Counted from the first letter of the stretch, positions 1 through 64,000 are shown. The stretch is DNA of 64,000 nucleotides from Pelosinus fermentans JBW45 (GCF_000271665.2 NZ_CP010978.1:4757001-4821000); one strand, 5' to 3'. Notes: generated from the sequence alone by a model not told the origin. A program made the numbers and translations.

Positions 1-279
1 AAATGCGCCCAAAAAATATACGACTGCAAGGCTAAATCCAGCTCGCATAATCATACGTCGTTTACCGCTTTTATCCGCGTGTCGTCCCCAATAAGGTGCC
101 ATTATGGCCGAAACCAAAAAAGAGATGGAGAAGATAACACCTGACCACACATTTACATCACTCTGACTTACACCTATATCCAAAAGATATAATGGTAAAA
201 ACGGAATGACCATTGTATAACTTGAACCTGATAACATCACTGCAATAGATAATACCCAAAGATTTCTACGCCAACCCAA
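1..279 (-). CDS. MdtG-like MFS drug exporter, N-terminal part (cut by window start)
   Basis: Inner-membrane major facilitator, probably a proton-coupled multidrug exporter. The visible first 93 residues hold TM1 (from about residue 6), the MIPFLPLYL-type loop, TM2 and the MFS signature loop GRHADKSGKRR between TM2 and TM3; by memory they resemble E. coli MdtG (PFLPLY, NMWSG, FSISFL blocks). The start is taken as TTG at 277-279, because a GGGGG stretch lies 8 nt upstream and an in-frame stop lies just before it; no ATG or GTG fits as well. The C-terminal three quarters lie outside the window. The substrate cannot be read from the sequence. Confidence 0.8.
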   Translation of the reverse strand, partial: MGWRRNLWVLSIAVMLSGSSYTMVIPFLPLYLLDIGVSQSDVNVWSGVIFSISFLVSAIMAPYWGRHADKSGKRRMIMRAGFSLAVVYFLGAF

Positions 280-805
280 GTTTAAAGCCCCCTAAACTAC
301 CTAAAAATAATAAGAAATAGATCCACTCTAGCCTCCTAAAAAATTCCTAACTACATTTGATGTGTCAACTCGCTTATTTTTTTTACTATATCATAAAGAA
401 GCCTTTGATTCCATTAAAACTCCTTTTTCTCTCAATTTAATTGCATTTTGTAACTTTCACCCCAAATCAACTACTTTGAAATCAATTTATCTTACTTATT
501 TATATTAATTGCGCTTATTTTTAGAATATTTGTTTATTTCTGAATGTTTTCTTTGTTCAAATGTTTGGCTATGTTTGAATTTTTAAGAAAATAGAAGTAA
601 ATTCTATCTAATTTTGTTTAATGAGCCATATGCTGGTCAGACCACCTCTTAAAGGATTTGATAATACTTCGCTAATCTATTAAACTAAGAATTGCCTTAT
701 AGACGCAATCTATATCCTATTTTTTAAATTGTCAGTTTAATCTATATGTACACATTATTTAGAACTTTTTTACATTCGGGAAAAAACACAGAAAGGGTTG
801 ATCTC
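280..805. other. AT-rich intergenic region between exporter and small ORF
   Basis: No gene of normal length is supported here. It contains a perfect 11-bp palindrome TGGTCAGACCA at 634-644 and a weak plus-strand promoter candidate TTGTCA(729-734)-N18-CATTAT(753-758) ahead of the small ORF at 806. The rest is very AT-rich. Confidence 0.5.
634..644. promoter_or_regulatory. GntR/FadR-type operator candidate
   Basis: TGGTCAGACCA is a perfect palindrome matching the TGGTCnGACCA core used by FadR-subfamily GntR regulators. It lies in the region divergent to the MdtG-like exporter. No GntR gene is present in the window, so the assignment rests only on motif similarity. Confidence 0.35.
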
Positions 806-895
806 ATGGTTCTTCAATTAGGCGCTTTCGCTTTCACTGCCATTGCAGTAATGTTAACACTGCTAGAAGTAGCACACCTCTCCCATCTTATTTAA
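806..895 (+). CDS. 29-aa hydrophobic small ORF
   Basis: A 29-codon ORF encoding an almost entirely hydrophobic peptide: it begins MVLQLGAFAF and ends EVAHLSHLI, with one acidic residue and two histidines near the C-terminus. It could form one transmembrane helix. An AGAAAGGG ribosome binding site lies 7 nt upstream of the ATG, and a clear intrinsic terminator follows 47 nt after the stop, so it looks like a self-contained transcription unit. I do not recognise the family. Alternatives are a leader peptide, or the coding part of a dual-function small RNA. Confidence 0.5.
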   Translation: MVLQLGAFAFTAIAVMLTLLEVAHLSHLI

Positions 896-942
896 TCTGA
901 TAACAATAAGCTAACCATGTTCGCGTATAGTATGAGGCTATG

Positions 943-979
943 AAAAACCCAAACCGTTTTCTTGCGGTTTGGGTTTTTC
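943..979 (+). terminator. Intrinsic terminator of the small ORF unit
   Basis: AAAAACCCAAACCG pairs perfectly with CGGTTTGGGTTTTT across an 8-nt loop and ends in a T run. The symmetric A/T flanks let it also serve the converging gene ending at 1005. Confidence 0.85.
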
Positions 980-1004
980 TATGGATAAATTTTTTGCATT
1001 TTTC

Positions 1005-1739
1005 TCAATAATCCCCTTCTTTACCAGGTAATTGGACCGCCCTATCAATTCCTGCTTCTTTGAAATACCGAACCATGGCAGCAGCAGAAAGTTTTATATT
1101 TTGTAACTTCCATAAGAAATACTCTATTGTTTCCTGCCGGATCTGAATCAGCTGGTTCTCATCCCTGGAAACCATTGAATTTTTCTCCATATGATCAATA
1201 ACCTGCTGTATATAGGATACCAAAATCACATCATTGATTGGCTCTTTAAGCATATCATTGATTAACTGTCCAAAATGGTTTTGATATTGGAAAATTAGAT
1301 TTTCGGGACCAAACATCGTAAAAATAATTTTTTCTAGATCATCGATTGTAGGATGTACCAACTGATCCAATAATTGATCTTTCTCCACTAGATAAGGTAA
1401 AATTGCCAAGATATACCCTTGAGTGAGATAGCCTAATCCAGTCCCATCCTTACCATTTGTATAATCTGAGAAATTACACATTTTCTGATGATGATCCGTA
1501 ATGATAAATAACCCTTCAAATAATGATTTAGGAACCTCAATTAACCAATAATAAGTAAGACCTCTTTGCTCCAAGTCTGGCATTGCCATTATATCCTGCG
1601 TTAACATTGTGATTTCTTCTAAAAAGGTATCGTGTATATATTCTTCCCTCGAAAACAAAAGTGGTCGAAATATTGGCCCTAAGAAACTTCGTGTCAAGAA
1701 AATTTTCGTTAAGCTATTTTCCCCTATGCCTCTCACCAT
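1005..1739 (-). CDS. Conserved-looking hypothetical protein
   Basis: I do not recognise this 244-residue protein. It is predicted to be largely helical and soluble, with no signal peptide or Cys motif. Its two-lobed helical pattern is loosely like the ligand-binding half of a TetR-type regulator, but the N-terminal 45 residues show no helix-turn-helix. The start is placed at ATG 1737-1739 because AGGGTG lies 6 nt upstream; a GTG three codons earlier (1748) is possible. It stands alone between terminators. Confidence 0.6.
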   Translation of the reverse strand: MVRGIGENSLTKIFLTRSFLGPIFRPLLFSREEYIHDTFLEEITMLTQDIMAMPDLEQRGLTYYWLIEVPKSLFEGLFIITDHHQKMCNFSDYTNGKDGTGLGYLTQGYILAILPYLVEKDQLLDQLVHPTIDDLEKIIFTMFGPENLIFQYQNHFGQLINDMLKEPINDVILVSYIQQVIDHMEKNSMVSRDENQLIQIRQETIEYFLWKLQNIKLSAAAMVRYFKEAGIDRAVQLPGKEGDY

Positions 1740-1883
1740 ATTCTTCACCCTATCTTATTTTAAAATCCTTTTATTTAGATGCTCACTCGCTGATAACGCA
1801 TTTACCACTTTACACTCTAAAAATATAGGACAACGTTAAGGTTTCTCCATTTTTTATCTAGCAATCCGTAGTTTTAATACCGT

Positions 1884-1926
1884 AAAAAGGGGACTCTTCT
1901 ACAAAAATGTAGAAGAGTCCCCTTTG
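1884..1926 (-). terminator. Intrinsic terminator of the acyltransferase gene
   Basis: An 18-bp perfect stem (AAAGGGGACTCTTCTACA and its complement) with a short A-rich loop, followed on the minus strand by TTTTTA. It lies about 80 nt downstream of the acyltransferase stop. Confidence 0.9.
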
Positions 1927-2006
1927 ACTCAAGCGTTTCACTTTCAAAATTACCGCGCAGAAAGGACATTCGTTCTCTTATGATATACATTATACTGCCA
2001 TTTCTT

Positions 2007-3167
2007 TTATTTTACAAGGATTTTCTCATATTTTTGAAACATTACCTTGCCTATAACATATTCGGATAGCATGAAGCAAGATACTAAACAAATCGCAGAC
2101 ACCGAAAAATATTTGACCCACACAGAGACGTCAAATTTTTGTACCATATATGCTATTGGTAAAACGACAAATTGATGTATATAGTAAATTCTGTAGGAAT
2201 TGGCTGATAACCTGCGCCACAAATATCCTTTGCTATTAAAATCCTTATGAAAGAAACTAATAAAACCAAACACTGTAGTAAGACAGAAAAAGGAATGTAG
2301 AATGGCATGGCCTGCCTTTAATGCGATGGGTGTAGTATTGGTAAAGGTAATGCGATAATAAGTAAACACTAGCATTGTAATAACAGATGCACTCATCCAA
2401 TAACTAAAATGTGGCATATATCCCTCTTCCGTAAACCATCGATTTTGCCAAGCATGTATACCTAAGGCAAAATAGCAGGCACATAAAAAAAATCGAGTAG
2501 GCTGAAAAGAAATAATGTACAACCTGCTAAACCATTCATCTGCATAAAAATAAAAATTTGCGATAAAAAAAGTTGCTGCCGTAACTAGACCAAACAGCAC
2601 TAAAAATACGAAAGATGGGGACGAAGCTTCTGCCTTACGTTGAAATAAGGAAGGGAAGGCTTTATAGATAGCAGCAAAGAACACAAAGAACCAGGCTAAG
2701 TCCCCTAAAAACCAATAATGAGCATGATTAAAGGTAGCAGCACTAAAGAAATTAGTAATCAAATAGGTAAAATAGGCTGGCGGTGTACTTGTACGGCTAT
2801 ACCAAATCATATAAGTAATTGCCGGTGCTAGAAATAGTACACCAGCAATCCAAGGAAGCACAATTCGAAAGAACTTTTCTCGTAAGAATGTACTCATCCC
2901 CTGTTTCTCTAAGACAGGCATTGTAAAATATCCGGCAAGTAAAAATAGAATCGGCATAATAAAAACATCAGTAGTCATCACAAAAAGATTAAATACCGGA
3001 TGGCTCTTTATATCAACCACATACCACCATTCAGGTGCAGGTGCCATATAACCGATAGCTACGTGAAAAACGATTACCAATAAAATAATAAAGGCTCGCA
3101 AATTATCCATAAAGTACATCCGATTCTCCATATTGCCCTTCGTACTCTTCTCTATGCTCTTTCCCAT
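2007..3167 (-). CDS. Acyltransferase 3 family membrane protein
   Basis: Integral membrane O-acyltransferase (Acyl_transf_3; OafA/MdoC/YrhL type), 386 residues with about ten TM segments. The family hallmark is near residue 20: MDNLRAFIILLVIVFHVA contains the conserved R and the H proposed as active-site residues. Such enzymes acylate surface glycans, periplasmic glucans or other extracytoplasmic acceptors. The RBS AGAGGTG is 7 nt from the ATG. It is monocistronic, so the acceptor is unknown. Confidence 0.85.
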   Translation of the reverse strand: MGKSIEKSTKGNMENRMYFMDNLRAFIILLVIVFHVAIGYMAPAPEWWYVVDIKSHPVFNLFVMTTDVFIMPILFLLAGYFTMPVLEKQGMSTFLREKFFRIVLPWIAGVLFLAPAITYMIWYSRTSTPPAYFTYLITNFFSAATFNHAHYWFLGDLAWFFVFFAAIYKAFPSLFQRKAEASSPSFVFLVLFGLVTAATFFIANFYFYADEWFSRLYIISFQPTRFFLCACYFALGIHAWQNRWFTEEGYMPHFSYWMSASVITMLVFTYYRITFTNTTPIALKAGHAILHSFFCLTTVFGFISFFHKDFNSKGYLWRRLSANSYRIYYIHQFVVLPIAYMVQKFDVSVWVKYFSVSAICLVSCFMLSEYVIGKVMFQKYEKILVK

Positions 3168-3336
3168 AAAAAATCACCTCTTTTATTTATTCTTTGCCAA
3201 CTATAAGTTCTTCTTCAATGGGTACATGATTCTACATGAAACAGTTTAATACCTGTCAAGACCTACATCTTATCCTTGCATTTTTTATGTCATTCACATA
3301 AACTTAAAGCAATATATTTAAGAGTGAGGTTCATAT

Positions 3337-4089
3337 ATGAAATTAATATCATGGAATGTAAATGGTTTAAGAGCATGCCTTTCAAAAGGCTTTGAAGGTT
3401 TTTTCAATACTGCAGATGCTGATATCTTTTGCATACAAGAGACAAAAATGCATCCTGACCAAGCCGAAATTGGACTTATCGGATACGAAAAATATTGGAA
3501 TAGCGCTGTAAAAAAGGGATACTCCGGTACTGCCGTTTTTACACGCATAACACCATTATCTGTTATCTATGGTTTGAATATAGAAGAGCATGACCAAGAA
3601 GGCCGCCTCATCACCTTGGAGTTTGAAAATTTTTTTCTTGTAAATGTCTATACTCCCAACTCTAAGCGAGAACTCCTCCGCTTGGACTACCGTATGAGAT
3701 GGGAGGATGAATTTAGAACCTATCTTATCACTCTGAATCAGAGTAAACCTGTCATTATTTGCGGCGATATCAATGTTGCTCATCAGGAAATCGACATTAA
3801 GAACCCAAAAACCAATCGACGCAATGCTGGGTTCACTGATGAGGAAAGAGATAAAATGACAGCTTTATTAGAAGCTGGCTTTACCGACACTTTTCGCCAT
3901 ATATATCCTGATAAAATCGATGCCTATACCTGGTGGTCCTATATGATGAATGCCAGAGCCCGCAATATCGGTTGGCGTATTGACTACTTTCTAGTGTCTA
4001 ACACATTAAGAGAGGCTATTAAAGAGGCTACCATTTATCCTGATGTCATGGGCAGTGACCATTGCCCAATTGGATTGGAAATCTTTTAA
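3337..4089 (+). CDS. xth: Exodeoxyribonuclease III (AP endonuclease)
   Basis: Cytoplasmic base-excision-repair nuclease, 250 residues and full length for the ExoA/Xth family. The EEP fold motifs are present: ISWNVNGLRA at residues 4-13, IQETKM (metal-binding Glu) near 34, CGDINVAHQEID near 145, the RRNAGFTDEER block, RIDYF near 215 and GSDHCPIGLE (catalytic Asp-His) at the end. It cleaves 5' to abasic sites and digests 3' ends of duplex DNA. GTGAGGT stands before the ATG. It appears monocistronic. Confidence 0.95.
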   Translation: MKLISWNVNGLRACLSKGFEGFFNTADADIFCIQETKMHPDQAEIGLIGYEKYWNSAVKKGYSGTAVFTRITPLSVIYGLNIEEHDQEGRLITLEFENFFLVNVYTPNSKRELLRLDYRMRWEDEFRTYLITLNQSKPVIICGDINVAHQEIDIKNPKTNRRNAGFTDEERDKMTALLEAGFTDTFRHIYPDKIDAYTWWSYMMNARARNIGWRIDYFLVSNTLREAIKEATIYPDVMGSDHCPIGLEIF

Positions 4090-4123
4090 GAAAACATTGC
4101 ACAGTCTTAAAAAATAAAATGAT

Positions 4124-4203
4124 TGAACCGCGAAGATGCGAAGACTGCAAAGAGAAAGGATAAAGAAAAGGAACCACAAAGGCGCAAAGGACACAAAGGG
4201 TTC
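4124..4203. repeat. Dispersed repeat copy 1 (double unit)
   Basis: Two degenerate units of the window-wide repeat: GAACCGCGAAGATGCGAAG at about 4125-4143 and GAACCACAAAGGCGCAAAGG at 4171-4190, the latter followed by ACACAAAGGGTTC. It sits between the exonuclease III stop and the terminator at 4215. Confidence 0.8.
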
Positions 4204-4214
4204 TATTTATATTT

Positions 4215-4260
4215 TTAAAGCTCCTGTAAAGTTATCTATACACTTTGCAGGAGCTTTTTC
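4215..4260. terminator. Bidirectional terminator between xth and the MFS exporter
   Basis: TTTTTAAAGCTCCTG with an AAAG extension pairs with CTTTGCAGGAGCTTTTT, leaving T runs on both strands between converging genes. Confidence 0.85.
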
Positions 4261-4281
4261 CTATAGCCGCGATCAGCAATA

Positions 4282-5502
4282 TTAGAACCAGTTATTCTTT
4301 GGACAGCAAACAGACTGCGCCCGTTCTTTCTTCAAGGTCAAAGCAGGTATCGCCAAACTAACTAATATAAGAGTTACACCAAATAGATAGGGTAAATTAA
4401 TATGAATATCAAATAAGATACCTGCAATGGATGGGCCAATGATAATTCCCAGACTGGTATAAGCATTATTCATACCAGCCACAAAGCCTTGTTCTTCCCC
4501 TGCCATCTTGGATAATAACGTATTAATTGCGGGGCGTAAAATGGAAGTGAAGGCAATATGAAGTGTTGTTACAAGAAGTATGTACCAAAAGCTCCCTGGA
4601 AGCAGCATTAGTGCTAAAGATGCTGCTGATAAAACCAAACTCATATTGATAACCCGTTTTTCGCCAAAGCAGCGGAGCAGCCAATCAATCAATAGGGCCT
4701 GGACAAGAACACCCATTAACACACCTACCATAAGTAGAATCGCTATATCCTTAGGTGTGTATCCATATTTTACATCCACATACAGCCCAAAAACCACTTC
4801 CACACTCACTAACCCAAATGTCAAAATAAAAATCAATACCAGTAAAAATAAGTAGGGAGCCTTAAAAGACAACGCAACCTGCGAGAAGATATTTTCACTT
4901 TTTCGCAGTGAATTTCTAGCAAGTAATTGTTTCTCTTGGGATAAAGTCTCAGGTAACAGCAAAAAAGCTGCGACCATGGAGAAGGCGGAAGCAGCCGAAG
5001 CCACATAAAAGGGAAGGCGTAAGCCATATTCAGCCAAAAAACCTCCAATGCCAGGCCCAATTACAACACCAAAAGACATAGCTGCTCCTATCCAGCCGAG
5101 GCTTTTGCCGCGATTTTCCTCTGTGGTGATATCTGCCACATAGGCCGTAATTGCCGGAGTTGTAAAGGCAATACCGATTCCGCCAATCAATCTGGATACA
5201 TACAGCATCCACAACTCGTTAGCCACACCGAAAAGATACTGTGATACACTAAATAAACCGATTCCAGAAACAATGATAATTTTGCGCCCATACTGGTCCG
5301 CCCACTTACCTGCAAGAGGTGAAAATAAAAATTGGGTGAATCCCATTGCCGACACCAAATAACCAAGAGTGGCGTTATTTACCCCAAAATCCTGCACAAA
5401 TTTAGGTAAAATGGGGATGATCAGCCCCACCCCCACTTGAGCAATAAACATATTCACAATTAAGATCATAAGTGGCATTTTAGAATATTTCAACTTACTC
5501 AT
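4282..5502 (-). CDS. MFS drug/metabolite exporter (NorA/TetA-like, DHA1)
   Basis: Twelve-TM major facilitator of the DHA1 class, 406 residues. Motif A (GKWADQYGRKIII) follows TM2 and motif C (GxxxGPxxGG, here FGVVIGPGIGGFLAEYG) lies in TM5, typical of antiporters that export drugs or small molecules. The start is set at ATG 5500-5502: TAGGA lies 9 nt upstream, and the 32 codons before it would be a non-family extension. Its promoter (minus strand, -35 at 5715-5720, -10 at 5692-5697) overlaps a TetR-type operator, linking it to the divergent TonB receptor. It may export a siderophore-like or toxic compound; that is inference. Confidence 0.8.
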   Translation of the reverse strand: MSKLKYSKMPLMILIVNMFIAQVGVGLIIPILPKFVQDFGVNNATLGYLVSAMGFTQFLFSPLAGKWADQYGRKIIIVSGIGLFSVSQYLFGVANELWMLYVSRLIGGIGIAFTTPAITAYVADITTEENRGKSLGWIGAAMSFGVVIGPGIGGFLAEYGLRLPFYVASAASAFSMVAAFLLLPETLSQEKQLLARNSLRKSENIFSQVALSFKAPYLFLLVLIFILTFGLVSVEVVFGLYVDVKYGYTPKDIAILLMVGVLMGVLVQALLIDWLLRCFGEKRVINMSLVLSAASLALMLLPGSFWYILLVTTLHIAFTSILRPAINTLLSKMAGEEQGFVAGMNNAYTSLGIIIGPSIAGILFDIHINLPYLFGVTLILVSLAIPALTLKKERAQSVCCPKNNWF

Positions 5503-5625
5503 TTGCAAAAATCCTACTTTCATAAAGTATTTAAAATTTCCTTGCTCATTGTCTTTTATAGCGAGTGAATCAATCCCATGCCTCTGTGAAATATACATAA
5601 CCTAAAAATAAAATATAATTTAGTA

Positions 5626-5654
5626 TTGACTAACATTTTTGAAACGACTATAAT
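5626..5654 (+). promoter_or_regulatory. Sigma-A promoter toward the TonB receptor
   Basis: TTGACT (5626-5631), a 17-nt spacer and a perfect TATAAT (5649-5654) on the plus strand. The predicted start near 5661 coincides with the Fur box. It would give a leader of about 360 nt before the receptor gene. Confidence 0.65.
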
Positions 5655-5661
5655 CTTAATT

Positions 5662-5680
5662 GATCATGATTATCATCTTC
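5662..5680. promoter_or_regulatory. Fur box candidate
   Basis: GATCATGATTATCATCTTC matches the 19-bp Fur consensus GATAATGATTATCATTATC at 16 of 19 positions. It lies at the predicted start of the plus promoter and just downstream of the minus promoter, so Fe-Fur could block both directions. Confidence 0.65.
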
Positions 5681-5691
5681 AACAAGTTAAC

Positions 5692-5720
5692 ATCTTATCA
5701 CTTTGACTGTCGTCAGTCAA
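5692..5720 (-). promoter_or_regulatory. Promoter of the MFS exporter, overlapping operator O1
   Basis: On the minus strand TTGACT (5715-5720), a 17-nt spacer and TAAGAT (5692-5697). The -35 box is the right arm of the TetR-type operator at 5703-5720. Confidence 0.5.
5703..5720. promoter_or_regulatory. TetR-type operator O1
   Basis: TTGACTGTCGTCAGTCAA: two perfect 7-bp arms around TCGT. The same core recurs at 5912-5928. A related palindrome is in the TetR gene promoter at 11279-11296, so the locus regulator is the likely ligand. Confidence 0.7.
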
Positions 5721-5911
5721 TTCAATTGGATATTGATCCATCAATCTGATTGATGACCCGTAGGTTATTATATTTCTTTTTTTTGCTAACCGTCAAATAA
5801 ATAATTCACGTATCTCCTGCTGTTTATATTCTCTAACTATTTTTCACTATGATACGGAAAAAGAAAGGTGTGAGCTATGAAGAAATAAAACATATATTTT
5901 TTACAACACAC

Positions 5912-5928
5912 TGACTGTCGTCAGTCAA
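5912..5928. promoter_or_regulatory. TetR-type operator O2
   Basis: TGACTGTCGTCAGTCAA, identical to O1 over 17 nt, about 95 nt upstream of the receptor start. Between the two sites is an AT-rich leader that includes a short RBS-led ORF of three codons (ATGAAGAAATAA, 5878-5889), with no other gene. Confidence 0.7.
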
Positions 5929-6021
5929 TTAGTCAGCACAGTTGCTATTTTCTCATAATTTATTACATAAGGCCATTATCTATTTTATAATTACAATAAC
6001 GGAATATAAGGAGAGATTACC

Positions 6022-7938
6022 ATTAACAAGCAGCAAAAAAAATTATTATGCTCACTATTAGGCAGTGCTATAGTATTAAGTACTTCCGGAATCGTAGCCG
6101 CTGAAGAAGCCTCCGCAACAGAAGAAACCTATAATTTCGATGAATATGTGGTAACTGCCAACCGTATTCCTGTCAAAAAGACGGAGGTTGCAGCAAATGT
6201 TACAGTAATTACACAGGAGGAAATTGAAAAAGGTGGTTTCACCCGCCTATCTGATGTTTTACGCAAAAATAATGTAGAAATGGGGGAAAGTAGCTTTGCT
6301 ACGTATCCCATCCTTAATGGAGACGATCGAGTACTCGTCTTAATTGATGGACGCAAAATGAATTGGTCTCATCTCACGGTAAGCGGCAATGACCATGCTA
6401 TAAATATTGATAGTCTATCTACAAAGAACATCGAGCGTATTGAAATTGTGCGTGGACCAGGCTCCTCCTTATATGGCAGTGATGCCGTAGGCGGAGTTAT
6501 TAATATTATCACTCGGAAAGCAGAAACAACCAGTACATCCATTGCTTCTGAATTTGGCAACTGGGGACTTCGCAGATATTCTCTTACAACTGAGGGAAAG
6601 ACAAATGGCATAGGTTATTTTATCACGGCTGAGCAGAAAAAAAGAGACAGCTTTGAATATAAAGATGCAAAAACAGGTACAACAAAAACCTTTGCAGATA
6701 GTCAAATTGATCAAAAATTGATCACTCTTCGATTAGATAAAGAATTGGGAGAAGGACGTGCACTCTCCTTACAAGTTGACCATACAGAAGATCAACAAGG
6801 TTTCGGTGCTGCTCTTAATAGTGGCGCTGTTTCTTATCCTGGCGGATACGAGGATTTATCATCTAACAATATCGCATTGACTTATAGTTGGAAGCAAAAC
6901 ACAGAGGCAGAAAACTTTTTTCGTGTATATCGTAACGCCTCGGAAGGAACCACTTATAATTCTTTATTAAAATCAGATGGGATTAGCCCCTATTCATATG
7001 ACCTTAATGCTAAAGGTGCTGAGTGGCAGCAGAGTTGGAAATTGAACGAAAATCAGACCCTGTTGGGTGGCGCAAATTGGCGTCAAGAGCATTTAGATGA
7101 TGAAGACTCTCTAAATCGCAGCGTTTCTACAAAATCTGTTTTCCTAGAAAACAGATGGAAACTTCCTAGCAAATGGACTTTATCTGTAGGTACACGCTAT
7201 GACGATCAAAGTATCGTTGGTGACAACACTACTTCTCGCTTAGCTATCAATCGCGAAATCAACGAAAATACCAATATCTATGCATCTTGGGGACAATCTG
7301 TAAGAAACCCTACTATTGCTCAGCTTTTTAGTAATACATCTTATTGGATAGGAAATCCCAACCTTAAGCCAGAAACAGGAAGTACCATTACAGTAGGCAT
7401 GAATACCAAATTTAAAGGTGGGACAAAACTTCAAGCCAGCCTTTACAGTAGTCAACTTAAAAATGCTCTTGACTGGAGATGGGACGGCATTACTCAATAC
7501 TTCAACGTGGATCGTGAAAAAAGACAAGGATTAGACTTAAATTTCACTCATAAATTATCACCTCAGTGGGATTTATCTGCTGGCTATGCTTACACAAAAA
7601 TTAAAAGAAAAACTGATGGTGCTTCAAGTTATACTAATGATATTAATAATAGTCAACCAAACGGATACCATTTAGGGGTGCAGTATAACCAGGATAAATG
7701 GAATGCAGACCTTACAATGCGATCCGCAACTGGTCGTAGCTTAGAAGGATACACATCAAAATCTTATCTAACACTAGACATGGTAGTAAACTACCAGCTC
7801 AATTCCAGTACTCGCATATATGCGAAGGGTTACAACTTGACTAATGAAGCTTACGAACTAGCACATGTCTGGTATGATGCAGGTTCTTATCCTATGCCAG
7901 GACGAAGCTTCTACGTCGGCGTAGAGCATCGTATGTAA
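6022..7938 (+). CDS. TonB-dependent outer-membrane receptor (probable ATT start)
   Basis: Outer-membrane beta-barrel receptor for iron chelates or a similar large ligand, 638 residues. There is no ATG, GTG or TTG between the upstream AAGGAG (6008-6013) and a clear signal peptide; translation appears to start at ATT 6022-6024, 8 nt after that RBS. Starting at the first ATG (6148) would remove the whole signal peptide (basic INKQQKK, hydrophobic core, cleavage near AAEEASA). The TonB-box-like segment DEYVVTA follows, then the plug domain (about 45-165; IDGRKMNW, VRGPGSSLYGSDAVGGVINI) and a CirA/BtuB-like barrel to the end. It is regulated by the promoter, Fur box and operators at 5626-5928 and followed by an ABC importer. 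Confidence 0.88.
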   Translation: MNKQQKKLLCSLLGSAIVLSTSGIVAAEEASATEETYNFDEYVVTANRIPVKKTEVAANVTVITQEEIEKGGFTRLSDVLRKNNVEMGESSFATYPILNGDDRVLVLIDGRKMNWSHLTVSGNDHAINIDSLSTKNIERIEIVRGPGSSLYGSDAVGGVINIITRKAETTSTSIASEFGNWGLRRYSLTTEGKTNGIGYFITAEQKKRDSFEYKDAKTGTTKTFADSQIDQKLITLRLDKELGEGRALSLQVDHTEDQQGFGAALNSGAVSYPGGYEDLSSNNIALTYSWKQNTEAENFFRVYRNASEGTTYNSLLKSDGISPYSYDLNAKGAEWQQSWKLNENQTLLGGANWRQEHLDDEDSLNRSVSTKSVFLENRWKLPSKWTLSVGTRYDDQSIVGDNTTSRLAINREINENTNIYASWGQSVRNPTIAQLFSNTSYWIGNPNLKPETGSTITVGMNTKFKGGTKLQASLYSSQLKNALDWRWDGITQYFNVDREKRQGLDLNFTHKLSPQWDLSAGYAYTKIKRKTDGASSYTNDINNSQPNGYHLGVQYNQDKWNADLTMRSATGRSLEGYTSKSYLTLDMVVNYQLNSSTRIYAKGYNLTNEAYELAHVWYDAGSYPMPGRSFYVGVEHRM

Positions 7939-7956
7939 ATTCTACTACAATCAAAT

Positions 7957-7990
7957 ATGCACTGCCCCCATTGTTGGCGGGCAGTGCATA
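7957..7990 (+). terminator. Hairpin after the receptor gene
   Basis: ATGCACTGCCC pairs with GGGCAGTGCAT over an 11-bp stem; only a weak T-rich tail follows, so it may attenuate rather than fully terminate. Confidence 0.55.
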
Positions 7991-8032
7991 TTCATTTATC
8001 TAAAATGATGTAGTTTACAAAAAGCGCAGCAC

Positions 8033-8078
8033 CCTTTAGAATGAGTATTGAGGATTCTTCTCAATAGCATTCTAAAGG
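8033..8078 (+). other. Long hairpin ahead of the permease gene
   Basis: CCTTTAGAATG and TATTGAG pair with CTCAATA and CATTCTAAAGG around a small bulge. No T run follows. It lies in the receptor-permease gap and may stabilise or separate the two messages. Confidence 0.5.
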
Positions 8079-8128
8079 ATGCCCCCTGCCATTAGTTGCC
8101 AAAAATGAAGTAGGAGATTTTTACAAAT

Positions 8129-9229
8129 ATGACACAATTAAAACAGCGACCATCCATTGAATACGATGCTGTCATCCAAAAGAATCATGTTTTTTTACTT
8201 TTGCTGACAGGCCTCGGTATACTTGCTTTACTCTCTATGTTACTGGCAGTTGGTTTGGGCACGGTAAAAATCCCTCCTGACATCGCCTATAAGATTATTG
8301 CTTACAAACTGTTTCATTTAAATATCGATAACGTGATGAGCCAGGTGTCCCCTGCTCATATGGATATCATATGGCAAATCCGTTTGCCTCGTGTTATTCT
8401 GTCTGCTGTTGTAGGCGCAGGCCTTGCTATGTGCGGTACTGTCATGCAGGCTTCTGTGCAAAATCCTCTAGCAGAACCCTATATTCTTGGTATATCCGCC
8501 GGAGCTTCCCTCGGTGCAACTTTCTCCATCCTTATCGGCAGCGCCTCTGGATTATTCTTTGATCTTGGTACTGCCGTTTGGGCATTTGTCGGGGCATTGG
8601 GAGCGTCCTTCTTTGTTCTGGTCTTATCGGGTATCGGGGGTAGAATGTCAACTGTGAAAATGGTTCTATCCGGTTCTATTGCCAGTGCTTTATTCATAGC
8701 CCTCTCAAATTTACTGGTATATATCTCCAATGATGCAGAAGGCATTCGCAGCGTCACCTTCTGGAATATGGGATCATTAGCCGCAGCTAAATGGGATAAT
8801 CTAATGTTACCCGTTGTTGGAGTTACCCTGTGTTGTCTATTCTTTCTATTTCAATCCCGCACCCTCAATACCTTACTCTTAGGAGAGGAGGCTGCTATCA
8901 CCTTAGGCATCAATCTGACGAAAATACGTCGTATATATATGATTATTACGGCCCTCATTACAGGACTGATCGTTTCTGTCTGCGGTATTTTTGGGTTTGT
9001 GGGACTGGTAATTCCCCATGTGGTGCGTGGTCTAGTCGGGTCAGATCACAGACGTTTAATGCCAGGTACTATCCTAATCGGAGCTATTTTCTTAACATGG
9101 GCTGATGTATTGGCACGCATCATTTTGAAAAGTGGTGAATTGCCCATCGGTATCATCACGGCCGTAGTGGGAGCACCCTTTTTCATGTATATTCTGTTTA
9201 AGCAGTCCTTTGATTTTGGAAATAAGTAA
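8129..9229 (+). CDS. FecCD-family ABC permease (iron chelate/cobalamin type)
   Basis: Inner-membrane permease of the BtuC/FecCD/FhuB family, 366 residues, about ten TM segments. Family landmarks are IWQIRLPRVILSAVVGAGLA near residue 85, QNPLAEPYILGISAGASLGA near 112, the LLGEEAAITLGIN coupling segment near 250 and GFVGLVIPHVVRGLVG near 287. It moves the ligand delivered by the lipoprotein at 10031 using the ATPase at 9241. TAGGAG lies 12 nt upstream of the ATG. The stop is 11 nt before the ATPase start, so they are co-transcribed. Sequence alone does not separate siderophore from corrinoid; the Fur box favours iron. Confidence 0.9.
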   Translation: MTQLKQRPSIEYDAVIQKNHVFLLLLTGLGILALLSMLLAVGLGTVKIPPDIAYKIIAYKLFHLNIDNVMSQVSPAHMDIIWQIRLPRVILSAVVGAGLAMCGTVMQASVQNPLAEPYILGISAGASLGATFSILIGSASGLFFDLGTAVWAFVGALGASFFVLVLSGIGGRMSTVKMVLSGSIASALFIALSNLLVYISNDAEGIRSVTFWNMGSLAAAKWDNLMLPVVGVTLCCLFFLFQSRTLNTLLLGEEAAITLGINLTKIRRIYMIITALITGLIVSVCGIFGFVGLVIPHVVRGLVGSDHRRLMPGTILIGAIFLTWADVLARIILKSGELPIGIITAVVGAPFFMYILFKQSFDFGNK

Positions 9230-9240
9230 GGAGGTTCGGA

Positions 9241-10017
9241 ATGGATCTGGAATTAAAAAATATTAATGTAAAGTTTGGCGATAAAAACATTATTCAAGAT
9301 ATTTCCTTGGCGGTTGCCAAAGGAGAATTTGTAGGCATCATTGGCCCCAATGGCAGTGGAAAGTCCACATTATTGCGCACCATCTATCGAATCATTCAGC
9401 CCAATAGCGGCATGATTCTGTTAGACGGACAGAATCTAAAAGATGTTAAATTATCCGAATCCGCTAAAAAAATGGGGGTCGTAGGACAATTCAATAGCAT
9501 TAACTTTGATTTTACAGTGCTAGACATGGTTATGATGGGGCGTACACCTCATAAAAGCTTATTAGGCTCAGATACCCCTGCCGATTATGCAATTGCTATG
9601 GAGTCCATCCGAAAAGTAGGTATGGAGAAACACGCTAATCGTAGTTTTTCCACCTTATCTGGGGGTGAAAAGCAGCGAATTATATTAGCGCGCGCTTTGA
9701 CCCAGCAGCCTCAATTATTAATTTTAGATGAACCGACAAATCATTTGGACATTAAATATCAGCTCCAGATTCTTTCAATTGTAAAGTCACTTGGTATTGG
9801 TGTACTTGCGGCGCTGCATGACCTAAGTCTGGCAGCAATGTACTGCCATAAATTATATGTATTAAAAGAAGGCACTGTAATCACAAGTGGCGTACCGAAT
9901 GAAATTCTAACTCCCCAACTGGTCCGAGATGTATATGAAATTGAATGCGATATTCAAAAGAATCCAGCTACAGGCTATCTTTCTATTACGTATTACCCCA
10001 CTTGTCGCCATGCTTAA
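9241..10017 (+). CDS. ABC transporter ATPase (FecE/FhuC/BtuD type)
   Basis: Cytoplasmic ATPase of the chelate importer, 258 residues. Walker A GPNGSGKST is at 35-43, the Q-loop at VGQFNS, the ABC signature LSGGEKQRI near 140, Walker B LLILDEPTNHLD near 160 and the switch His in LAALHDLSLA near 195. It starts 11 nt after the permease with GGAGG before the ATG, and is followed 13 nt later by the binding-protein gene. Confidence 0.93.
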   Translation: MDLELKNINVKFGDKNIIQDISLAVAKGEFVGIIGPNGSGKSTLLRTIYRIIQPNSGMILLDGQNLKDVKLSESAKKMGVVGQFNSINFDFTVLDMVMMGRTPHKSLLGSDTPADYAIAMESIRKVGMEKHANRSFSTLSGGEKQRIILARALTQQPQLLILDEPTNHLDIKYQLQILSIVKSLGIGVLAALHDLSLAAMYCHKLYVLKEGTVITSGVPNEILTPQLVRDVYEIECDIQKNPATGYLSITYYPTCRHA

Positions 10018-10030
10018 GAGGAGATGTATA

Positions 10031-11074
10031 ATGAAAAAAACGAGACTGAGCCCGATTATCCTTATCCTATGCTTTATGGGCATCCTGTCACTAGCAGGCT
10101 GTGGTCAATCCAATCCTGCTGCTATACCAAAAGCTGCCTCAACCCCTTCCCAAAGCAATGATGCAAAGTATCCCGTTACCATCTCTAATTACGACAGTTA
10201 TGAAAACCCAATTTCCTATACCTATAAAAAGGCTCCTGAAAGAGTGGCCATTATTCACCCAGGCGCAACGGAACTGCTGTTAGAATTGGGCCTTGAAGAC
10301 CGTATTTTATCCACCATCGCCCCCTATGGTGCTCCTTTAGACCGGATAGCCGAGAAATATGCCAAGCTTGCCATCATGAGGGCCAAATATCTTCCTTCCC
10401 AAGAAGAATTACTGGAAATGCAGCCCGATATGATCATTGGCTGGGCTCATAATTTCCGTTCCAGCGAACTGGGAGATGTAAAGTCCTGGCAGGAACGCGG
10501 CATTGGAACCTTTGTAATGCAAAGTACACTAACCAAAAGCGAACCCACTCTCGATAATGTCGTCTATGCCTTTATTGCTGATATGGGCACCATCTTCGGC
10601 ATTCCGGAAAAAACGACTCCTTATATCCAAAACCTCAAAGACCGCGTTGGCAAAATCCAAGCAGCGACCAAAGACATTCCTCAGAAAAAAACAGTGATTG
10701 TACTGCAAGATCATTTCAATGGCACCTTTTCGGTCTATGACAGCCATTATTTAATTAGCAACATGATCGATCTCGCTGGTGGCAAGAACCTTTGCCAAGA
10801 CATCACCTCCTTTGTCGGTGCCGAAAAAGTACTGGCCTTTGACCCGGATTTCATTATCTATGTATCCCATGATAAAAATGAAGGTGCAAAGGATCTTACT
10901 GATGAAGAAGCATTAAAAGCGTTACATGAAGTCTCAGCATTACAAAGTATGAGAGCAATTCAGAAAGGCAGCATTATTAACCTTCCTTTCTTCACTGTTA
11001 ACAACGGTGGAATCCGTACAGTTGACGCAATCGAGAAAATTTCTCATGCACTCTATCCTGAACAATATCAATAA
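10031..11074 (+). CDS. Substrate-binding lipoprotein of the chelate importer
   Basis: Secreted lipoprotein, 347 residues, of the FepB/BtuF (TroA-like helical backbone) class. The N-terminus MKKTRL plus a hydrophobic core ends in the lipobox LSLAGC, so it is anchored to a membrane after cleavage. The PBP fold includes the ERVAIIHPGATELLLELGLEDRI segment near 70 and VLAFDPDFIIYVS near 260. The start is ATG 10031-10033 behind AAGAGGAG; longer starts inside the ATPase gene would bury the signal peptide. It presents the ligand to the permease at 8129. Confidence 0.9.
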   Translation: MKKTRLSPIILILCFMGILSLAGCGQSNPAAIPKAASTPSQSNDAKYPVTISNYDSYENPISYTYKKAPERVAIIHPGATELLLELGLEDRILSTIAPYGAPLDRIAEKYAKLAIMRAKYLPSQEELLEMQPDMIIGWAHNFRSSELGDVKSWQERGIGTFVMQSTLTKSEPTLDNVVYAFIADMGTIFGIPEKTTPYIQNLKDRVGKIQAATKDIPQKKTVIVLQDHFNGTFSVYDSHYLISNMIDLAGGKNLCQDITSFVGAEKVLAFDPDFIIYVSHDKNEGAKDLTDEEALKALHEVSALQSMRAIQKGSIINLPFFTVNNGGIRTVDAIEKISHALYPEQYQ

Positions 11075-11113
11075 AAAAACGTTATGTGTACTTTAAAACA
11101 TAGAAAGTAAACC

Positions 11114-11196
11114 GAACCGCAGAGACGCAGAGAACACAGAGAAAAGACAGATAGGGTTAAAAATTCCCCTCAGCGTCCTCTGCGTCTCTGCGGTTA
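11114..11196. repeat. Dispersed repeat copy 2 forming a perfect hairpin
   Basis: AACCGCAGAGACGCAGAG (11115-11132) is perfectly complementary to 11178-11195, with the AACACAGAGA tail of the repeat in the loop. It is the CAGAG variant of the dispersed repeat and lies between the importer operon and the TetR promoter, where it may act as a transcription barrier. Confidence 0.85.
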
Positions 11197-11246
11197 AATC
11201 GTTCTATTTGCTCTGTTTGCCATTGCGAACAGAGTGAAGCAATCTC

Positions 11247-11296
11247 TTGACAAAATTTTCTTTTTTATTTAAAATGTTAACTGATCGTAGTCAGTT
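11247..11296 (+). promoter_or_regulatory. TetR gene promoter with overlapping operator O3
   Basis: TTGACA (11247-11252), a 17-nt spacer and TAAAAT (11270-11275). Immediately downstream the palindrome AACTGATCGTAGTCAGTT (11279-11296) resembles O1/O2 (ACTG...CAGT arms), which suggests autoregulation. Confidence 0.75.
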
Positions 11297-11318
11297 TCAT
11301 GGAAGAGGGGTGTTCTTT

Positions 11319-11981
11319 ATGATTAGAGTTACGAAAGATCCTGAAATACGTCAGGCTGAGCTGATGGATGCAGCGCAAGAACTATTTATTTTGCTGGGAT
11401 ATCAGCAAACTACAGTAAGTACGATTGTGAAAAAGGTGGGCGTAGCCCAAGGAACATTCTATTATTATTTTGCTTCTAAAGAAGCGATCTTAGAAGCGAT
11501 ATTTGCCCGCCATGTGACAACTATGCTGCTGGAAGTTCAGACCTTTTATTCCGACAAAAATACGGTATTAGAGAAATTACAACTATTTTTTAACCTTTTC
11601 TATAAATTATGCTACTGTGATGAACCAGGCCTAATCGGCAAGATTTTATATAAAGAGAAACAGGGTTTGTTAATTAATAAACTTTGGCGGCAAATGCTGT
11701 TCACTACGCAGCCAATCTTTAAAGGAATCCTAGAGCAAGGCAACAAAGAAGGGCTAACAAATGTCATACATATGGATGAAACATTTTCTTTTTTTGCTGG
11801 CATTATGGCTGCCTTACTGGAAGCAAGCTCGCCTTTAGAGTTTGATCGTGAAGTAGATCCTATCATCGTAGCGAATAAATTAGAAATTGCCGGAAAATTA
11901 ATTGAAAATTTATTAGGAGCACCTGTCGGCAGCATTCACTTAGACCCATTGGATAGTAAACACTGTCTACAGCAGCTGTAA
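11319..11981 (+). CDS. TetR-family regulator of the uptake/efflux locus
   Basis: Cytoplasmic one-component repressor, 220 residues. The N-terminal HTH (about 12-58) shows the family pattern: AAQELFILLGYQQTTVSTIVKKVGVAQGTFYYYFASKEAILEAIF. The C-terminal helical domain presumably binds the inducer. The start is ATG 11319-11321 behind GAGGGG; a longer start would place the operator inside the coding region. Palindromes in its own promoter and upstream of the receptor and the MFS exporter support a local regulon. The ligand is not deducible. Confidence 0.9.
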   Translation: MIRVTKDPEIRQAELMDAAQELFILLGYQQTTVSTIVKKVGVAQGTFYYYFASKEAILEAIFARHVTTMLLEVQTFYSDKNTVLEKLQLFFNLFYKLCYCDEPGLIGKILYKEKQGLLINKLWRQMLFTTQPIFKGILEQGNKEGLTNVIHMDETFSFFAGIMAALLEASSPLEFDREVDPIIVANKLEIAGKLIENLLGAPVGSIHLDPLDSKHCLQQL

Positions 11982-12016
11982 TATGGTGCTGCATCTTTTA
12001 CATGGTCAACAAATAG

Positions 12017-12063
12017 AAAGTCCCTGCTATATTCCATAAACAGAATATAGCAGGGACTTTTAT
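12017..12063. terminator. Bidirectional terminator between tetR and the carrier
   Basis: AAAGTCCCTGCTATATTC pairs perfectly with GAATATAGCAGGGACTTT around CATAAACA, with T-rich exits on both strands between converging genes. Confidence 0.9.
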
Positions 12064-12076
12064 TATGAATACTGTC

Positions 12077-13375
12077 TTATATCATAACGGAGATTATGAT
12101 ACTTACAATTGCAGCAGCTCCAAGACACATCGGAACTGCTTTGAACAACAAATTGGAAAATAAGCTGTTACGATCCTCTTCATTGGTGCATGAGCCTAAT
12201 AACAGGCTGCCGCCGGAAGAGAAGGGAGAAATCGCAGTCGCTTGAGCACCAATAACAACACTAATGAACAGAACCATTGGGTTAATGCCCGTTGCAGCTA
12301 CAATAGAAGGAATAATGGGAAATAAAGCTGGAGTAACCACTCCTAGTGTACTACTAAAAAATGACATAATTCCACCAACAATGCTTAGTGCAATAGGCAC
12401 CAGGAAAGCAGGCATATTACCTCCAATCCATTTTGCAAGAAGTTGAATAGTTCCGGCTTTGATCGCCACTGAAATCAGCATTCCAACACCACAAATCATA
12501 ATCAGAGTACTCCATGGAACCTTAGCAACAACCTTTTTCTCATCAGCAAGCTTAAGCATAAGTGCCACTACAGAAAACACGATGGAAATAAGTCCAATGT
12601 CAATTTTAGAATTAATAAAGGTAATCGTCTTGTTAAGAGGAAGGATTATATGCAGAACAGGAGCAGCCAGTACAATAGCCATCATCAAAATAATAAGATA
12701 TAAGGTTGTCTTTTGCTTCTGATCAAAAGGCTCTGGTTTTTCAATATTCAAGTTTCTACTAAGTGTCTTTTTCGTATTGGTGAATATTAGTAGTCCGGAA
12801 ATAACCAGAATGGGAATAATCATAGTGCTTATAAATATGGCAGTTGTATAGCCAAAAGCTATTTCAGCAGGATAACCGGCAGATTCAATTAAGCTTTTAA
12901 AGATAATGCCGCTTTGACTGGTCATGAAGTTAGCCCCTGCCAGTGCACCATAGTTTGCGGCCACCGCGCCGATCATTTTGCTCATGCCGGTCTTTTCACA
13001 CAGCAGAAGTGTAATGGGGGCCATGAAAGCCAAGACTGTAAAAAAGCCTGCACCTAAGCTAGCAATCAGTACTGCTGCAAAGAAAATAACAAATGGAAGT
13101 ATCCGTGGAACTTTGCGACAACTATACAATAGATACGTAGCTAGTTTCTCCAATGTGCCATTTACAAGAGCAAAGTTATAGAAAAGAGAAACTGCAAAAA
13201 TAACAAAGAAGATGCTCATTGGCCACATACTTATGACTTCACTGGTCTTTAGGTTTAAAAAGAAGCACCCGATAATGTACGCAAAGGAAATAGCAAAAAA
13301 TCCGGTATTAATCTTAGTCTTATAACCTAGGGCAATCGAAATTGCAATTGCAAGCACTACAATAAAGCTAATCAT
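12077..13375 (-). CDS. Dicarboxylate-type carrier (ion transporter superfamily, MatC-like)
   Basis: Inner-membrane secondary carrier, 432 residues, 11-12 TM segments, of the ArsB/NhaD (ion transporter) superfamily and closest in feel to MatC/C4-dicarboxylate carriers. Two related halves each carry a re-entrant-type loop (GANFMTSQSGIIFKS in the first half, QATAISPFSSGGSLLLG in the second). It is the last gene of the citrate-lyase operon, 20 nt after the DUF6282-like gene, so it probably imports the substrate handled by the hydratase and lyase (citrate, aconitate, citramalate or mesaconate). The substrate is inference. Confidence 0.75.
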   Translation of the reverse strand: MISFIVVLAIAISIALGYKTKINTGFFAISFAYIIGCFFLNLKTSEVISMWPMSIFFVIFAVSLFYNFALVNGTLEKLATYLLYSCRKVPRILPFVIFFAAVLIASLGAGFFTVLAFMAPITLLLCEKTGMSKMIGAVAANYGALAGANFMTSQSGIIFKSLIESAGYPAEIAFGYTTAIFISTMIIPILVISGLLIFTNTKKTLSRNLNIEKPEPFDQKQKTTLYLIILMMAIVLAAPVLHIILPLNKTITFINSKIDIGLISIVFSVVALMLKLADEKKVVAKVPWSTLIMICGVGMLISVAIKAGTIQLLAKWIGGNMPAFLVPIALSIVGGIMSFFSSTLGVVTPALFPIIPSIVAATGINPMVLFISVVIGAQATAISPFSSGGSLLLGSCTNEEDRNSLFSNLLFKAVPMCLGAAAIVSIIISVMI

Positions 13376-13395
13376 ATTTTTCCTCCTTGTATAAA

Positions 13396-14253
13396 CTATT
13401 CATTTAATCCAAGTAGCATCGATGGGATTTTCTTGGTCATTACGTCAAGCTGTTCTTTGGTAATGCCATTGTCAGCCAGATACTGCATGTATTCTTCCAA
13501 TGCCAGCTCCCAGTTAGGATTCTCAACCTGTCCACCATCTGTGTCAACCATTACGTTCTTATAACCGACTTCCTTTATGATCAGTAGATTATCTTCAAGA
13601 TTGCTCTTGTAAAGACCACCACCCATAGGCTGAGCGTAACATCTTTCCAAATATACATCATAGTCCTTTACAATTCTTATCTGATCTTCATGGGACATTC
13701 CTACAACCCAAAATTCCGGATGAGTAATAACAATTTTATTTAAGCCCATACTTTTCGCCTGATCAACCACAGGAAAAATTTCTTCTGGAGATAAATGCCC
13801 TGTTCCAAGAACAGCATCATATTCCTTAATCATTTTAAAGATTTCCTTAAGGGGTTCCTTTACTTTTCCATTGTCTAAGCATTCAATACCGCCAGTCTTT
13901 CCGTTTTTCCGCAATTGATTAGCAGCATGGGTTGTTGGCAGCCAGACTACTTTAGCACCCATTTTCAGACCAGTTTCTACTGCGATGGGATTCAGACCGC
14001 CAATGGCATGATTTAAAGTTATGCTGCCAAACATCGTAAAGTTGTTACTTCCTTTATGGACAATTTTATTATGCTCATTTACCAGAAATGCTCGATTCAT
14101 GGTTGTACCATGGTGAGATTTAATTACAATTGCCCGAGCACCGACCCTGATTCCAGCCTCCATCATTTGAAAATCGTTGTAGGCCCTTTCTCGGATATCT
14201 GGCAATGAATGAACATGCATATCAATGACGCCTTTTAGTGAAACTTTTTCCAT
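13396..14253 (-). CDS. DUF6282-like metal-dependent hydrolase-fold protein
   Basis: Cytoplasmic protein of 285 residues with amidohydrolase/PHP-like landmarks: GVIDMHVHSLPD at 9-20 (HxH metal ligands), IVIKSHHG near 44, ITHPEFWVVG near 175 and a late MVDTDGG Asp motif. This matches what I recall of DUF6282 proteins, whose reaction is unknown. It lies inside the citD-E-F-hydratase-carrier operon, so it may hydrolyse an ester, lactone or imide related to the tricarboxylate substrate. No usual citrate-fermentation role is known. Confidence 0.65.
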   Translation of the reverse strand: MEKVSLKGVIDMHVHSLPDIRERAYNDFQMMEAGIRVGARAIVIKSHHGTTMNRAFLVNEHNKIVHKGSNNFTMFGSITLNHAIGGLNPIAVETGLKMGAKVVWLPTTHAANQLRKNGKTGGIECLDNGKVKEPLKEIFKMIKEYDAVLGTGHLSPEEIFPVVDQAKSMGLNKIVITHPEFWVVGMSHEDQIRIVKDYDVYLERCYAQPMGGGLYKSNLEDNLLIIKEVGYKNVMVDTDGGQVENPNWELALEEYMQYLADNGITKEQLDVMTKKIPSMLLGLNE

Positions 14254-14331
14254 AATATCTCTACCTCTCCTTTCATTCTTTTCATTTTGTGACCAATTTT
14301 TCTAGAATACCGTCCCAACTAATATTAATTT

Positions 14332-16677
14332 TTAACCTTTGTTAGATTTCACATAATAATTGATCAAAGAACCCGCCAAGATAATATCTCGGTCATTCCT
14401 TGACAAATTCTCAAGCTTTAAATCGATAGCATTTTTACCATGAGAATTTATAATGAAAGCTTGAATTTTATCTGCACCATTTTCAATTGCCTTACGAATT
14501 TCTGGGATGTATAGGAAATCATCCACGGAAAGCTTCCCTTTGTCATCCTCATCAATTGTAAAAGGAATCATGCCCCAATTCATCAAATTGCTGCGATATC
14601 GTTTGGTAGCATATTCAATAGCAATATTTGCATCCCCCCCTAAAACTCTTTGGCAAGAAGCTGCCTGTTCTCGTGCTGAGCCATCACCAGGTTTGATGGC
14701 AAAGATAATACTGCCAAGCCCTGTATTTATGATCAAGTTTTGCAGTTGTTCTGCTGTTTGTCCATCTTCTAGATTTGCTAAAAAAAGCTCTTCAATTTCT
14801 TCGAACCCTTGCCCTTGCTCTAATAAAGCTTGGCGTTTTTGCTCCATTTTTTGAATTGCTTTCGCTCTGCCGACATATTGAGGATCTCTGCGAGATAAAG
14901 TAAACTCAGCCAGTTTTAAGGGGTTTGAACGATAAGATGAAGTTTCACCTGAAGGTATGAGCTCATCCGTTGTCGTAACAGGATCTAAAAGCACAGCCGA
15001 AATTTTAAGTAACAGGTTCTCTGGCAATGACCGTATCTTTGGCCACGGAATAATATTAGGTCCAAAAACTAGGTCTTCTTCCGGATGAGGCTTCCCAAAC
15101 CCTTGGTATATTCGATTCCTATAGATCTCCTGATTGAATGTATATGGTAATACCACGGAGGAAAAGTCAACTTCAGTTGCCGCTGTTAGGATGCCGCCAT
15201 GTAAAGCAGTCGCTGCAATGGAACGGGCATCCATCAATGCCACTGAGGCTAATTGACCATTATCTGGTTTAGAGCCTTCACGGTTCAGGAAATTTCGAGT
15301 AGTATGACGAATACTAAGGGCATGATTAGCAGGGACATCGCCAGCACCAAAACAAGGACCACAGAATGCCGATCGTATGCTAGCGCCTGCAATCGTCAAT
15401 TTTTCAATAGAACGGTTATTCATAAGTTCAAGAAATACAGGTTGGCTGGAAGGATATACACTTAAGGAAAACTCGCCCAGAGATTTTTTCCCAAGGATCT
15501 GCGCCATCGCCACAATATTTTCATAAGTACCGCCAGCACAGCCAGCAACAACAGCTTGCTCTACTTTTAGCCGGGCATTAACGATCTTATCTGTTAATTG
15601 AAATGTAACATTGGGATTGTCAATCAACTTGCGGCCTTCGGCTTCCACTTGGTGCAGAATGTCAGCCATATTTTGGTTTAGCTCAGAAATGGTCCAGGCA
15701 TTGCTGGGATGAAAAGGCAACGCAATCATCGGTTCAACACGACTTAAATCTACTTTTACTAATCCATCATAGTAACTCACTTCCTGAGGATCTAACTTCC
15801 GATAAGCGTCAGAACGACCATGAATCTTGTAATATTCTTCTACCTGTTCATCAGTACGCCAAATGGAAGATAGACAAGTGGTCTCTGTAGTCATAACATC
15901 AATGCCATTGCGATAATCCACAGTAAGGTTAGTGATGCCAGGCCCAACAAACTCCATGACCTTGTTTTTGACCATGCCATTTTTAAACACTGCCTTGATG
16001 ATAGCAAGAGCAACATCTTGAGGTCCAACACCTGGTGCCGGGCAGCCTTCAAGATATACCGCAATCACTTCTGGGTAACGAATATCATAGGTACGCTCAA
16101 GAAGTTGTTTAGCGATTTCCCCGCCGCCTTCACCGATAGCCATAGTTCCTAAGGCTCCATAACGGGTATGACTGTCGGAACCGAGAATCATCTTGCCACA
16201 ACCAGCCATCATCTCACGCATGTACTGATGAATGACCGCTTGATGCGTAGGAACAAAGATTCCTCCATATTTGCGAGCGGCTGAAAAGCCAAAAACATGA
16301 TCATCTTCATTAATGGTACCGCCAACAGCACACAGGCTATTATGACAATTTGTCAGTACATAAGGCAAAGAAAATTCTTTCAAACCGCTGGCAATAGCGG
16401 TCTGAATAATTCCCACATACGTAATATCATGAGAAGCTAACGCATCAAAACGCAGCTTCAAATTGCGTTTGTCCGCTGTCATATTGTGCTCAGTAAGAAT
16501 TTGATATGCAATGGTACCTGTGCGAGCACGCTCTTGCTCTATATTAGACTCCAACAATGGAGCAAGTCCCTCATAAGCCAACCGATTATTAATCTCTACT
16601 AAGCTAAGCTTATCAGCATCTTTTATAACGACCTGCCCCTTTAAAAGATAGATAGCTTGATCCAATACTTCAACCAT
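14332..16677 (-). CDS. Aconitase-family hydratase, YbhJ-like
   Basis: Fe-S hydro-lyase of the aconitase superfamily, 781 residues, resembling E. coli YbhJ, whose substrate is not established. The catalytic half shows NCHNSLCAVGG near 108, GSDSHTRYGALGTMAIGEGGGE near 165, the cluster-ligand region CAGGTYENI near 380 and FCGPCFGAGDVPANHALSIRHTTRNF near 438; the C-terminal swivel domain carries GDGSAREQAASC near 655. In this operon it could interconvert aconitate/citrate or mesaconate/citramalate ahead of the lyase. AGAGGAG precedes the ATG. The gap to citF is 75 nt. Confidence 0.8.
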   Translation of the reverse strand: MVEVLDQAIYLLKGQVVIKDADKLSLVEINNRLAYEGLAPLLESNIEQERARTGTIAYQILTEHNMTADKRNLKLRFDALASHDITYVGIIQTAIASGLKEFSLPYVLTNCHNSLCAVGGTINEDDHVFGFSAARKYGGIFVPTHQAVIHQYMREMMAGCGKMILGSDSHTRYGALGTMAIGEGGGEIAKQLLERTYDIRYPEVIAVYLEGCPAPGVGPQDVALAIIKAVFKNGMVKNKVMEFVGPGITNLTVDYRNGIDVMTTETTCLSSIWRTDEQVEEYYKIHGRSDAYRKLDPQEVSYYDGLVKVDLSRVEPMIALPFHPSNAWTISELNQNMADILHQVEAEGRKLIDNPNVTFQLTDKIVNARLKVEQAVVAGCAGGTYENIVAMAQILGKKSLGEFSLSVYPSSQPVFLELMNNRSIEKLTIAGASIRSAFCGPCFGAGDVPANHALSIRHTTRNFLNREGSKPDNGQLASVALMDARSIAATALHGGILTAATEVDFSSVVLPYTFNQEIYRNRIYQGFGKPHPEEDLVFGPNIIPWPKIRSLPENLLLKISAVLLDPVTTTDELIPSGETSSYRSNPLKLAEFTLSRRDPQYVGRAKAIQKMEQKRQALLEQGQGFEEIEELFLANLEDGQTAEQLQNLIINTGLGSIIFAIKPGDGSAREQAASCQRVLGGDANIAIEYATKRYRSNLMNWGMIPFTIDEDDKGKLSVDDFLYIPEIRKAIENGADKIQAFIINSHGKNAIDLKLENLSRNDRDIILAGSLINYYVKSNKG

Positions 16678-16752
16678 AGTAACTCCTCTTTCTCTTCATC
16701 GTTATTAGTTCATAAAAAATTAAATTACTTTCTAATATTTCTCTCACTTTAG

Positions 16753-18291
16753 TCATGCAGTTGGTCGAATCACATCAATTAAAGTTCCATCCCGATATTC
16801 AACCACCGCAGCGATCTTATCACTCACTTCAATGGGATCAGGCTTACCAGCAAATTCATAAGCAATATTTCTCAGCTCTTCTATATCCATAAGAGGAATA
16901 TTAGCTGCTTTCAAATTCTCCTTTAAATCTGCACGTAAGGGGTTAACTGCTACTCCCCGTTCCGTAACAATGATATCCACCGTCTCTCCAGGAGTACAAA
17001 CCGTATGTACCTGATCGATTACCATCGGCAAACGACCACGTAAGAGTGGTGCCACCACAATCGACAACGCAGCACCTGCTGCCGTATCTTGATGACCTCC
17101 TACAGCTCCCATAATCACACCATTGGAATCCGTAATGACATTCACATTGAAGTTTACATCCACTTCAGTAGCACTTAAAATAACTACATCAAGCTGGTTC
17201 ACAATCGGTCCGCCATTATGGGGATTTGCATAAAAAGCAGCCGACATTTCCTGATGATTTCTATTTTTCTTTATGGATTCTATGGACGGAATATCAAAAT
17301 CTTGTACATCATATACGGCCTTAATGAGCCCCTCTTCTAACATTTCAATAAAAGGTGCCGTTACACCACCCAAACCAAAACTAGCGGTAATGCCTTGTTT
17401 CTGCATTTTTCCCTTTAGGAATCGCGCAGCTGCTAAGGATGCTCCGCCACTGCCTAGTTGGATGGAATAGTCTTGTTTAAAATATCCAGAGTGCTCAATG
17501 GCAGTGGTAGCATATTGAGCGATGAGTAATTCCCGGGGATCTTTACTGATTCTTAGTGCTCCCGAGGCAATTCCTTTGGGGTCGCCAATCGCTTCTACTG
17601 GCACAATATAATCAACTTGCGTTTGTGGAATACTGATGGGAAAAAGAGGATATGGCACTAAATGATCGGTTATAGCCACTACTTTATCCGCATAAGCTGC
17701 ATCCACCATTGCATATCCCAAAGAGCCGCAGGCTGATTTTCCTTCCACGCCGTTGATATTACCATAGGTATCACAGGCAGGTGCCCCAATAAAAGCAACA
17801 TCAATGTGTAGTTCACCGCATTCAATGGCTCTAGCCCGTCCACCATGAGAACGAATAATGGTTGGTTTGGAGAGTTTACCACTGGTCAAAAGCTGCCCTA
17901 GTTTACCCCGGGCACCACTAGTTTCTACCGCAATAATCACACCTTGCTCGATATAGGGAATGATTTCTTCATTAATAGTATTAAGAGAACTAGGTGCAAG
18001 AGTCAGATCTTTAATGCCTTTCTTAGCAATGACAGCCATCACCATATTTAAGACATAATCGCCATTACGAAAATGATGATGAAAGGAAATGGTCATACCA
18101 TCTTTTAAACCAGATGCCTCAATTGCCTGCTCAATGGATGCAAGGACCTTTTCCGAACGTGGTTTATTCACTTTAATAGCAGAACCCGTTAAGCGGCCGG
18201 TTGGCACGTAGGAAAAAGGACCGATATAAGGCTTTACATTTTTAATTCCCACTATACTTTCTGGGATTTCTCTACCAACGCCATTCATCAT
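16753..18291 (-). CDS. citF: Citrate lyase alpha subunit (acyl transferase)
   Basis: Citrate:acetyl-ACP transferase subunit, 512 residues, full length. It exchanges the acetyl group on the CitD prosthetic group for citrate so that CitE can cleave it. The diagnostic blocks are SFHHHFRNGDYVLN near 70, IRSHGGRARAIECGELHIDVAFIGAP near 145 and the CoA-transferase-like VGGHQDTAAGA near 400. The start ATG overlaps the citE stop by 4 nt (ATGA), and AAGGGGGG is the RBS. A citramalate lyase alpha subunit would look alike. Confidence 0.92.
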   Translation of the reverse strand: MMNGVGREIPESIVGIKNVKPYIGPFSYVPTGRLTGSAIKVNKPRSEKVLASIEQAIEASGLKDGMTISFHHHFRNGDYVLNMVMAVIAKKGIKDLTLAPSSLNTINEEIIPYIEQGVIIAVETSGARGKLGQLLTSGKLSKPTIIRSHGGRARAIECGELHIDVAFIGAPACDTYGNINGVEGKSACGSLGYAMVDAAYADKVVAITDHLVPYPLFPISIPQTQVDYIVPVEAIGDPKGIASGALRISKDPRELLIAQYATTAIEHSGYFKQDYSIQLGSGGASLAAARFLKGKMQKQGITASFGLGGVTAPFIEMLEEGLIKAVYDVQDFDIPSIESIKKNRNHQEMSAAFYANPHNGGPIVNQLDVVILSATEVDVNFNVNVITDSNGVIMGAVGGHQDTAAGAALSIVVAPLLRGRLPMVIDQVHTVCTPGETVDIIVTERGVAVNPLRADLKENLKAANIPLMDIEELRNIAYEFAGKPDPIEVSDKIAAVVEYRDGTLIDVIRPTA

Positions 18292-19175
18292 AAGGTTGTC
18301 CCCCCTTCGTTCTTGCCAACTGCATTTGCATATGCTAATGTTCTTTGTGCCCTCTTCACAACTGGAATATCAATCATCTTACCATTTAGCGATACAACGC
18401 CCGATTTACGGGTCAATGATTCTTCATAGGCTGAAATAACTCTTTGTGCATGATCAATTTCTTTTTCCGTTGGTGTGTAAATCTCATGCACAATGTTTAT
18501 TTGTCGTGGATTGACTACGGATTTGCCATCAAAGCCCATCTCTTTAATCCGAGTAGTTTCAGCAATAAAGTCTTCTTCATTATTAACATCACCAAATACT
18601 GTGTCAATGGCATGAATCCCCGCTTCTCTGGCTGCCAAGATCAATTGTCCTCTGCCTGCAAAAAATTCTTTGCCGTCTTTGGTTCGAGAAGTCTGTAAAT
18701 CGGCTAAGTAATCTTCCCCTCCAATAGCAATTGCTACCATTCGTGGGCTTGCTGCAGCAATATCATAAGCGTTGCGGATTCCCTTTGCTGTTTCAATGGC
18801 AGCCATCATGTTAATGCTGCCAGGAAGGAATCCATGTTTTATTTCAGCAGCAGTAATCAGCTCATCAATTTCCTCAATATCAACAGCTGTTTCTGCTTTA
18901 GGCAGGCGTATGAGATCGGGTTTTACGGCTAAAATGGTTTCTAAATCTTTATAGCCAAAAGGAGTGCTGATGTGATTAATGCGTACTGCAACTTCACAAG
19001 AATAGTGGATGAATTTCATGGCGTTATATACCAAATGACGCGCCGCATCTTTCTCGCTAAGGGCCACGGAATCTTCTAAATCAAAGATAATGGTATCCGC
19101 TCCATAGATTCCCGCATTGATTAGCATGCCTGGATTATTGCCGGGTACGAACATCATGGTTCTGCGTAATTTCAT
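18288..19175 (-). CDS. citE: Citrate lyase beta subunit (citryl-ACP lyase)
   Basis: HpcH/HpaI-fold lyase, 295 residues, that splits citryl-ACP into oxaloacetate and acetyl-ACP. Motifs: RRTMMFVPGNNPGML at 4-18, IFDLEDSVALSEKDAAR near 31, VRIN near 63, IRLPKAE near 88, AAIETAKGI near 128 and IGGEDYLADL near 152 (metal and substrate residues). It overlaps citF and citD by 4 nt each. GAGGAGG precedes the ATG. Confidence 0.93.
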   Translation of the reverse strand: MKLRRTMMFVPGNNPGMLINAGIYGADTIIFDLEDSVALSEKDAARHLVYNAMKFIHYSCEVAVRINHISTPFGYKDLETILAVKPDLIRLPKAETAVDIEEIDELITAAEIKHGFLPGSINMMAAIETAKGIRNAYDIAAASPRMVAIAIGGEDYLADLQTSRTKDGKEFFAGRGQLILAAREAGIHAIDTVFGDVNNEEDFIAETTRIKEMGFDGKSVVNPRQINIVHEIYTPTEKEIDHAQRVISAYEESLTRKSGVVSLNGKMIDIPVVKRAQRTLAYANAVGKNEGGTTL

Positions 19176-19456
19176 CCTAGTACCTCCTCTGCTGCTCTAT
19201 CAATTGCCGTCATCATACGAGCTCGAATTGTGCAATCTAAAGCACCTCTATCATTAGCTGCTACATGGACAGCATCAATACCTTGTTCGCGCAAGACCTC
19301 CTGAATCACATTTTTGATTTGACGGCCATACTTTTTCAGCACGGGACTGGTCAGCTCAACATGAATTCCTTTATCTGCTGAGACAGGCGTAAGAATGATT
19401 AAAATGTCATTTGACTCAACTGTGCCAGCTTGACTTGGCTGAATAATTTGTAACAT
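19172..19456 (-). CDS. citD: Citrate lyase gamma subunit (acyl carrier protein)
   Basis: Small acyl carrier protein, 94 residues, which carries phosphoribosyl-dephospho-CoA on a serine; Ser15 in AGTVESND is the expected site. The start is ATG 19454-19456, because TTGGAGG lies 7 nt upstream and the eight codons before it are not family-like. It is the first gene of the operon citD-citE-citF-hydratase-DUF6282-carrier. The ligase CitC and prosthetic-group enzymes CitG/CitX are not in the window. Confidence 0.92.
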   Translation of the reverse strand: MLQIIQPSQAGTVESNDILIILTPVSADKGIHVELTSPVLKKYGRQIKNVIQEVLREQGIDAVHVAANDRGALDCTIRARMMTAIDRAAEEVLG

Positions 19457-19552
19457 ACAATACCTCCAACGTATTTTCAAAAGATGATTTATTGTTGTTA
19501 TCTTCAGAATCTTTCTATTTCAATTGAATTGTACTATAATAAACTCAATAAA

Positions 19553-19570
19553 TAAAATATCGATATTTTA
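19553..19570. promoter_or_regulatory. LysR-type operator candidate
   Basis: TAAAATATCGATATTTTA is a perfect 18-bp palindrome with the T-N11-A style of LysR boxes. It lies between divergent citD and the LysR gene; a weaker second palindrome (ATAAAATATTTTTAT) follows near 19580-19594. Confidence 0.65.
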
Positions 19571-19617
19571 TAAAATCCATAAAATATTTTTATGGCTACT
19601 TAAAGTGAGGAAATACA

Positions 19618-20544
19618 ATGGATGATAAAGATTGCATCATTTTAAAAATTATCTCTGAAGAAAAAAACATTACTAAAGCAGCTGAACGTCTATATATTTC
19701 TCAGCCAGCTCTCAGTTATCGTCTAAAGAATCTTGAAAAAGAATTTAAAGCTCAAATTGTTATACGAAATACTACAGGGATCGTCTTTACCCCTCAAGGT
19801 GAAGAATTACTGGCCTATGCCTTAGAAACACTCACCAAGTTGACAACCATTCGAGAGCGTATCCATAATATGAAAAATTCGGTACAAGGCTCTTTACGTA
19901 TCGGAACTTCTTCCGTTTTTGCTCATTGTGAACTCCCTTCCATACTCAAAGGGTTCCTTACTCTCTATCCCAATGTCGAGATATCAGTAAAAACAGGCTT
20001 AAGTTCTAACATGTATACATTACTGCAAAAAGAAGAAACGACGATTGCCATTTTACGGGGCGATCGTTTCTGGCCGGAAGAAAAATACATGCTGAGTGAA
20101 GAACCACTTTGTCTTGCGGCCTGCCAGCCAGTTGATTTTAAGGATTTACCCTATCTTCCTCGTATTCATTATGGAACAGATTCTGCGCTAAAAGATATGG
20201 TCCATAATTGGTGGCGTGAATCATATCCTTGCCCATCAAAAATAACGATGGAAGTCGATAGTATGGATACCTGCCGGCAAATGGTTCTCCACGACCTGGG
20301 ATGGGCGATCTTACCAGCTATCGGCTTAAAAGAACAGCCCTCACTTTTTACACGAGAATTATACTGGCGTGATAATACCCCTGTTCTACGAAGAACATGG
20401 ATGTTATGTCGCACTTCATCCCTAAACCTTTCTGCAGTTCAAGCTTTCGTCGACTATATAAAAGATTGTTATCACTTAAACAATTCGATCCACTTGCCTT
20501 CCCATAAAATAATTCATCCCTCATTGTCAGATTTTCAAGCATAA
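19618..20544 (+). CDS. LysR-family regulator divergent from the cit operon
   Basis: LysR transcription factor, 308 residues: winged HTH at about 3-62 (KIISEEKNITKAAERLYISQPALSYRLKNLEKEF) and a periplasmic-binding-like co-inducer domain from about 90. GTGAGGA lies before the ATG. Its divergent position, 160 nt from citD with a palindrome between, makes it the likely operon activator, as CitR is in other bacteria. The co-inducer is probably the organic acid substrate. Confidence 0.9.
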   Translation: MDDKDCIILKIISEEKNITKAAERLYISQPALSYRLKNLEKEFKAQIVIRNTTGIVFTPQGEELLAYALETLTKLTTIRERIHNMKNSVQGSLRIGTSSVFAHCELPSILKGFLTLYPNVEISVKTGLSSNMYTLLQKEETTIAILRGDRFWPEEKYMLSEEPLCLAACQPVDFKDLPYLPRIHYGTDSALKDMVHNWWRESYPCPSKITMEVDSMDTCRQMVLHDLGWAILPAIGLKEQPSLFTRELYWRDNTPVLRRTWMLCRTSSLNLSAVQAFVDYIKDCYHLNNSIHLPSHKIIHPSLSDFQA

Positions 20545-20649
20545 CTTTGTTACAATCCAAAACCTTCCTATTATTATTCATTGCAGACTAAAGCAAAAAG
20601 AATTACAATAATGACTAATGAATCACTTTTTATAACAGGGGGTAGATAT

Positions 20650-21780
20650 ATGGATTATAGCTTTTGGAGTACTGCCACACATTATTATCAGCTAATCGAA
20701 ACTGCTTTTAGTTATGAGCATGGATATCGTTTAGGAGTATCAATAGTCATTTTTTTATTTTTTTGGCTATTTAGAAATAAATTTACAAAGTACATTCTTT
20801 ATTTGCTAATAAAAATTTGTAACACAAAAGCAACTGCAAATGAATATTTAATAACTGCATTTAGGTGTCCTTTAGTAAATACAATCGTCGCATTAGGAAC
20901 TTATCTAGCATTACGAAATATTTTTCCTCTTACCTATGATCATTTATTGGATCAACTGTTACGTTCTTTCATTGTTCTCTTTATGGCCCATGGCATACAT
21001 ACGTTAGTGAAGCTTTATGGAAACAATGTGGAAGAATTAGGTAATGTTCTTGATATCAACGTTGATAAGATCTTGATTCCATTCTTCTCAAAAATGATCC
21101 GCTTTCTAATCCTGTCACTTGCCTTTGTAACAATTTGCAGTAACTGGGGATACGACATTAATGGTTTTATCGCAGGTCTCGGTTTAGGCGGGCTTGCGTT
21201 TGCATTGGCAGCTAAAGATCTGCTAGCCAATATATTTTCAGGAATGGTGATTATTGCAGATCGCCCCTTTAGCATTGGCGACTGGATAAAAACAAGTGAT
21301 TTGGAAGGAACCATAGAAGATATCAATTTTCGAAGCACCAAAATTAGAACCTTTGAGCACGCTTTGGTAACAGTACCAAATTCCAATCTTATCAATGCTC
21401 CTATTATTAATTTCACAAAACGAGAAATGCGCAGGATTACCTTCAATCTTGGAGTAACATACGACACTCCAAGTCATGCCCTCAAAAAGTGCATTGAAAA
21501 AATTCAGTACATGCTTGTGCAGCATCCTTCCATTGATAATAAGACGATTTTTGTAAAGTTTGATTCATTTGGTGAAAGCGGCTTACAAATCTTTATGTAT
21601 TTTTTCACAAAAACTACAATCTGGGAAGAATATTTAAATATCAAACAAGATATTAACTTTCAAATCCTGAAAATACTAGAAGAAGAAAATGTAAGCATTG
21701 CCTTCCCTAGAACCAGTCACTATTTCGAAACACCTCTTCAAATCGTTAATCCGGCTCAATCAATTTTGACAAAAGAGTAA
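20650..21780 (+). CDS. MscS-family mechanosensitive channel
   Basis: Small-conductance mechanosensitive channel, 376 residues. Four N-terminal TM segments end in the pore helix GFIAGLGLGGLAFALAAKDLLANIFSG (Gly/Ala packing typical of MscS TM3), followed by the beta domain (PFSIGDWIKTSDLEGTIEDINFRSTKIRT) and the alpha/beta C-terminal domain. It releases osmolytes under hypo-osmotic shock. The start is ATG 20650-20652 after GGGGGT; 23 extra codons upstream lack an RBS. Confidence 0.9.
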   Translation: MDYSFWSTATHYYQLIETAFSYEHGYRLGVSIVIFLFFWLFRNKFTKYILYLLIKICNTKATANEYLITAFRCPLVNTIVALGTYLALRNIFPLTYDHLLDQLLRSFIVLFMAHGIHTLVKLYGNNVEELGNVLDINVDKILIPFFSKMIRFLILSLAFVTICSNWGYDINGFIAGLGLGGLAFALAAKDLLANIFSGMVIIADRPFSIGDWIKTSDLEGTIEDINFRSTKIRTFEHALVTVPNSNLINAPIINFTKREMRRITFNLGVTYDTPSHALKKCIEKIQYMLVQHPSIDNKTIFVKFDSFGESGLQIFMYFFTKTTIWEEYLNIKQDINFQILKILEEENVSIAFPRTSHYFETPLQIVNPAQSILTKE

Positions 21781-21785
21781 AAAAT

Positions 21786-21845
21786 AAAAAGATCGCTGCT
21801 GTATGGCTAAAATAGTCCAAACAGGTACAGCGATCTTTTTATCTT
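21786..21845 (+). terminator. Terminator of the mscS-like gene
   Basis: AAAAAGATCGCTG pairs with CAGCGATCTTTTT, followed by ATCTTTT; it starts 6 nt after the stop codon. Confidence 0.85.
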
Positions 21846-22200
21846 TTAAATAAGCCTTTTATAGGCTTATTTTTTCTACTCCTTCCATTTTAGTTAGAAA
21901 CTCTGGTCCTATATCGTCGAATGCACGGAAACGTTATCGCAATTATCATTCATATAGCCCCTTTGCGTATGATTTATAAAAGATATGAAGATACTAAAAT
22001 AAAACCATGAAGTATCAGAAATGGAGGAGATATTATGATAAGGGTAGCCATGTCAATCGTTGTGCTTTCTCACCAAGCTAATGGATAATGCAGCCTATGT
22101 GGTTACACATGTATATGCTCGTGCTAACGTTGTAACAGCAAGGGTTGATAAATGAATATTCACAGGAAAATTGTTGAAACTATAATAAGAAGGAGAGATT
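21846..22200. other. Intergenic region upstream of cooS with gene scraps
   Basis: No full gene. There is an RBS-led 17-codon ORF at 22035-22088 (GGAGGAG, then MIRVAMSIVVLSHQANG) overlapped in the +1 frame by a 24-codon ORF at 22081-22155 (starting MDNAAYVVTHVYARAN). On the minus strand about 21869-21935, a short open stretch ends FLTKMEGVEKISL. They look like remnants of a deleted gene or a short leader; I cannot name a parent. Confidence 0.4.
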
Positions 22201-24333
22201 ATGCTAATGTCAAATGAGAAAGAAACATTAATTAAAAGTTCGGATCAAACTAGTCGTGGTGATGTGGAGTCAATTGCTGGGAAAGGTGACGCAAGCGGTA
22301 CCAATAATCCTAATGCACATTTTGATGTTCATGAGAATGCTAAAAAATACTATGATATTGAAAAATCGCCTGCTTCTATGGAGGAAGTACATAAATGGCA
22401 GCGCCAGCATATTAAAACCCATGATCAGAGTAAAGATGGGTTTCCCCTTAATATAATAGTCGATCCTGCCATGCGTGAAATGTATCAGCACGTTCACGCG
22501 CAAGGTCTCACTAATGTTTTTGATCGGTTCGAGCAACAGGAGAAGATTCGCTGTAATTTTTGTACATCCGGTTTATCTTGTCAATTATGTGCCAATGGTC
22601 CCTGTCGTATTAATGCCAAGACGCCCCGAGGTAACTGCGGTGTTGATGCAGATGTAATGGTCTCGAGAAATTTTGTGTATCGCCACGTCACGATTGGAAC
22701 TTCAGCAAATATATTCCACGCGCAGCAAGCTGCACGTACTTTGAAAGCAGCTGCCGAAAATCCCAATAGTGGTTTAAAAATCCGTGATAAAGAAAAATTA
22801 CTCAAATATGCAGAAATGGCTGGATTAAACAGCCATGAAGATGTAAATAAAGTGGCGGTTAATTTCGCCAATTGGGTGCTTGAAGATATGGGGAGACCTT
22901 ATTGGGAAGAGTCGGCAATGACCAAAGTCTTTGCTCCTCCTAAACGTCAAGAATTATGGCGCAAATTAGGCTTATTCCCAGGTGGTGGTTTTAGTGAAAT
23001 CGCATTAGCGCAAACAAAGTGCATGACAAATCTGAATGCCGATCCAGTTGATTTTTTACTCACTTCCGTACGATTAGGTGTCGCAAATGAATATCAAGGC
23101 TTATTTGCTCTCGATATTTTACAAGAAATATTAATGGGTACACAAAAGATAAGAACTGCAAAACAAAATATGGGCTTACTCAATAAGGATATGGTAAATA
23201 TTATTACCAATGGACATATGCCGCTTACAGCACACGTTGTAATTGAATTAGCTTCCACTCCTAAATGGCAGGAAAAGGCACGAAAAGCAGGTGCAACGGG
23301 TCTTCAGATATTAGGTCATGTTTGTGAAGGGCAACAGCTGCTTAACTATGAAGATACTGGGAAGATGAGCGCGTACGGTGGTCAGGAAGGGGAATGGTTG
23401 TCAGAAGAATATCTGTTAGCAACTGGGGCAGTGGATCTATTTATGTTTGATTACAATTGTACGATTCCGACCCTGCCCTTATATGCTAAGCGCTTTGGCA
23501 CTACTATGGTTAGTACCCATGAAGTCATTCGTATGCCTGATACACAAGTTGTAGAATTTAAGCCTGAAGAGATGAGTACACAGGCGGAAAAGATCTTAAA
23601 TATGGCAATTGAGGCGTATTCTAAGCGAAAAGCAGAAAATAGAGAAGTCTATATTCCCCCACATGTGTCTGATTGTATGATTGGTTTTAGTACCGAATCA
23701 GTAAAAGCAGCTTTAGGTGGTTCGTGGAAGCCACTGATAGATGCAATTGTAGAGGGGAAAATTCGCGGGATTGCTACGATCGTTGGCTGTACAACTGCTC
23801 GATATGGACAAGGTGGTAGTAACATTTTCCGGATTACGAAAGGTCTTATTGAAAAAGACATCCTAGTACTATCTGGTGGCTGTACTTCATCCGTAATGCA
23901 GTATACTGGGCTGGCAGATCCCAAGGCAGCGGACGAAGCGGGAAGTGGCTTGAAGGCAGTGTGTAAGGCATTAGGAATTCCGCCAGTACTCTCTTATGGT
24001 GCATGTGTAGACATTGGGAAAATGACCCAGACGGCTAAAGAGATTGCTGACGCGCTAGATGTAGATACGAATATGCTGCCAATTGTTATTGGTGCACCTG
24101 AATATTTAGAGCAAAAGGCAGTTGCCGATGCTTGTACTGCCATTGCCCTGGGGTGGCTAGTACATGTTGCCCCAGTTCCTTCGGTGACAGGGAGCGATTT
24201 AGTAGTAAAAACACTAACAGAAACGACTGAAACCTTGGGTTTGGGCAAATTGACAGTGGAAACATCTGCGGACAAAACCGTTCAAATTTATGTAGACCAT
24301 ATTGAGAAAAAGCGCAAAGAGCTTGGAATATAG
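22201..24333 (+). CDS. cooS: Ni-Fe-S carbon monoxide dehydrogenase catalytic subunit
   Basis: Interconverts CO and CO2 with a Ni-4Fe-4S C-cluster; 710 residues, with an N-terminal extension of about 75 beyond the best-known CooS proteins. C127, C130, C135 and C146 are the B-cluster ligands. C118-N-F-C121 gives a CX2C D-cluster pattern rather than CX7C, as in Desulfovibrio-type enzymes with a [2Fe-2S] D-cluster. C-cluster ligands are kept: GHVCEGQ His, FDYNC, VSDC, VGCTT, SGGCTS and YGACVD. AAGGAG lies just before ATG 22201 (a second ATG is at 22207). No cooC, cooF, hydrogenase or acetyl-CoA synthase gene is adjacent, so it may serve CO detoxification or feed a general ferredoxin pool. Confidence 0.93.
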   Translation: MLMSNEKETLIKSSDQTSRGDVESIAGKGDASGTNNPNAHFDVHENAKKYYDIEKSPASMEEVHKWQRQHIKTHDQSKDGFPLNIIVDPAMREMYQHVHAQGLTNVFDRFEQQEKIRCNFCTSGLSCQLCANGPCRINAKTPRGNCGVDADVMVSRNFVYRHVTIGTSANIFHAQQAARTLKAAAENPNSGLKIRDKEKLLKYAEMAGLNSHEDVNKVAVNFANWVLEDMGRPYWEESAMTKVFAPPKRQELWRKLGLFPGGGFSEIALAQTKCMTNLNADPVDFLLTSVRLGVANEYQGLFALDILQEILMGTQKIRTAKQNMGLLNKDMVNIITNGHMPLTAHVVIELASTPKWQEKARKAGATGLQILGHVCEGQQLLNYEDTGKMSAYGGQEGEWLSEEYLLATGAVDLFMFDYNCTIPTLPLYAKRFGTTMVSTHEVIRMPDTQVVEFKPEEMSTQAEKILNMAIEAYSKRKAENREVYIPPHVSDCMIGFSTESVKAALGGSWKPLIDAIVEGKIRGIATIVGCTTARYGQGGSNIFRITKGLIEKDILVLSGGCTSSVMQYTGLADPKAADEAGSGLKAVCKALGIPPVLSYGACVDIGKMTQTAKEIADALDVDTNMLPIVIGAPEYLEQKAVADACTAIALGWLVHVAPVPSVTGSDLVVKTLTETTETLGLGKLTVETSADKTVQIYVDHIEKKRKELGI

Positions 24334-24350
24334 GTCACTATACTAGAAGA

Positions 24351-24397
24351 AAAAGGAACCTCTTGTGAATACTTTTAGTATCCATAAGAGGTTCCCC
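24351..24397 (-). terminator. Terminator of the polyamine operon
   Basis: GGAACCTCTT and its complement form a stem with an inner GATACTAAAAGTATTC hairpin; on the minus strand it exits into TTTTTCTTC. Confidence 0.8.
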
Positions 24398-24404
24398 TAT
24401 ATCA

Positions 24405-25664
24405 TCAAACAGACTCTAATGATTCAATTATCGGCGGTGTAAAGGCTACTGGAGCTTCATTAATTTCAGTAGGTAAGCCCATTGTATCAAGTAAATCAAT
24501 AAACGGCTTTGCCTCTAGTTCTTCAACATTTACCATATGTTTTACATCCCACTCACCGCGGGCAACTAACATCGCTGCCGCTGCTACTGGTACCCCTGCT
24601 GTATAGCTGATTGCCTGGGATTCTACTTCTTGGTAACACTCAGCATGATCACAAATATTATAAATAAAGATTGCTTTTGGTTCATTATTCTTGGTTCCGC
24701 TGATGTAATTGCCAATGCAGGTTTTGCCAGTATAACCAGGAGCTAAGGAGGATGGGTCTGGCAGTAAAGCTTTTAATATTTTAAGAGGCGCGATCTCCAC
24801 ACCTTCTGTTATTTTCACTGGTTTTTCCGAAGTAAGACCAATATTGGTCAAAACGGAAAATACATTAAGGTAATGCTCGCCAAAACCCATCCAGAAACGA
24901 ATGGAATTTGCGTCAATATTCTTAGATAGAGAATGCAGCTCATCATGTCCTGTCAAGTATACGGGACATGATCCCACCACAGGAAAATCATAATCTACAC
25001 GTATGGAGTGAACTTTCTGCAGCACCCATTTACGATCTATCCAAGTCCATACCTTTTTAAATTCTCGGAAATTAATCTCTGGGTCAAAATTAGTGGCAAA
25101 ATACTTGCCATGACTGCCAGCATTAACATCCAAGATATCAATTGTATCAATGGTATCAAAGTATTCCTTTTGCGCTAATGCACACCAGGCATTTACTACA
25201 CCAGGATCAAAGCCAATACCTAATATTGCCGTAATCCCTTTTTCAGCGCAGCGTTCCTTGCGTTTCCACTCATGGTTCGCATACCAAGGCGGATTTTCGC
25301 AAACCTTATCCGGCTCTTCATGAATTGCTGTGTCCATATACACGACACCAGCTTCAATACATGCCTCTAAAACGGACATGTTAATATAGGACTGACCTAC
25401 ATTAATAACAATTTCTGATTTGGTCTCTTTGATTAACTCCACCAAAGATGGAATATTCAAAGCATCTACTTCTCGTGAATACAGTTTCTTTGTTGAATCT
25501 TTTAAGTGACCTTTGCGCAGTATACTTTCGATGATTGCCTCACACTTTTGCTGGGTCCGAGAAGCTATGCAAATATCCCCTAAGACATCGTTGTTCATCG
25601 CGCACTTATGAGCAACTACATGAGCCACTCCCCCAGCACCTACAATTAAAACATTTTTTTTCAT
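24405..25664 (-). CDS. Carboxynorspermidine/carboxyspermidine dehydrogenase
   Basis: NAD(P)H-dependent saccharopine-dehydrogenase-like enzyme, 419 residues, which reductively condenses aspartate semialdehyde with a diamine to give carboxy(nor)spermidine. The Rossmann motif VLIVGAGGVAHVVAHK is at 4-19, and the family segments MDTAIHEEPDKV and GIGFDPGVVNAWCA are present near 110 and 147. It lies 29 nt downstream of the decarboxylase, and the pair makes the complete alternative spermidine route. AGGGAGG precedes the ATG. Confidence 0.88.
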   Translation of the reverse strand: MKKNVLIVGAGGVAHVVAHKCAMNNDVLGDICIASRTQQKCEAIIESILRKGHLKDSTKKLYSREVDALNIPSLVELIKETKSEIVINVGQSYINMSVLEACIEAGVVYMDTAIHEEPDKVCENPPWYANHEWKRKERCAEKGITAILGIGFDPGVVNAWCALAQKEYFDTIDTIDILDVNAGSHGKYFATNFDPEINFREFKKVWTWIDRKWVLQKVHSIRVDYDFPVVGSCPVYLTGHDELHSLSKNIDANSIRFWMGFGEHYLNVFSVLTNIGLTSEKPVKITEGVEIAPLKILKALLPDPSSLAPGYTGKTCIGNYISGTKNNEPKAIFIYNICDHAECYQEVESQAISYTAGVPVAAAAMLVARGEWDVKHMVNVEELEAKPFIDLLDTMGLPTEINEAPVAFTPPIIESLESV

Positions 25665-25693
25665 TTTTTCCTCCCTTACTTGTAATACAATTT

Positions 25694-26797
25694 TTATGAT
25701 AAACTATTTAAGAAATCTGCATAACTAAATCTGCGGATCACTTCTACAGTATCATCCAACCTCCGCACAGCAATAGCTGGCATCTTAAGCCCATTGAACC
25801 AATTCTTTTTTACCATCGTATAACCGGCCGCGTCCGCAAACCGAATTTCACTGCCAATTTGCAGTTTATCTTGGAAATGATAGGTGCCAAAAACATCTCC
25901 CGCTAGGCAAGATCGGCCGGCAACCATATATTGATACTTTCCGGTATCGCTCTCATCTATTTTGGCAGAAAGACTATATATTAATAAATCCAACATATGT
26001 CCTTCCACAGAAGCATCAACAATGGCAATGTCCATTTCATTATGAACCAAGTCAACCACGCTGGTAACCAGCTCTGCACAGCCAGTAATCGCACTTTCAC
26101 CTGGTTCTAAATATACCTGAACATCAAATTCTTTAGCAAAATCATCTAATTTTTTGCTGAAAGTTTCGATTGGGTACCCTTCTTTGGTGAAATATAATCC
26201 GCCGCCAAGACTTACCCATTGTAATTGTTTCAGCATATCCCCATAGTATTCACCAATGAAGTCAAGTTGCTTTGAAAAAGTATCCACATCATCATTTTCA
26301 CAGTTATAATGAAACATCAAACCACTAAGACGATGAAGCTGCTGTGCCAATACTTGCTTGTCAACAACTCCCAGCCTTGAATGCTTACGTGCTGGATCGG
26401 CTAAATCAAAATGAGAATGGCTAATTCCCGGATTGACGCGCAAACCCAATTTAGCTGATTTGGCCACATCGTAATATCGGTCAAGCTGGGAAACAGAATT
26501 AAAAATAATTTTATCAGCAAATTCGGTTACAGCCAGGATATCCTCCTGGGAATATCCCACACAATACGCATGGGTCTCCTTACCGAATTTTTCATGTCCT
26601 AGACGTGCTTCATACAGAGAGCTGGATGTGGTGCCATCCATGTATTGCTTCATCAAATCAAATACACTCCAGGTGGAAAAGCATTTTAGGGCCAATACTG
26701 ACTTGGCTCCAGAAAGCTGACGCACTTGCTGAATGATCTGCAAGTTCCGCAGCAGTTTTTTTTCATCAATCAAATAATAAGGCGTGGCAATTGTCAT
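25694..26797 (-). CDS. nspC: Carboxynorspermidine decarboxylase
   Basis: PLP-dependent fold-III decarboxylase, 367 residues, that converts carboxy(nor)spermidine to (nor)spermidine. The PLP lysine is in VLALKCFSTW (about residue 38); LRVNPGISHS, LGGGLYF and YLEPGESAI line the cofactor site. GACVFGD-type substrate residues appear as GRSCLAGDVFGTYHF. CAGGAG precedes the ATG. A hairpin with a T-rich tail lies in the 5' leader at 26834-26850. Confidence 0.9.
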   Translation of the reverse strand: MTIATPYYLIDEKKLLRNLQIIQQVRQLSGAKSVLALKCFSTWSVFDLMKQYMDGTTSSSLYEARLGHEKFGKETHAYCVGYSQEDILAVTEFADKIIFNSVSQLDRYYDVAKSAKLGLRVNPGISHSHFDLADPARKHSRLGVVDKQVLAQQLHRLSGLMFHYNCENDDVDTFSKQLDFIGEYYGDMLKQLQWVSLGGGLYFTKEGYPIETFSKKLDDFAKEFDVQVYLEPGESAITGCAELVTSVVDLVHNEMDIAIVDASVEGHMLDLLIYSLSAKIDESDTGKYQYMVAGRSCLAGDVFGTYHFQDKLQIGSEIRFADAAGYTMVKKNWFNGLKMPAIAVRRLDDTVEVIRRFSYADFLNSLS

Positions 26798-26833
26798 TTT
26801 TAAAAGCTCCTGTTTATAAATATTATTTTAAAA

Positions 26834-26850
26834 TGAGCTACCCAAGCTCA
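26834..26850 (-). promoter_or_regulatory. Hairpin in the nspC leader, attenuator candidate
   Basis: TGAGCT pairs with AGCTCA across a 5-nt loop, followed on the minus strand by TTTTAAAATAATA, about 40 nt before the start codon. The stem is short, so a regulatory role is uncertain. The region up to 27047 otherwise shows no gene. Confidence 0.3.
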
Positions 26851-27047
26851 AAAAATGATCTTATGTAAAAGTATATTATTTAAAGATAAATACTTATTTT
26901 TTGCATACTATAATTTTCTACGACACTAATAATAGCAAAATCGCGCGCATTTGTCGATTATTCTTTAAAAATAATCGAAATTTATATTTAAAAGTCGTTT
27001 GTCGCCGAAATGGTGTGATTTACTAGTCATCATTGCTACTATTATTA

Positions 27048-27464
27048 CTACTGGCAACGTTCAGGATTGTCGATAATCTTTTTGGTAAGTCCGATAAATT
27101 GCTCTTTCTCCTGTGGCTCTAATGTTGATAACAGCGAACGAAAAAACAACTGGTCTTCTTCTATATGTTTTCTTCCAAGATCTCTTCCACTAGAAGTGCA
27201 GTATAAATAAACAGCCTTTCGATCCTTCTCCGTCCGTTCTCGCTTAACAAGCCCTTTGTTCTCCAAACGACTTACAATTCCAGTTAACGTAGAGGGTTTA
27301 ATACAGTAGTGTTCGGCAAAATCATTGAACCTCCAAGGATCATCTGTACGTATATGCTGCAGTACATATAACTCTTTGCCCGAGAGTCCTGTTCGCTCAA
27401 ACTGCCTTATTTCCTTTTCTTTAAATATATGAATTAGTTTATGAAGTATCTGAAACTCCTTCAC
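27048..27464 (-). CDS. MarR-family transcriptional regulator
   Basis: Winged-helix regulator, 138 residues. The HTH and wing lie at about 30-100 (WRFNDFAEHYCIKPSTLTGIVSRLENKGLVKRERTEKDRKAVYLYCT), with the conserved D-R wing pair. It begins at GTG 27462-27464, 8 nt after GGGAGG. It is monocistronic, with inverted repeats in its promoter that suggest autoregulation. Targets are unknown. Confidence 0.88.
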   Translation of the reverse strand: MKEFQILHKLIHIFKEKEIRQFERTGLSGKELYVLQHIRTDDPWRFNDFAEHYCIKPSTLTGIVSRLENKGLVKRERTEKDRKAVYLYCTSSGRDLGRKHIEEDQLFFRSLLSTLEPQEKEQFIGLTKKIIDNPERCQ

Positions 27465-27485
27465 CCAACAACCTCCCTCTTTTGT

Positions 27486-27532
27486 TTAATACTTCATGCG
27501 TATAATACGTTTTAAGTATTACAATCGTATAC
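27486..27532. promoter_or_regulatory. MarR operator candidate
   Basis: TAATACTT...AAGTATTA arms about 19 nt apart enclose GTATAATAC, and a further GTATAC follows. Overlapping ATAC/GTAT half-sites directly upstream of the marR start suggest an autoregulatory site. Confidence 0.5.
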
Positions 27533-27584
27533 TAAAGTTTTCTTCACGTCAAGTACTGCAGGATCCATTGTGATGCATAAGAAA

Positions 27585-27627
27585 AAAGTTCACGCTAGTT
27601 ACATTGCCAGCGTGAACTTTCTTTTTA
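27585..27627 (-). terminator. Terminator after mtlA
   Basis: AAAGTTCACGCT pairs perfectly with AGCGTGAACTTT; T-rich on both sides (TTTTTTC on the minus strand, CTTTTTAT on the plus). It separates mtlA from marR. Confidence 0.85.
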
Positions 27628-27682
27628 TGTTACGTAGTCAGGAACGATGTATGTCTGCGACTTCAAGTGAGGAAGAATTAGC

Positions 27683-29089
27683 TTATGACAAACGTTTTAC
27701 TAACTGGTCGTATTCAGGGCTGTTTAAAAAGTTTTCAATCGAAATATGTTCTGCCGTCGGCAGTTTCGTTTTTGCACGTTCGGTTAACGTTCTTTGGGTA
27801 ATAACAATATCAGCATCGCTAGGAAGTTCATTGACTGCCGTATTGATAACAGCAATGTCTATGCCCGCTTCTTTAAACTTCTTACGAAGAATCGTAGCTC
27901 CCATAGCGCTAGACCCCATGCCCGCATCACAAGCAAATACCACTTTATTTACTTTTTTAGAAACAGTTTGAGTAACTTCTACTTTATTGCCTTTGAGTTC
28001 TTGTACTTTTGCAGTGGCTTGCACTAATTCGTCTTCATCTGCAACCTGATTGCTCATTTTAAGAATTGCAGAGGCAATGAAAAATGCTACGGCTGTTGCA
28101 ACGGCAACACCTGCTAATACGGCTAAGAGACCGCCTTTAGGAGACATTGCAATCAATGCGAAAATACTGCCAGGAGCAGGCACAGCAACCAAACCAGCAC
28201 CTAAAGCTTGGAAAGTCAGAGTACCAGAGACACCACCACCGATAACAGCTAATAGTAAACGAGGATTCATCAGGATATAAGGGAAGTAAATTTCATGAAT
28301 ACCGCCAAGGAAATGAATGATAATGGCACCCGGTGCAGATTGCCTGATACTTCCTTTACCTGCAAACCAATATGCCAGCAATATGCCGAGACCCGGCCCT
28401 GGGTTTGGTTCCAATAGGAAGATAACAGATTGCCCTGCTTTGGCTGCCTGTTCCATTCCAATAGGGCTTAAAATTCCGTGATTTAAAGCATTATTCAGGA
28501 AAAGAATTTTAGCAGGTTCAATGAATACATTTGCTAAAGGTAATAATCCAGCATTTACAACGGCTGCTAAACCAGCTGACAATGCTGCCGTAATCCCTAA
28601 CATGATAGGGCTGACACCAACAAATGCCAAGACTGCAAGAACACCGGCAACAATACCAGCTGAAAAGTTATTGATTAACATTTCAAAGCCAGCAGGAATG
28701 TTGCCTTCAAATGCTTCATCAACCTTTTTAATGGCCCAGCCGCCGATAGGGCCCATTAACATTGCACCCAAAAACATAGGCTGGGTCGAACCAACAATAA
28801 TACCCATAGTGGCAACGGCACCAACTACTCCGCCTCTGGCATCGTAGACCATTTTCCCGCCAGTATAACCAATCAGTAAGGGCAGCAGATAGACAATCAT
28901 GGGTCCGACTAGTTTTGATAAGTTTTCATTTGGCAGCCATCCTGTTGGAATGAATAAAGCAGTAATAAATCCCCATGCGATAAAAGCTCCGATATTGGGC
29001 ATTACCATTCCACTAAGAAACCTTCCGAACTTTTGAATCGTCGCGCGTGTTCCTAAACCATCTTTTTGCTTCGCTACAACTTTCTCCAC
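27683..29089 (-). CDS. mtlA: Mannitol-specific PTS EIICB component
   Basis: Membrane permease and phosphotransferase, 468 residues. EIIC spans about 1-340 ([19 protein letters not shown], the NHGILSPIG and [10 protein letters not shown] substrate motifs); EIIB follows, with the phosphorylated cysteine in [16 protein letters not shown] near 388. The usual EIIA (mtlF), MtlR and mannitol-1-phosphate dehydrogenase are not adjacent, so EIIA must come from elsewhere. The start is GTG 29087-29089 behind AAGGAGG. Confidence 0.93.
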
Positions 29090-29239
29090 TTGGCGTTCCT
29101 CCTTTAAAAATGTAAATATAATGTTCTATTTGCATCATATAATACTTATATATGCTTTTCAAGAAAATCAAAATTCGATTTCGTCATAGGACTTGTTGAC
29201 ATTTTTATAATATTCTCATTTTAGTCAATAAAACGAATC

Positions 29240-29271
29240 GAACCACAAAGACGCAAAGGGCACTAAGGGTT
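29240..29271. repeat. Dispersed repeat copy 3
   Basis: GAACCACAAAGACGCAAAGG followed by GCACTAAGGGTT, preceded by the shared AAACGAATC flank. It abuts the terminator at 29273. Confidence 0.85.
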
Positions 29272-29272
29272 A

Positions 29273-29330
29273 ACAAAAGGACTGCCTCATTACGATTTAA
29301 AAAATATCGTAACAAGGCAGTCCTTTTGTT
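29273..29330 (-). terminator. Terminator of tnaA
   Basis: AACAAAAGGACTGCC pairs with GGCAGTCCTTTTGTT, with an inner TTACGAT/ATCGTAA stem; it starts 9 nt beyond the tnaA stop on the minus strand. Confidence 0.85.
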
Positions 29331-29338
29331 AGTTTTTC

Positions 29339-30730
29339 CTATTCTTCAATTGGGACTAGTGATGCCTGGAAATGTCTAAGGATGGGCGGTTCCCATGTGA
29401 TTTTATAACCATGCTTGATCTCATGTGCCCTTTCTTTGATGGCAATAAGGGCATCAGCCATTACGTCAAAATGAGCCTGGGTATATACGCGGCGGGGAAT
29501 AGCCAAACGAGTAAACTCAAAATCCGCATGAAGCTGTTCTTTGGTATCAGGATCATTCCCCAGCATATAGGAGCCGATATCACATGTACGAATTCCTGCT
29601 TCCTTATATAGCTCAATCGCAAGAACCTGACCTGGAAATTCATAATAAGGCAGTTGGAGGAACATCGCCTTAGCATCTACGAATACACCATGACCCCCAA
29701 CTGGCGACTGATAAGCAATTCCTGCATCATCCAAGCGAGCTGCCAAATATTCCATTTGACCGATACGGTATCGCAGATAATTTTCATCCAGTCCCTCGTA
29801 AAGCCCCAGAGCCAAAGCTTCCAAATCACGCCCAGAAAGACCTCCATAAGTGGTAAAGCCTTCAAAGGAGATACAGCGAGCCTTAATAGGCAGAATCAAC
29901 GGAGAATCAGCATCCTTAATACCAATAAGCCCCCCCATACTTACTACACAATCTTTCTTGGAAGACATGGTAAACATATCTGCACAGGCAAATATGGTTC
30001 TGACAATTTCCTTAATGGATGCATCTTTAAATTCTTCCTCACGCAATTTGATAAAGTAGGCATTCTCAGCATAACGGGCAGCATCGATATCCAGAAGGAT
30101 ATTGTATTTTTTGCAGACAGCGGCTACGTCGCGAACATTTTGCACAGATACAGGCTGACCACCGGCAGAGTTGTTGGTAACGGTTATAACCACCAATCCG
30201 ACATTTTCAGGACCATATTCTAAGATGATCTTCTCCATCTTTTTAACATCCATATTCCCTTTGAAGGGAGCTCTCTTAGCGGGGTCTTTTGCTTCTTCAA
30301 CAACGCAGTCTATGGCCCTTGCGCCGCAAAGCTCTACATGTGCTCTCGTCGTATCAAAGAACATATTAGAGATCGCCACTTTACCCTCGCTTAGTACTGT
30401 ACCAAAGAGAACTTTTTCCGCTGCACGTCCCTGATGAACCGGCTGAATAAAGCCATAATTGAAAATATCCTTTCCGGCCTCGACCAGTTTGTAATAACTA
30501 GAAGATCCCGCATAGGCTTCATCGCCTCTCATAATGCCAGCCCACATTTGATCAGACATGGCATTAGTACCCGAATCCGTTAGAAGATCAATATAAACAT
30601 CTTGCCCAGCAAGGTTAAACAGATTATAATTGGCTTCTTTGATTTTTTCTTCTCTTTCTTTTCGAGTGAGCATTTTGATAGGTTCTACCATTTTGATTCG
30701 AAAAGGTTCCGGAATATATTTAACTGCCAT
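29339..30730 (-). CDS. tnaA: Tryptophanase (tryptophan indole-lyase)
   Basis: PLP enzyme, 463 residues, that splits tryptophan into indole, pyruvate and ammonia. Fold-I hallmarks: [16 protein letters not shown] near 47, the PLP lysine in [13 protein letters not shown] near 263 and [11 protein letters not shown] near 190. The C-terminal [16 protein letters not shown] segment follows the tryptophanase pattern (IGSFLLGRDP) rather than the MERG arginine of tyrosine phenol-lyase. The start is ATG 30728-30730 behind TGGGGGAA. A sigma-54 promoter at 30821 and the TyrR-like activator gene upstream indicate induction by an aromatic amino acid. Confidence 0.9.
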
Positions 30731-30820
30731 CACAAATTCCCCCATTTTTTAATGTGTTGTCACTTTTATACTGCTCTGCCTTGACAATGAATCAATGAAT
30801 TCTTTTACATCTTTTATATC

Positions 30821-30837
30821 ATGCAACTCTCATGCCA
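30821..30837 (-). promoter_or_regulatory. Sigma-54 promoter of tnaA
   Basis: On the minus strand TGGCATGAGAGTTGCAT: GG at -24 and GC at -12 with exact spacing (TGGCA-N6-TTGCA). It lies about 90 nt upstream of the tnaA start and just downstream of the activator gene. Confidence 0.85.
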
Positions 30838-31019
30838 AATCAGTTTAAGTGGGAATTTAATAGCATATTGAACATTCCGATAATTTTTCTTGATACGTTT
30901 TCTTCTCAGCTGATAAAAAAACGCACCAAGTTAGCCCCCTAACGATGCAGTTCTTCTTTTTTTACGATAACTTGTTTCTTAAACCGAAAGGCCACCAATA
31001 ATGAATATAAATATATCTT

Positions 31020-32621
31020 TCAAATCTTATATGCCCGAATTTTATTTAATATCGTGGTATTTGATACTCCTAAAACTTGTCCTGCTAATCTTGATGAAGG
31101 GTGTTTTTCTAAGACCTTCATAATGACTTCTTTTTCAATACCGGCAACAATATCTTTTAGCGAAGGCCATTCACCTTCAAGGGGAATCTCAATTTGCAGT
31201 GTTTGCTCATTGCGTGAGATATTCTTTCTGCTATGACTGTAAGCAGTGATATCGGCCCAAGCGAAAAGATGATCTGGTCTAATTTCAGCAGCATCAGTCA
31301 AATTAATCAAACGCTCCAGGGTATTTTCCAACTGCCTTACATTGCCGGGCCATTCTTGCTCCATCAAGAGAGCTGCGCTTTCTTTTGCCAAATACATTTC
31401 TGACTTATTCAGTTTCGTACAGATTTTTCGGATTAAATGCTGGGCAAGCAAGGGAATGTCCTCGTTTCTTTCTCTCAGGGGCAAAATAATCAATGGGATC
31501 ACATTCAGCCGATAATATAAATCCTCCCGGAATTTACCCGAACAGATTAATTCTTCCAAATTACGATGGGTCGCGGCAATAATCCGCACATCCACCGCAA
31601 TCTCTTTACTCCCCCCCACTCTGCGAATAGTGCCTTCTTGCAGAGCGCGCAATAACTGAACTTGCAGTCTCTGGGATATGTCTCCAATTTCATCCAAGAA
31701 CAACGTACCATTGTCAGCCTGTTCGAAAAGTCCCTTTTTTCCTCCTTTGACAGCGCCGGTAAAAGCCCCTTCTTCATAACCGAATAATTCGCTTTCCAGA
31801 AGGGTATCCGTCAATGCTGTGCAGTTGATAGCGATAAAAGGATTCTCACACCTGAGACTGCCCGTATGAAGAGCTGTTGCAAATAATTCTTTGCCAGTAC
31901 CGCTTTCCCCCCGCAGCAAAATGGTTGAGGAGCTTTTAGCTACGGTTTTGGCAACGGTTATGAGTCGAGCCATTTGGGGACTTTGATACACAATATCATC
32001 GAAAGTAATCAAAGGACGGGTTTTATCCGATTGCAATAGTATATTTTTTACTTGATGAAAATCTTGAACGGTAGAGACCGCCCCGATAATTTCTCCCTGA
32101 TCATTTTTCACTGGAACACTGCTGAAGAGAAATTGTATCGTCCTGCCATCCTTCTGAATCTTTCGCTCTCTTAAGCGGTACGTATGTCCCATCTGTAATG
32201 TTTCGAGAATAGATGGGTTTTTTCCCAGCAGTTTTTCCACTTGTAAGCCGACGACCTCATCTGGAGTACAATTGAATATTTTACATGCAACTTGATTAAT
32301 ATGGGAAATTTCACCTTGCCCATCAATGGCAAGCACCCCTTCGCTAACGGAATTGAGAATGGTTCGTAATTTATGCTCCTTTTCTTTATAAGGCATTTGA
32401 CTGCGGAATGTAACGGATTGAATATTCTCTAATGTTCTTAAGTCGGCAACGAATTCTTGAACTTGCATTGGAGAATCACACTGAAATTGAAGAACCATTC
32501 CATAGTTGGGAATGACCTCCATGGCGATTTTATCAATATGATGTTCTTCGGTAATCTGAAATATTTTATACCCTAATCCCGGACAATTAATAAAATTAAT
32601 TTGTATAATATATTCCTGCAT
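31020..32621 (-). CDS. TyrR-like sigma-54 activator
   Basis: Enhancer-binding protein, 533 residues: N-terminal ACT domain (about 1-73), PAS domain (about 82-190), AAA+ domain (about 208-440) with Walker A GESGTGKE, the sigma-54 contact loop GAFTGA and Walker [11 protein letters not shown], then a TyrR-type HTH (about 490-530, SSRLAGQVLGVSNTTILNKI). The ACT domain suggests aromatic amino acid sensing. Unlike E. coli TyrR it keeps an intact GAFTGA, so it can drive sigma-54 open-complex formation. Its neighbour tnaA has a sigma-54 promoter. Confidence 0.9.
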   Translation of the reverse strand: MQEYIIQINFINCPGLGYKIFQITEEHHIDKIAMEVIPNYGMVLQFQCDSPMQVQEFVADLRTLENIQSVTFRSQMPYKEKEHKLRTILNSVSEGVLAIDGQGEISHINQVACKIFNCTPDEVVGLQVEKLLGKNPSILETLQMGHTYRLRERKIQKDGRTIQFLFSSVPVKNDQGEIIGAVSTVQDFHQVKNILLQSDKTRPLITFDDIVYQSPQMARLITVAKTVAKSSSTILLRGESGTGKELFATALHTGSLRCENPFIAINCTALTDTLLESELFGYEEGAFTGAVKGGKKGLFEQADNGTLFLDEIGDISQRLQVQLLRALQEGTIRRVGGSKEIAVDVRIIAATHRNLEELICSGKFREDLYYRLNVIPLIILPLRERNEDIPLLAQHLIRKICTKLNKSEMYLAKESAALLMEQEWPGNVRQLENTLERLINLTDAAEIRPDHLFAWADITAYSHSRKNISRNEQTLQIEIPLEGEWPSLKDIVAGIEKEVIMKVLEKHPSSRLAGQVLGVSNTTILNKIRAYKI

Positions 32622-32711
32622 TGTCTGGTGCCGCCTTTCATGCCATAGTATTCAAAATTTTGTTTTAAAGAATTCCCATTTTCCACTTAGCTTATCAATA
32701 GACTACACCGC

Positions 32712-32758
32712 AAAAAATACCTGTGATCTACTGATAAGGTAGATTACAGGTATTTTCT
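32712..32758 (-). terminator. Terminator of the chemoreceptor gene
   Basis: AAAATACCTGT-ATCTAC and the complementary GTAGAT-ACAGGTATTTT form a long stem with one mismatch, downstream of the receptor stop. Confidence 0.8.
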
Positions 32759-32792
32759 ATAAAACAAATGTTAATTCCTACTACACAGTCTG

Positions 32793-34757
32793 CTAAATCT
32801 GGAAATTACTAACTGCTACTTGTAACTCGTGAGCCATTTGGGCAAGCTTCTGACTTGAAGCTGCGATTTCTTCCATAGAAGCAGCCTGCTCTTCTGTTGC
32901 TGCCGAAACGTTCTGTACCTCTCCTGCTGCGCCCTTCGTTAATTGATCAACCTGCTGTACCGAAAGCACAACGTGTTGACTGTCACTTGCCAAATGCCCG
33001 ATAACGGCTGATATCTCCCCAACCTGAACTGACAAGTTTGTTACCATCACAATGATTTCTTGGAAGCTGTCGCCCGCTTCATTTACAACTCCGGCACCAG
33101 CCTTAACCTTCGTCGTACCTTCTTGCATAGCGACTACAGCTTTGTCTGTCTCACTTTGAATTTCGCCAATCAGATGAGCAATTTGTTTTGCCGCCTCCTG
33201 GGATTGTTCCGCCAATTTGCGAACCTCTTCAGCAACGACTGCAAAACCGCGCCCCTGCTCACCTGCTCTCGCCGCTTCGATCGCTGCATTTAAAGCTAAA
33301 AGATTCGTTTGACCTGCAATTCCAGAAATCGTATCAACAATTTGTCCTATTTCTTTTGACCTTTCACCCAGTTGCGCAACAGCCATAGCCGAAGCACTAA
33401 CCGTATGTTCAATATCCAGCATTTGCTTAACAGCGCCTTGTACTGACCTGCCGCCTTCCTGGGCTGTATCGACGGCTTTAATCGACTGCTCTGATACCCC
33501 ACTAGCATTCTTTGCAGCCTGCTGAATATTCTTCGACATTTGTTCTATTACAGTGGTTACCTCACTCAGTACATGATATTGCTGATCCGTTCCTTCTGCC
33601 ACCTCCGTTATGGATGATGCAACTTGATTCGCAGCCAATGCGGACTGTTCAGCACTGGACGTTAGTTCTTCCGATGCTGCGGCCAACTGATGAGCATTCC
33701 CCTGCACCTGACCGACTAGTTTTTTCAAATTAGTTACCATTGTAGCAAAAGCGGCAGCTAGCAGGCCGATTTCATCTTTGGAAGATATCTCGATTTTCTG
33801 GGTAAGATCACCCTGGGCAATCTGGCTCGCCAGCTTCTGCATCTTTAAGATTGGTTCTGAAAAACTTTTGGCAATAAAAAAAGCTAATATCCCCACTAAC
33901 ACCAATACCACCAGCGTTACCAATCCCATCATAACTAATAAAGAATGGGTTTTCTCTGTTATAACAGTATAAGGTACCTCCAAACATATCAGCCAGCCTG
34001 TTCTATCATCATAAGTATACGTAACTAATTTTTTACCTGTCTCTTTATCCTCCATAGTTGCAAATCCGCTTTTCTTCTCAGATAAGCCTTGTTTTATAAA
34101 ACCTACTTCACTCATATCGACACGATCTTTGACCAAATTTTGATCTGGATGAGCCAATACTTTACCTTCACCATCAATTACATAAGCAACCGTACCATCA
34201 TTAGACAATTTCGTCACAAATTCACTTATTTTCGTGAGGGTAATTGACCCCTGCATGATTCCGATTATCCCGCCTGCTGCATCTGCATCACGAACAGGCG
34301 TTACAAGGTTAATAACAAAACGATTCGAGTTTTTGCTAAAAACAACTCCTGATATTACTTCATCTTGCCCCTTGAGCGCTAACTGATAAAAAGGACGCTC
34401 CCAAATGTTAGCAACCGGGATATTGTCACCACGTACAACCTGATTTCCTTTTACATCGTCAAGGGCAAATGAGTTTTCTGGATACACCTTCTGAACCTGA
34501 ACCAGAAATGTTTTTATCTTAGGTACATCAAAAGACTTTACCGTTGGATTGGCAGCTATTGTCTTAAGTGCAATAAAAGATTTATCAAGATATCCATTAA
34601 TTTGCAGATTAACTTCAATTGCGAGTTCCTTGCATTGATTAATTGTTTCTTTCTCTAGTTCCGCACTTAAATACCGTATTGAAATAACCGACAATAGTAT
34701 GAGCGGTATAAAACTTATTAATATCATAATGAGCAATAATTTCTTTTTAACACTCAT
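32793..34757 (-). CDS. Methyl-accepting chemotaxis protein with dCache-type sensor
   Basis: Transmembrane chemoreceptor, 654 residues: TM1 near 10-30, a periplasmic double-Cache-like sensor (about 35-275), TM2 near 280-305, HAMP ([22 protein letters not shown] onward) and the signalling coiled coil with the conserved hairpin tip [16 protein letters not shown] and the [30 protein letters not shown] block. The start is ATG 34755-34757 behind GGAGGAA; the 11 codons before it lack an RBS. A terminator separates it from the acid-sugar operon, so shared ligand sensing is only suggested. Confidence 0.9.
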
Positions 34758-34879
34758 TTTGTGGATTCCTCCTATCAAATGTGATAGCAAATCTACTCAA
34801 AGTTATTTAAATATCCTTTATCCAGCAGTATTATTCAATCACTTCAATATTTAAGATACTGCATACCCTATAGTAAGAT

Positions 34880-34913
34880 AAAATGCATCAGGTGGAAATC
34901 ACCACCTGATGCA
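34880..34913 (-). terminator. Terminator of the acid-sugar operon
   Basis: TGCATCAGGTGG pairs perfectly with CCACCTGATGCA; the minus-strand exit is TTTTATC. About 78 nt past the MFS stop. Confidence 0.8.
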
Positions 34914-34990
34914 CAGGCTAAGTCTGCAAGATACGTCAAAGCATTTGCTATATTAATCTAAATGTAGTTGTCCCTACTTGTTTATCTTTT

Positions 34991-36265
34991 TTACACCTCT
35001 ATATGCTTAACTTTTCCCAGCAAGAATAGATAATTCAAAATACCAACAACCAAAAGTGCTGAAGAAAGGAGCAACGCCATAGTAAATGAACCGGTAGCTT
35101 GCAAAATTGCGCCGGTGACAATAGGACCTATCACTCCGCCCATATTAGAAACCGAATTTTGGAGTCCAGCAACCACTGAGGTCATATTTTTAGGTGCAAC
35201 ATCGCCGGGAAGCGCCCACACCTGGGAAGCAGCCACTGTCGTACCGGATTTTGCAATACATAAAAGTACGATGGCGGTTACCGCCGACTCCGCGAAAGCT
35301 GCCAGACCTATGCAAGATGCCATCAGAAGACCGCCAACTAAGAAGACCTTACGAGTAGCAGTTAAAGACAGCCACCCTTTTGACTGTACCTTGTCCGATG
35401 CCCAGCCCGCAGCAACTTCAACAAACATTGAGATTAACAGAGGCAGCATAGCTGCAAAACCCATAGCCAGCATTCCCATGCCTTTTTCCTTGATCAGATA
35501 CGTGGGAAGCCATGTAATAAAGAAATAAGAAGTATAATTAATCATAAAAAACCCGATGCACATTGCCCAAATATTTCTGTATTTTAAAAGTTCGTACCAT
35601 TTCATCGGCTGTTCTTTATCAAGACCTTCTTTTTTTGACTGTCCATCGCGAATGTATTTTAACTCAGCAGCATTGACACCTTTGTGTTCTTCGGGAATTT
35701 CTTTAAAGTACATGACCCAGATGATAGACCAGACAATCCCCGCCCCACCGATAATAACAAAAGTCATCTTCCAGCCAAATAAAGCAATAAGCCAGACAAT
35801 AAGCGGCATGGCAACCGCTCCGCCAAATTTCGAACCGCTGTCAAAGAGCCCGCCAACAGTTGCCCGTTCTTTATCAGGAAACCATTTGGAAGAAATCCCT
35901 GCATTGCTTGGATACGCAGCCGCTTCGCCAATCCCAAGAGCTACGCGAAACCCTAGTATTGATTTAAACCCTGTTCCGAGTCCCGTTAAGGCTGTGGCGA
36001 TCGACCACCAGGCTACAGCAAAGCCAAGTGTTTTTTTCTGTCCAATTTTATCAGCAAACCAACCTGCTGGAACCTGGAGCAAGGCATATGACCAAAAAAA
36101 TCCTGACATGATAATACCCATCTGGCTTGGCGTTATACTAAATTCCTTAGTAATATAAGGAGCTGCAGCTGCAAGCACGGTACGATCAATATAATTAATA
36201 GCAATTGCTGACCACATTAACGCTGCAACAACCCATCGCACATTAGATTTTTTCTCTGTTGACAA
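34991..36265 (-). CDS. MFS acid-sugar/organic-anion importer (ACS family)
   Basis: Twelve-TM anion:cation symporter family member, 424 residues, like hexuronate and glucarate importers: motif GWFADKIGQKKTLG after TM2, GIGEAAAYPSNAGISSKWFPDKERA in the TM4-TM5 region and a central loop near 200-230. It begins at TTG 36263-36265 behind GGAGGGG. It is the last gene of the operon with the DUF1537 kinase and PdxA2, so it probably brings in the acid sugar. Confidence 0.85.
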   Translation of the reverse strand: MSTEKKSNVRWVVAALMWSAIAINYIDRTVLAAAAPYITKEFSITPSQMGIIMSGFFWSYALLQVPAGWFADKIGQKKTLGFAVAWWSIATALTGLGTGFKSILGFRVALGIGEAAAYPSNAGISSKWFPDKERATVGGLFDSGSKFGGAVAMPLIVWLIALFGWKMTFVIIGGAGIVWSIIWVMYFKEIPEEHKGVNAAELKYIRDGQSKKEGLDKEQPMKWYELLKYRNIWAMCIGFFMINYTSYFFITWLPTYLIKEKGMGMLAMGFAAMLPLLISMFVEVAAGWASDKVQSKGWLSLTATRKVFLVGGLLMASCIGLAAFAESAVTAIVLLCIAKSGTTVAASQVWALPGDVAPKNMTSVVAGLQNSVSNMGGVIGPIVTGAILQATGSFTMALLLSSALLVVGILNYLFLLGKVKHIEV

Positions 36266-36357
36266 GATAACCCCTCCATTATATGTATTGCTATTACGCT
36301 TATTACTTTCGCTTGTTCATAAACTTCCTTTTTATTGCAGGAAGGAAGCGGATTGAA

Positions 36358-37518
36358 TTACAATAATTTTTTATAAATTGCCCTCATATCTTCTTTTGTT
36401 ACCACTTTCGGATTGTTATCCAAAAGACGTGTTACCTTAGCCGCTGCCTCTATCAGATCGTCGAGGGCCGCTTCATTAATGCCCTTGGCCCGTAAATCGC
36501 AGGTAACATTCAAATCTTTGATTAAGGAATATAGGTTATCGATCATTTTCTCTGCAGCCTGTCTAGTGGTACTGCCGGAAATTTCAAGCTCCATTGCAAC
36601 CGCTATATCTTTAAATTTCTCTTCGCAAACGTCCAAGTTAAACTTCATTACATCTGGTAACAGAATTGCATTGGATAAGCCATGGGGAATATGATATTTT
36701 CCTCCCAGAGGATAAGACAACGCATGTACTGCAGTGGTACTAGAAGTTGCAATCGAAATACCGCCAAACATCGCTCCTAAAAGCATATCTTCCCGGGCTG
36801 CTACATTATGTCCATCATGATATGCAGTGCGAATACTGCGAGAAATCAAAGTAATTGCTTTCAATGCAAAAGTGTCACTGAAAGGATTCGCTTTTTTAGA
36901 AATATAGCATTCAATGGCATGACATAACGCATCCATTCCTGTATTGGCAGTAATATGTTTCGGTAAATTAATTGTCATATTGGGATCTAAGATAACACAA
37001 TCTGGTACCATCTTTTCGCTGACGATGCCAACTTTCAATTCCTCTTCTGGCACTAAAACGATGGCGTTTGGTGTCGCTTCAGAACCAGTACCTGCCGTTG
37101 TTGGAATCATAAGTGTTGGTACGCCGCGGCGTTTTATTTGCGCTTTTCCTTTCACCAATTCACGTAAATTTACACTGTTTGTAAGTAACAAAGAAACGAT
37201 TTTTGCTGCATCCATGGAACTGCCGCCGCCAATGCCGATAATCATTTGGCATTCAAATTCCTTTGCAGCTTGGAATATTGCATTTACTTGATCTACCGTT
37301 GGTTCAGGCGGAGTATCATTGATTACATGGACATTCACACCTGCTCTTTCAAGTAAGGCTTTAGGATTGTCCACTAAACCAGAAGTCCAAACACCTTGGT
37401 CAGTGATAATCACTACATTTTTAGCTTCATAATCAGCTGCGATATTTGTTATTTGTTCAATACTACCTGCACCAGCAACGATTTTTCCAATATTCAGCAA
37501 CGAATATATACTACTCAT
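36358..37518 (-). CDS. Iron-containing alcohol dehydrogenase
   Basis: Group III alcohol dehydrogenase, 386 residues. NAD(P) site GIGGGSSMDAAK near 97-108, TTAGTGSEATPNAIV near 140, and the Fe ligands in the D-G-x-x-H-x-x-E (GMDALCHAIE) and HALSYPLGGKYHIPHG regions. It probably reduces or oxidises a short aldehyde or alcohol produced in the acid-sugar pathway. GGGAGA precedes the ATG. Confidence 0.9.
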   Translation of the reverse strand: MSSIYSLLNIGKIVAGAGSIEQITNIAADYEAKNVVIITDQGVWTSGLVDNPKALLERAGVNVHVINDTPPEPTVDQVNAIFQAAKEFECQMIIGIGGGSSMDAAKIVSLLLTNSVNLRELVKGKAQIKRRGVPTLMIPTTAGTGSEATPNAIVLVPEEELKVGIVSEKMVPDCVILDPNMTINLPKHITANTGMDALCHAIECYISKKANPFSDTFALKAITLISRSIRTAYHDGHNVAAREDMLLGAMFGGISIATSSTTAVHALSYPLGGKYHIPHGLSNAILLPDVMKFNLDVCEEKFKDIAVAMELEISGSTTRQAAEKMIDNLYSLIKDLNVTCDLRAKGINEAALDDLIEAAAKVTRLLDNNPKVVTKEDMRAIYKKLL

Positions 37519-37628
37519 GATTACATTCTCCCATCATTTAATTATCAAATTTATGCTAAGGCTGACTTTTTTCTAAATAAAATATTTCAAGTTTCAGTTA
37601 TTTCAAAAAAGTCGTATTTTAGCGAACA

Positions 37629-38606
37629 TTATTGATTCCACCGAGGGTGTTCATAGGCCTTTGGATTGCATACGTTCTTCCAGCGTTCACCATTGATTAC
37701 CGCAATCACGCCTTCTGCTGCCATGGTTGCTACACCTGAGGCTGCTTCTTTGGTCTGCCCTGCCATATGGGGAGATACGATAATATTGTCATACTTAAAT
37801 AAAGGTTCATCAACAGTCACTGGTTCATTCTCAAAAACATCCGTGGCTGCGCTATGTATTTGATTCTCTTCTAACGCTTTTGCCAAAGCAGCTTCATCAA
37901 TAATACCGCCCCGGGAGCAATTAATTAAAATGCCACTTGACTTCATTATTTTTAGCTCCGCTGCACCAATGAGATTTTTGGTTTTAGGTGTCAAAGGAAC
38001 ATGTAAAGAAATCACATCGCTTATTTTTAAAACCGCATTCAATTCTGTTTCATGCTGATATCCTTGTTCAGTGATTGCTTCCGGTGCAACAAATGGATCG
38101 TACACAACAACTTTCATTCCAACACCAGACGCCATCTTCGCAAGAACACTGCCAATATGACCATAACCAACCAAACCTAATGTTTTGCCATATATCTCAA
38201 AAGCTTTATAACTGCTTCGTATATTAAAATTACCTTTACGAAGCTCTCTATCGCTATGCACCATATCCTTCGCCGCAGCAAACATAAAGGCAAAAGCATG
38301 TTCGGCTACCGAACGAGTATTAGCGCCAGGAGCAATGACTACAGGAATACCAAGTTCCGTTGCAGCTTCTACATCCACATCGTCAACACCAACACCAGGA
38401 CGTCCGATAACCTTTAAATTTTTTGCAGCCAGCATTGTTTCCCTGTCAATGGAGCCAATGCGTATGATAAGACCTTCCGCATCAAGCAATTCAGGCAGCA
38501 TTGCCTTTGGATCACCATTGTTTGTTATGGCAACCTTTACGTTTGCTTTTTCTAAAACAGCCATTCCATCATCGTGTAATCTATGGGATATAACAACTTT
38601 TTTCAT
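37629..38606 (-). CDS. D-2-hydroxyacid dehydrogenase (phosphoglycerate dehydrogenase-like)
   Basis: NAD-dependent D-isomer 2-hydroxyacid dehydrogenase, 325 residues. Rossmann GLVGYGHIGSVLAKMA near 145, the catalytic Arg in NCSRGGIIDE near 235, Glu in the FENEPV segment and His in SPHMAGQT near 288. It lacks the C-terminal ACT domain of SerA. In this operon it likely handles a 2-hydroxy or 2-keto acid intermediate. AAGGAG precedes the ATG. Confidence 0.88.
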   Translation of the reverse strand: MKKVVISHRLHDDGMAVLEKANVKVAITNNGDPKAMLPELLDAEGLIIRIGSIDRETMLAAKNLKVIGRPGVGVDDVDVEAATELGIPVVIAPGANTRSVAEHAFAFMFAAAKDMVHSDRELRKGNFNIRSSYKAFEIYGKTLGLVGYGHIGSVLAKMASGVGMKVVVYDPFVAPEAITEQGYQHETELNAVLKISDVISLHVPLTPKTKNLIGAAELKIMKSSGILINCSRGGIIDEAALAKALEENQIHSAATDVFENEPVTVDEPLFKYDNIIVSPHMAGQTKEAASGVATMAAEGVIAVINGERWKNVCNPKAYEHPRWNQ

Positions 38607-38746
38607 TTTTAGCGCTCCTTGTTAGAAATTAGAGGAATTAGAGTTATAAACATAGAGTCAATACTGTTTCCTAGTCATCTGGGCAACTCATTAACTCTAT
38701 GCTCTTACTCTTTTATATTTAAAAACTACAGATTAGCCTTTGATTA

Positions 38747-39622
38747 CTATTTGTACAATTCAAAAACTTTAAGTAATGCTGCATCAATTTCAGGTTTATT
38801 GCAATTTGAAGGTTCCCGGCCTGGACCAACTGGGTGCCCCAGTAAGTTGACCGCACGTTTAACAACAGAGTTTGGATTGCCCATTTGCATAACATTACGA
38901 AATGGTCTAATTTTCTTTTGTGCTTCATTTGCCTCTTCGATTTTACCCTGTGACCATAATTGATAGATACTCACCATTAATTCAGGAAATACATTAGAAC
39001 AACCGGAAATCGCCCCTGTACCGCCTGCCAATAATGTCCATAGAATCAATGAATCACTGCCAGCTAATACACTTAAGCGCGGGTCGGTATTTTCAATGTA
39101 TTTTAACGTATTGTCAAAATTACCGCTGCTGTCTTTGATACCAATAATATTTTCGTATTTCGCCAATTTTTTCACTGTGGTGTAATCGATATTATTGCCT
39201 GTTCTTGCCGGAATGTTATAAAGCAGGATTGGCAGATCAACAGCTTGGGCCACACTGCTGAAATGACGATATAAGTCATCTTGTGAAATGCCGGCAAAGT
39301 ATGGAGAGATAATGGATAATACATCGACCCCTAGCTCTTTAGCAATTTTTGACAGCTCAATTGTTTCCTGTGTTGTGATACAACCAGTACCCGCATATAC
39401 AGGTACTCGGCCTTTTACTTCATCAACCGTAACCTTAATGATTTCGATTTTTTCTTCTTTTGAAAATGCATAGAATTCGCCATTTGTCCCTAGAGCAAAA
39501 ATACCGCTGATTCCTGCGTTAATTAAGCGATTAATTTGACTGCGCAGTTCCTTTTCATTGAATTTTTCCTCTGCTGTTAAGGGAGTAAGAATAGGAGCAA
39601 TAATGCCTTCTGGCTTAAACAT
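38747..39622 (-). CDS. DapA/N-acetylneuraminate-lyase family aldolase
   Basis: Class I TIM-barrel aldolase or dehydratase, 291 residues. GTNGEFYAFSKEEK near 45 (GxxGE signature), LLYNIPARTGNNI (catalytic Tyr) near 133 and the Schiff-base Lys in IIGIKDSSGNF near 160. The operon context points to cleavage or dehydration of a 2-keto-3-deoxy acid rather than lysine synthesis. The start is ATG 39620-39622, giving AAAGGA correct spacing; an ATG three codons earlier overlaps the RBS. Confidence 0.88.
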   Translation of the reverse strand: MFKPEGIIAPILTPLTAEEKFNEKELRSQINRLINAGISGIFALGTNGEFYAFSKEEKIEIIKVTVDEVKGRVPVYAGTGCITTQETIELSKIAKELGVDVLSIISPYFAGISQDDLYRHFSSVAQAVDLPILLYNIPARTGNNIDYTTVKKLAKYENIIGIKDSSGNFDNTLKYIENTDPRLSVLAGSDSLILWTLLAGGTGAISGCSNVFPELMVSIYQLWSQGKIEEANEAQKKIRPFRNVMQMGNPNSVVKRAVNLLGHPVGPGREPSNCNKPEIDAALLKVFELYK

Positions 39623-39667
39623 AATAATCATCCTTTCAGTTTGAATTTTTATAGTATTTGATCTATT

Positions 39668-40669
39668 TTAAAGATCGGCAAATTTTACTTTTGCCATCTT
39701 TGCACCAAGTAATAATGACTCAGTCATACTTTTTCCATCTGCAATCCCTTTGCCTGCAATATCAAATGCGGTACCATGGTCAACAGAGGTTCTGATGAAT
39801 GGTAACCCGACAGTAACATTCACTCCTGTTTCAAAACCTAACACTTTAATGGGAATATGCCCTTGATCGTGATACATAACTACAACAATATCAAATCTTT
39901 CCCTAATTGCCGCCTGATAAAATACAGTATCTGGCGGTACCGGTCCGGTAACATCCATTCCCATTGCCTTTGCTTCATCAACGGCTGGTGTAATTTCCAG
40001 TTCATCTTCTGTACCAAACAAACCATGTTCACCAGAATGAGGATTCAGTCCGGCTACAGCAATCCGTGGCTTTACAATGCCCATCATTTTCAATGTATCA
40101 TTTGCTAATCGAATGACACGCAGCACACGATCTTTTTTAACAAGATCACAAGCTTTTCTAAGCGGTACATGAGTTGTCACATGAATAACTTTAAGAGCCC
40201 CACCGACTAGCATCATGGAATAATCTTTTTGCCCGGATAAAGCCCCCAGTATTTCTGTATGCCCGGGATAATGACAGCCGCCAAGATTTAATGCCTCTTT
40301 ATTTAAAGGAGCAGTGACAATTGCATGAATTTCTGCTTTTAGCGCATAGCCAACCGCTTTCTCAATATATTCATAGGCTGCTTTACCAGCTCTTCCATCA
40401 ACTTGTGCAAAAGGCAAATCCAAGGGTAGATTATCTAAGTCAACAACATCAATCGTTCCATACGTTTTGCCAGCTAGACTTGGTTCTTGAACCGTCTGGC
40501 ATTTTAAGTCCCCACCGACAATCCCGATGGCACGTTCCATTATTTTTTTATCGCCAAAAACCACGGGTCTTGCAATCTCATATATTTCTTTTGCAGCCAA
40601 TGCTTTGACAATAATCTCCGGACCAATTCCCGCTGCATCACCCATGGTAATTCCTAATATCGGTTTCAT
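39668..40669 (-). CDS. pdxA2: PdxA2-type 4-phosphoacid dehydrogenase
   Basis: NAD-dependent oxidative decarboxylase of the PdxA family, 333 residues: ITMGDAAGIGPEI at 6-18, TAPLNKEALNLGGCHYPGHTE near 120, the metal-binding AGLNPHSGEHGLFG near 205, and VMYHDQGHIPIKVLGFETGVNVTVGLP near 260. Next to a DUF1537 kinase, PdxA2 enzymes are known to convert 4-phospho-threonate or -erythronate to dihydroxyacetone phosphate and CO2, rather than make pyridoxine. GATAGGAGG precedes the ATG. Confidence 0.88.
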   Translation of the reverse strand: MKPILGITMGDAAGIGPEIIVKALAAKEIYEIARPVVFGDKKIMERAIGIVGGDLKCQTVQEPSLAGKTYGTIDVVDLDNLPLDLPFAQVDGRAGKAAYEYIEKAVGYALKAEIHAIVTAPLNKEALNLGGCHYPGHTEILGALSGQKDYSMMLVGGALKVIHVTTHVPLRKACDLVKKDRVLRVIRLANDTLKMMGIVKPRIAVAGLNPHSGEHGLFGTEDELEITPAVDEAKAMGMDVTGPVPPDTVFYQAAIRERFDIVVVMYHDQGHIPIKVLGFETGVNVTVGLPFIRTSVDHGTAFDIAGKGIADGKSMTESLLLGAKMAKVKFADL

Positions 40670-40733
40670 CTGTTATTCCTCCTATCTTGTATATTTATCT
40701 AAGAACTCAGCTCATTTTCAAATCCATATAGGA

Positions 40734-42038
40734 TTAAATACAGTTTAGTTTTTCATCCACTTTTCGCATTGCCTGTATGGATAGAACAAATGCATCTTCC
40801 TGACCAAAGGCACCCGCTTTTGTTACCACCTGTAAGCCATTGCAACAACCGCCGACCAATCGACCTAGAGGAATACCAACAGCAACTTCCTCCAGTATTT
40901 CAATAGCCTCAGCCCCTAAGGAACGGCAAACATGAATGGCTGTATCACCGCCAGTAAGAACCATCCCAGCCAATTGATAATCTGTTAACTGTATGGCAAT
41001 ATCACCTAAAGCAACCGCCGTTTGCTCACTCACTTCGGTACTGCTAAGTCCGCAAATTTTTCCCGCTGCTACAGCGGCAAGAACATCACAGTCATCAACC
41101 GCGCTGGCAATTACTATGTCTTTACCCTGCTCCAATTGTTTTTTCGCTTGTATTGTGCATTGCCTTATTTCTAGTTCTTTATCCTGGATAAGGTTGGCTA
41201 CATTCATTTTTACTAGTTCAATATTCGGTAAATTCAGCGCTGTACTAATCTGTGCTTGGGTGACCTTACTCACACTGCCGGCAATCACCAGCACAGGTCC
41301 TTTTGCTGCAATCCCTATGTTTTTTTGCTCAGCGGACCATTGATAAAAATCTGGTAATTGTTCTGCCAAGCCTGCCGAACCTACCCACAAAACCTTATGA
41401 TAGTCTTGTGTTGCTTTGACAATACGTTCTAAATGTTCATCCAATACTGCATCAAAAACGATCCATTTTTCACCACATTCCAGACATTGCTTAATGGCTT
41501 GTTTTACTGCTTCTAATCCTTTCATGACAACATGGAGTGAAATTAAGCCAATCTTACTATCGGTTTGTTTATGTAATAATTCCACAATCCGCGATTCATC
41601 TACTGGACTCTTCGGCGCATGAGCAATTTCAGTTAATTCGATTGGAATCTGGTCTAGCAAATGATATCCACCTACAGTTACCCTTTTATTACTGGGAAAC
41701 GCAGGGGCAATCACAACTATCTCTGGTTGAAAGACCGTTGCCGTCGCTTCTATTTCAGCACCCAGATTTCCCCTCAGGGTGGAATCAATTTTTTTGTAGA
41801 TGTTTTTTACACCACTATCCTGCAAAACTTCGCAAACTGATTTTACCCGGTCATAAGCCGCCGATGGTACAATATCTCTACTATCAGTATCTATAACAAT
41901 CACATCAGCAGTTTCTTTCAGTATTTTTTCTTGATCAAAATCAATTCTTACACAACTGCTTATATTACGTTTAGAAAATTGTACTGCTGTATCATTTGCA
42001 CCCGTTATGTCATCTGCAATAACCGCTAGTTTTATCAT
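40734..42038 (-). CDS. Four-carbon acid sugar kinase family (DUF1537)
   Basis: ATP-dependent kinase of the DtnK/DenK/LtnK family, 434 residues. N-terminal domain: LAVIADDITGANDTAVQF at 4-21 and YKKIDSTLRGNLGAE near 78 (substrate side). C-terminal nucleotide domain: VLTGGDTAIHV near 372 and the terminal GAFGQEDAF. It would phosphorylate a tetronate at O4, feeding PdxA2. The start is ATG 42036-42038 with AAGGTGAT ahead; longer reading frames run into the sigma-54 promoter and activator gene. It is the first gene of the operon. Confidence 0.9.
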   Translation of the reverse strand: MIKLAVIADDITGANDTAVQFSKRNISSCVRIDFDQEKILKETADVIVIDTDSRDIVPSAAYDRVKSVCEVLQDSGVKNIYKKIDSTLRGNLGAEIEATATVFQPEIVVIAPAFPSNKRVTVGGYHLLDQIPIELTEIAHAPKSPVDESRIVELLHKQTDSKIGLISLHVVMKGLEAVKQAIKQCLECGEKWIVFDAVLDEHLERIVKATQDYHKVLWVGSAGLAEQLPDFYQWSAEQKNIGIAAKGPVLVIAGSVSKVTQAQISTALNLPNIELVKMNVANLIQDKELEIRQCTIQAKKQLEQGKDIVIASAVDDCDVLAAVAAGKICGLSSTEVSEQTAVALGDIAIQLTDYQLAGMVLTGGDTAIHVCRSLGAEAIEILEEVAVGIPLGRLVGGCCNGLQVVTKAGAFGQEDAFVLSIQAMRKVDEKLNCI

Positions 42039-42078
42039 CTCTATCACCTTCTCTCTATTGCACCTCGCTGCTATGTAT

Positions 42079-42094
42079 TGCAAACTTCGTGCCA
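42079..42094 (-). promoter_or_regulatory. Sigma-54 promoter of the acid-sugar operon
   Basis: On the minus strand TGGCACGAAGTTTGCA: a perfect match to TGGCAC-N5-TTGCA. The start site would be about 30 nt before the kinase ATG. Confidence 0.92.
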
Positions 42095-42125
42095 ACATGA
42101 TTTTCCTTGATAATACTGGATTTAT

Positions 42126-42181
42126 TTCTGCAACATAAAAAATACGTTGCATTTCTGCAACGTTTTTAGTGCAATATGCAC
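42126..42181. promoter_or_regulatory. Upstream activator sites for the PrpR-like regulator
   Basis: The palindrome ACGTTGCATTTCTGCAACGT (42144-42163), an extra TTCTGCAAC half-site at about 42126-42134 and the palindrome GTGCAATATGCAC (42169-42181) lie 50-100 bp upstream of the sigma-54 promoter, right after the activator gene stop. TTGCA half-sites recur throughout. Confidence 0.75.
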
Positions 42182-42184
42182 GAA

Positions 42185-44089
42185 TTATTTTTTTGCTGCT
42201 TTGGCATTTAATTTTCGCCATAAGGTAGTTCGATGAATCCCAAGCCTGGCTGCTGCCCGATTATAATTATATTCTTCTTCCCCCAGCACACGCAGTAAGA
42301 TCTCATGTTCCACCATAGCCAAACTATCTTTCATCTCGCCTTTTTCGCGGCTTCCTTCTCCTACTGATTCGCCTTCTTCATCATAGGCTTCAATCATATC
42401 CTGTTTGCTAATAATTGGTCCGCTGCTTAAGAGCATAGCTCGCTCTATCGTATTTGCCAGTTGTCTAATATTCCCCGGCCAGCTGCGCTGCTTTAAATAC
42501 TCTCTGGCTTCCAAATGAATCCCCGTAACCTTCCCATTGATATGTTTCATTTTTTTGATCATTTCTTTTGCAAGCAGCGGGATATCTTCTATTCTTTCAC
42601 GCAACGTCGGCATATGAATACGCAGTATATTAAGCCGGTAATAAAGATCTTGCCGAAAATTCTTTTCTTCGATTAGTTTTGCTAAATTTTGATTGGTTGC
42701 AGCAACAATACGTACATCTACCGGAATAACGGTATCGCCCCCTAAATGCATCACTGCTTTTTCCTGTAATACACGCAGTAATCTTGATTGGAGGGATAAA
42801 GGCATTTCACCAATTTCATCTAAGAAAAGGGTTCCGCCATGGGCCAGTTCAAATAATCCTTGCCTGCCACCTTTTTTAGCTCCGGTAAAGGCCCCTTCCG
42901 CGTAACCAAACAATTCACTTTCCAATAAATTTTCAGGCAATGCTGCACAATTTACAGCCACAAAAGGCCCCTCAGCTCGGGTACTCACATTGTGGATACT
43001 TTGCACTAGCATTTCCTTGCCTGTACCAGACTCTCCGGTAATTAAAATGGTTGATTGCGTCAATGCATATTTCGCGGCCTTACGTTTTAATGCATTACAA
43101 GCTGATGATAATCCAACAATATCAGCCATTTTTATTCGGGCCACCAAACCTTTGGCATGTAGCTTTTTACGAACATTCTGTTCTAACTGCTGCAATTGTG
43201 ATACATTTTGGAAGTTATAAATGCTGCCAATGATTTCACCTTTCACCTTGATTTGATTATATTTAATCGTCAATGTCTTATCACCAATGCGTTGTACATC
43301 AGCCATTTTCTCGCTGGAATCATCATTTCCTGCCAGCGAGAATTGGGGAATGACGGTTTGCAGCTGATTGCCGATAGCCTCCAAATGGGATACTTGGAAA
43401 ATTTTTTCCGCCATTGGGTTAAAAATAGTAATTCGATCATTGGTATCCGTTGCAATAATACCTTCTGCTGACGTATCAATCACAGTGCCTAATAACTCTG
43501 CTTTCTCTTGTTCTTCACGCCGGATATGTGCAATTAATGCTGCTTCATTGATGGCTTTATAAATCGCTTCTTTGCCAGACTGAATCAATGCTCCCTGTAC
43601 ACCAATACGTGCCGCTATTTTCGTTGATATCGCATCACCAACGATGAGCTCTACGCCATTTTTTACTGCAGCAGCAATCTTTTCCGGAGCCTCATCTTCA
43701 TTTTTTAAAGCAATTTCTACAAAAGTAATGCCAAGGAGCGTTGCTAAATCCTCACAGCCATAAATCACATTTTCAAACCCTGCAATACCAATTTTCTCAG
43801 GATACTCAGTGCTTTGCCTTAATGCACGCAGCACATCCATTACAGTGACTTGGATATGCACAGTAGGTATATTTACATTTTTTTTAATCAAGTTAGCCGT
43901 ACCACCACGGCTAACAATTACTTCAACACCATCTTCCACCGCCTGCTTAACAATAGCAATGCATTCTTGCAGATCTCCCTTGACTACCTTAATGAGATGT
44001 GATGAATCAGCAAACCGTTCCGCTACCACTTCCTCTGCCAACTTTGCTAAATCCGCAAATGGCGCTACAAATAAAATCCTTGCCTCCAC
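42185..44089 (-). CDS. PrpR-like sigma-54 activator of the acid-sugar operon
   Basis: Enhancer-binding protein, 634 residues: N-terminal PrpR_N receptor domain (about 1-190; [21 protein letters not shown]), PAS (about 200-310), AAA+ (about 330-560) with [23 protein letters not shown] and [10 protein letters not shown], then a Fis-type HTH (about 590-634, [19 protein letters not shown]). It starts at GTG 44087-44089 after GTGAGGT. A sigma-A promoter candidate for it is TTGACT (44201-44206)-N18-TAGTAT (44177-44182) on the minus strand. It ends just before the activator sites of the downstream operon. Confidence 0.92.
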
Positions 44090-44348
44090 AATTGACTACC
44101 TCACTTTTAAATCCAGTAATTAACCATCAATCAAAAATCTTTCAACAAACAGCGCGCAGAATTTTCTATTACTCTTATACTAACCTGAAACTTGCTATCA
44201 AGTCAAAATAAGTAATACTTGAAATAGGAAGAATAGCAATCTATAATTTATTTATGTTTTTACCGCAACTAACAGAATCAATCCCAACAGATCAACCACC
44301 CATTTCGAAAGTATATCTACGCACCATTAAGAAGGAGCTGCTAAAAAT

Positions 44349-44849
44349 ATGATTTATACTTGCACAATTGATACTGCATTAGGCGCGATGACAGCGTCCG
44401 CTGAAAATGGAGCGCTCACCGGTTTATGGTTTATTGGACAAAAGTACTATCCATCCAAGACTGGTACATGGATGGATGAGTGCAACTATGCTGTTTTTGA
44501 GACACTGCGACTTTGGCTAGGAGAGTATTTTTCAGGTAAAAATTCCATGCCTGACCTTAAGATTGAACCTCAAGGAACTCCTTTTCAAAAAGCGGTTTGG
44601 GAGATCCTTTTAAAGATCCCCTTCGGACAAGTTACTACCTACGGTGAAATTGCCAAGAAGCTTGCCATTATGCGGGGACTACCTTCTATGTCTGCGCAAG
44701 CAGTAGGTGGCGCTGTTGGGCATAATCCTATTTCCATACTTATTCCATGCCATAGAGTCATCGGATCCAACAAAAGCCTGACTGGATATGCGGGAGGCAT
44801 TGATAAAAAGAAAGCTTTACTTCAGCTTGAAACCCAGACGCTATTTTAG
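44349..44849 (+). CDS. ogt: Methylated-DNA--protein-cysteine methyltransferase
   Basis: Suicide DNA-repair protein that removes O6-alkyl groups from guanine, 166 residues. The active-site PCHRV is at 133-137 (acceptor Cys134), with GQVTTYGEIAKKL near 93 as the helix-turn-helix and GAVGHNP near 121. There is no Ada regulatory domain. GAAGGAG lies upstream of the ATG. Monocistronic, next to the prophage remnant. Confidence 0.93.
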   Translation: MIYTCTIDTALGAMTASAENGALTGLWFIGQKYYPSKTGTWMDECNYAVFETLRLWLGEYFSGKNSMPDLKIEPQGTPFQKAVWEILLKIPFGQVTTYGEIAKKLAIMRGLPSMSAQAVGGAVGHNPISILIPCHRVIGSNKSLTGYAGGIDKKKALLQLETQTLF

Positions 44850-44984
44850 AACATCTTCATACTTTAGAATTTTACCTCATGTTACTATTTTTAAAAATAA
44901 AGTTGTATCTAAGCGCTTAATACTGTACTGTCTAATGCTGATCTGAAATCTGAAAGCTGGGAGATTCGATTAATTCTAGCAGCC

Positions 44985-45045
44985 TTTTTATTGTGTAAAC
45001 GAATACCACATGCACAGCATATGGTATTCGTTTACACAATAAAAA
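44985..45045. terminator. Perfect 24-bp inverted repeat, terminator-like
   Basis: TTTTTATTGTGTAAACGAAT plus ACCA at 44985-45008 is exactly complementary to 45022-45045. Both ends are A/T runs, so it could stop transcription in both directions. Its inner part is shared with the terminator at 54768. Confidence 0.75.
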
Positions 45046-45047
45046 AA

Positions 45048-45106
45048 GACGGATACCTTAATAGTATCCGCGTAAAGTTGAGTCATGAGATCTTTCTCAA
45101 TCCGTC
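45048..45106 (+). other. Nested-stem element of unknown role
   Basis: GACGGAT (45048-45054) can pair with ATCCGTC (45100-45106). Inside, TTGAG and CTCAA form a hairpin, and GGATAC/GTATCC offers a competing fold. It could be a small structured RNA or a miniature-element end. No known riboswitch is recognised. Confidence 0.35.
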
Positions 45107-45340
45107 CTGCATGCCATGACTACTGATAACATCTGTATTCCAAATCATTTTTCATCACAGAAATTAGGGTCGCTTGCTTGATAGTCCATAAGGACAAGGA
45201 TTTTTCAGTAGTCTGAGCAGTGAAACCATTCAAACTGTTTCTGCGCTGACTCATAAAAAGAACGTGCCAAAGTCTTTATTATTGATGATTCATATAAAAA
45301 CCTCGATTGTAATATTTTTAGCATTATATGGAATGTCATT

Positions 45341-45688
45341 TTACTTTGCATAGGTATTATTATTCTTTAAATATTTATGAAACATTTCGATGTTATATAT
45401 CATAGCTTCATATTCTGGAAACTCTGTTATTATACGATTTAAAAACTTAATGCAAAAATCTTTTCTTACAACAGGATTGTCCCTTAACACATCTTTATAT
45501 GTCCATATATGTGAAAATCTCGTTTGTCTTCTAGCATTTTTCAATTCCATAAATGGTTTTATTTCTATACCTACTTTTTTTGCACACATAGAAAATAATC
45601 TTTGATCTGTAAATATTGAAAATACTACTTTTTTCTCTATAGGTGTACATTCTTTTAATGGATTTATATTTTTCATAAACCGTATCAC
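45341..45688 (-). CDS. AT-rich hypothetical protein at the broken end of the tail gene
   Basis: I do not recognise this 115-residue basic, helix-rich protein (segments KKVVFSIFTDQRLFSMCAKK, YEAMIYNIEMFHKYLKNN). Its possible start, GTG 45686-45688, overlaps the tail-tip gene stop; ATG 45674-45676 is an alternative, and neither has a clear RBS. Base composition is much more AT-rich than the upstream tail genes, so it was acquired separately. It may be a moron, an immunity-type protein or a gene fragment. Confidence 0.4.
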   Translation of the reverse strand: MIRFMKNINPLKECTPIEKKVVFSIFTDQRLFSMCAKKVGIEIKPFMELKNARRQTRFSHIWTYKDVLRDNPVVRKDFCIKFLNRIITEFPEYEAMIYNIEMFHKYLKNNNTYAK

Positions 45689-47856
45689 TTGTTCGTTTCA
45701 CCAAAGCTGTAGAGATCCCATTTTAGAGGAACTGTAGGCATCGCATTAGTAAGAGTGATAGTATCGGTGATGGTTTCCGACCTTACACCCTGCACGCCGA
45801 CAGTTACAATACTTTGGACATCTTGGCATGTCGTTGCCGCCAAATTGGTAATCTGAATCGCCACGACATTGGATTTATAGGGTTCCAGCGTTACCTCGCG
45901 GTCCAGTTGCACCGTCGTGGCCGTTGCAGCTAGCAGCCGTCCAGAAAATCCCCACTGAGGCACATCATGGACCAGAAGAACCACGTCGTTAATTTGACAG
46001 GCGATTGCATCAATATCCGCGCTATGTTCCACTGTCCTCACCAGGTATTGATTGAGCCGCAGCCGATATTTGGCTTCCCGGTACGCCTGTTCGACGGTGG
46101 TAACGCCATCCAAGGTAATCTGGGTGATGTTAGGTTCCGTGGACTCATCATAATCGTCGGCATAAGCCGTGATGACGTCCTTCTCGTAGGCTTTGTCTTT
46201 GTTAGGGAAGGAAACTTCTATAGCGTTAGCCCTATCCTTCAGGCTGACGAAGGTTTCCTTGAATTTATCGGTAAGGATATTACCGACCGTGAACAGCTGC
46301 ACCGGATCACCGGGCGCATCGCAGACACAGCCGAACTTGGTGCCCCGCATGATTACCTTGCCCCGGCCAACACCTTCCGGTTTCTGCAGCAACGTCCAAA
46401 GGACGTTCGCCGTATCGAAGATATAATTGAAGGTCAAGTTCCGATCTTCGCAAAAATCAGCCCATCTGACGAAATCCTGATACACCGCCCGCGACGTCTG
46501 AACACCTTGAACAACAAACTCGTAGTTGTCGGTGTGGATATTTTTGATCTGCCGGCAGCGGTGAATCATATCATAGGCTGCCCAGGCCGGATTCGTAGCT
46601 GATTTTTGCTCATATTTACTTGTTTCAGCATTCCATACCCAAACCTTCTCACGAGTCTGCAGCCAAGTTATAATTGGCACACCTCCGCTCAACTGGCTGG
46701 TTGCCAGTGCCTTGATGCCGATAAGCACCTTGCCAGGACGAGCAAAGTCGTCATACATGATGCTTGATAATTGCGTCCAATACACGCGGGTGGAGTACCG
46801 AGTACTAATACCGCTCTTATCTGTGCATTGGACTCTTACTTCATATTGGGCGGCGGTAAGGTTATCCAGGCGGTAAGTACGGAAGAAAGCCGTATTTTGG
46901 TGCGCATTAATTGTAGCAGTGGCAAAATAGGCCCAGTTTTCACTACCGACTTTTTGGTACTCAATCTTTACAGTAACAGAAGCATCTCCTAGGCTGCCGT
47001 CATCTTTAGCATAGTATAGACCATAAGGAAACTGCAGCGTGACTTCCAGTCCTTCCACTGCGCTTCCCTCGGTTTGCTGCGTGGCCCAGGTCCCGTCTTT
47101 GTTCAATTCATAGGCTAAGGACTGATCGTCATAGGTATCATTAAAATTAGAAATCGCCTTTTGATCATTGGTTCCTAACAGGGGCTCGGCAGTTACTTTT
47201 CTGTAATAAGAAATGGGATTGTCGTTAATACGGATATCGCTGATACTGTCAATTGGCCCTTCGCCGCCACACAGCAGGATATTCAGATACTGGTCTTCAT
47301 TATCACTAGACACATGCTGGGCAAGTACCTGACCGGCTGTTCGCATGGTGCCATACGTAACGGCCAAGGCATTGCCCTGACCGGTCTGGGACTGGGCGTT
47401 GCCCCAATTATAGGATGGATTGACTTCGGCCGCGCGGTCTGCTTTGATTGGCGGGAACCAGTGATTGATGAGATTCCCGCCAATCATGTTGACAGCGCCG
47501 GCAGCCATATTGGCCCAGAAACCAGAAGCACCTCCAAATGTAGAACCCCAAGTGGTTCCCCAAGTTTTAGCTAAACTACCAGTAAAGTATCCCAATGCTA
47601 ATGTCCCAATAATTCTAAACCAGCCCCGACCGCTTTTGCCGACAACCGGACAAACGGCCAGCCAGTCATCACTATTTACCAGCTGCGCTTTCGCATCTTC
47701 CACAACATTGCCGTTTATGCTGACAATATAGTCTTCCAGCCCCATAATGTAAGGCTGAATATATTCATACGCCGTTCTGCCGGGAATATATTCTTGGGCA
47801 TGGACTTCTTTGTCACTGTGGTTGAACAGATTTTTCAGAATCGTTATTGTAATAAT
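45685..47856 (-). CDS. Prophage tail-tip attachment protein J-like, C-terminally truncated
   Basis: Lambda gpJ-type host-specificity protein, 723 residues counted from a probable ATT start at 47854-47856, 7 nt after GGAGG. No ATG, GTG or TTG lies between that RBS and the family N-terminus (KNLFNHSDKEV, YIVSINGNVVEDAKAQ, WLAVCPVVG), and the first ATG (47745) would delete it. Gpj landmarks: LNILLCGGEGPIDSISDIRIND near 200, ATNPAWAAYDMIH near 420 and VSLKDRANAIEVSF near 545. It ends after KWDLYSFGETNK, where intact proteins usually continue for hundreds of residues, so the receptor-binding end is missing. It overlaps the K-like gene by 13 nt. Confidence 0.82.
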   Translation of the reverse strand: MITITILKNLFNHSDKEVHAQEYIPGRTAYEYIQPYIMGLEDYIVSINGNVVEDAKAQLVNSDDWLAVCPVVGKSGRGWFRIIGTLALGYFTGSLAKTWGTTWGSTFGGASGFWANMAAGAVNMIGGNLINHWFPPIKADRAAEVNPSYNWGNAQSQTGQGNALAVTYGTMRTAGQVLAQHVSSDNEDQYLNILLCGGEGPIDSISDIRINDNPISYYRKVTAEPLLGTNDQKAISNFNDTYDDQSLAYELNKDGTWATQQTEGSAVEGLEVTLQFPYGLYYAKDDGSLGDASVTVKIEYQKVGSENWAYFATATINAHQNTAFFRTYRLDNLTAAQYEVRVQCTDKSGISTRYSTRVYWTQLSSIMYDDFARPGKVLIGIKALATSQLSGGVPIITWLQTREKVWVWNAETSKYEQKSATNPAWAAYDMIHRCRQIKNIHTDNYEFVVQGVQTSRAVYQDFVRWADFCEDRNLTFNYIFDTANVLWTLLQKPEGVGRGKVIMRGTKFGCVCDAPGDPVQLFTVGNILTDKFKETFVSLKDRANAIEVSFPNKDKAYEKDVITAYADDYDESTEPNITQITLDGVTTVEQAYREAKYRLRLNQYLVRTVEHSADIDAIACQINDVVLLVHDVPQWGFSGRLLAATATTVQLDREVTLEPYKSNVVAIQITNLAATTCQDVQSIVTVGVQGVRSETITDTITLTNAMPTVPLKWDLYSFGETNK

Positions 47857-48257
47857 GCCATCACCTCCGGTACATAAAATCCTTCAATACGTTTCGCCCA
47901 GGCGAGGCTGTCGACACGGTCAATGTTGACACCAACTCCCTTGCGTGTATGGATAAACCGGCCGTTGCCAATGTAGACCCCTGTATGGTCGCAGTACACA
48001 GCAAAGCGGATAACAACAAGCGCAGGAATGGGGATTTCTCCTTCACACCTGCGCCAAAATTGCTTTTGCTCATTTACTTCACTGTGAATCAAACTAGCTT
48101 CTTCACAAGATATTTTATAGTCGGGCAGTTCCACCCCGTAACGCCGAAAGATTTCCGTAGATAGTCCCCAGCAGTCCAAGCCAGTGGTTGGGTCCCGCCC
48201 GCCGTCGACAAACGGCAAACCAATAAGATCAGTAAATGTTATATTCATCGTATTCAT
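47844..48257 (-). CDS. Prophage tail peptidase, NlpC/P60 (gpK-like)
   Basis: Cell-wall peptidase of phage tail tips, 137 residues. The NlpC/P60 triad is visible: Cys in GLDCWGLSTEIF near 29, His in YCDHTGVYIGNGRFIH near 92 and the second His at RFIH. The start is ATG 48255-48257, which directly follows the L-like gene's stop; a second ATG lies three codons in. It belongs to the M-L-K-J tail-tip order. Confidence 0.82.
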   Translation of the reverse strand: MNTMNITFTDLIGLPFVDGGRDPTTGLDCWGLSTEIFRRYGVELPDYKISCEEASLIHSEVNEQKQFWRRCEGEIPIPALVVIRFAVYCDHTGVYIGNGRFIHTRKGVGVNIDRVDSLAWAKRIEGFYVPEVMALLQ

Positions 48258-48258
48258 A

Positions 48259-48876
48259 CTAGGCGTACAACCCTCCTTCCGGGATAATGGGTTCGCCGCC
48301 GTAGCGGACCGAATTGCCTCGGTTGCGGCAGGATTGCAGCGTGCCGTCACACTCCGCCAAGGACCCATTATATCCGCACTCGATTCCCTTGTACTGATCG
48401 CGCCAGGCGCAAAAACTCTTCAACACCCGTCTAGAAGGGAACCGACGTTGAATGGATATTTCGCAGCCAAGGTAAAAAGTAATCCATTTGCTGTCACAGG
48501 TCGTCGATTGCACGGTAAAGATTTCTTCTAGCTCGGGCGAAGTACTGCTCAAATGCTGGGAATGAACTACCCGCAGTATTACCATCGTACCGGTCAGGCC
48601 GTTGTTATCCTCTACATAAGCCTGGACAGTTTGCGTAATATTCGAAATCTGCAGTGGTACGGACTGCGGTCTACCTTTGTTATCCTCTGTGATGTCGCCG
48701 AGTTTAAAATTAAACGCGGTCCACGTATAACCATTCCAGATGATGTCCTCGTTATTGCGCACCAGTCGCATAGGTTCATCAGAATCCGGGATGGCAACCT
48801 CCACCAGTAAAAGCCACACACCGTCACTAGAAAGCTGACTTTTCTCAAGCATACCGGCAACTGATAAATTCAGCAT
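48259..48876 (-). CDS. Prophage minor tail protein L-like
   Basis: Lambda gpL-type tail-tip protein, 205 residues. The C-terminal four-cysteine pattern (SFCAW, IECGYNG, AECDG, QSCRNR) matches the Fe-S/metal site of gpL, and the VRNNEDIIWNGYTW N-terminal segment fits the same family. It begins 1 nt after the M-like gene's stop. Confidence 0.8.
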   Translation of the reverse strand: MLNLSVAGMLEKSQLSSDGVWLLLVEVAIPDSDEPMRLVRNNEDIIWNGYTWTAFNFKLGDITEDNKGRPQSVPLQISNITQTVQAYVEDNNGLTGTMVILRVVHSQHLSSTSPELEEIFTVQSTTCDSKWITFYLGCEISIQRRFPSRRVLKSFCAWRDQYKGIECGYNGSLAECDGTLQSCRNRGNSVRYGGEPIIPEGGLYA

Positions 48877-48877
48877 A

Positions 48878-49239
48878 TTACACCTCCTGGATTGTTATGC
48901 TACCGGAATAGTAACCCGGCGCCGCTAAATCGAAACTAATGTCTTCACCTTTGAACCGAACGGAAAACAGCTTGCCGGAATATGAGTCATTGACAACGGT
49001 TGGATAATACCAGTCAAAGGCCAAACTGCCGCCGTAAACCGTACTGCGGTAAAAATCGCGCAAGATCGCGTAATCGCCGGCCGGCAAGCCGTCCATTTGA
49101 GAGTAAAGTTCTGCGGCACCCGAGTGAACTTAGCCCGAGAAATGACCAGCCCGTTTTCCATTTCGGACTGTAATGAAGGATCTTTAATTTTGGTGGTAAA
49201 TGGGTATACCGGTTGTTGGATATTTGGAAATTGTGCCAT
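48878..49239 (-). pseudogene. Prophage minor tail protein M-like, frameshifted
   Basis: The N-terminal frame (MAQFPNIQQPVYPFTTKIKD, 49239 down to about 49090) and C-terminal frame (GLPAGDYAILRDFYRSTVYG to the end, 48878) together make one gpM-like protein of about 120 residues. Compared with the second copy at 51199-51456, one base is missing: GGCTTGCCGG here versus GGCTCTGCCGG there. Restoring it gives an uninterrupted frame. It is either a true inactivating deletion or a sequencing error. The RBS is GGAGG. Confidence 0.82.
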
Positions 49240-49430
49240 TGTTTTTTCCTCCTTTATTTTTTTAGATTAATATTGATATTAAAAACCAATTTTGCATATG
49301 CGCCAAATGAGCAACAGCTACTTAATGTTGCGCAAAACATCCCTTTTAAATCCAAAGTTTTTTAAAAACATAATGGAAATGACAGCATCTCGTGAGATGC
49401 TGCCACCAATTGTTAATAAGTATATATGGT

Positions 49431-49706
49431 TTAATAAAATAATTCTTGCACTAATTCTTCTGCTTTGCCCATTTCACTCAATAATGGATTATCATAATCA
49501 CTATAACTATCCAGATATGCTCTTACTCCACCTAATATATATAGATTATCCTTATTAGCTTCATTACATTCGAGTAAATTGAGAGCATTAATATATCGTT
49601 TGTGTATTAATTCTAACACGCCCTTCTCCTCATTTATTTTATATTTTTCTTCAAGGTACTTAATAACTTCTTTTACTTGCTTTTTTAATTCATCCTTATT
49701 ACTCAT
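49431..49706 (-). CDS. Candidate immunity protein
   Basis: Small soluble acidic, all-helical protein, 91 residues (MSNKDELKKQ..., DYDNPLLSEMGKAEELV). I do not recognise a named family. It starts 9 nt after the stop of the toxin-like gene behind a strong AGGAGG, the usual place and size for an immunity gene. Strongly AT-rich compared with the flanking tail genes. Confidence 0.55.
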   Translation of the reverse strand: MSNKDELKKQVKEVIKYLEEKYKINEEKGVLELIHKRYINALNLLECNEANKDNLYILGGVRAYLDSYSDYDNPLLSEMGKAEELVQELFY

Positions 49707-49715
49707 AATATCCTC

Positions 49716-51202
49716 CTAGTTAGATGGTATAACATGTATCTCCTTTATCCATTCTAATGACCAATTCTTGGGTAATAGTACTTGATCTACTTGTCCTTCC
49801 AATTTAGCTCCAGATTTGGTGTATTGTTCAGCTACCTTACCTATATTCAATATTTGTCCTTTAGGTATTATAATCACAGCTTCATACATTCTTGTATTTC
49901 CCCATACTGGCAACAATGCAGCATCAATTTTTGCTTGTATTCTATTGCTTGTTCGCAATGTTGTCGCAAAAGCCCACCCGCATCAGCTCTGCCACCAAAC
50001 GTACGGTATAAAGTAACATTTTCATTAGTTACAACTGTTCTGTAGTTTCCATCTGTAAAAGATTTGGCTATCCCTTCTGCCAAATCCTCTTTTTTAATTC
50101 CCTTAACTTTGCCTTCAATCCTGGTTAAGTATTTAGCATTACCAAGCCCCTCAGAAATCTTACCTATTCCCCTGAGCGACCTAAGCATACTAACTCCTTC
50201 TCCGATGACTGCGCCTCCTGGAATAACTACTAAAGAATCCAAGAAGTCCCCAAATGGCTGGTTCCTTTCTTGTCGCCTCTTCTCACTATATTCTCGTTGA
50301 GATGCAGCTTCCCTTTTTAATTTTTCAAAAAAATTATCTATTCCCTCAAAGTACTTACTTCTGCCTTCCATCCTTTGTACTTCAGTCTGAGTATATGTTC
50401 CTGCATTGCTAACTTCCACTAAAGTGTAACAATCTCTTCCACAGAAACCGACAAATTCATAAGATTTCGATTGAACAAAATCTTCAATCAGTTTTAAGTA
50501 TATTAATAATATCCCCAAATTTCCTGATGAAAAAAGTTGCCAATAACTTTTTTCTAATTCTGTAGAATATTTATTTTTCAGACGAATACTGCGCAAATAT
50601 TGGGCAAATTCGATTTGATTTTGCGTTAGTAAATAATCTTCAGAAGGTGTTAACCTAGCTAAATTTGTTAAGTCGACATCAATACCCATTTTCCCTGGAA
50701 CGGCAATATCAGTAGTTATGTTATCTCCAGTGTGAGATAGCTGCATATCTTGGCAAATAAAGTCATTCCATATTCGGCTACTAGCTTTTCCATTAGTTGT
50801 AACAATTAATTCAAATGGTACATTTAATCCAACTTTAAGAAGCATTAGCTTTATAACATCTTTTGGCAAATACATATCTGAAATCAAGATATCACCAGGT
50901 TTCACCTTTTTAATATTCTCGACAATTGGTATTGCTTGTTCTATTTCTGTATTTATTTCAAGTTCCTTTAACCTAGCTCCAATAGAAGGATCAACTTTGT
51001 AACTGCTAATTATTTCTTCGTAAATATCATCTATGGTATAAGTTTCACACTTTCTTGCTGCGACACATTGTTCTGATTGAATACGGGCTTTTGCGAATCC
51101 CGTCATTCTAGTCTCTTGTTCTACTATATGGAAAATACCGTAGGGATGTATGCATCGTCTAGCAATCAAAGTATCAAATACATCCCATGAATGATTTATC
51201 AT
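49716..51202 (-). pseudogene. HAD-domain / polymorphic-toxin-like fusion, frameshifted near its end
   Basis: Residues 1-265 are a COG5610-like HAD domain: motif I DVFDTL (D7, D10), motif II ISDMYL (S108), motif IV TGDNITTD (D160, D165), then the FCGRDCYTL block. From about 268 a charged linker (KREAASQREYSEKRRQERN), a glycine-rich hydrophobic segment and a toxin-like tail follow. The frame breaks near 49995 in GGTGGGCTTTT: one extra G restores ADAGG-AFATTLRTSNRIQ and continues to 49716 with LLPVWGNTRMYEA, IIIPKGQILNIGK and VDQVLLPKNW, a pattern I associate with secreted-toxin C-termini. The start is ATG 51200-51202 behind GGAGGAGGGG. AT-rich; lies between two M copies. Confidence 0.65.
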
Positions 51203-51456
51203 GTATATATCCCCTCCTCCTGGGACAATAAACTTGTCCCCACGTCGCCATAAACCGTATTGCGGTAAAAATCCCGCAAGGCCGCGTAATCGGCCGCCGG
51301 CAGAGCCGTCCATTTCAGAGTAAAGATTTGGGGTAACCGGGTAAACTTGACCCGGGAAATGACCAGCCCGTTTTCCATTTCAGATTGCAGCGAGGGGTCT
51401 TTGATTTTGGTGGTAAACGGATATACTGGCTGTTGAATATTTGGAAATTGTGCCAT
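51199..51456 (-). pseudogene. Second M-like tail gene copy, 3' truncated
   Basis: About 85% identical by eye to the N-terminal part of the M-like gene at 48878-49239, but intact across the position where that copy is frameshifted (FTLKWTALPAADYAALRD). Homology stops at about 51243 after YRNTVYGD; the last 14 codons are foreign and include the RBS of the HAD/toxin gene. It marks the upstream edge of the cassette. Confidence 0.8.
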
Positions 51457-51997
51457 TGTTTTTGCCGCCTTTGTTTTCTGAAGATTAGAGTTTAGAACCT
51501 AATAGCATCATGGGCCACATAGTCAACATCATCTACGAAACACGTACAGACGTCTTATCTTATGGATGTTGGAACTACCTTCAGCTCCCTGGGGTTCGCT
51601 CAGGATAGCAATTAAATTGGTATAACTGACATCCTAAACAACGTTAGGAGTTATTCGATCAAGAAACCACCAGTTGAATTTCTTTCCTGTGCTAAGCCGA
51701 TTTTTAGACTTTCACCTTTGTTTCTGCAAAAAATAATAAATGAAATCCAATGGTTGAAAGGTCTTTGAATTTAGATTTGTTCTTCTATTATTTATCCGTA
51801 CAAATTAACCCAAAAAGGTATAGGTGCTTATACAATATTTTTGAACACTCCTCAGCTATTGATATATCATTCAAGAAGTCTTCCATCTTATATAATTAAA
51901 ATAAAAAAAGAACCTATAGAAATAGACTCTTATTAGTGTCCATTCTGTAGGTTCCATTTTAAATTATCTCTTTATGCCAGACTTGTGCCAAACTTTT
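51457..51997. other. Intergenic region upstream of the prophage remnant
   Basis: No gene is supported. The part nearest 51480-51620 has a more balanced base composition with short open stretches and could be phage debris; from about 51750 it is ordinary AT-rich spacer. An AT-rich run with a possible weak hairpin lies near 51900-51960, downstream of the M20 hydrolase. Confidence 0.4.
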
Positions 51998-53314
51998 TTA
52001 ATCCGCTTGGTTAAAGGAATTTAAAAATTCCACATATTTTTCTTTGGTTAGCAATGGTTTATAATCATGCAATATGTTCTCTGCTGCTTCGCCATCGCCA
52101 TACAATAGGTCAATAATCGTCATCGCCAGTGCCTGAGCGGACTTTATATAAGCCGCGTGAACATCAGTCACAATATATTCCTTACTATGCAACGCACCTG
52201 ATACACAAGCAAGCCAAGGATGTATCGTCGGCATAATGTGAGAAAGATCACCGGTGTCGGTGCTGCCAGCTTCATGCGTCCCGTCAATCACCTGGGGTTG
52301 TCCGTATAACACTTCCGCATTGCCTCTAAATACTTGATTCAGATCCTGGTTATTATACATTGGCAAATAACCGGGTAAACTTTGAATAGAAACTTCAGCA
52401 CCTACTGCATCCCCACCGGCGCGCAAGGCACGGTCAATCTTTCCATTGCTTTCTTGCAGTGCCTCCATAGTGGCAGCACGAACATAACTTTCCATGCGCA
52501 CATCTTCGGGTATTACGTTGACTAAATCACCACCTTGGGTAATGATCGGATGAAACCGCACATAATCTTCTTCACGAAAAGTCTCCCGCTGGGCATTGAC
52601 TCCCATTATGCCTAACATGGCTGCATTCAAAGCATTAATTCCTTCTGAAGGCGCCATTGCGGCATGAGCAGCTTTACCTCGATACTTAACCAATTTGCCG
52701 ATAAATCCATTACTGGTACTGCCAAGACGGATGAAACTATCGACCTGGGTATTAGTGAGTAAATGAATCTGCAGGGCCATATCAATATCATCAAAAGCCC
52801 CCAGGTGAATCAATTCCTGCTTACCGCCAAGATACGTGATTTTACCTTCTTCACGAAGCTTATTGCGATAGGAAATCTCAACATATTCTTCTGCCGGAAC
52901 AGCGAAAAGCACTACATCTCCAGCTAAGTATTCCATGGCACCTGTTTCCAGTAAGGCTCTGCCTACAGCCATCAATATTGCAATCTGAACGTTATGACCA
53001 CAGCAATGAGCAGCCCCACTTAACGGATCTGCGCCAGGATGGGCAGCGCAAGTAACAGCATCAAGCTCACCTAGTATAGCAACCGTACGGTTCGATTTTT
53101 TACCTTTGAGACGTCCCTTGACACCAGTAAGTGCCAATCCTTTTTCATAAGATACACCTAATGTACGAAATATTTCTTCTACCTTGGAAGCAGTCTTCGT
53201 TTCTTTAAAACCTAGCTCTGGTTCTTTATAGATAGACTCTCCCAACGCAAAGATTTGTTCTTTACTTGCTTCTATTGCCTGACAAATCTTTTGTTTTAAT
53301 TCTTCCTTTTTCAT
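51998..53314 (-). CDS. M20 family amidohydrolase
   Basis: Metal-dependent amidohydrolase/aminoacylase of the M20D group (HipO/AbgA/AbgB-like), 438 residues. Metal-site segments: GELDAVTCAAHPGADPLSGAAHCCGHNVQ near 82-110 (the CGHN motif), VPAEEYVE near 140, and GGDLVNVIPEDVRME near 255; a lid/dimerisation domain sits between. It likely hydrolyses an N-acyl or peptide-like amide in the cytoplasm. It lies 30 nt after the DUF3100-type membrane pair, which may import the substrate. GGAGGT precedes the ATG. Confidence 0.88.
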   Translation of the reverse strand: MKKEELKQKICQAIEASKEQIFALGESIYKEPELGFKETKTASKVEEIFRTLGVSYEKGLALTGVKGRLKGKKSNRTVAILGELDAVTCAAHPGADPLSGAAHCCGHNVQIAILMAVGRALLETGAMEYLAGDVVLFAVPAEEYVEISYRNKLREEGKITYLGGKQELIHLGAFDDIDMALQIHLLTNTQVDSFIRLGSTSNGFIGKLVKYRGKAAHAAMAPSEGINALNAAMLGIMGVNAQRETFREEDYVRFHPIITQGGDLVNVIPEDVRMESYVRAATMEALQESNGKIDRALRAGGDAVGAEVSIQSLPGYLPMYNNQDLNQVFRGNAEVLYGQPQVIDGTHEAGSTDTGDLSHIMPTIHPWLACVSGALHSKEYIVTDVHAAYIKSAQALAMTIIDLLYGDGEAAENILHDYKPLLTKEKYVEFLNSFNQAD

Positions 53315-53343
53315 CGTCTACCTCCAGCACCATTTTTTTTATA

Positions 53344-53796
53344 TTAAATCGCGCCTTCCCATTTTAGGACAAATTGGGCAATAATCGCAGCAAATAAAAA
53401 AGTCCCCGTCATCACAGCCAATGTTACCGGTACGATTTTCCAAGATAACTTTTTAAATAACTCAATATCTTTCCCCAATGATAAGCCGGCATAGGCCAAG
53501 ATAGGAGTAGTAACGGCTAAAAATTGTACCTTTTTTGTTATTTGGATCACCCATGCACTGCCGGGAAAGCTTGGGAGAGAAATAATAATGGCAACAATGG
53601 AAATCCAAAAAACCATAGGCAATTTATTCAGTCCAGGCACTTGGCTGATAGCCATTCCAATAAGACCAATCACAATAATTACAAGAACACCTAATAGGGA
53701 ACTATACCAATCTACTTGATAACCAATGACATTACCAACTGCCATAAGCAATCCTGATAGTATCATGGCAACGGTCATATTCTGCAATTTATTCAT
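53344..53796 (-). CDS. Small membrane protein, partner of the DUF3100-type protein
   Basis: I do not recognise a named family. 150 residues with four to five TM helices and little else (IVIGLIGMAISQVPGLNKLP, TPILAYAGLSLGKDIELFKK). Its ATG shares one base with the stop of the upstream gene (TAATG), implying translational coupling and a 1:1 membrane complex. Probably one half of a two-component transporter. Confidence 0.75.
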   Translation of the reverse strand: MNKLQNMTVAMILSGLLMAVGNVIGYQVDWYSSLLGVLVIIVIGLIGMAISQVPGLNKLPMVFWISIVAIIISLPSFPGSAWVIQITKKVQFLAVTTPILAYAGLSLGKDIELFKKLSWKIVPVTLAVMTGTFLFAAIIAQFVLKWEGAI

Positions 53797-54590
53797 TATA
53801 CCTTCTCCTTTGCAGTCTCTTTATCGCTCTGAAACTTGCTTAAAAAATTATACAGTTTGGTCGCCAGTGGTAAAGAAAAAAAGAGACTTACATAAATGCC
53901 CAAGATAGTAGACATTAAGTTCGCTGCCCCTGCATAGGCCCGAATTTGTTGTTCCATATCCGGATAGGCTGCAATAATGGAACCAACTGAAGCCGCCATC
54001 ATGCTACCGCTGCCTACACCTGACCCCATAGCCAATGCATAGGGATGAAGAATTCCCAATTTGGCAACAACCCCTGTTAAAATCGACAGCCATACTGCGC
54101 CAACTAGCGTTCCACAGATATACGTGGCCATTACACCCCGTCCTTCTGGCGAATCAAGTCCGTACTTCTCTGCAATAATGGCAATATTGGGTTCTCTCGC
54201 AACAGAATACGTAGCGCCAATGGATTCTCTCCCCATCCTTAAAAATACAGCAATTGGCAAGCCTAATATAACCGTGCCGAAAAAATGACCGATTTCTTGA
54301 AGGAGCAGCGCTCCTTTCGAATGAAACAACAAGGATAAATTCGGTCCAATATCCAAGCCAATTTTAACGATTAAAAGCATCATAGCAATGGGCAAGATCC
54401 CAGCAGCCACTTCCATTTGCTTTGTTGATAGAATCTTAAATTTAGGAAAACTGATGATGCCGCCAAGTACCAATGCATGCAACAGCGGCAGCAAAATAAT
54501 GAGACCATACTTTATAATTCCAAGGTTCTCTGACATAACAACAATAATAAGTACTAAAAGATGAATTTTCCAATTACGCAAAATATCCAC
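53796..54590 (-). CDS. DUF3100-type membrane protein
   Basis: Polytopic membrane protein, 264 residues, about eight TM segments, matching what I recall of DUF3100: VMMLLIVKIGLDIGP-like core, SVAREPNIAIIAEKYGLDSPEGRGVMATYICGT and the glycine-rich GSGVGSGSMMAA. The family is uncharacterised but often neighbours M20 hydrolases, as here. Together with the 150-aa protein it may be an uptake system for the amide cleaved by the hydrolase. Confidence 0.75.
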   Translation of the reverse strand: MDILRNWKIHLLVLIIVVMSENLGIIKYGLIILLPLLHALVLGGIISFPKFKILSTKQMEVAAGILPIAMMLLIVKIGLDIGPNLSLLFHSKGALLLQEIGHFFGTVILGLPIAVFLRMGRESIGATYSVAREPNIAIIAEKYGLDSPEGRGVMATYICGTLVGAVWLSILTGVVAKLGILHPYALAMGSGVGSGSMMAASVGSIIAAYPDMEQQIRAYAGAANLMSTILGIYVSLFFSLPLATKLYNFLSKFQSDKETAKEKV

Positions 54591-54767
54591 TACATCACTC
54601 CCAAATTATTTTTAGAAATTTGTTTTTATGATATTTTTTCTTTTGCAAATCACCTCTTTTATTTAAGGAATATATACGGTACTTTTCCTAAAATAATTAT
54701 ATAACAGCATGATTAGAAACAGCAAGTACCTTTGTATGTCTTCAATTGTTCTAAATGGAAAATAAGA

Positions 54768-54799
54768 GAATACCATGCAAAAAGCATATGGTATTCTCG
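54768..54799 (-). terminator. Terminator of the wHTH regulator gene
   Basis: GAGAATACCAT pairs perfectly with ATGGTATTCTC; the minus-strand exit is TTATTTTCC. The inner GAATACCA/TGGTATTC with ATGC..GCATAT is shared with the palindrome at 44985-45045. Confidence 0.75.
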
Positions 54800-54804
54800 A
54801 CGAA

Positions 54805-56130
54805 TCAATGTTTTTCATTTTTATACGAGGCTATTTGGTACAGTTTGTTTGGCCGCCCTCTTGCTGCTGCATACTCCTCGCCAACCTGCTCAACTAATCC
54901 AGCTTCACAGAGACTTGTTATAATCCTTCGAACATTCCGCTCGGTAACTGACATCTGAGCAGCCATTTGAGAATTTGAAAAAGAACCCCACCCCATACGC
55001 TGTACAATGCTTTCAATTTTGCGGTACGTCTTGATTCCCACACTCACTTTATTTAGCTTTTTCAGCAAATCCGTGTCATTCGAATAAAATTCATAACTTA
55101 ATGCTTTATTATATTTAACTACCTCAACCATTTTTCCATCATCCTGCACAATTACAACGCGTGCTCCTTTTTGTTCTCTCGTGTTCCGAAGTGCTCGATG
55201 AGCGTTGATTTCACCAGCAAAAACTGTTTCGCCAAAACCAATGCCAGCGGTGATAGGAACATCGATGTTTACTGCCAATATTAATTGCTCAATTGTATCT
55301 TGCAGCATATTTATTTCCCGCTGCACCGCCCCGCGAGAGCTAAAAATTTCATATACGCCCGTTCCTTTATCCAACAGATAGCCATCCAAACTCTTACAAA
55401 GAGGCAATAATATTGCCTTTAGCCTTAACTCCAAGATCTGCAGATCATAGGGAGTCTTCGCTCTTTCGATAATCTTCCCATAATTGCCAACTTCAATAAT
55501 CACTAGTCCTACTTGAGTATTCTTGAAATAAGATGACTGCACTTTCTCAATAATAATTTTGAGAGATTGATAAATTTCCTGCTCACTTAATGTAAAGTGA
55601 TAGACTGGAACGCCTTCTTTTTGCAATGCATTCATAACACTGCGCAAGGCCGTTATCACTCCATCAATTTTACCCGCCCGCCACAATTGAAGATGAAACT
55701 GAATAATCTCTTCCGGGTCATATTGGCGGCTGTAATACTTAATGAAAACATCACTCCATGGTATTCCCGTAGCACGAAGTAACTGCTCTATATCTACTTC
55801 GGATTCAATAAAATCAACAGAAATACGTTCTAAAACCACTTTGTGGGCAAAGGCCATTTGCAGACAGCAGAGGTAGAATCCTCCACCCATTGTTTGGCAA
55901 TAAGCTACCGTATCATTAGACTCTATATACTCCTGTGCAATGATATAGGGAACGGGACCAGAAAAAAGCCAGCCTTTCACCTTACTGCGATGTTCATGCA
56001 AAATACTTTGTATTTCCATCTCATCGTCGTAAGGAAAAGGTATACATTCAACTTCTTGACTATAATCTGCAGCTACCTCCAAAATTCGCTCCACAGTACG
56101 CTCGGGGCCAACGATGCCAATTCTATGCAT
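54805..56130 (-). CDS. Cyclase-like/winged-helix regulator of the DUF3100-M20 operon
   Basis: Cytoplasmic regulator, 441 residues, in three parts: an N-terminal receptor-like domain (about 1-160; GWLFSGPVPYIIAQEYI, resembling PrpR_N folds), a middle domain (about 200-325) with nucleotidyl-cyclase/GGDEF-like topology (ITAGIGFGETVFAGEINAHRAL), and a C-terminal winged helix (about 375-435; NSQMAAQMSVTERNVRRIITSLCEAGLV, then RGRPNKLY). No GGDEF active-site signature is seen, so the middle domain probably binds rather than makes a nucleotide. AGGAG precedes the ATG. Confidence 0.7.
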   Translation of the reverse strand: MHRIGIVGPERTVERILEVAADYSQEVECIPFPYDDEMEIQSILHEHRSKVKGWLFSGPVPYIIAQEYIESNDTVAYCQTMGGGFYLCCLQMAFAHKVVLERISVDFIESEVDIEQLLRATGIPWSDVFIKYYSRQYDPEEIIQFHLQLWRAGKIDGVITALRSVMNALQKEGVPVYHFTLSEQEIYQSLKIIIEKVQSSYFKNTQVGLVIIEVGNYGKIIERAKTPYDLQILELRLKAILLPLCKSLDGYLLDKGTGVYEIFSSRGAVQREINMLQDTIEQLILAVNIDVPITAGIGFGETVFAGEINAHRALRNTREQKGARVVIVQDDGKMVEVVKYNKALSYEFYSNDTDLLKKLNKVSVGIKTYRKIESIVQRMGWGSFSNSQMAAQMSVTERNVRRIITSLCEAGLVEQVGEEYAAARGRPNKLYQIASYKNEKH

Positions 56131-56302
56131 AGATGATTACTCCTATCTTTTCTTTTACATATGTAAATTCGTAATAATTGAATGTTCAGAGTCTTTTCGA
56201 GTCAGAATGTTGCTCTTCTTACTTTTCAAGTCTTTGTGCTTTATTTAAGATAATCATACCATAGAAAGAGCAGAATTTCCCCTAAGCCTTTCTGCATTCC
56301 AA

Positions 56303-56356
56303 AAGAAATACCCTATAAAGTAGACATCTCCTTGTCTACTTTATAGGGTATTTCCC
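56303..56356 (-). terminator. Terminator of copZ
   Basis: AAATACCCTATAAAGTAGAC (plus A) pairs perfectly with its complement at 56333-56353 around a 6-nt loop. Confidence 0.85.
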
Positions 56357-56374
56357 TCTAGGTTATGAATAGCA

Positions 56375-56584
56375 TTATGCAACTACATCAAAACCTACTT
56401 CTTCTATCGCTTGATGAAGGGCGGTAAGCTCTGCAGACCCAGTCACTACCGCTTCTTTTTTCTCTAAATTAACAGCAGCACTCGTAACTCCTGCAACCTC
56501 TTTAAGAGCCTTCTCGACGGCTGCCTTACAATGTCCGCAAGACATACCCTCGATTTTTATTACGATTTTACCCGTTTGACCCAT
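56375..56584 (-). CDS. copZ: Copper chaperone / heavy-metal-associated protein
   Basis: Single HMA domain of 69 residues with ferredoxin-like fold; the metal site GMSCGHC has Cys16 and Cys19. It would carry Cu(I) to a P-type ATPase. GAGGAGG precedes the ATG. It is alone here (no copA or csoR adjacent), with a CsoR-like palindrome in its promoter and a strong terminator. Confidence 0.92.
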   Translation of the reverse strand: MGQTGKIVIKIEGMSCGHCKAAVEKALKEVAGVTSAAVNLEKKEAVVTGSAELTALHQAIEEVGFDVVA

Positions 56585-56611
56585 TTCTATTCACCTCCTC
56601 TTTCTCATCAT

Positions 56612-56629
56612 GCCATACCCCGGTATAGT
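56612..56629. promoter_or_regulatory. CsoR-like operator upstream of copZ
   Basis: ATACCCCGGTAT (56615-56626) is a G/C-tract palindrome with AT flanks, the style of CsoR/CueR-regulated copper promoters, about 30 nt before the copZ start. Confidence 0.5.
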
Positions 56630-56686
56630 ATGTTGTATTAAAAAGTATATAACAATCTTTTTATCCAGTCAAGACTATGCATAGAC

Positions 56687-57090
56687 CTAACACTTTACCT
56701 CTCTCAACCTTTTGTAATCACTACCGATAACTTCCGCTTTCAGAATAGCTTTTTCTATATCTTTTCTTAACTCCTCTTCCTTTTCCCTATCCAGACCCAC
56801 TCGCTTCAAATCCACAGCTCTTGCAATTTCTGTAATTTTTTCTGGAAGATTGTCTGTAATTCCGAGCTGATCAAGACTTATAGGGAGTCCTATTCATCAA
56901 TTTGATTTACAAGTTTTTCTACTTCAGCATCAGATTTGTCTTCTAAAATCAGTTTAACGATCAGTCCAAATATCACTCTCTCGCCATGAAGGCTGTCTCG
57001 CGCCTCCGGGAAATGGGTAAGGCTGTTGTCTTCTCTCCTTAAAACATTTTTATTGCCTTCTACAGCATAACTTCCTCTTTGGCTTATCTA
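56687..57090 (-). pseudogene. Glycerol-dehydrogenase-like C-terminal fragment, degenerate
   Basis: The minus strand reads SYAVEGNKNVLRRED...LHGERVIFGLIVKLILEDKSDAEVE to a stop near 56896, then in another frame LPISLDQLGITDNLPEKI down to a stop at 56687. The HGERVAFG-type and LPxSLxxLGI segments are characteristic of the C-terminal half of GldA-type iron-containing dehydrogenases. The N-terminal NAD-binding half is missing and the remnant is frameshifted. It accounts for most of the 56585-57229 gap. Confidence 0.7.
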
Positions 57091-57229
57091 TTTCCTTTTA
57101 AGTACCACTATTATTTGCAATATTGATTATTTATATTAGGAAGATTCATCTGAATTTATACACGTTACATATTAGAATTGCGTAATATACATAAGGGGAA
57201 AGCCAAATATATGTAAAGGAGAAAAATGT

Positions 57230-57574
57230 ATGAAATTTCGAAAAGAAGACTTTGTTGACTGTGTCGGATCAGTAACTATAGTAACAGATGACCGTATTAT
57301 ATTTCAGGGACAGATAAAAAGAGTTGAAGATCGTTATTGCAAGCAGGAATGGCCGAAGGTAGAAGTGAAAGCAAAATTGGAAGATGAGCCTGAATTTATT
57401 GTACTGTCACTATCTTGCGAACCTGCAATAATAAGAGATAACGCCACAATACAGACCATAAATCCCGAACTATTTCGAGAAGGTGATATTGTTAGAATCA
57501 ATGTAGATGAAATTATCGCTATTGGTCCAAGCAATGGTTGTATTGATGACGCTGATGTTGCGAAAGAGGAATAA
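57230..57574 (+). CDS. Hypothetical protein, 114 aa
   Basis: I do not recognise a named family. The predicted fold is mostly beta strand (VTIVTDDRIIFQGQIKRV, FIVLSLSCEPAIIRD), ending in FREGDIVRINVDEIIAIGPS, which looks like an Sm/OB-like small barrel repeated twice. There is no signal peptide. AAGGAG lies before the ATG and a terminator closely follows. Similar small proteins occur in spore-forming Firmicutes, but I cannot assign a function. Confidence 0.7.
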   Translation: MKFRKEDFVDCVGSVTIVTDDRIIFQGQIKRVEDRYCKQEWPKVEVKAKLEDEPEFIVLSLSCEPAIIRDNATIQTINPELFREGDIVRINVDEIIAIGPSNGCIDDADVAKEE

Positions 57575-57594
57575 AAAATATTAAAGTTTGTGAG

Positions 57595-57622
57595 AAAAGC
57601 ACCCTTCAGGGTGCTTTCTTAT
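57595..57622 (+). terminator. Terminator of the 114-aa gene
   Basis: AAAGCACCC pairs with GGGTGCTTT around a 4-nt loop, then CTTATTG. Confidence 0.85.
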
Positions 57623-57653
57623 TGCAAAAAATAAACTACGCAATGGATCAGAA

Positions 57654-58466
57654 TTACGCAAAATAGGCTTTTAATTCTTTTAGTGAATCAAATATTAAAG
57701 TTGGATGTATCTCAGACTTCTGCAAATCTCCTAACTTAGTTTCACCTGATAAAACCAGAATCGTCACCAAGTCATTTCCTTTGCCAAGTGCAATATCCGT
57801 ATATAATCGATCGCCAACCACAGCAATTTCCTCTTCTTTGAAACCTGTATCTTTCAAAATATACTGCAAGGTATGAGTTGTCGGCTTACCAAAGTATTCT
57901 GGTGAAATCCCAGTAGAAGCTGTAATCATGGCGCATATGGACCCGCAATCGGGAATAAAGCCATCCTCCGTTGGACAATTAAAATCAGGATGAACCCCTA
58001 AGAAAATCGCCCCTGCGCGAATAAACTTACAAGCCTTGGATACCTTCTCATAAGCTAAGGTTGTATCAAAACCTACAACTACTACATCCGGGTCTTCTTC
58101 TACTAAATGTATATTGGAATTTTGAAAGTCACTTGTTAAATATTCATTTCCCAATAGAAATACTTTTTTCCCTGGCATTGCTTCTTGCAGATGACGGATA
58201 ATGACATGATTTGAAATCAACATCGCATTCTCTTTTACATCATAGCCCATATGATGAATTTTATTGATATAGAACTTTGCATTTTGTGAAGAATTATTGG
58301 TAAAAAATTTAAAAGCAATCTTATTTTTTTCTAGTGTTTCTAAGAATTCAATGGCACCATCTAATAATTTACCACCTAAATATACCGTTCCGTCTAAATC
58401 CAGAATAAAGCATTTTACCTTATGTAAAATATCTTGTGCTTTGCCTTTCATTACCTTTCCATTCAT
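57654..58466 (-). CDS. HAD-IIA family phosphatase (AraL/NagD-like)
   Basis: Cytoplasmic sugar/polyol phosphatase, 270 residues. HAD motif I FILDLDGTVYLG at 20-31 (nucleophile Asp22), motif II FFTNNSS near 54, a C2a cap, motif III Lys in FGKPTTHTLQ near 192, and motif IV VVGDRLYTDIALG near 217. In Bacillus the homologous AraL stands next to AraM, as here. It starts 1 nt from the stop of the dehydrogenase. It could remove the phosphate from a PTS-derived or G1P-derived intermediate. Confidence 0.88.
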   Translation of the reverse strand: MNGKVMKGKAQDILHKVKCFILDLDGTVYLGGKLLDGAIEFLETLEKNKIAFKFFTNNSSQNAKFYINKIHHMGYDVKENAMLISNHVIIRHLQEAMPGKKVFLLGNEYLTSDFQNSNIHLVEEDPDVVVVGFDTTLAYEKVSKACKFIRAGAIFLGVHPDFNCPTEDGFIPDCGSICAMITASTGISPEYFGKPTTHTLQYILKDTGFKEEEIAVVGDRLYTDIALGKGNDLVTILVLSGETKLGDLQKSEIHPTLIFDSLKELKAYFA

Positions 58467-59846
58467 TTATACTTCTTCCTTCTTTAAGTAATCATAAACC
58501 TCATGAGCAAATTCCTCTAAAAGTCCAAGGTCAGATAAGAAATTAAGGATGGTATATCTTGTCCGAACTTCTTTCGCCATCAGGATACCATTGATGACAT
58601 GTTGTTCATCAATGCCAACTTCCCTGGGACGACTTGCTCCTCCAGCATGTTTAAGGATGGCTGTAATCTCTCTTGCCGAAGGTACAGTTTTAGCAATATC
58701 GATAATTTCATTCATATTTTCTTGAATGGTATGAATCCTTGCAATTTTCTTGGCTATAGAGTTTCGTTGCTCTTTTTCATTGATATGAATAATTTCCTGG
58801 GCAGCTTTTTGATAGAGTCTTTCAACACTTTTTTTCCATTGATCCTGATCAAATGAATTGGCTTTGCTAATAGCGTCGTCAAAATCAATCGTTGATTGGG
58901 CTAATAGTTCACTTAACTTTGCCGTAATTACGGCAGCGATCCCTACCTTTGTGCCATGGAGTACAGCCTTCTTATGTTCAAATAAAAACATCATCTCCCA
59001 ATAATGGGCTAAATGATGCTCTGAACCGGATGCGGGTCTTGAATTGCCGACAAAGCTCATGGCAATCCCCGTCATTACCAGGGCTTCCATCAAGTTTTTA
59101 ATAGCACCTTCGTCCCTGCTTTTTATTCCTTCTACGTTATTGATACATTTTGTCATAGATTCTGTAACCATTTTTACGACTACATCGCAATAATATTCAC
59201 CATTAATCACTTTACCCAATTTCCAATCGGTTAAAGCTGAATATTTTCCAACAATATCACCAAAACCTGCAATAATCATATTCATGGGTGCTTGCTTTAA
59301 TATAGTAATATCTCCAATGATGGCTTTGGGGCAGACGCATTCAAAGGAGGTTTTAAGATTATCAACAATTAAGGCGGCGCCAGTGGAAGCAAAGCCATCC
59401 ATGGAGGGGGCCGTTGCTACAATAATAGTTGGAATGCTGATTTTGTGACTGACAAACTTAGCTAAATCATTGAGTGTACCTGTGCCAATGGTAACAATTA
59501 CATCTGTATCCTTTTCCACTTGAATCAATAATGCGCCTACGGTTGCTTCGTCAGGAACCAGTTCTCCCTCTCCTTGAAATACAAATTTTTTGTATGCAAA
59601 GTTTGCTTGCCTTAAGACTGCTTCTACCTGCTTGCCAGCGACTTCATCAGTGTGAAGATCAGCAATGACTAATGCTTTTTTATATTGAAATTGTCTTAAA
59701 CATTCAGGCAGTTTATCAATCCCATCCTTTTCGATTAGGATACGATCAATCGCAACGCGATGAGCTTCTTTGCATTCGCAATGTATGTCATTGCCTAAAA
59801 AATCTTCTATTTCTAAACGCTCAATCCTATCTAGTGTTATATTCAT
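58467..59846 (-). CDS. Glycerol-1-phosphate dehydrogenase, AraM/EgsA-like
   Basis: NAD(P)-dependent, Zn/Ni-dependent enzyme that interconverts dihydroxyacetone phosphate and sn-glycerol-1-phosphate; 459 residues, longer than AraM (about 394). Core: TIGTGTLNDLAKFVSHKISIPTIIVATAPSMDGFAS near 130-165 and metal ligands in DIVGKYSALTDW, SGSEHHLAHYWE and HGTKVGIA. The start is ATG 59844-59846 behind AGGGAG; 25 upstream codons lie in a repeat flank and are not family-like. It follows the EIID gene after a 138-nt gap carrying repeat copy 4. Confidence 0.87.
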   Translation of the reverse strand: MNITLDRIERLEIEDFLGNDIHCECKEAHRVAIDRILIEKDGIDKLPECLRQFQYKKALVIADLHTDEVAGKQVEAVLRQANFAYKKFVFQGEGELVPDEATVGALLIQVEKDTDVIVTIGTGTLNDLAKFVSHKISIPTIIVATAPSMDGFASTGAALIVDNLKTSFECVCPKAIIGDITILKQAPMNMIIAGFGDIVGKYSALTDWKLGKVINGEYYCDVVVKMVTESMTKCINNVEGIKSRDEGAIKNLMEALVMTGIAMSFVGNSRPASGSEHHLAHYWEMMFLFEHKKAVLHGTKVGIAAVITAKLSELLAQSTIDFDDAISKANSFDQDQWKKSVERLYQKAAQEIIHINEKEQRNSIAKKIARIHTIQENMNEIIDIAKTVPSAREITAILKHAGGASRPREVGIDEQHVINGILMAKEVRTRYTILNFLSDLGLLEEFAHEVYDYLKKEEV

Positions 59847-59897
59847 CTTTGCTGCTCCCTTATCACCAAATTTCCTTTTAAAACATATAAACGAATC

Positions 59898-59956
59898 GAA
59901 CCACAAAGACACAAAGTACACAAAGGGTTCTATTTATATTTGTACCTTTGTGGTTG
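59898..59956. repeat. Dispersed repeat copy 4 within the PTS operon
   Basis: GAACCACAAAGACACAAAG with ACACAAAGGGTTC following, then an inverted ACCTTTGTGGTT at about 59944-59955, so the RNA can fold into a hairpin between the EIID and dehydrogenase genes. It shares the AAACATATAAACGAATC flank with other copies. Confidence 0.85.
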
Positions 59957-59984
59957 ATAAATTCTATAAGAAACATTATAGCTC

Positions 59985-60800
59985 TTAAAATATACCTAAA
60001 ATTCCTGTAACAGCACCTAAGGCTATTAAGATACCCATTAGCTTAATAGGAGAAACGCCCTTTTTGACCATCGAAAGAACAATTAAGGTTAACGCCAGCG
60101 GGATCAATCCTGGCATGAGTTTATCAAGTAAATCGGTCTGTAAGTTAAATTTCACTTGACCTACATCGAAACTAATTAAGGTTTGCAGGGGAATAAACCG
60201 ACCTACCAGCCCTCCCATGACAAGAGTTCCTAAAATCGATGCACCTTCAATTACTTTATTAATCATACCGCCTTCTAAAATTTGCTCCACTGCCTTCTTG
60301 CCATAGGTATAGCCATTCATCCACATGGTAAGTTGAATGGTTGTCATAATAGCGAATTGAGCAATTAAGAAAATGATGGGACCTGCAAGATTTTGATTAT
60401 TGGTAATGCCAATACAGATCGCAAGCATAATGGGAGTAATAATTCCTTGCGTTAATGTATCCCCAATACCTGCTAAAGGTCCCATTAAACCAGTTTTAAT
60501 CCCATTGAAAGCTCCATCAGTAATAGGCTTGCCATTGGCTTTTTCCTCTTCCATGGCAATCGTAATCCCATGAATCACAGCGCCGCATATTGGCTCTGTA
60601 TTGAAAAAGGATAAATGCCGCTGTACTGCTGCCTTGGCATCTTCTTTATCAGGATATAGTTTTTCAATAACAGGCAGCATGGAATGGGCAAATGCAGTAG
60701 CTTGCATTCTTTCATAATTATAGTTGGATTGGGCAAACATATACCATCGAAACCAAGATTTAAGCACATCATTCTTCGTTAATGTCTTTGCAGTTTGCAT
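59985..60800 (-). CDS. Mannose-family PTS EIID component
   Basis: Membrane component of a mannose/fructose/sorbose-family PTS, 271 residues. Landmarks: NYERMQATAFAHSMLPVIEKLY near 28, FFNTEPICGAVIHGITIAMEE near 70 and the GLMGPLAGIGDTLTQGIITPIMLAI segment near 108, with C-terminal TM helices. With EIIC it forms the translocation channel. GGAGGT precedes the ATG. Confidence 0.92.
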   Translation of the reverse strand: MQTAKTLTKNDVLKSWFRWYMFAQSNYNYERMQATAFAHSMLPVIEKLYPDKEDAKAAVQRHLSFFNTEPICGAVIHGITIAMEEEKANGKPITDGAFNGIKTGLMGPLAGIGDTLTQGIITPIMLAICIGITNNQNLAGPIIFLIAQFAIMTTIQLTMWMNGYTYGKKAVEQILEGGMINKVIEGASILGTLVMGGLVGRFIPLQTLISFDVGQVKFNLQTDLLDKLMPGLIPLALTLIVLSMVKKGVSPIKLMGILIALGAVTGILGIF

Positions 60801-60821
60801 GCTAACTTACCTCCTTCAAAT

Positions 60822-61583
60822 TTATACGTTGACATCTTTTCTACTGGAATAGCGTATGGAAGTTACTGTCAGGGCTAACACAACACCCATAATGGCAATA
60901 ATCAATATGTCCTGTTTGAAATATACGGATAAAATAACACCTAAGACAAAAAATGGCATGGTAAAGGAATTGCCAATTAATTTCAAATTCATTGCGATAC
61001 CCAGAGCAGGCAGCATGGCACCAATTACCGTAAACACATGCAGTACGCTAGGGCTCATCACTCGCAGCATTCCTGATACAGCATCCGGTCCATAGAATAC
61101 TACCAAGGTGGCAGGAATAAAACTAACTAAGAATAGCAAAATCTGAGGAGGAAATACATTGATAAAGGCTAACCGCCTTAAATTGCCTTTTTCAACCTCT
61201 TTATCCGCCCAATGAACAAAAAAGGAATTCACCGTCATTTTAGCAATCCAGAGCACCGTTGCAATGGTTCCTAAGGGTACTGATATCGCCATGGCAGTGG
61301 CTACATCCAGGTTAGAAACTAAAGCAAGAGCCGTTCCAACGTATCCTGCAAAGGAAGGGTCACCCATTTGGGCACCACCGGCTGAAATAAAACCCAAATA
61401 AATAACATTGATGCCCGCACCAATTAATGCTCCTTCCAAGGGCTGCCCTAAAATGATACCGGTAATAAATCCAGCTACCAGCGGTCGATTAAAGGTAAAG
61501 AAACCAACATAGGTAAACCAGGGACTCCATGAAAGATAATAAAAGACACCGATTAACGCAGCCTGTAAAAAAGAGATGTGCAT
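60822..61583 (-). CDS. Mannose-family PTS EIIC component
   Basis: Membrane permease component, 253 residues, six or more TM segments. It carries the family motif GAGINVIYLGFISAGGAQMGDPSFAGYVGTALAL near 55-85 and an N-terminal NRPLVAGFITGIILG block. It lies 21 nt before EIID; GGAGG stands ahead of the ATG. Confidence 0.92.
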   Translation of the reverse strand: MHISFLQAALIGVFYYLSWSPWFTYVGFFTFNRPLVAGFITGIILGQPLEGALIGAGINVIYLGFISAGGAQMGDPSFAGYVGTALALVSNLDVATAMAISVPLGTIATVLWIAKMTVNSFFVHWADKEVEKGNLRRLAFINVFPPQILLFLVSFIPATLVVFYGPDAVSGMLRVMSPSVLHVFTVIGAMLPALGIAMNLKLIGNSFTMPFFVLGVILSVYFKQDILIIAIMGVVLALTVTSIRYSSRKDVNV

Positions 61584-61684
61584 ACTTTTTTCCTCCTTTA
61601 TTTTGTGTTACTCTCGCCAAAATGATCCTATAGACGTAAACAGTCAAAGGATGAGTATAAGATAAGCATCATATACTTTGAAGA

Positions 61685-62158
61685 TTAAATCATAGTTGCC
61701 ATTGGCATTTTATTTGCATCAGGAACAATTTGTACAAAAACATCCACGCCAAGAGTCAATAGTTCTTTAAATATCGCTTTTTCTTCTGCCGATATCGAAA
61801 TATTTCTGTAGAGCTGCTTTCTGCCCTGTGTTGCTCCCATACCGCCTAGATTTAAGTCGGCAATGTTAACTCCAGCCTTTATAAGACCAAGTACGGTTTT
61901 GGGCGTCTTAACTAAAATAATAACTCTTTCGCCAGTATCTTCTCCTGCTAGTGTTACAGCGGCATCCTGAGTATTAAAAATATCTACTTTTATAGAAGAT
62001 GGTGCCGCCATCTTTAACACTTTTACCATAAAAGAATCTTCGGCTACCTCATCATCCACGACAATAATTCGATCTGCTTTGGTGATTTTTGTCCAGGCTG
62101 TAATCACCTGACCATGTATTAATCGGTCATCAATTCGAGTCAGAACAATATGTAACAT
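61685..62158 (-). CDS. Mannose-family PTS EIIB component
   Basis: Cytoplasmic phosphotransferase, 157 residues. The phosphorylated His is in LTRIDDRLIHGQVITAW (about residue 15), with IIVVDDEVAED near 31 and NLGGMGATQGRKQL near 105. The start is ATG 62156-62158, 8 nt after GAGG; an ATG three codons upstream overlaps the RBS. Confidence 0.92.
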   Translation of the reverse strand: MLHIVLTRIDDRLIHGQVITAWTKITKADRIIVVDDEVAEDSFMVKVLKMAAPSSIKVDIFNTQDAAVTLAGEDTGERVIILVKTPKTVLGLIKAGVNIADLNLGGMGATQGRKQLYRNISISAEEKAIFKELLTLGVDVFVQIVPDANKMPMATMI

Positions 62159-62173
62159 AACATCCACCTCTTC

Positions 62174-62596
62174 TTACTTATTAGTTTCATCAAAACGTTC
62201 AATTTCTTTAAAAAGTTCTCTGATTCCCGTGATACCTGTCTGGATACATACATTCGTTAACTCATCTAATCCATAGGACTCTCTCATACTAAAAGCCTCA
62301 ATGATCATTGGTAAACTGAAACCAGCAATACACCTAAAGTTACTGGTAATGGTGCTGCTCGCTTTGGCAGTATTGTTATAGGGACTCGCGCCAAATAAAT
62401 CGGCAAATACCAGCACCCCCATTCCTGTATCTAATGCTTGGATGGCTGCATTGACCTTCTCGCAAAACGCTTCAATACTATCTCCGCGATAACATCCCAG
62501 CGCCAATGCCTTTTCCTGCTTCCCCAAAATTAGTTGAGCAGTTTGTAAAGCTGCTTCACCAAAATTTTCATGGGTTACTACTAAAATTCCAATCAT
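62174..62596 (-). CDS. Mannose-family PTS EIIA component
   Basis: Cytoplasmic EIIA(Man)-fold protein, 140 residues. The active His is in ILVVTHENFGEAAL (residue 9-10), with VLVFADLFGASPYNNTAK near 62-79 as the conserved Asp loop. First gene of the operon EIIA-EIIB-EIIC-EIID-G1PDH-phosphatase; the sigma-54 promoter lies 34 nt upstream. GGAGGA precedes the ATG. Confidence 0.92.
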   Translation of the reverse strand: MIGILVVTHENFGEAALQTAQLILGKQEKALALGCYRGDSIEAFCEKVNAAIQALDTGMGVLVFADLFGASPYNNTAKASSTITSNFRCIAGFSLPMIIEAFSMRESYGLDELTNVCIQTGITGIRELFKEIERFDETNK

Positions 62597-62629
62597 TAAA
62601 ATCCTCCTTTCTTTGTACTAAGTATTATT

Positions 62630-62644
62630 GCAACTCCTATGCCA
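62630..62644 (-). promoter_or_regulatory. Sigma-54 promoter of the PTS operon
   Basis: On the minus strand TGGCATAGGAGTTGC (then AATA): GG/GC spacing as in the -24/-12 consensus. The LevR-type activator upstream is exactly the class that needs such a promoter. Confidence 0.88.
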
Positions 62645-62648
62645 ACTA

Positions 62649-62821
62649 TGTGTCTCATTACCTGCCAGTCAGATGACAAACAACCTATAGTCTAGGATAT
62701 AAAGGCAGAGTTGCTACATAAATTAAAATTTAACCTTTGGGCGCATTCCCTTTTTAAGAATGTGTCTTAAAATGTGTCTTAGTCATATTTCATAGAATGT
62801 GTCTCAAAATCCAAGACACAT
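62649..62821. promoter_or_regulatory. Repeated TGTGTCT activator sites
   Basis: TGTGTCTTA at 62761-62769 and 62773-62781, TGTGTCTCA at 62798-62806 and 62649-62657, and the inverse AGACACA at 62814-62820. Most lie 120-190 bp upstream of the sigma-54 promoter, the normal place for LevR/ManR enhancer sites. Confidence 0.7.
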
Positions 62822-62869
62822 CATTATAAGAAAAACACTTCGCACCCTTTAAAACATATAGAACAAATC

Positions 62870-62930
62870 GAACCACAAAGACGCAAAGGACACAAAGGGT
62901 TTTATCAGTGGCATTGTGCCTTTGTGGTTC
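62870..62930. repeat. Dispersed repeat copy 5 with inverted partner
   Basis: GAACCACAAAGACGCAAAGG then ACACAAAGGGTT, followed by an inverse CTTTGTGGTTC ending at 62930, so it can form a hairpin. It is in the gap between the activator gene and the PTS operon. The remainder of 62931-63097 shows no gene. Confidence 0.85.
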
Positions 62931-63097
62931 ATAAAAGCTTATATTTTTTATCTACAAAGCGTTTTTTGTCATTATCAAGAAAAGTTCCTTAAAAAAGGGC
63001 ATCGGATATCTTTTCTGACACTCCTGTGATTTATTTCATGACCGTTTCTCACTAATGCTCGCAAAATGACAGGTAAATGAATACTCCTTAAGAATGA

Positions 63098-63137
63098 AAA
63101 GAAGCTCAAGAGTTTACATTTCTCTTAAGCTTCTTTG
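63098..63137 (-). terminator. Terminator of the LevR-like gene
   Basis: GAAGCT-AAGAG pairs with CTCTT-AGCTTC with one mismatch; the minus-strand exit is TTTTCATTC. It begins 11 nt past the regulator stop. Confidence 0.8.
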
Positions 63138-63147
63138 CGCTATTCTT

Positions 63148-64000
63148 TCAGTTCGATAGGATATTGAAATGCCCATCCATCATTTCAACGACATAGGCTA
63201 ATTCAGTATTGGGAATCTCAATGCCAAATGCCTCTTCCACGATAATGAACGTATCTTTAATCGTCTTGAAAAGAGATTCCTTGGACTCCTTAATATGCAA
63301 GAAATTTGTATAAGGTAAGGGTTCATTTCTTATGATTCTTTCAATCATGCAAGAACAATGAAATAAGAATTTGATCCTGATGCTTTCATCAATAACTCCA
63401 TTACAGGTATCTGCAACCTTTTCTAATACTTCATTGAGTAATCTTGATGCTTTCCCTACGTTTAAGAACGTGAGAATTTCTTCTAGCATAGCAATAGCAC
63501 GCTCTTGATAAATAATGGGTGAGTAACCAAATTCTACTGGTGAGTTATCCACTTTTATTCTGCCGCCAATTAACGGACTCATTGCCTTTACACTTTCCAC
63601 CAACATATCAAGACTGATATTCGGTAACATAGCTTTTCTCGCTGCTTCGATCACCATAGGGGTACTCACCATTTTAACGACTCTTGTAGGTATGCCTGTT
63701 CTTTCTGAAATGATTTCGGAAAAGGTGGTAAGAGAACCCATATCGACTAAGAGCAGCACGCCTCGTCCCTTATTGATTTTTTTCACCCTTTCAGTTGCCT
63801 TGTTCAAAATTACTTCTACCTTTTCTTCCAAAGGCATGTCTATCGCATGAATACATTCATAACCTAGAAGGGTTTGGGCTACTTGAACCATATTGGTAGC
63901 TGTAGCATACCCATGAGTGATAACTAATACCTCAATATTTTCCTCACTCTTTTTTATATGCAGGGAGTATAGCAGCATGGCGGTAAAGGCAACTTCATCA
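63148..64000 (-). CDS. LevR-like sigma-54 activator, C-terminal part (cut by window end)
   Basis: PTS-regulated enhancer-binding protein; the last 284 or so residues are visible and the frame stays open to the window edge (DEVAFTAMLLYSL). First an EIIA(Man)-like domain (VLVITHGYATATNMVQVAQTL with regulatory His, GVLLLVDMGSLTTF), then a C-terminal PRD (about 180-276 of the visible part; FLFHCSCMIERII with the conserved His). The sigma-54 AAA+ and HTH parts must lie beyond 64000. Phosphorylation of EIIA/PRD histidines would tie activity to PTS flux. It sits upstream of the PTS operon in the same direction. Confidence 0.88.
   Translation of the reverse strand, partial: DEVAFTAMLLYSLHIKKSEENIEVLVITHGYATATNMVQVAQTLLGYECIHAIDMPLEEKVEVILNKATERVKKINKGRGVLLLVDMGSLTTFSEIISERTGIPTRVVKMVSTPMVIEAARKAMLPNISLDMLVESVKAMSPLIGGRIKVDNSPVEFGYSPIIYQERAIAMLEEILTFLNVGKASRLLNEVLEKVADTCNGVIDESIRIKFLFHCSCMIERIIRNEPLPYTNFLHIKESKESLFKTIKDTFIIVEEAFGIEIPNTELAYVVEMMDGHFNILSN

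Follow-up and report, generated by a model that had tools for sequence, protein, structure and literature searches.

The window analyzed here, a stretch of 64,000 nucleotides from the single-contig, 5.38-Mb genome of Pelosinus fermentans JBW45, carries six intact genes on the minus strand between 57654 and 62596. In order, these encode EIIA of the mannose family (62174–62596; EIIA-man, Pfam E = 2e-24), EIIB of the mannose/sorbose family (61685–62158; PTSIIB_sorb, E = 5e-49), EIIC of the mannose/sorbose family (60822–61583; EII-Sor, E = 2e-65), EIID of the mannose family (59985–60800; EIID-AGA, E = 3e-93), an AraM-type dehydrogenase of the glycerol-1-phosphate dehydrogenase family (58467–59846; Fe-ADH_2, E = 2e-32) and a HAD-IIA phosphatase (57654–58466; Pfam Hydrolase_6 and Hydrolase_like). 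All four transporter subunits score above the Pfam cut-offs, which places the PTS in the mannose family. Histidines read by eye from the translations, H9 of EIIA (VVTHENF) and H15 of EIIB (RLIHGQV), are the predicted sites of phosphorylation. The starts of EIIB and AraM were corrected, ATG codons at 62158 and 59846 being preferred, each with a Shine–Dalgarno-like sequence. The intergenic gaps from EIIA to HAD are 15, 101, 21, 138 and 0 bp, such that the end of AraM directly abuts the HAD start codon. Sequence and folding predict a terminator, a hairpin with a T-run, 3' of HAD (57594–57617, minus strand). A preliminary description of this DNA had reported the six genes as an operon, and they are all there, undamaged and with the same outer limits. 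The 8 kb to the left, with an M20 peptidase, membrane proteins and a regulator, was considered and set aside as outside the operon system. At 49874–51456, reading frames on the minus strand overlap, and one of 85 aa looks phage-like on visual inspection; the region resembles prophage or recombined sequence.

Upstream of EIIA lies levR, which encodes a sigma-54-dependent, PTS-controlled activator. The window holds its 3' part (63148–64000, minus strand); the gene extends past the window end, and the full protein is 903 aa (L009:10149-12860, minus strand). Sigma-54 activator, PRD and EIIA-man domains (Pfam Sigma54_activat, PRD and EIIA-man) are combined in this one protein, as in other LevR-type regulators. 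A sigma-54 –24/–12 promoter, TTGGCATAGGAGTTGCA, is predicted 5' of EIIA (62629–62645, minus strand). The pattern is matched by 13 of 14 orthologous operons, the 14th (L148) having TTGGCACGGTTATTGCG, and it occurs three times, the operon's own copy counted, in 233 kb of two-strand sequence from the Pelosinus genome. Upstream of this promoter are palindromic GACACAT half-sites. Candidate LevR sites include a palindrome, ATGTGTCT-N9-AGACACAT (62797–62821), kept in the five Pelosinus orthologues, and two direct AAGACACA half-sites (62761–62780). Orthologous operons beyond Pelosinus have ATACACAT...ATGTGTAT-like sites abutting the –24 element. The levR gene upstream and the sigma-54 promoter before EIIA support the activator role that had been assigned to LevR.

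The 138-bp gap between EIID and AraM contains a dispersed inverted repeat, AACCACAAAG...CTTTGTGGTT (59899–59955). The genome has twelve copies with exact arms, of which two lie in or before the operon (59899–59955 and 62871–62929). Variants of the repeat sit at the same place in other Pelosinus. The repeat is missing from the EIID–AraM gap of distant orthologues, where the two genes are separated by ∼25 to 80 bp or overlap slightly. Given the 12 genome copies and the short gaps of distant orthologues, we take the repeat to be a later insertion and not an operon-splitting terminator, even though it folds well. It may still cause partial attenuation.

Orthologues of the transporter were found in 14 of 381 Negativicutes genomes (EIIC identity 80–100%). 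EIIC was used to delimit a single orthologous group; in a distant genome, G336, it is 77–81% identical, and the next nearest EIIC proteins are at most 52% identical. AraM lies directly 3' of EIID and on the same strand in 14 of 14 Negativicutes orthologues (by coordinates in G025 and G062), an adjacency that is more than chance. The EIID–AraM part of the six-gene order is kept in all 14, but HAD is often missing. Four orthologous operons (L139, L149, L150 and L170) lack HAD, and all four keep AraM, indicating that AraM is core and HAD accessory. Across the orthologous operons EIIC is at least 80% identical, whereas AraM identity falls to 39–53%. The other mannose-type PTSs of the Pelosinus genome are without AraM and without HAD. 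In Selenobaculum gbiensis (G017, L143) the order is LevR-EIIABCD-AraM-HAD-transketolase, and in Propionispira arboris (G692, L170) it is LevR-EIIABCD-AraM-RpiB-transketolase; a transketolase adjoins only these 2 of the 14 operons. Frame changes split both levR and the HAD gene (L012:4156-6914 and 11381-12192) in the draft genome of P. propionicus, through either decay or sequencing error.

The operon contains no other dehydrogenase, so AraM is the only candidate for oxidizing the imported polyol phosphate. This context supports the earlier proposal that an AraM-type enzyme oxidizes a polyol phosphate here. The AraM/EgsA fold is present, and D197, H277 and H297, which by analogy with glycerol dehydrogenase we take to be metal ligands, are invariant. 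The structural model (pLDDT 94.6) best matches B. subtilis AraM (9h4x; TM 0.87 by target, 29% identity), followed by archaeal enzymes. Against PRK00843, the NCBIfam equivalog for glycerol-1-phosphate dehydrogenase, the protein scores 215.5 bits, under the 413-bit cut-off. It carries the motif EYYC of a long AraM family, versus EPYS in B. subtilis and EKYS in M. jannaschii. AraMs fused to a glycerophosphodiester phosphodiesterase (GDPD) also carry EYYC, small changes apart. Active-site motifs gave no separation of PTS-linked from GDPD-fused AraMs, and sequence alone therefore cannot name the AraM substrate; substrates could well differ within the family. The phosphatase has all HAD-IIA motifs (DxDGT, TNNS, GKP and GDRxxTD) and scores 131.3 bits against TIGR01460, above the 100.15 cut-off.

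The main rival explanation of these genes, which we regard as unlikely, is that AraM and HAD form a module for glycerol 1-phosphate. AraM would reduce DHAP to glycerol 1-phosphate, and HAD would release glycerol, or the phosphate would go to lipids; the pair would serve as a redox valve while cells grow on the PTS substrate. The characterized AraM relatives, 9h4x (the best structural match) and 4rgq, are indeed glycerol-1-phosphate dehydrogenases, and glycerol-3-phosphate phosphatases are found among HAD-IIA members. AraM–HAD-IIA fusions of 725–740 aa exist (L027:9971-12154, L029:2202-4379, L030:2078-4255, L036:10001-12223 and, in part, L019), as do AraM–GDPD fusions (L026:6920-9097 and L065:9923-12097), the latter likely to salvage the glycerol 1-phosphate of phosphatidylglycerol or teichoic acid. 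These fusions suit glycerol 1-phosphate and, together with the characterized relatives, are counted against a role in pentitol metabolism. HAD also accompanies AraM rather than the PTS, being nearby in 27 of 47 PTS loci with AraM versus 0 of 21 without. Because HAD follows AraM in its distribution, and some bacteria have the two fused, the HAD substrate is probably the substrate or the product of AraM. Yet a two-enzyme module fits poorly with the four operons that keep AraM without HAD, and it would leave the operon with no other dehydrogenase for the imported substrate.

Further evidence against that module, and for AraM as a polyol-phosphate dehydrogenase, comes from gene replacement and gene company. 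The operon of G336 has the same PTS (EIIC 81%) but, in place of AraM, a Zn-dehydrogenase that among solved structures best matches galactitol-1-phosphate 5-dehydrogenase (E = 9e-62). Only in G336 does a Zn-type dehydrogenase lie within the operon, and an EIIC search across the taxonomic order of G336 found no second swap of this kind. The orthologous PTS operon of G336 also has IS21 genes between its EIIC and EIID genes (L171:10403-12777). Pentose-phosphate enzymes also accompany AraM: transketolase, RpiB, Rpe, AraD or transaldolase occurs within six genes in 24 of 47 PTS–AraM loci versus 2 of 21 AraM-free PTS loci (Fisher p = 0.001, with related genomes counted as independent and the control loci drawn mostly from EIIC relatives). 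Such enzymes in orthologous and paralogous operons point to a pentulose 5-phosphate as the product. The preliminary description had instead proposed that a polyol or glycoside phosphate is oxidized to dihydroxyacetone phosphate or an analogue. AraM relatives do convert glycerol 1-phosphate to DHAP and back. None of the orthologous operons, however, has a recognizable glycosidase, aldolase or glycerol enzyme, and the genes added there are transketolase and RpiB. Both that product and the glycoside substrate are left unsupported, and we find that route hardly credible.

AraM is associated with more than one class of PTS. AraM occurs three times in the Pelosinus genome, each time next to a HAD-IIA gene and with a PTS of another class: mannose in this window, glucitol in L010 and galactitol, together with AraD, in L011. 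The L011 operon (L011:6463-15900) comprises LevR, GatABC, HAD, AraM, AraD and a 2-hydroxyacid dehydrogenase, and reads as a route for L-arabitol (or ribitol) via L-ribulose 5-phosphate. Beside the glucitol PTS–AraM operon is an oxidoreductase with a DRL catalytic domain (PF21135; L010:4013-5305), seen again in L014 and L015. Other galactitol-type operons have the order GatABC-AraM-AraD-transketolase (L122 and L124) or GatABC-ZnADH-AraM with DeoC or Rpe, plus RpiB and sometimes transketolase (L123, L125, L126 and L128–L130). In loci free of PTS genes, several AraMs adjoin ribulokinase, and one such locus (L024) combines AraM with ribulokinase, RpiB and an ABC importer. In an AraM tree, made by a quick method and with several long branches, the window AraM groups with AraMs of glucitol PTSs, and within Pectinatus the mannose-PTS AraMs group with the galactitol-PTS ones. 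AraMs of two distant clades hence serve one and the same mannose-type transporter, suggesting that AraM has been exchanged between PTS types, which in turn argues for one chemistry behind all of them.

Taken together, we favor, at a probability of roughly 0.6, a PTS-dependent pentitol operon in which AraM acts as a pentitol-phosphate 2-dehydrogenase feeding the pentose phosphate pathway. We infer each reaction, and the direction and substrate of AraM, from gene context. LevR, with sigma-54, would activate the operon, and the EIIABCD complex would import a pentitol and deliver it as pentitol 5-phosphate. Oxidation at C2 by the AraM-type enzyme, with NAD(P)+, would then give a pentulose 5-phosphate; RpiB together with transketolase favors D-ribulose 5-phosphate as its most likely identity. 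That no isomerase, kinase or aldolase is present would be explained if this product enters the housekeeping pentose phosphate pathway directly. The HAD-IIA phosphatase may dephosphorylate excess intermediate. Removal of excess phosphate, proposed for AraL (PMC3207120), is the simplest plausible role by analogy; the phosphatase had previously been cast as a detoxifier, a function that is plausible only, and for an accessory gene. This arrangement is apparently an undescribed, conserved variant of PTS polyol operons. In the open-access papers searched, AraM was nowhere linked with a PTS or with polyol phosphates; the 'AraM' of PMC2996990 and PMC5507952 is an unrelated mutarotase.

The same mechanism could act on a polyol other than a pentitol, a tetritol or hexitol, but this seems quite improbable. 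RpiB-family enzymes also isomerize erythrulose 4-phosphate, the P. arboris RpiB weakly matching the model for such enzymes, and AraM is paired with a class II FBA/GatY-type aldolase in L040 and L063. However, pentoses best fit the combination of transketolase and RpiB, and S. gbiensis is negative for use of erythritol, sorbitol and dulcitol. Among pentitols, ribitol is the most likely substrate, at somewhat less than even odds, with D-arabitol or xylitol next. S. gbiensis uses adonitol and neither D- nor L-arabitol (PMC10491768). Its single AraM is located in the PTS operon, and it has two mannose-type PTSs and no glucitol PTS, besides two EIIC-GAT-family proteins; this combination makes ribitol the best guess. 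Lactobacillus casei is known to have a ribitol PTS of the mannose type (cited in PMC6717177). P. arboris argues against ribitol, being adonitol-negative and D-arabitol-positive though it carries the operon; a second AraM operon, of glucitol type (L020), is present as well. P. propionicus (on Biolog plates) and strain TM1 used neither adonitol nor D-arabitol (PMC5023247). We count these phenotypes against a pentitol substrate, a point weakened by the split levR and HAD genes of the P. propionicus draft; that just 2 of the 14 operons adjoin a transketolase also counts against it.

These data bear on how bacterial AraM is read. AraM has been taken as a bacterial glycerol-1-phosphate dehydrogenase and used in arguments on the lipid divide between archaea and bacteria (e.g. 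PMC13400652). We tentatively suggest, without placing it above even odds, that the long AraM family of Bacillota (∼450 aa, EYYC) consists largely of pentitol-phosphate dehydrogenases behind any phosphorylating importer, be it one of three PTS classes or an ABC importer plus ribulokinase, in which case bacterial AraM would in itself be no evidence for archaeal-type glycerol-1-phosphate lipids. If pentitol phosphate oxidation is the commonest AraM role in Bacillota, lipid-divide readings need checking and many bacterial AraM annotations are misleading. Propionibacterium freudenreichii has an araB-araM-araL island, and its use of adonitol and L-arabitol is unexplained (PMC4437456). AraM would then be a candidate for such unexplained pentitol use, and the puzzling araL–araM pair of arabinose operons would gain a testable function.

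Among known systems, the ribitol-5-phosphate dehydrogenase of the L. casei D-ribitol operon is reportedly of the Zn (MDR) type, and the arabitol 1-phosphate dehydrogenase of Enterococcus avium is Zn-type, not AraM-type. The L. casei operon (Bourand et al. 2013, cited in PMC6717177) similarly combines a mannose-type PTS with catabolic enzymes that take ribitol phosphate to central metabolism. The Pelosinus operon differs in its AraM-type dehydrogenase, the only one it has, and in its LevR, sigma-54 promoter and HAD-IIA phosphatase. The D-arabitol operon atlABCD of Bacillus methanolicus likewise has a PTS followed by an arabitol phosphate dehydrogenase that yields xylulose 5-phosphate, AtlD being 51% identical to the E. 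avium enzyme (PMC6685057). Thermotoga maritima araMDBW has AraM co-regulated with pentulose enzymes by AraR, but it belongs to an arabinose regulon and has no PTS (PMC3750489). In B. subtilis, AraM (9h4x) and AraL, members of the same two families, are neighbors within a pentose operon, and AraL dephosphorylates xylulose 5-phosphate at low efficiency (PMC3207120). That AraM is ∼395 aa, carries EPYS, is not linked with a PTS and is proposed to act on glycerol 1-phosphate, whereas the Pelosinus AraM is 459 aa and carries EYYC.
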